Source: Chloroflexota bacterium
GTDB taxonomy: Bacteria > Chloroflexota > Anaerolineae > Anaerolineales > UBA4823
Length of the DNA: 6,222 nt
Reading direction: 5' to 3'
NCBI GenBank assembly: GCA_030613705.1
Contig: JAUWLJ010000134.1
Location: 1 to 6,222 of the forward strand
Program-made: the position numbers and the translations under genes
Shown here: one piece after another, positions 1-6,222 of the stretch
Layout of the letters: each line of letters starts with the position of its first letter
Numbering within the stretch: position 1 is the stretch's first letter
The notes under the pieces: generated by a model
Seen by the model: the letters and a program-made list of their open reading frames with translations, nothing else
The model's database searches: none
Told to the model about the DNA's origin: nothing

Positions 1-96
1 TTCAGCAGACTCGACCTCTTCTTCAACTACTGCTTCTTCAACCACCGCTTCAGCTGACTCAACCTCTTCCTCAATCACCACCTCAGCCTCAATAGC
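1..96 (-). repeat. Imperfect 48-bp tandem repeat coding the acidic tail of the S1-like protein
   Basis: Positions 1-48 and 49-96 align as two imperfect copies with a 48-bp (16-codon) period. The best match is between about 1-27 and 49-75. In the protein each copy carries E-E-E-V-E-S-A-E followed by more Val/Glu/Ala-rich sequence. The array runs into the window edge, so the copy number is unknown. It encodes low-complexity, negatively charged sequence and probably varies in length between strains (inference). Confidence 0.6.
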
Positions 97-1354
97 GCCT
101 TCACTTTCCTCGTCCTGGCTGTCTTCCACAACCTCAGCCAATGTCATTTTCCAGTCAAAATCTGAATACGCGGGAGAGTCAACTTTTCGCAAACTCAACC
201 CAATGCGGTGTCGTTCGGGTTCAATCTTGATCACCCTCAAGGTAACGACATCGCCTTCATGAAGGATCTCTTTCGGATGAGCGACGCGCTGCTCGCTGAT
301 TTCGGAGATATGGATAAGCCCCTCTAAATCTTCGTCTAAGCGGGCGAAAGCGCCAAACTTGGTCAAGTGGGTGATTGTTCCCTCAATCAATTGACCTTCT
401 TTCAAATCTTCGATCTTCTTAACCCAGGGATCTTCTTGAAGCTGGCGTATCGAGAGACCAATCCGTTTACGTTCCCGATCAACCCCAATGACTTTAACCT
501 GGACTTCCTGGCCGACCTTCAGCACCTCTCTTGGATGTTCGATGCGTTCCCAGGAAATCTCGGACAGGTGCACCAATCCATCGGCGCCTTCGATATTCAC
601 AAATGCACCAAAGTCAGCCAAGCTGGTAACCCGTCCAGTGCGAACATCGCCTTCGGACAATTCGTCCAGCAAGCGTTCCTTCAACGATTCGCGAGTCTCC
701 TGGAGGGCGACACGCTCGGAAAGAATTAATCGCCGGCGCTCCCGATCAACTTCAATCACGGATACGGTGATCGGTTCATCGATCATCGATCCCCACCGTT
801 CTTCTGGAGTACTTCCGCTTGAGTCTATTCGCCGGAGTAAACTTACCTGAGACGCCGGTACAAAGCCCCGTAATTGGCCAATTGGAATAATCAAGCCTCC
901 TTTATTAAAGCCAACGATATTTCCCTCGAAGGCGTCGCCAGAGGCAAGCAACGATTCAGCAAACAACCAATCCTTCTCTTCAAGTGCACGCACAAAGGAA
1001 AGTAAGACATTACCATTCTGATCTTCTGGGTTGACAACATAGACCGTTATCTCATTCCCAACGGTTAATTCTTCTCGAAGATCTGATTCAATCTGGTCTA
1101 ATTCTCGAGATGGAATCACACCTTCGGATTTCGTACCTATGCTGACTAAAATTTCTGTATCGGAAACTCTGGCAATGGTACCTTTGCGGATTTCCCCCTG
1201 GCGAGGGAAGTCAAGCCCTAAGCCATTATCCTCTAATAATTCTTCCATTGTTGAAGATTGTTCTTCTTGTGCGGTCTGTTGGTTAATTTCCTCTTCTTGT
1301 TGCTCGTTCTCGGTTGTAGCCTCCTGCCCATCGAGGGCAAAATTCTGATTCATA
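1..1354 (-). CDS. rpsA: 30S ribosomal protein S1-like protein, four S1 domains, partial at the left edge
   Basis: S1 binds mRNA through OB-fold S1 domains and helps the 30S subunit load mRNA. Reading the minus strand from the ATG at 1354-1352 gives 451 codons with no stop up to position 2, so the C-terminus lies outside the window. Four S1 domains can be read at about residues 53-122, 138-213, 235-304 and 320-389. Domains 3 and 4 are the most canonical, with F-G-A-F followed by G-L-V-H-L-S-E-I (246-266) and F-G-A-F followed by G-L-I-H-I-S-E-I (333-352). Residues 1-45 are Gln/Glu-rich and acidic. After the fourth domain comes a Glu/Val/Ala-rich acidic tail from about residue 405. The start is supported by GGAGT 10 nt upstream and a strong promoter. 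Four domains rather than the six of E. coli S1 is a common form outside Proteobacteria. A related S1-domain RNA-binding protein is the alternative. The S1 family call is very secure; the symbol is slightly less so. Confidence 0.93.
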
Positions 1355-1364
1355 TGTTTAGATA

Positions 1365-1369
1365 CTCCA
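1365..1369 (-). promoter_or_regulatory. Ribosome binding site of the S1-like gene
   Basis: On the minus strand GGAGT lies 10 nt before the ATG at 1354. It fixes that ATG as the start and sits inside a predicted leader of about 28 nt. Confidence 0.65.
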
Positions 1370-1389
1370 GGTTAAAAAGATAGGCCTAC

Positions 1390-1418
1390 ATTATAAGAGC
1401 ATATAGATAACTTGACAA
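1390..1418 (-). promoter_or_regulatory. Sigma70-type promoter for the S1-like gene
   Basis: On the minus strand, -35 TTGTCA (1418-1413) and -10 TATAAT (1395-1390) are separated by exactly 17 bp. The -10 box is a perfect consensus and the -35 box has five of six matches. Transcription should begin near 1383, giving a leader of about 28 nt before the ATG. The position directly upstream of a highly expressed ribosomal gene fits a strong promoter. Confidence 0.8.
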
Positions 1419-1421
1419 CCT

Positions 1422-1450
1422 TTGTGATAAGATTGGGTCTCGGTTATAAT
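1422..1450 (+). promoter_or_regulatory. Sigma70-type promoter for the chelatase gene
   Basis: On the plus strand, -35 TTGTGA (1422-1427) and -10 TATAAT (1445-1450) are separated by 17 bp. The predicted transcription start near 1457 leaves only about 13 nt of leader before the ATG at 1470, so there is no room for a B12 riboswitch inside this transcript. The -35 box lies 3 bp from the -35 box of the divergent S1 promoter. Confidence 0.7.
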
Positions 1451-1459
1451 CACAGGGAC

Positions 1460-1463
1460 GAGG
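1460..1463 (+). promoter_or_regulatory. Ribosome binding site of the chelatase ATPase
   Basis: GAGG lies 6 nt before the ATG at 1470. It is short but well spaced. Together with the promoter just upstream it supports 1470 as the start; a longer overlapping frame from 1412 would begin inside the promoter and is not credible. Confidence 0.55.
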
Positions 1464-1469
1464 TCAGAA

Positions 1470-2564
1470 ATGCCGCCAATTTATCCATTTACCGCCGTCG
1501 TAAGCCAAGAGCGGATGAAACGCGCCCTGGTTTTGAACGCAGTGGCGCCGTTCATTGGGGGGGTGTTGATTCGCGGCGAACGTGGCACCGCCAAGTCCAC
1601 TGCCGCTCGTGCCTTAGCCGCACTATTACCTCATGTTCAAGTAGTGAAAGACTGCCGCTTCAGCTGCGACCCGGATCGACCAACAACCTGGTGCACCGAA
1701 TGCCGCGAACGAGTCGCCAATGATGAAACGCTGCCGGTATTACAACAACCTACTCCTTTTATCAACTTGCCCGTCTCAGCAACCGAAGACCGTGTTGTGG
1801 GCACTTTGGATATCGAAAAAGCGATCAAAAAGGGTGAACGCCAATTTGAGCCTGGCGTTTTAGCGGCTGCTAATCGTGGACTGCTCTATATCGACGAGGT
1901 AAATCTCCTGGACGATCACGTCGTGGACCTTTTGCTGGATTCCGCGGCGATGGGAATGAACATCGTCGAGCGCGAAGGGATTTCCTTCTCCCACCCCTCC
2001 CGTTTCATCCTGGTTGGAACCCTGAATCCCGAGGAAGGTGATTTACGCCCCCAGCTTCTTGATCGTTTTGCACTTTCAGTGGAAATCCATGGCATCCGGG
2101 ATGCCCGAGACCGGGTTATGATCATGGAGCGCAACTTAAGTTTCGAAGCGGATCCAGATGGTTTCCGCGATGAATGGCTGGCAAGGGAACAGGATCTTTC
2201 CCATCAAATTGAAGCAGCTCGCTTGCTGCTTGACCATGTTACTTACACCCAGCGCGACTTGCTATCGATCGCCGCCTTGACGACCTCTTTAAATGTCGAT
2301 GGGCATCGAGCCGATCTGGTGATCCTGAAAACTGCCCGGGCACACGCAGCTTTCGAAGGACGGACTGCGATTATTGATCGGGACATCGCCTTGGCAGCTG
2401 AACTGGCTCTACCTCACCGCATCAAGCGTGGGCCTTTCCAGCAAACCGAAATCACCATGGATGACCTGCAGGAGAAAATCGAGCAACTTCAGGGTGGTGC
2501 AACGACAGGAGAACCTGAACCTGTCCCCAGCGAAACCGAATCCGTCGAAAAAAAAAAGGCCTGA
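1470..2564 (+). CDS. chlI: ChlI/BchI-like AAA+ ATPase, small subunit of a Mg/Co chelatase (zero-frame product)
   Basis: This is the ATPase that drives metal insertion into a tetrapyrrole by a ChlIDH/CobNST-type chelatase: it forms rings with the medium subunit and acts on a large CobN- or ChlH-type subunit. Motifs visible in the 364 aa product are Walker A G-E-R-G-T-A-K-S (36-43), the family block T-E-D-R-V-V-G-T-L-D (105-114), Walker B L-L-Y-I-D-E-V-N (138-145), sensor 1 T-L-N-P-E-E-G (184-190), arginine finger region around R199, and sensor 2 G-H-R-A-D-L (278-283). Four cysteines (62, 66, 75, 78) could bind metal. Residues from about 340 form an acidic/proline linker, and the protein ends K-K-K-A right after the A10 slippery tract. 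With no chlorophyll genes in view, a cobalt-chelatase role is as likely as a magnesium one. The family is certain; the metal is inferred. Confidence 0.92.
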   Translation: MPPIYPFTAVVSQERMKRALVLNAVAPFIGGVLIRGERGTAKSTAARALAALLPHVQVVKDCRFSCDPDRPTTWCTECRERVANDETLPVLQQPTPFINLPVSATEDRVVGTLDIEKAIKKGERQFEPGVLAAANRGLLYIDEVNLLDDHVVDLLLDSAAMGMNIVEREGISFSHPSRFILVGTLNPEEGDLRPQLLDRFALSVEIHGIRDARDRVMIMERNLSFEADPDGFRDEWLAREQDLSHQIEAARLLLDHVTYTQRDLLSIAALTTSLNVDGHRADLVILKTARAHAAFEGRTAIIDRDIALAAELALPHRIKRGPFQQTEITMDDLQEKIEQLQGGATTGEPEPVPSETESVEKKKA

Positions 2565-3508
2565 GCCAGGAGGTCCTGGAAGAAGGGTCTGAACAAGGAC
2601 CATTGAGCCCGTCACCCCAATCTGTATTTGATTCTGGCAGAGCTTCCTGGTGGGATGGTGGTGAAAAGGTCAAGATCGGTCAATCTTTTAAACCACGCAA
2701 GATCGACTCTCCTCTGGATAAACTTTCACGCAAAAAGACTGGACGCCGCTCGCGATCGCACACCGAACGCAAGCGCGGTCGCTATATTCGCGCCAGGCCA
2801 GCCAAAGGCAAGGTTACGGACCTGGCTTTTGATGCCACATTTCGTGCCGCGGCCCCCTACCAACGAGAGCGGGCTGAACAACGCAAGCACGTGGCTTTCG
2901 CTATTCAGCCCGAAGACTTTCAACGTAAAGTGCGGGTTAAACGGACTGCCAACCTGGTGCTCTTTGTGGTCGATGCCTCCTGGTCGATGGCGGTGGCTGA
3001 GCGCATGGCAGCTACCAAAGGGGCGATCCTCTCCCTGCTGACAGACGCTTACCAACGAAGGGACCGAGTGGGACTGGTCGTCTTTCAAAAAGACAGGGCT
3101 ACGATGATATTACCCCCGACGAATTCTATCCAGCTGGCTCGCCGCGCCCTGGCAGACATTCCCGTGGGGGGCAAGACCCCCCTTGCAGCTGGCCTTTTCC
3201 TGGCCCATCAAACCATAGATCGAGAAAAGGTTCTCCGCCCGGATGTCCTGCCATTGATAATTTTGCTTACCGATGGTGCAGGTAATGTCTCAATGAGCGG
3301 CCTGCCGCCTCAGGAGGAAGCTCACCAGATAGCGGAAAGGATAGCGGATGATGCTATTCGAGCGATTGTGGTCAACATGGAACACGCCGCCTTCGACCAG
3401 GGTTTAGCTCAGACACTGGCCGAGCATCTCAAGGCCCCCTGCTACACGCTAAACGAGCTCAAGGCTGAGAATTTATACCGGGCAGTACGAGAGGAGATGG
3501 GAGGCTAA
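1470..3508 (+). CDS. chlD: ChlD-like AAA+/VWA medium chelatase subunit made by -1 frameshift (679 aa)
   Basis: If ribosomes slip by -1 on A_AAA_AAG at 2552-2558, the first 363 codons of the ATPase join 316 codons of the downstream frame, ending at TAA 3506-3508. The result has the complete ChlD architecture: AAA+ module (about 1-335), acidic/proline linker (about 340-395), basic segment (about 409-448) and C-terminal VWA domain (about 495-679). Its length is normal for bacterial fused ChlD-type proteins. Established knowledge: programmed frameshifting in chlD-family genes has been reported to yield small and medium subunits from one gene, especially where no separate small-subunit gene exists. 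The alternatives are a homopolymer sequencing error (11 or 8 A would also fuse the frames) or two separately translated genes. The first is not excluded by sequence alone; the second is weak, because the downstream frame lacks a good start. Confidence 0.72.
2548..2579 (+). promoter_or_regulatory. Programmed -1 frameshift signal: A10 slippery tract, TGA in the spacer, stem-loop
   Basis: Ten consecutive A (2548-2557) followed by G place the heptamer A_AAA_AAG at 2552-2558 exactly in zero-frame phase (codons AAA 2553-2555, AAG 2556-2558). This is the same heptamer used by E. coli dnaX. The zero-frame stop TGA (2562-2564) falls in the spacer. After a 7-nt spacer (2559-2565), a stem CCAGG (2566-2570) pairs with CCTGG (2575-2579) around the loop AGGT. 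The stem is only 5 bp, and competing pairings exist (CCTG 2560-2563 with CAGG 2567-2570; GGTCC 2572-2576 with GGACC 2597-2601), so the stimulator may be modest. No Shine-Dalgarno stimulator is seen 10-14 nt upstream of the heptamer. Confidence 0.75.
2603..3508 (+). CDS. ChlD-like VWA-domain region of the chelatase medium subunit (-1 frame)
   Basis: This frame is open from before 2558. Counted from the TTG at 2603 it is 301 codons. The VWA domain starts near residue 115. The MIDAS metal site is complete: D-A-S-W-S at 124-128 (Asp124, Ser126, Ser128), Thr192 in G-G-K-T-P-L, and Asp224 in L-L-T-D-G. Residues 31-70 are strongly basic (Arg/Lys-rich, with G-R-R and R-G-R-Y), as is typical just before the ChlD VWA domain. 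In chelatases this half contacts the large subunit and couples ATPase motion to it. There is no ATG or GTG in frame before the VWA core; the only early candidate is TTG 2603, with AAGGA just 3 nt upstream, which is poor. I therefore read this mainly as the C-terminal half of the frameshift product rather than an independent gene. Independent initiation at TTG, coupled to termination at 2564, remains possible. Confidence 0.85.
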   Translation: MSPSPQSVFDSGRASWWDGGEKVKIGQSFKPRKIDSPLDKLSRKKTGRRSRSHTERKRGRYIRARPAKGKVTDLAFDATFRAAAPYQRERAEQRKHVAFAIQPEDFQRKVRVKRTANLVLFVVDASWSMAVAERMAATKGAILSLLTDAYQRRDRVGLVVFQKDRATMILPPTNSIQLARRALADIPVGGKTPLAAGLFLAHQTIDREKVLRPDVLPLIILLTDGAGNVSMSGLPPQEEAHQIAERIADDAIRAIVVNMEHAAFDQGLAQTLAEHLKAPCYTLNELKAENLYRAVREEMGG

Positions 3509-3518
3509 CAAGTCCGGT

Positions 3519-3759
3519 ATGCCTGCTGCCGCTGCGCGATTATCCCTTTTCACCGAGTCGGTAATCCGTGTGATGCCCCGAGTCGCCGAACAGTATGGTG
3601 CGAAAACATAGTCTTCTCATGGGAGTAGATAGTGATCCGCTTATTCAAGCCACTAAGACGATGGTGGCAGCCTTGGTGACCGTCTGTGATCCAGGAGACA
3701 ATCTGGGCTCACTGGCAGCAATTGAGGAACGGGTATCGAAGCTGCCCAACTGGTTGTGA
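3519..3759 (+). pseudogene. Relic of a PLP-dependent class I/II aminotransferase
   Basis: From ATG 3519 a 30-residue frame ends at TAG 3609-3611. It contains R-L-S-L-F-T-E-S-V-I-R (7-17) and E-Q-Y-G-A (24-28), which match the N-terminus of class I/II aminotransferases of the kynurenine/methionine type, where the next conserved part would be the N-L-x-Q-G-F-P-D motif. That motif is missing. In another frame, from ATG 3619 to TGA 3757-3759 (46 residues), there is T-M-V-A-A-L-V-T-V-C-D-P-G-D (14-27), which resembles a segment about 65 residues further into the same family (T-E-x-M-x-A-A-L-x-x-x-x-D-P-G-D). The stretch therefore looks like a gene reduced by an internal deletion, a frameshift and loss of the C-terminal two thirds. 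The PLP lysine region is absent, so it cannot be functional. The identification comes from remembered family motifs. Apart from this relic, 3509-3755 shows no convincing terminator or promoter. Confidence 0.55.
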
Positions 3760-5237
3760 ACAGGATGATGAAACCAATCACTGCAATCATCATCACTCTG
3801 TGTTTCGGAATCTTGATCAGCGGATGCAATACCGGTAATCAAGTGTCCTCCACACCCGCCAGGGTTTCAAACACTCCCCTCGCTGCGCCTGCGACCGAAA
3901 ATGTACCTGCTGCAACAGTCACCCCTGCAGATCCATCCCCCGTACCTGAAAATCCTGCCCTGCCCCTGAGCAAATATGCCCTCTCTGCAGAGTTGGACTA
4001 TGACCTTCATGTGCTAAAGGTAGATGAGCAGCTTTCCTATATCAACACTTCCGAGTCCGAATTAGACGAACTCCTTTTGCTAATCGAACCTAACAGCTAT
4101 CCAAACGGATTTACACTCGGTGCTCTGACTTGGGAAAATGGCGAACCGATCTCAAATTACTCGCTGAGCGATCGTGAGTTGCTGATCCCCCTGCCGGAAA
4201 ACCTTCTTCCAGGCAATACAATCGGTATAATCATAACCTTCGAACTCAATTTGCCAAATCAGAATGCTCCTTACGGGTACACTGACCGGCAAACAAACCT
4301 GGGGGATTGGTATCCTTATGTACCGCCACTTACCCCTGAGGGTGGCTGGCTCGTGCGCGAGGAGGCCTTCTTAGGAGAGCATCTCGCTTACGACATGGCT
4401 GAATTTACAGTGGAAATTCAGCTGGCCAATAGCAGAGATCTGGTGCTTGCGGCCAGTTCTACCCCCGAGATCGATGGGGATATTTACCGCTATCACCACA
4501 CACCTGCCCGGAATTTCGTCTGGACGGTCAGCCATCTTTACCTCGAACAGGAAACCCAAGCGGGCGATGTGCTGGTGAAGAGTTATTCCTTCCCTTATCA
4601 CCCCCAGGCAGACGGGCCTGCCCTGGAAGAAACGGCCAAAGCTTTAAAAATTTTCAATGAATTGTTCGGCCCATACCCGCATAAAGCCCTTACGGTCGTG
4701 GAAGCCGATTTTCTGGATGGGATGGAATACGATGGTCTGATCTTCCTCAGCCACGCCTTCTATGATTACTATACGGGTGATCCGCGAAGTAATTTGACCA
4801 TCATCGCCGCCCACGAAGTTGCCCACCAGTGGTGGTATGGATTGGTCGGCAACGATCAGGCTTTGGAGCCCTGGCTGGATGAAGCATTGAGCACCTTCAG
4901 CGAGATATATTTTTATGAAACTGCCTACCCAGATCTGACCGATTGGTGGTGGGAAAACAGGATTTACTTTCACAACCCTCAGGGTTGGGTCGACAGCACC
5001 ATCTACGAGGCAGCTGGCTTTTATCCATATAGGGATGCTGTTTACTTGCGCGGGGCCTTGTTTCTTGGGGAGCTGCGCGACTTAATGGGAGAGGAAGAAT
5101 ACCTGGAATTCTTGAGGGCGTACCTGGAGAAATTCCGTTATCGCCAGGCCAGTGGAGACGATTTTTTCAGCCTGCTTTCAGAATACACATCTGCCGACTT
5201 GAGCGGCACGATCGGAACCTATTTCTCCCGCCGCTGA
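3756..5237 (+). CDS. M1-family (gluzincin) metallopeptidase-like lipoprotein
   Basis: This is a predicted surface-anchored zinc peptidase, probably an aminopeptidase, 493 aa from GTG 3756. The N-terminus is a lipoprotein signal: a hydrophobic stretch (8-22) and lipobox L-I-S-G-C with the acylated cysteine at 24. A Thr/Pro/Ala-rich linker (about 30-70) follows, then a beta-rich N-terminal domain (about 74-285) and the catalytic domain. The zinc site is H-E-V-A-H (353-357) with the third ligand Glu376 in W-L-D-E, 18 residues after His357, which is canonical M1 spacing. G-M-E-Y-D-G (322-327) is the counterpart of the M1 G-x-M-E-N substrate motif, with Tyr replacing Asn. Tyr430 in V-Y-L-R-G-A is placed like the catalytic tyrosine. 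The protein stops soon after the catalytic domain, so the usual M1 C-terminal helical domain is missing. Starts at GTG 3756, ATG 3765 or ATG 3768 all keep the signal peptide and none has a clear Shine-Dalgarno. GTG 3756 overlaps the preceding TGA as GTGA. Confidence 0.88.
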   Translation: MNRMMKPITAIIITLCFGILISGCNTGNQVSSTPARVSNTPLAAPATENVPAATVTPADPSPVPENPALPLSKYALSAELDYDLHVLKVDEQLSYINTSESELDELLLLIEPNSYPNGFTLGALTWENGEPISNYSLSDRELLIPLPENLLPGNTIGIIITFELNLPNQNAPYGYTDRQTNLGDWYPYVPPLTPEGGWLVREEAFLGEHLAYDMAEFTVEIQLANSRDLVLAASSTPEIDGDIYRYHHTPARNFVWTVSHLYLEQETQAGDVLVKSYSFPYHPQADGPALEETAKALKIFNELFGPYPHKALTVVEADFLDGMEYDGLIFLSHAFYDYYTGDPRSNLTIIAAHEVAHQWWYGLVGNDQALEPWLDEALSTFSEIYFYETAYPDLTDWWWENRIYFHNPQGWVDSTIYEAAGFYPYRDAVYLRGALFLGELRDLMGEEEYLEFLRAYLEKFRYRQASGDDFFSLLSEYTSADLSGTIGTYFSRR

Positions 5238-5272
5238 CGAGATCAATTGACACTCTCGACCCAATCAACTCA

Positions 5273-6222
5273 ATGAAAACGAAGTTAGCTGCCTTTTCCC
5301 TCTCCCTGCTCGTCACCATTTTAGCTGCTTGCACAAGCCAGAATCCCTCCGTCGTCTCGAGCCAGCCACCTGCCACCACTGCAACAGGTACTCCTGATCG
5401 CCATACTGCAACCAGCCCGCCTCCAACTTTGACGTCAACCAAACCTGCAACCCCTGCTGTAGACGATCGGCAAGAATCGCCCACTCCGGAACCCCTGACT
5501 GTCAATCGTACTCAATACAATCTTAGTGCAACCCTGAATTACCTCCGCCATCATCTCTCTGTTGAAGAACAAATAGCCTATACCAATCAATCCGGCGAAT
5601 CGATCGCAGATCTGCTGTTGATCATCGAACCTGCGCGCTATCCAGGCGTATTTCAACTGCACAGCCTCTCCTGGAGCGATGGTCAACCTATCCTTGATTA
5701 CACCCGTGACTTAGGACTTTTGCGCATCCCTTTGGTAGATCCTCTGCCTCCCGGTGAGAAGTTAGGCCTCTCCCTATCGTACGATCTGAACCTGCCCTCG
5801 CCCAGCCCTTCATATTATGGTCGCCCGGTCCTCTTTGGTTATTCTAGCCGGCAAACCAACCTGGTTGATTGGTACCCCTTCATCCCTCCTTATGTGCCTG
5901 GCGAAGGCTGGGTGGCGCATAATGCCGGTCCCTTCGGAGAGCATCTCGTTTATGAGGTGGCTGACTTCGAGGTGAAGATCCAGCTGAGCGATTCAAATCC
6001 TGATCTGGTCATTGCGGCCAGCGCCCCCGCTGAGATGGACAACGATGTGTACCGCTATCAGTTTAAAGGCGCGCGCAATTTCTCTTGGTCTGTCAGCGAC
6101 CAATACCTATTATCCACAACAACCGTGGATTCAGTGGTTGTATTATCATATTATTTTCCGGTCAACACAGTAGCCGGTATGGCTGTCCTGCAAACCACCG
6201 CTGAGGCGTTGGAACTATATAA
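5273..6222 (+). CDS. Second M1-like lipoprotein, paralogue of the preceding gene, partial at the right edge
   Basis: The frame opens at ATG 5273 and is still open at the window end (316 codons plus 2 nt). The signal peptide is clear: K2/K4, a hydrophobic core (5-18) and lipobox I-L-A-A-C with cysteine 20. A Thr/Pro/Ser-rich linker (about 21-75) follows. From about residue 82 it aligns through its visible length with the N-terminal domain of the upstream lipoprotein: shared blocks are L-L-x-I-E-P (115-120), R-Q-T-N-L (193-197), D-W-Y-P (199-202), G-E-H-L-x-Y (222-227) and V-Y-R-Y (259-262). It carries about nine extra residues near 180-188. The catalytic part lies beyond the window, so activity cannot be judged. 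It starts 35 bp after the upstream stop in the same direction, which suggests an operon formed by tandem duplication. No good Shine-Dalgarno precedes the ATG. Confidence 0.87.
   Translation, partial: MKTKLAAFSLSLLVTILAACTSQNPSVVSSQPPATTATGTPDRHTATSPPPTLTSTKPATPAVDDRQESPTPEPLTVNRTQYNLSATLNYLRHHLSVEEQIAYTNQSGESIADLLLIIEPARYPGVFQLHSLSWSDGQPILDYTRDLGLLRIPLVDPLPPGEKLGLSLSYDLNLPSPSPSYYGRPVLFGYSSRQTNLVDWYPFIPPYVPGEGWVAHNAGPFGEHLVYEVADFEVKIQLSDSNPDLVIAASAPAEMDNDVYRYQFKGARNFSWSVSDQYLLSTTTVDSVVVLSYYFPVNTVAGMAVLQTTAEALELY

Follow-up and report, generated by a model that had tools for sequence, protein, structure and literature searches.

Split genes of the chlD family were found with GeneTack (PMC3711429). 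As described there and elsewhere, they hold a ChlI-like and a VWA part in two reading frames with an A tract, and a short and a long product have been proposed for them, the shift being treated as ribosomal (PMC3711429; PMC9227772). The carriers named are Anaerolinea, Longilinea, Levilinea, Ornatilinea and Brevefilum; the stage-1 examples, Brevefilum among them, are described as having neither the large subunit nor the B12 and chlorophyll pathways, and the function of the gene is left open there (PMC9227772). A review of ribosomal frameshifting likewise treats the chlD site as a conserved frameshift site (PMC5009743). In the literature on chlD or magnesium chelatase frameshifting or slippage we found no report of polymerase slippage in chlD, a subject that Antonov 2020 may discuss.

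A second system for comparison is dnaX, a single gene that specifies a short and a long AAA+ subunit at the same kinds of site and by two mechanisms among homologues: polymerase slippage at nine A/T in Thermus thermophilus, and the ribosome at A_AAA_AAG in E. coli (PMC5009743). In the account given of the Thermus gene, stops lie nearby in both other frames (PMC5009743), and two-ORF dnaX genes with ten A are reported in which, as in most genes described below, the long product needs the slip (PMC3711429). In work on transposases, variation of the frame direction within a family has been taken to suggest transcriptional realignment (PMC3711429).

The split gene of the window

The window, that is, the whole stretch of 6,222 nucleotides analysed here, comes from a fragmentary assembly (58% complete, 351 contigs) and holds a locus of this known kind, a split chlD with an A tract, published also for Anaerolineaceae. 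Read from the sequence, the gene (1470-3508, + strand) lies in two frames, a ChlI-like AAA+ ORF being followed by a VWA part in the -1 frame. Its features are:

1470..2564, + strand: zero-frame ORF for a ChlI-like AAA+ ATPase, predicted short product of 364 aa (ORF and domain matches)
1824-2030, + strand: Mg_chelatase match within the zero-frame ORF (profile match)
2265-2471, + strand: AAA lid match within the zero-frame ORF (profile match)
2519..3508, + strand: open -1 frame with its stop at 3508; joined at 2558 it would give the predicted long product of 679 aa (ORF and domain matches)
2548..2557, + strand: A10 tract, predicted slip site (sequence)
2552..2558, + strand: heptamer A_AAA_AAG in zero-frame phase, the slip site if the ribosome shifts (sequence)
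2562..2564, + strand: zero-frame stop TGA, separated from the tract by 4 bases (sequence)
2566..2579, + strand: stem-loop CCAGG-AGGT-CCTGG, starting 7 nt past the heptamer, not conserved genus-wide (folding and comparison with relatives)
2590..2592, + strand: first third-frame (+1) stop, ending 35 nt past the tract (sequence)
2603..2605, + strand: TTG, the first ATG, GTG or TTG of the open -1 frame, an unlikely candidate for separate initiation (sequence)
about 2957-3277, + strand: VWA domain match in the -1 frame (profile match)

The zero-frame ORF ends in GAA AAA AAA AAG GCC TGA, and the zero and -1 frames overlap by 46 nt. Slippage would join 363 to 316 residues in the predicted 679-aa product. 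The N-terminal part matches PF01078 and PF17863 and the ChlI-like structures 1g8p, 6l8d and 8osf; the C-terminal part is a VWA domain like that of BchD, matching PF13519, PF00092 and structure 2x31. An AAA+ domain with its lid and a VWA domain, the parts that a ChlI/ChlD-type pair requires, are thus both present. The likeness to the magnesium chelatase pair ChlI/ChlD (BchI/BchD) is clear for the first part (1g8p, E 2.8e-98) and for the second (2x31, E 2.4e-21). The two parts also match, in order, positions 1-335 and 386-640 of the 641 in TIGR02442 ('putative cobaltochelatase'), although neither reaches its cut-off alone. Neither a tRNA nor an Rfam match at gathering score turned up in the window.

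A preliminary description, made from the letters of the window, had an AAA+ frame ending at 2564 just past the A10 and a -1 frame open into a VWA domain, which the sequence and the domain matches confirm; the phase of the heptamer, the stop within the spacer, the 364-aa ORF and the 679-aa sum were also correct as given. Its interpretation as a whole, a programmed -1 ribosomal frameshift making cobalt-chelatase subunits, is partly supported: frameshifting in the chlD family was indeed already published (PMC3711429; PMC9227772), and the other parts are taken up below.

Tract, frame and downstream fold among relatives

Relatives were drawn from 80 of the 193 found and from 100 further places among the genomes of the order (Anaerolineales, class Anaerolineae) listed with the gene. 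Left out before counting were seven loci with one part missing (L019, L051, L072, L073, L110, L116 and L168), the loci L271 and L272, and duplicates with identical gene sequence. Among the 204 distinct junctions from order genomes and named contigs, the second part lies in the -1 frame in 190, in the zero frame in 7 and in +1 in 7. The earlier reading of one split gene, with a conserved frame change at an A tract and two predicted products, is borne out by these counts; in the comparison of orthologues that it proposed as a check, the slip tract and the -1 relation are widespread, and the adverse result that it named, a single frame in every orthologue and no run of A, was not seen. More than 200 related genes carry a run of 6-10 A at the junction, those with another arrangement of the two frames included, and, as in the published split chlD genes, there is a conserved A-rich site at the overlap of the zero and -1 frames.

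Placement of the heptamer exceeds chance: of the 110 split orthologues compared first, 109 have A_AAA_AAN in phase among the final 12 codons ahead of the zero-frame stop, as against 6 of 36,190 codons over the first 330 codons per gene. In the junction set, every A9-A10 tract contains such an in-phase heptamer, so that a ribosomal -1 shift could occur at each of them; for tracts of nine or more, a heptamer in phase is uninformative. Transcriptional slippage is expected from about 8-9 or more A (PMC3711429; PMC1088944), a length reached by the A10 of the window and by the A9-A10 tracts of 199 of the 227 tract-bearing genes. Genome-wide, A9 counts were low, at 7 to 56 hits in five genomes (both strands, overlapping hits counted), with no clear sign on avoidance.

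With 38 more junctions (37 outside the order; L262 inside), the set comes to 242, of which 199 have A9-A10, 28 have A6-A8 and 15 have no tract; none of the 227 tracts is longer than 10 A. The -1 arrangement is found in 205 of the 227, but all three frames occur after long tracts (-1 in 179, zero in 16, +1 in 4), whereas short tracts are followed by -1 in 26 of 28 and by zero in 2. The tractless junctions are zero-frame in 11 cases and +1 in 4; L053-L055 in this set are distant paralogues, and in L248, an order member and perhaps a decayed copy, the tract is gone and the second part is in +1. The codon phase of the tract differs in the same way, A6-A7 starting at codon position 3 in 24 of 24, and A9 using all phases (positions 1, 2 and 3 in 24, 83 and 32 genes).

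Frame and tract class both follow the tree, since parsimony on a FastTree phylogeny needs 17 frame changes (mean with shuffled labels 35.7) and 13 changes of tract class (41.5). Within one lineage, L061 (A9, zero frame) stands against L068 and L100 (A10, +1), the bases that follow being identical (TCATAACTGA). The family of the window (30 members, hand-picked from the kinship table) is itself frame-labile: L002 and L005 are zero-frame and L039 and L041 are +1, and L002, the sister of the window and also A10, carries one extra base past the tract. L083, L105 and L242 are further zero or +1 cases. Within the order, such cases come mostly from single metagenome assemblies, in which an error of one base is conceivable. 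Ten genomes of one Chloroflexota family (f32) each supplied a fetched gene, and in all ten this gene is in one frame, carries exactly A9 and meets a -1-frame stop 6 nt further on. Eight of the ten have a third-frame stop within 20 nt; in L273 and L278 it comes at 284 and 353 nt. We take this family to be probably phototrophic Chloroflexales. Such one-frame A9 genes with a stop in -1 add to the published split chlD genes, and their layout is close to that described for Thermus dnaX (PMC5009743).

The preliminary description placed a stem-loop 7 nt downstream of the heptamer. A 5-bp stem (2566-2570 pairing with 2575-2579, loop AGGT) does exist, but the evidence on it is mixed. The 45 nt downstream of the tract are more stable than shuffled sequences (z -2.0); however, the stem does not surpass control sites in its own gene (-6.7 vs -7.4 kcal/mol), and within the genus it has 5 bp in two members (the window and L002), 4 bp in two others (L003 and L004), and is broken in L045. 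Across the relatives, a hairpin starting 4-11 nt past the heptamer was compared with the mean of each gene's own control sites. It beats that mean in 24 of 28 short-tract genes (7 of 10 clades) and in 47 of 199 long-tract genes (mean -4.5 vs -7.5 kcal/mol); only 2 of 20,000 random draws of ten long-tract genes reached the hairpin mean of the short-tract clades. The mean fold z over the 45 nt downstream is -2.1 for A7 or less (15 genes), -3.3 for A8 (4), -0.2 for A9 (120) and -0.6 for A10 (52). In 3 of the 10 short-tract clades the hairpin is not above control (L083 and L132 clearly not, L215/L240 equal), and 34 order genes with A9 or more carry a downstream hairpin of -8 kcal/mol or better, both of which count against a division by tract length with slippage at the long tracts.

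Third-frame stops and the source of the slip

If the polymerase slips, mRNAs of several lengths would arise, so that all three frames would be translated and a stop would be useful in each of the two that yield no product; a -1 ribosomal shift involves just two frames and never reads the third. We compared third-frame stops with a null model in which synonymous codons were swapped according to each gene's own usage. In long-tract -1 genes, a third-frame stop lies within 24 nt in 133 of 179 (77.2 expected, sd 5.6) and within 45 nt in 172 of 179 (105.5 expected). For short-tract -1 genes the corresponding counts are 4 of 26 (6.4 expected) and 14 of 26 (12.5 expected). Long-tract genes in the other arrangements also have the stop within 24 nt, in 13 of 16 zero-frame genes (4.9 expected) and in 4 of 4 +1 genes (1.1 expected). 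The excess is kept when the same zero-frame stop is made a condition (118 of 157 vs 65.9 expected), and it holds when averaged over 91-155 tree clusters (0.72-0.73 observed vs 0.38-0.42 expected). The null is close to observation at 30, 45 and 90 nt after the tract (observed/expected 0.33/0.32, 0.20/0.20 and 0.12/0.13), 75 nt before it (0.28/0.28) and in the linkers of tractless in-frame genes (0.25/0.24), and poorer at 60, 150 and 240 nt (0.21/0.30, 0.56/0.48 and 0.34/0.44). The enrichment thus favours slippage, as do the +1 arrangements, in which a -1 ribosomal shift could not give the long product and the loss of one A could. Judging from these stops and arrangements, the A9-A10 class appears to use more than the zero and -1 frames. 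In the window's own family the signal is weak, with third-frame stops within 24 nt in 8 of 26 (6.7 expected, not enriched) and within 45 nt in 23 of 26 (13.3 expected, enriched).

Frame arrangement, codon phase, stem-loop and third-frame stops all differ with tract length. This pattern speaks for slippage of RNA polymerase where the tract is long and for a ribosomal frameshift where it is short, so that one gene would show a swap like that of dnaX. The A6-A8 relatives that have a stem-loop probably rely on a -1 ribosomal shift, and the family appears to swap mechanisms. Unlike the dnaX genes of Thermus and E. coli, most genes here would make the long product only by slipping, the polarity being reversed, and the swap would lie within one bacterial order. 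The published accounts of split chlD genes differ in treating the shift as ribosomal (PMC3711429; PMC9227772), whereas here the long tracts occur in three arrangements and stops are enriched in both non-product frames.

For the window, we propose that the A10 (2548-2557) is the switch of a single split gene and that it works, as seems rather probable, by slippage of RNA polymerase, yielding the predicted proteins of 364 and 679 aa. The polymerase would slip on the tract to give mRNAs that differ in their number of A, and these would then be translated in the ordinary way. A faithful A10 mRNA would lead to the stop at 2562-2564 and to the short ATPase; an mRNA with one extra A (or two fewer) would stay in frame through the VWA part and give the 679-aa ChlD-like protein; other tract lengths would bring translation into the third frame and to the stop at 2590-2592. 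ChlI/ChlD and CobS/CobT form AAA+ rings, and the two proteins may assemble in a like manner. The split gene, its tract with the conservation of that tract, the three frame arrangements and the out-of-frame stops are observed; slippage by the polymerase rather than the ribosome, and the production and assembly of the two proteins, are inferred.

The main competing explanation is the one given in the preliminary description, in which the long protein arises when ribosomes make a programmed -1 shift at A_AAA_AAG (2552-2558) with the aid of the stem-loop at 2566-2579. It draws on the heptamer in phase, the 7-nt spacer, the 5-bp stem and the stable downstream fold, and on the resemblance of the A6-A8 relatives to classic ribosomal sites. 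The predominance of the -1 arrangement is what ribosomal shifting predicts, yet one-base insertion favours it too. Three chlD cassettes, with 11, 9 and 7 A, are reported to have shifted frame at rates of 63, 40 and 10% when tested in E. coli (PMC3711429); as described, this assay measured protein and so does not separate slippage of the polymerase from that of the ribosome. Against a ribosomal shift stand a stem that is not kept through the genus, hairpins in the long-tract class that are weaker than their own control sites and exceed them in so few genes, the occurrence of A9-A10 in zero and +1 arrangements, and the enrichment of third-frame stops. Counting against slippage in the window are the missing 24-nt signal in its family, a downstream hairpin above own control in 13 of the 30 family members, and the fold z of -2.0. 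With the A10 and the frame-labile family on the one side and the weak 24-nt signal and the family hairpins on the other, slippage is favoured in the window, not settled, and a ribosomal shift there is doubtful, though it keeps an appreciable share of the probability. Our confidence in slippage is higher for the A9 genes as a class than for the window.

Sliding of ribosomes on the A tract without a fixed step, into all three frames, would also account for the third-frame stops, and sliding on poly(A) is established, some truncated product being reported with as few as three AAA lysines (PMC4363877). In the E. coli cell-free system described in that study, however, A11 was robust and A9/A10 gave little (PMC4363877), and the tracts here are A9-A10, with 0 of 227 longer than 10; we consider such sliding improbable. 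Still less probable is that two separate proteins are made, the VWA part initiating alone by reinitiation after the stop at 2564. A TTG lies at 2603 in the VWA frame, and an ATG, GTG or TTG occurs in 107 of the 205 split genes over the stretch searched (30 nt before the tract to the conserved block); but the other 98 have none in the VWA frame, an SD-like four-mer precedes a candidate start in just 4 of 205, and the in-frame relatives encode a single long protein. A sequencing error or a broken gene might be suspected from the fragmentary assembly and from the one-frame sister L002, but the same -1 split recurs in 190 of 204 distinct junctions, including those of the cultured Longilinea arvoryzae, Thermanaerothrix daxensis and Leptolinea tardivitalis, all three with A9. 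That recurrence rules out error or decay for the family as a whole, and leaves it a negligible chance in the window.

If polymerase slippage at the long tracts is correct, a family published as ribosomal would in this phylum be mostly one of transcriptional slippage; a single order would offer natural replicates of both mechanisms; third-frame stops would provide a sequence-only test between the mechanisms for other poly(A) recoding genes; and the one-frame A9 genes would prove to be makers of two proteins. New here are the dependence of frame, phase and stem on tract length, the enrichment of third-frame stops after A9-A10, and the near-universality of the gene in an order from which the large subunit is almost absent. 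We regard as evenly poised a broader statement that holds only if all its parts do: that the switch has moved between polymerase and ribosome (slippage in any frame at A9-A10, ribosomal shifting with a stem-loop at A6-A8), that one-frame A9 genes such as those of f32 are hidden makers of the short form, and that the pair of the Anaerolineales serves a client other than a chelatase subunit.

Distribution and the large chelatase subunit

The split-gene family was detected in 233 of 251 genomes of the order (E <= 1e-80, the window's genome counted), and PF02514, the CobN/ChlH large subunit, in 2 of the 251. PF02514 was found in none of the 162 order genomes with completeness of 90% or more and contamination of 5% or less, and in the window's own genome (58% complete) there was no match either. 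The search itself works, since it found PF02514 in 33 of 201 genomes of a phylum sample. A cobalt or magnesium chelatase of known make is therefore unsupported in the order, and the assignment of the products as cobalt-chelatase subunits in the preliminary description is not supported here. This is the difference from magnesium chelatase, a large subunit of ChlH/CobN type not being found in 249 of the 251 genomes, and from CobNST, for which the window's genome yielded no cobN partner. The tract is missing from the four fetched in-frame relatives that have cobN as a neighbour on the contig (L283, L285, L287 and L288). Elsewhere in the phylum, tract-bearing genes and PF02514 share genomes (e.g. 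G283, G292, G320, G342, G349, G379, G387 and G402), so that a chelatase role is conceivable there. In addition to the split gene, 38 of 61 genomes carry a separate ChlI-like gene (34-40% identity).

These counts sharpen the question of what a ChlI/ChlD pair does without its large subunit. As that subunit is almost absent from the order, a chelatase-like motor would be expected to work on something else, and the AAA+ and VWA parts suggest a two-ring motor acting on another protein. No clear client emerged from the gene neighbourhood. In 13 of the 55 loci with longer flanks, from one Anaerolineaceae-like group, a MeaB GTPase lies upstream on the other strand, accompanied in 11 of the 13 by a B12-binding mutase subunit (domains checked for one locus); these neighbours hint at cobalamin enzymes, a hint not to be leaned on. 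In 20 of the 55 loci, as in the window, that upstream place is taken by an S1-domain gene.

Relatives with other junctions

In a single Chloroflexota family, all 10 of the one-frame relatives that were fetched (L265 and L273-L281) carry exactly nine A residues followed, 6 nt on, by a stop in the -1 frame; these genes are predicted to be hidden two-product genes, that is, to give both a short ChlI-like and a long ChlD-like protein by slippage at the tract. L248, a member of the order Anaerolineales, is missing the A tract and has its VWA part in the +1 frame; it is possibly a decayed copy, or a third way.

Large chelatase subunit genes in the order

Matches to the large chelatase subunit, CobN/ChlH, were found among the order genomes only in G176 (C15, L072) and G070 (C292, L073). 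A second ChlI-like gene is present in both, and in G176 the CobN locus itself holds a ChlI-like match.

Genes flanking the split gene

The genes around the split gene in the window, and an example from a related locus, are:

1-1353, minus strand: S1-domain RNA-binding protein whose C-terminal tail is acidic; its gene and the split gene are divergently oriented
3756-5237, plus strand: tandem paralogue 1, secreted or lipoprotein-like, with a Peptidase_M1 domain
5273-6220, plus strand: tandem paralogue 2, secreted or lipoprotein-like, extending past the window edge
L104 (a related locus) 2350-3846, minus strand: MeaB GTPase/B12-binding mutase neighbourhood, upstream of the split gene

The S1-domain gene also adjoins the split gene in 20 of the 55 loci with longer flanking DNA. 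On the 5' side and on the opposite strand, a MeaB GTPase gene (13/55) and a B12-binding mutase subunit gene (11/55) were found in one group of genera.

Downstream, the segment 3509-3755, between the end of the VWA part and the M1 gene, contains no plus-strand ORF of at least 60 aa and is perhaps a decayed small gene. Protein-like pieces were seen there by eye. The two paralogues share 41% identity over 317 aligned positions.
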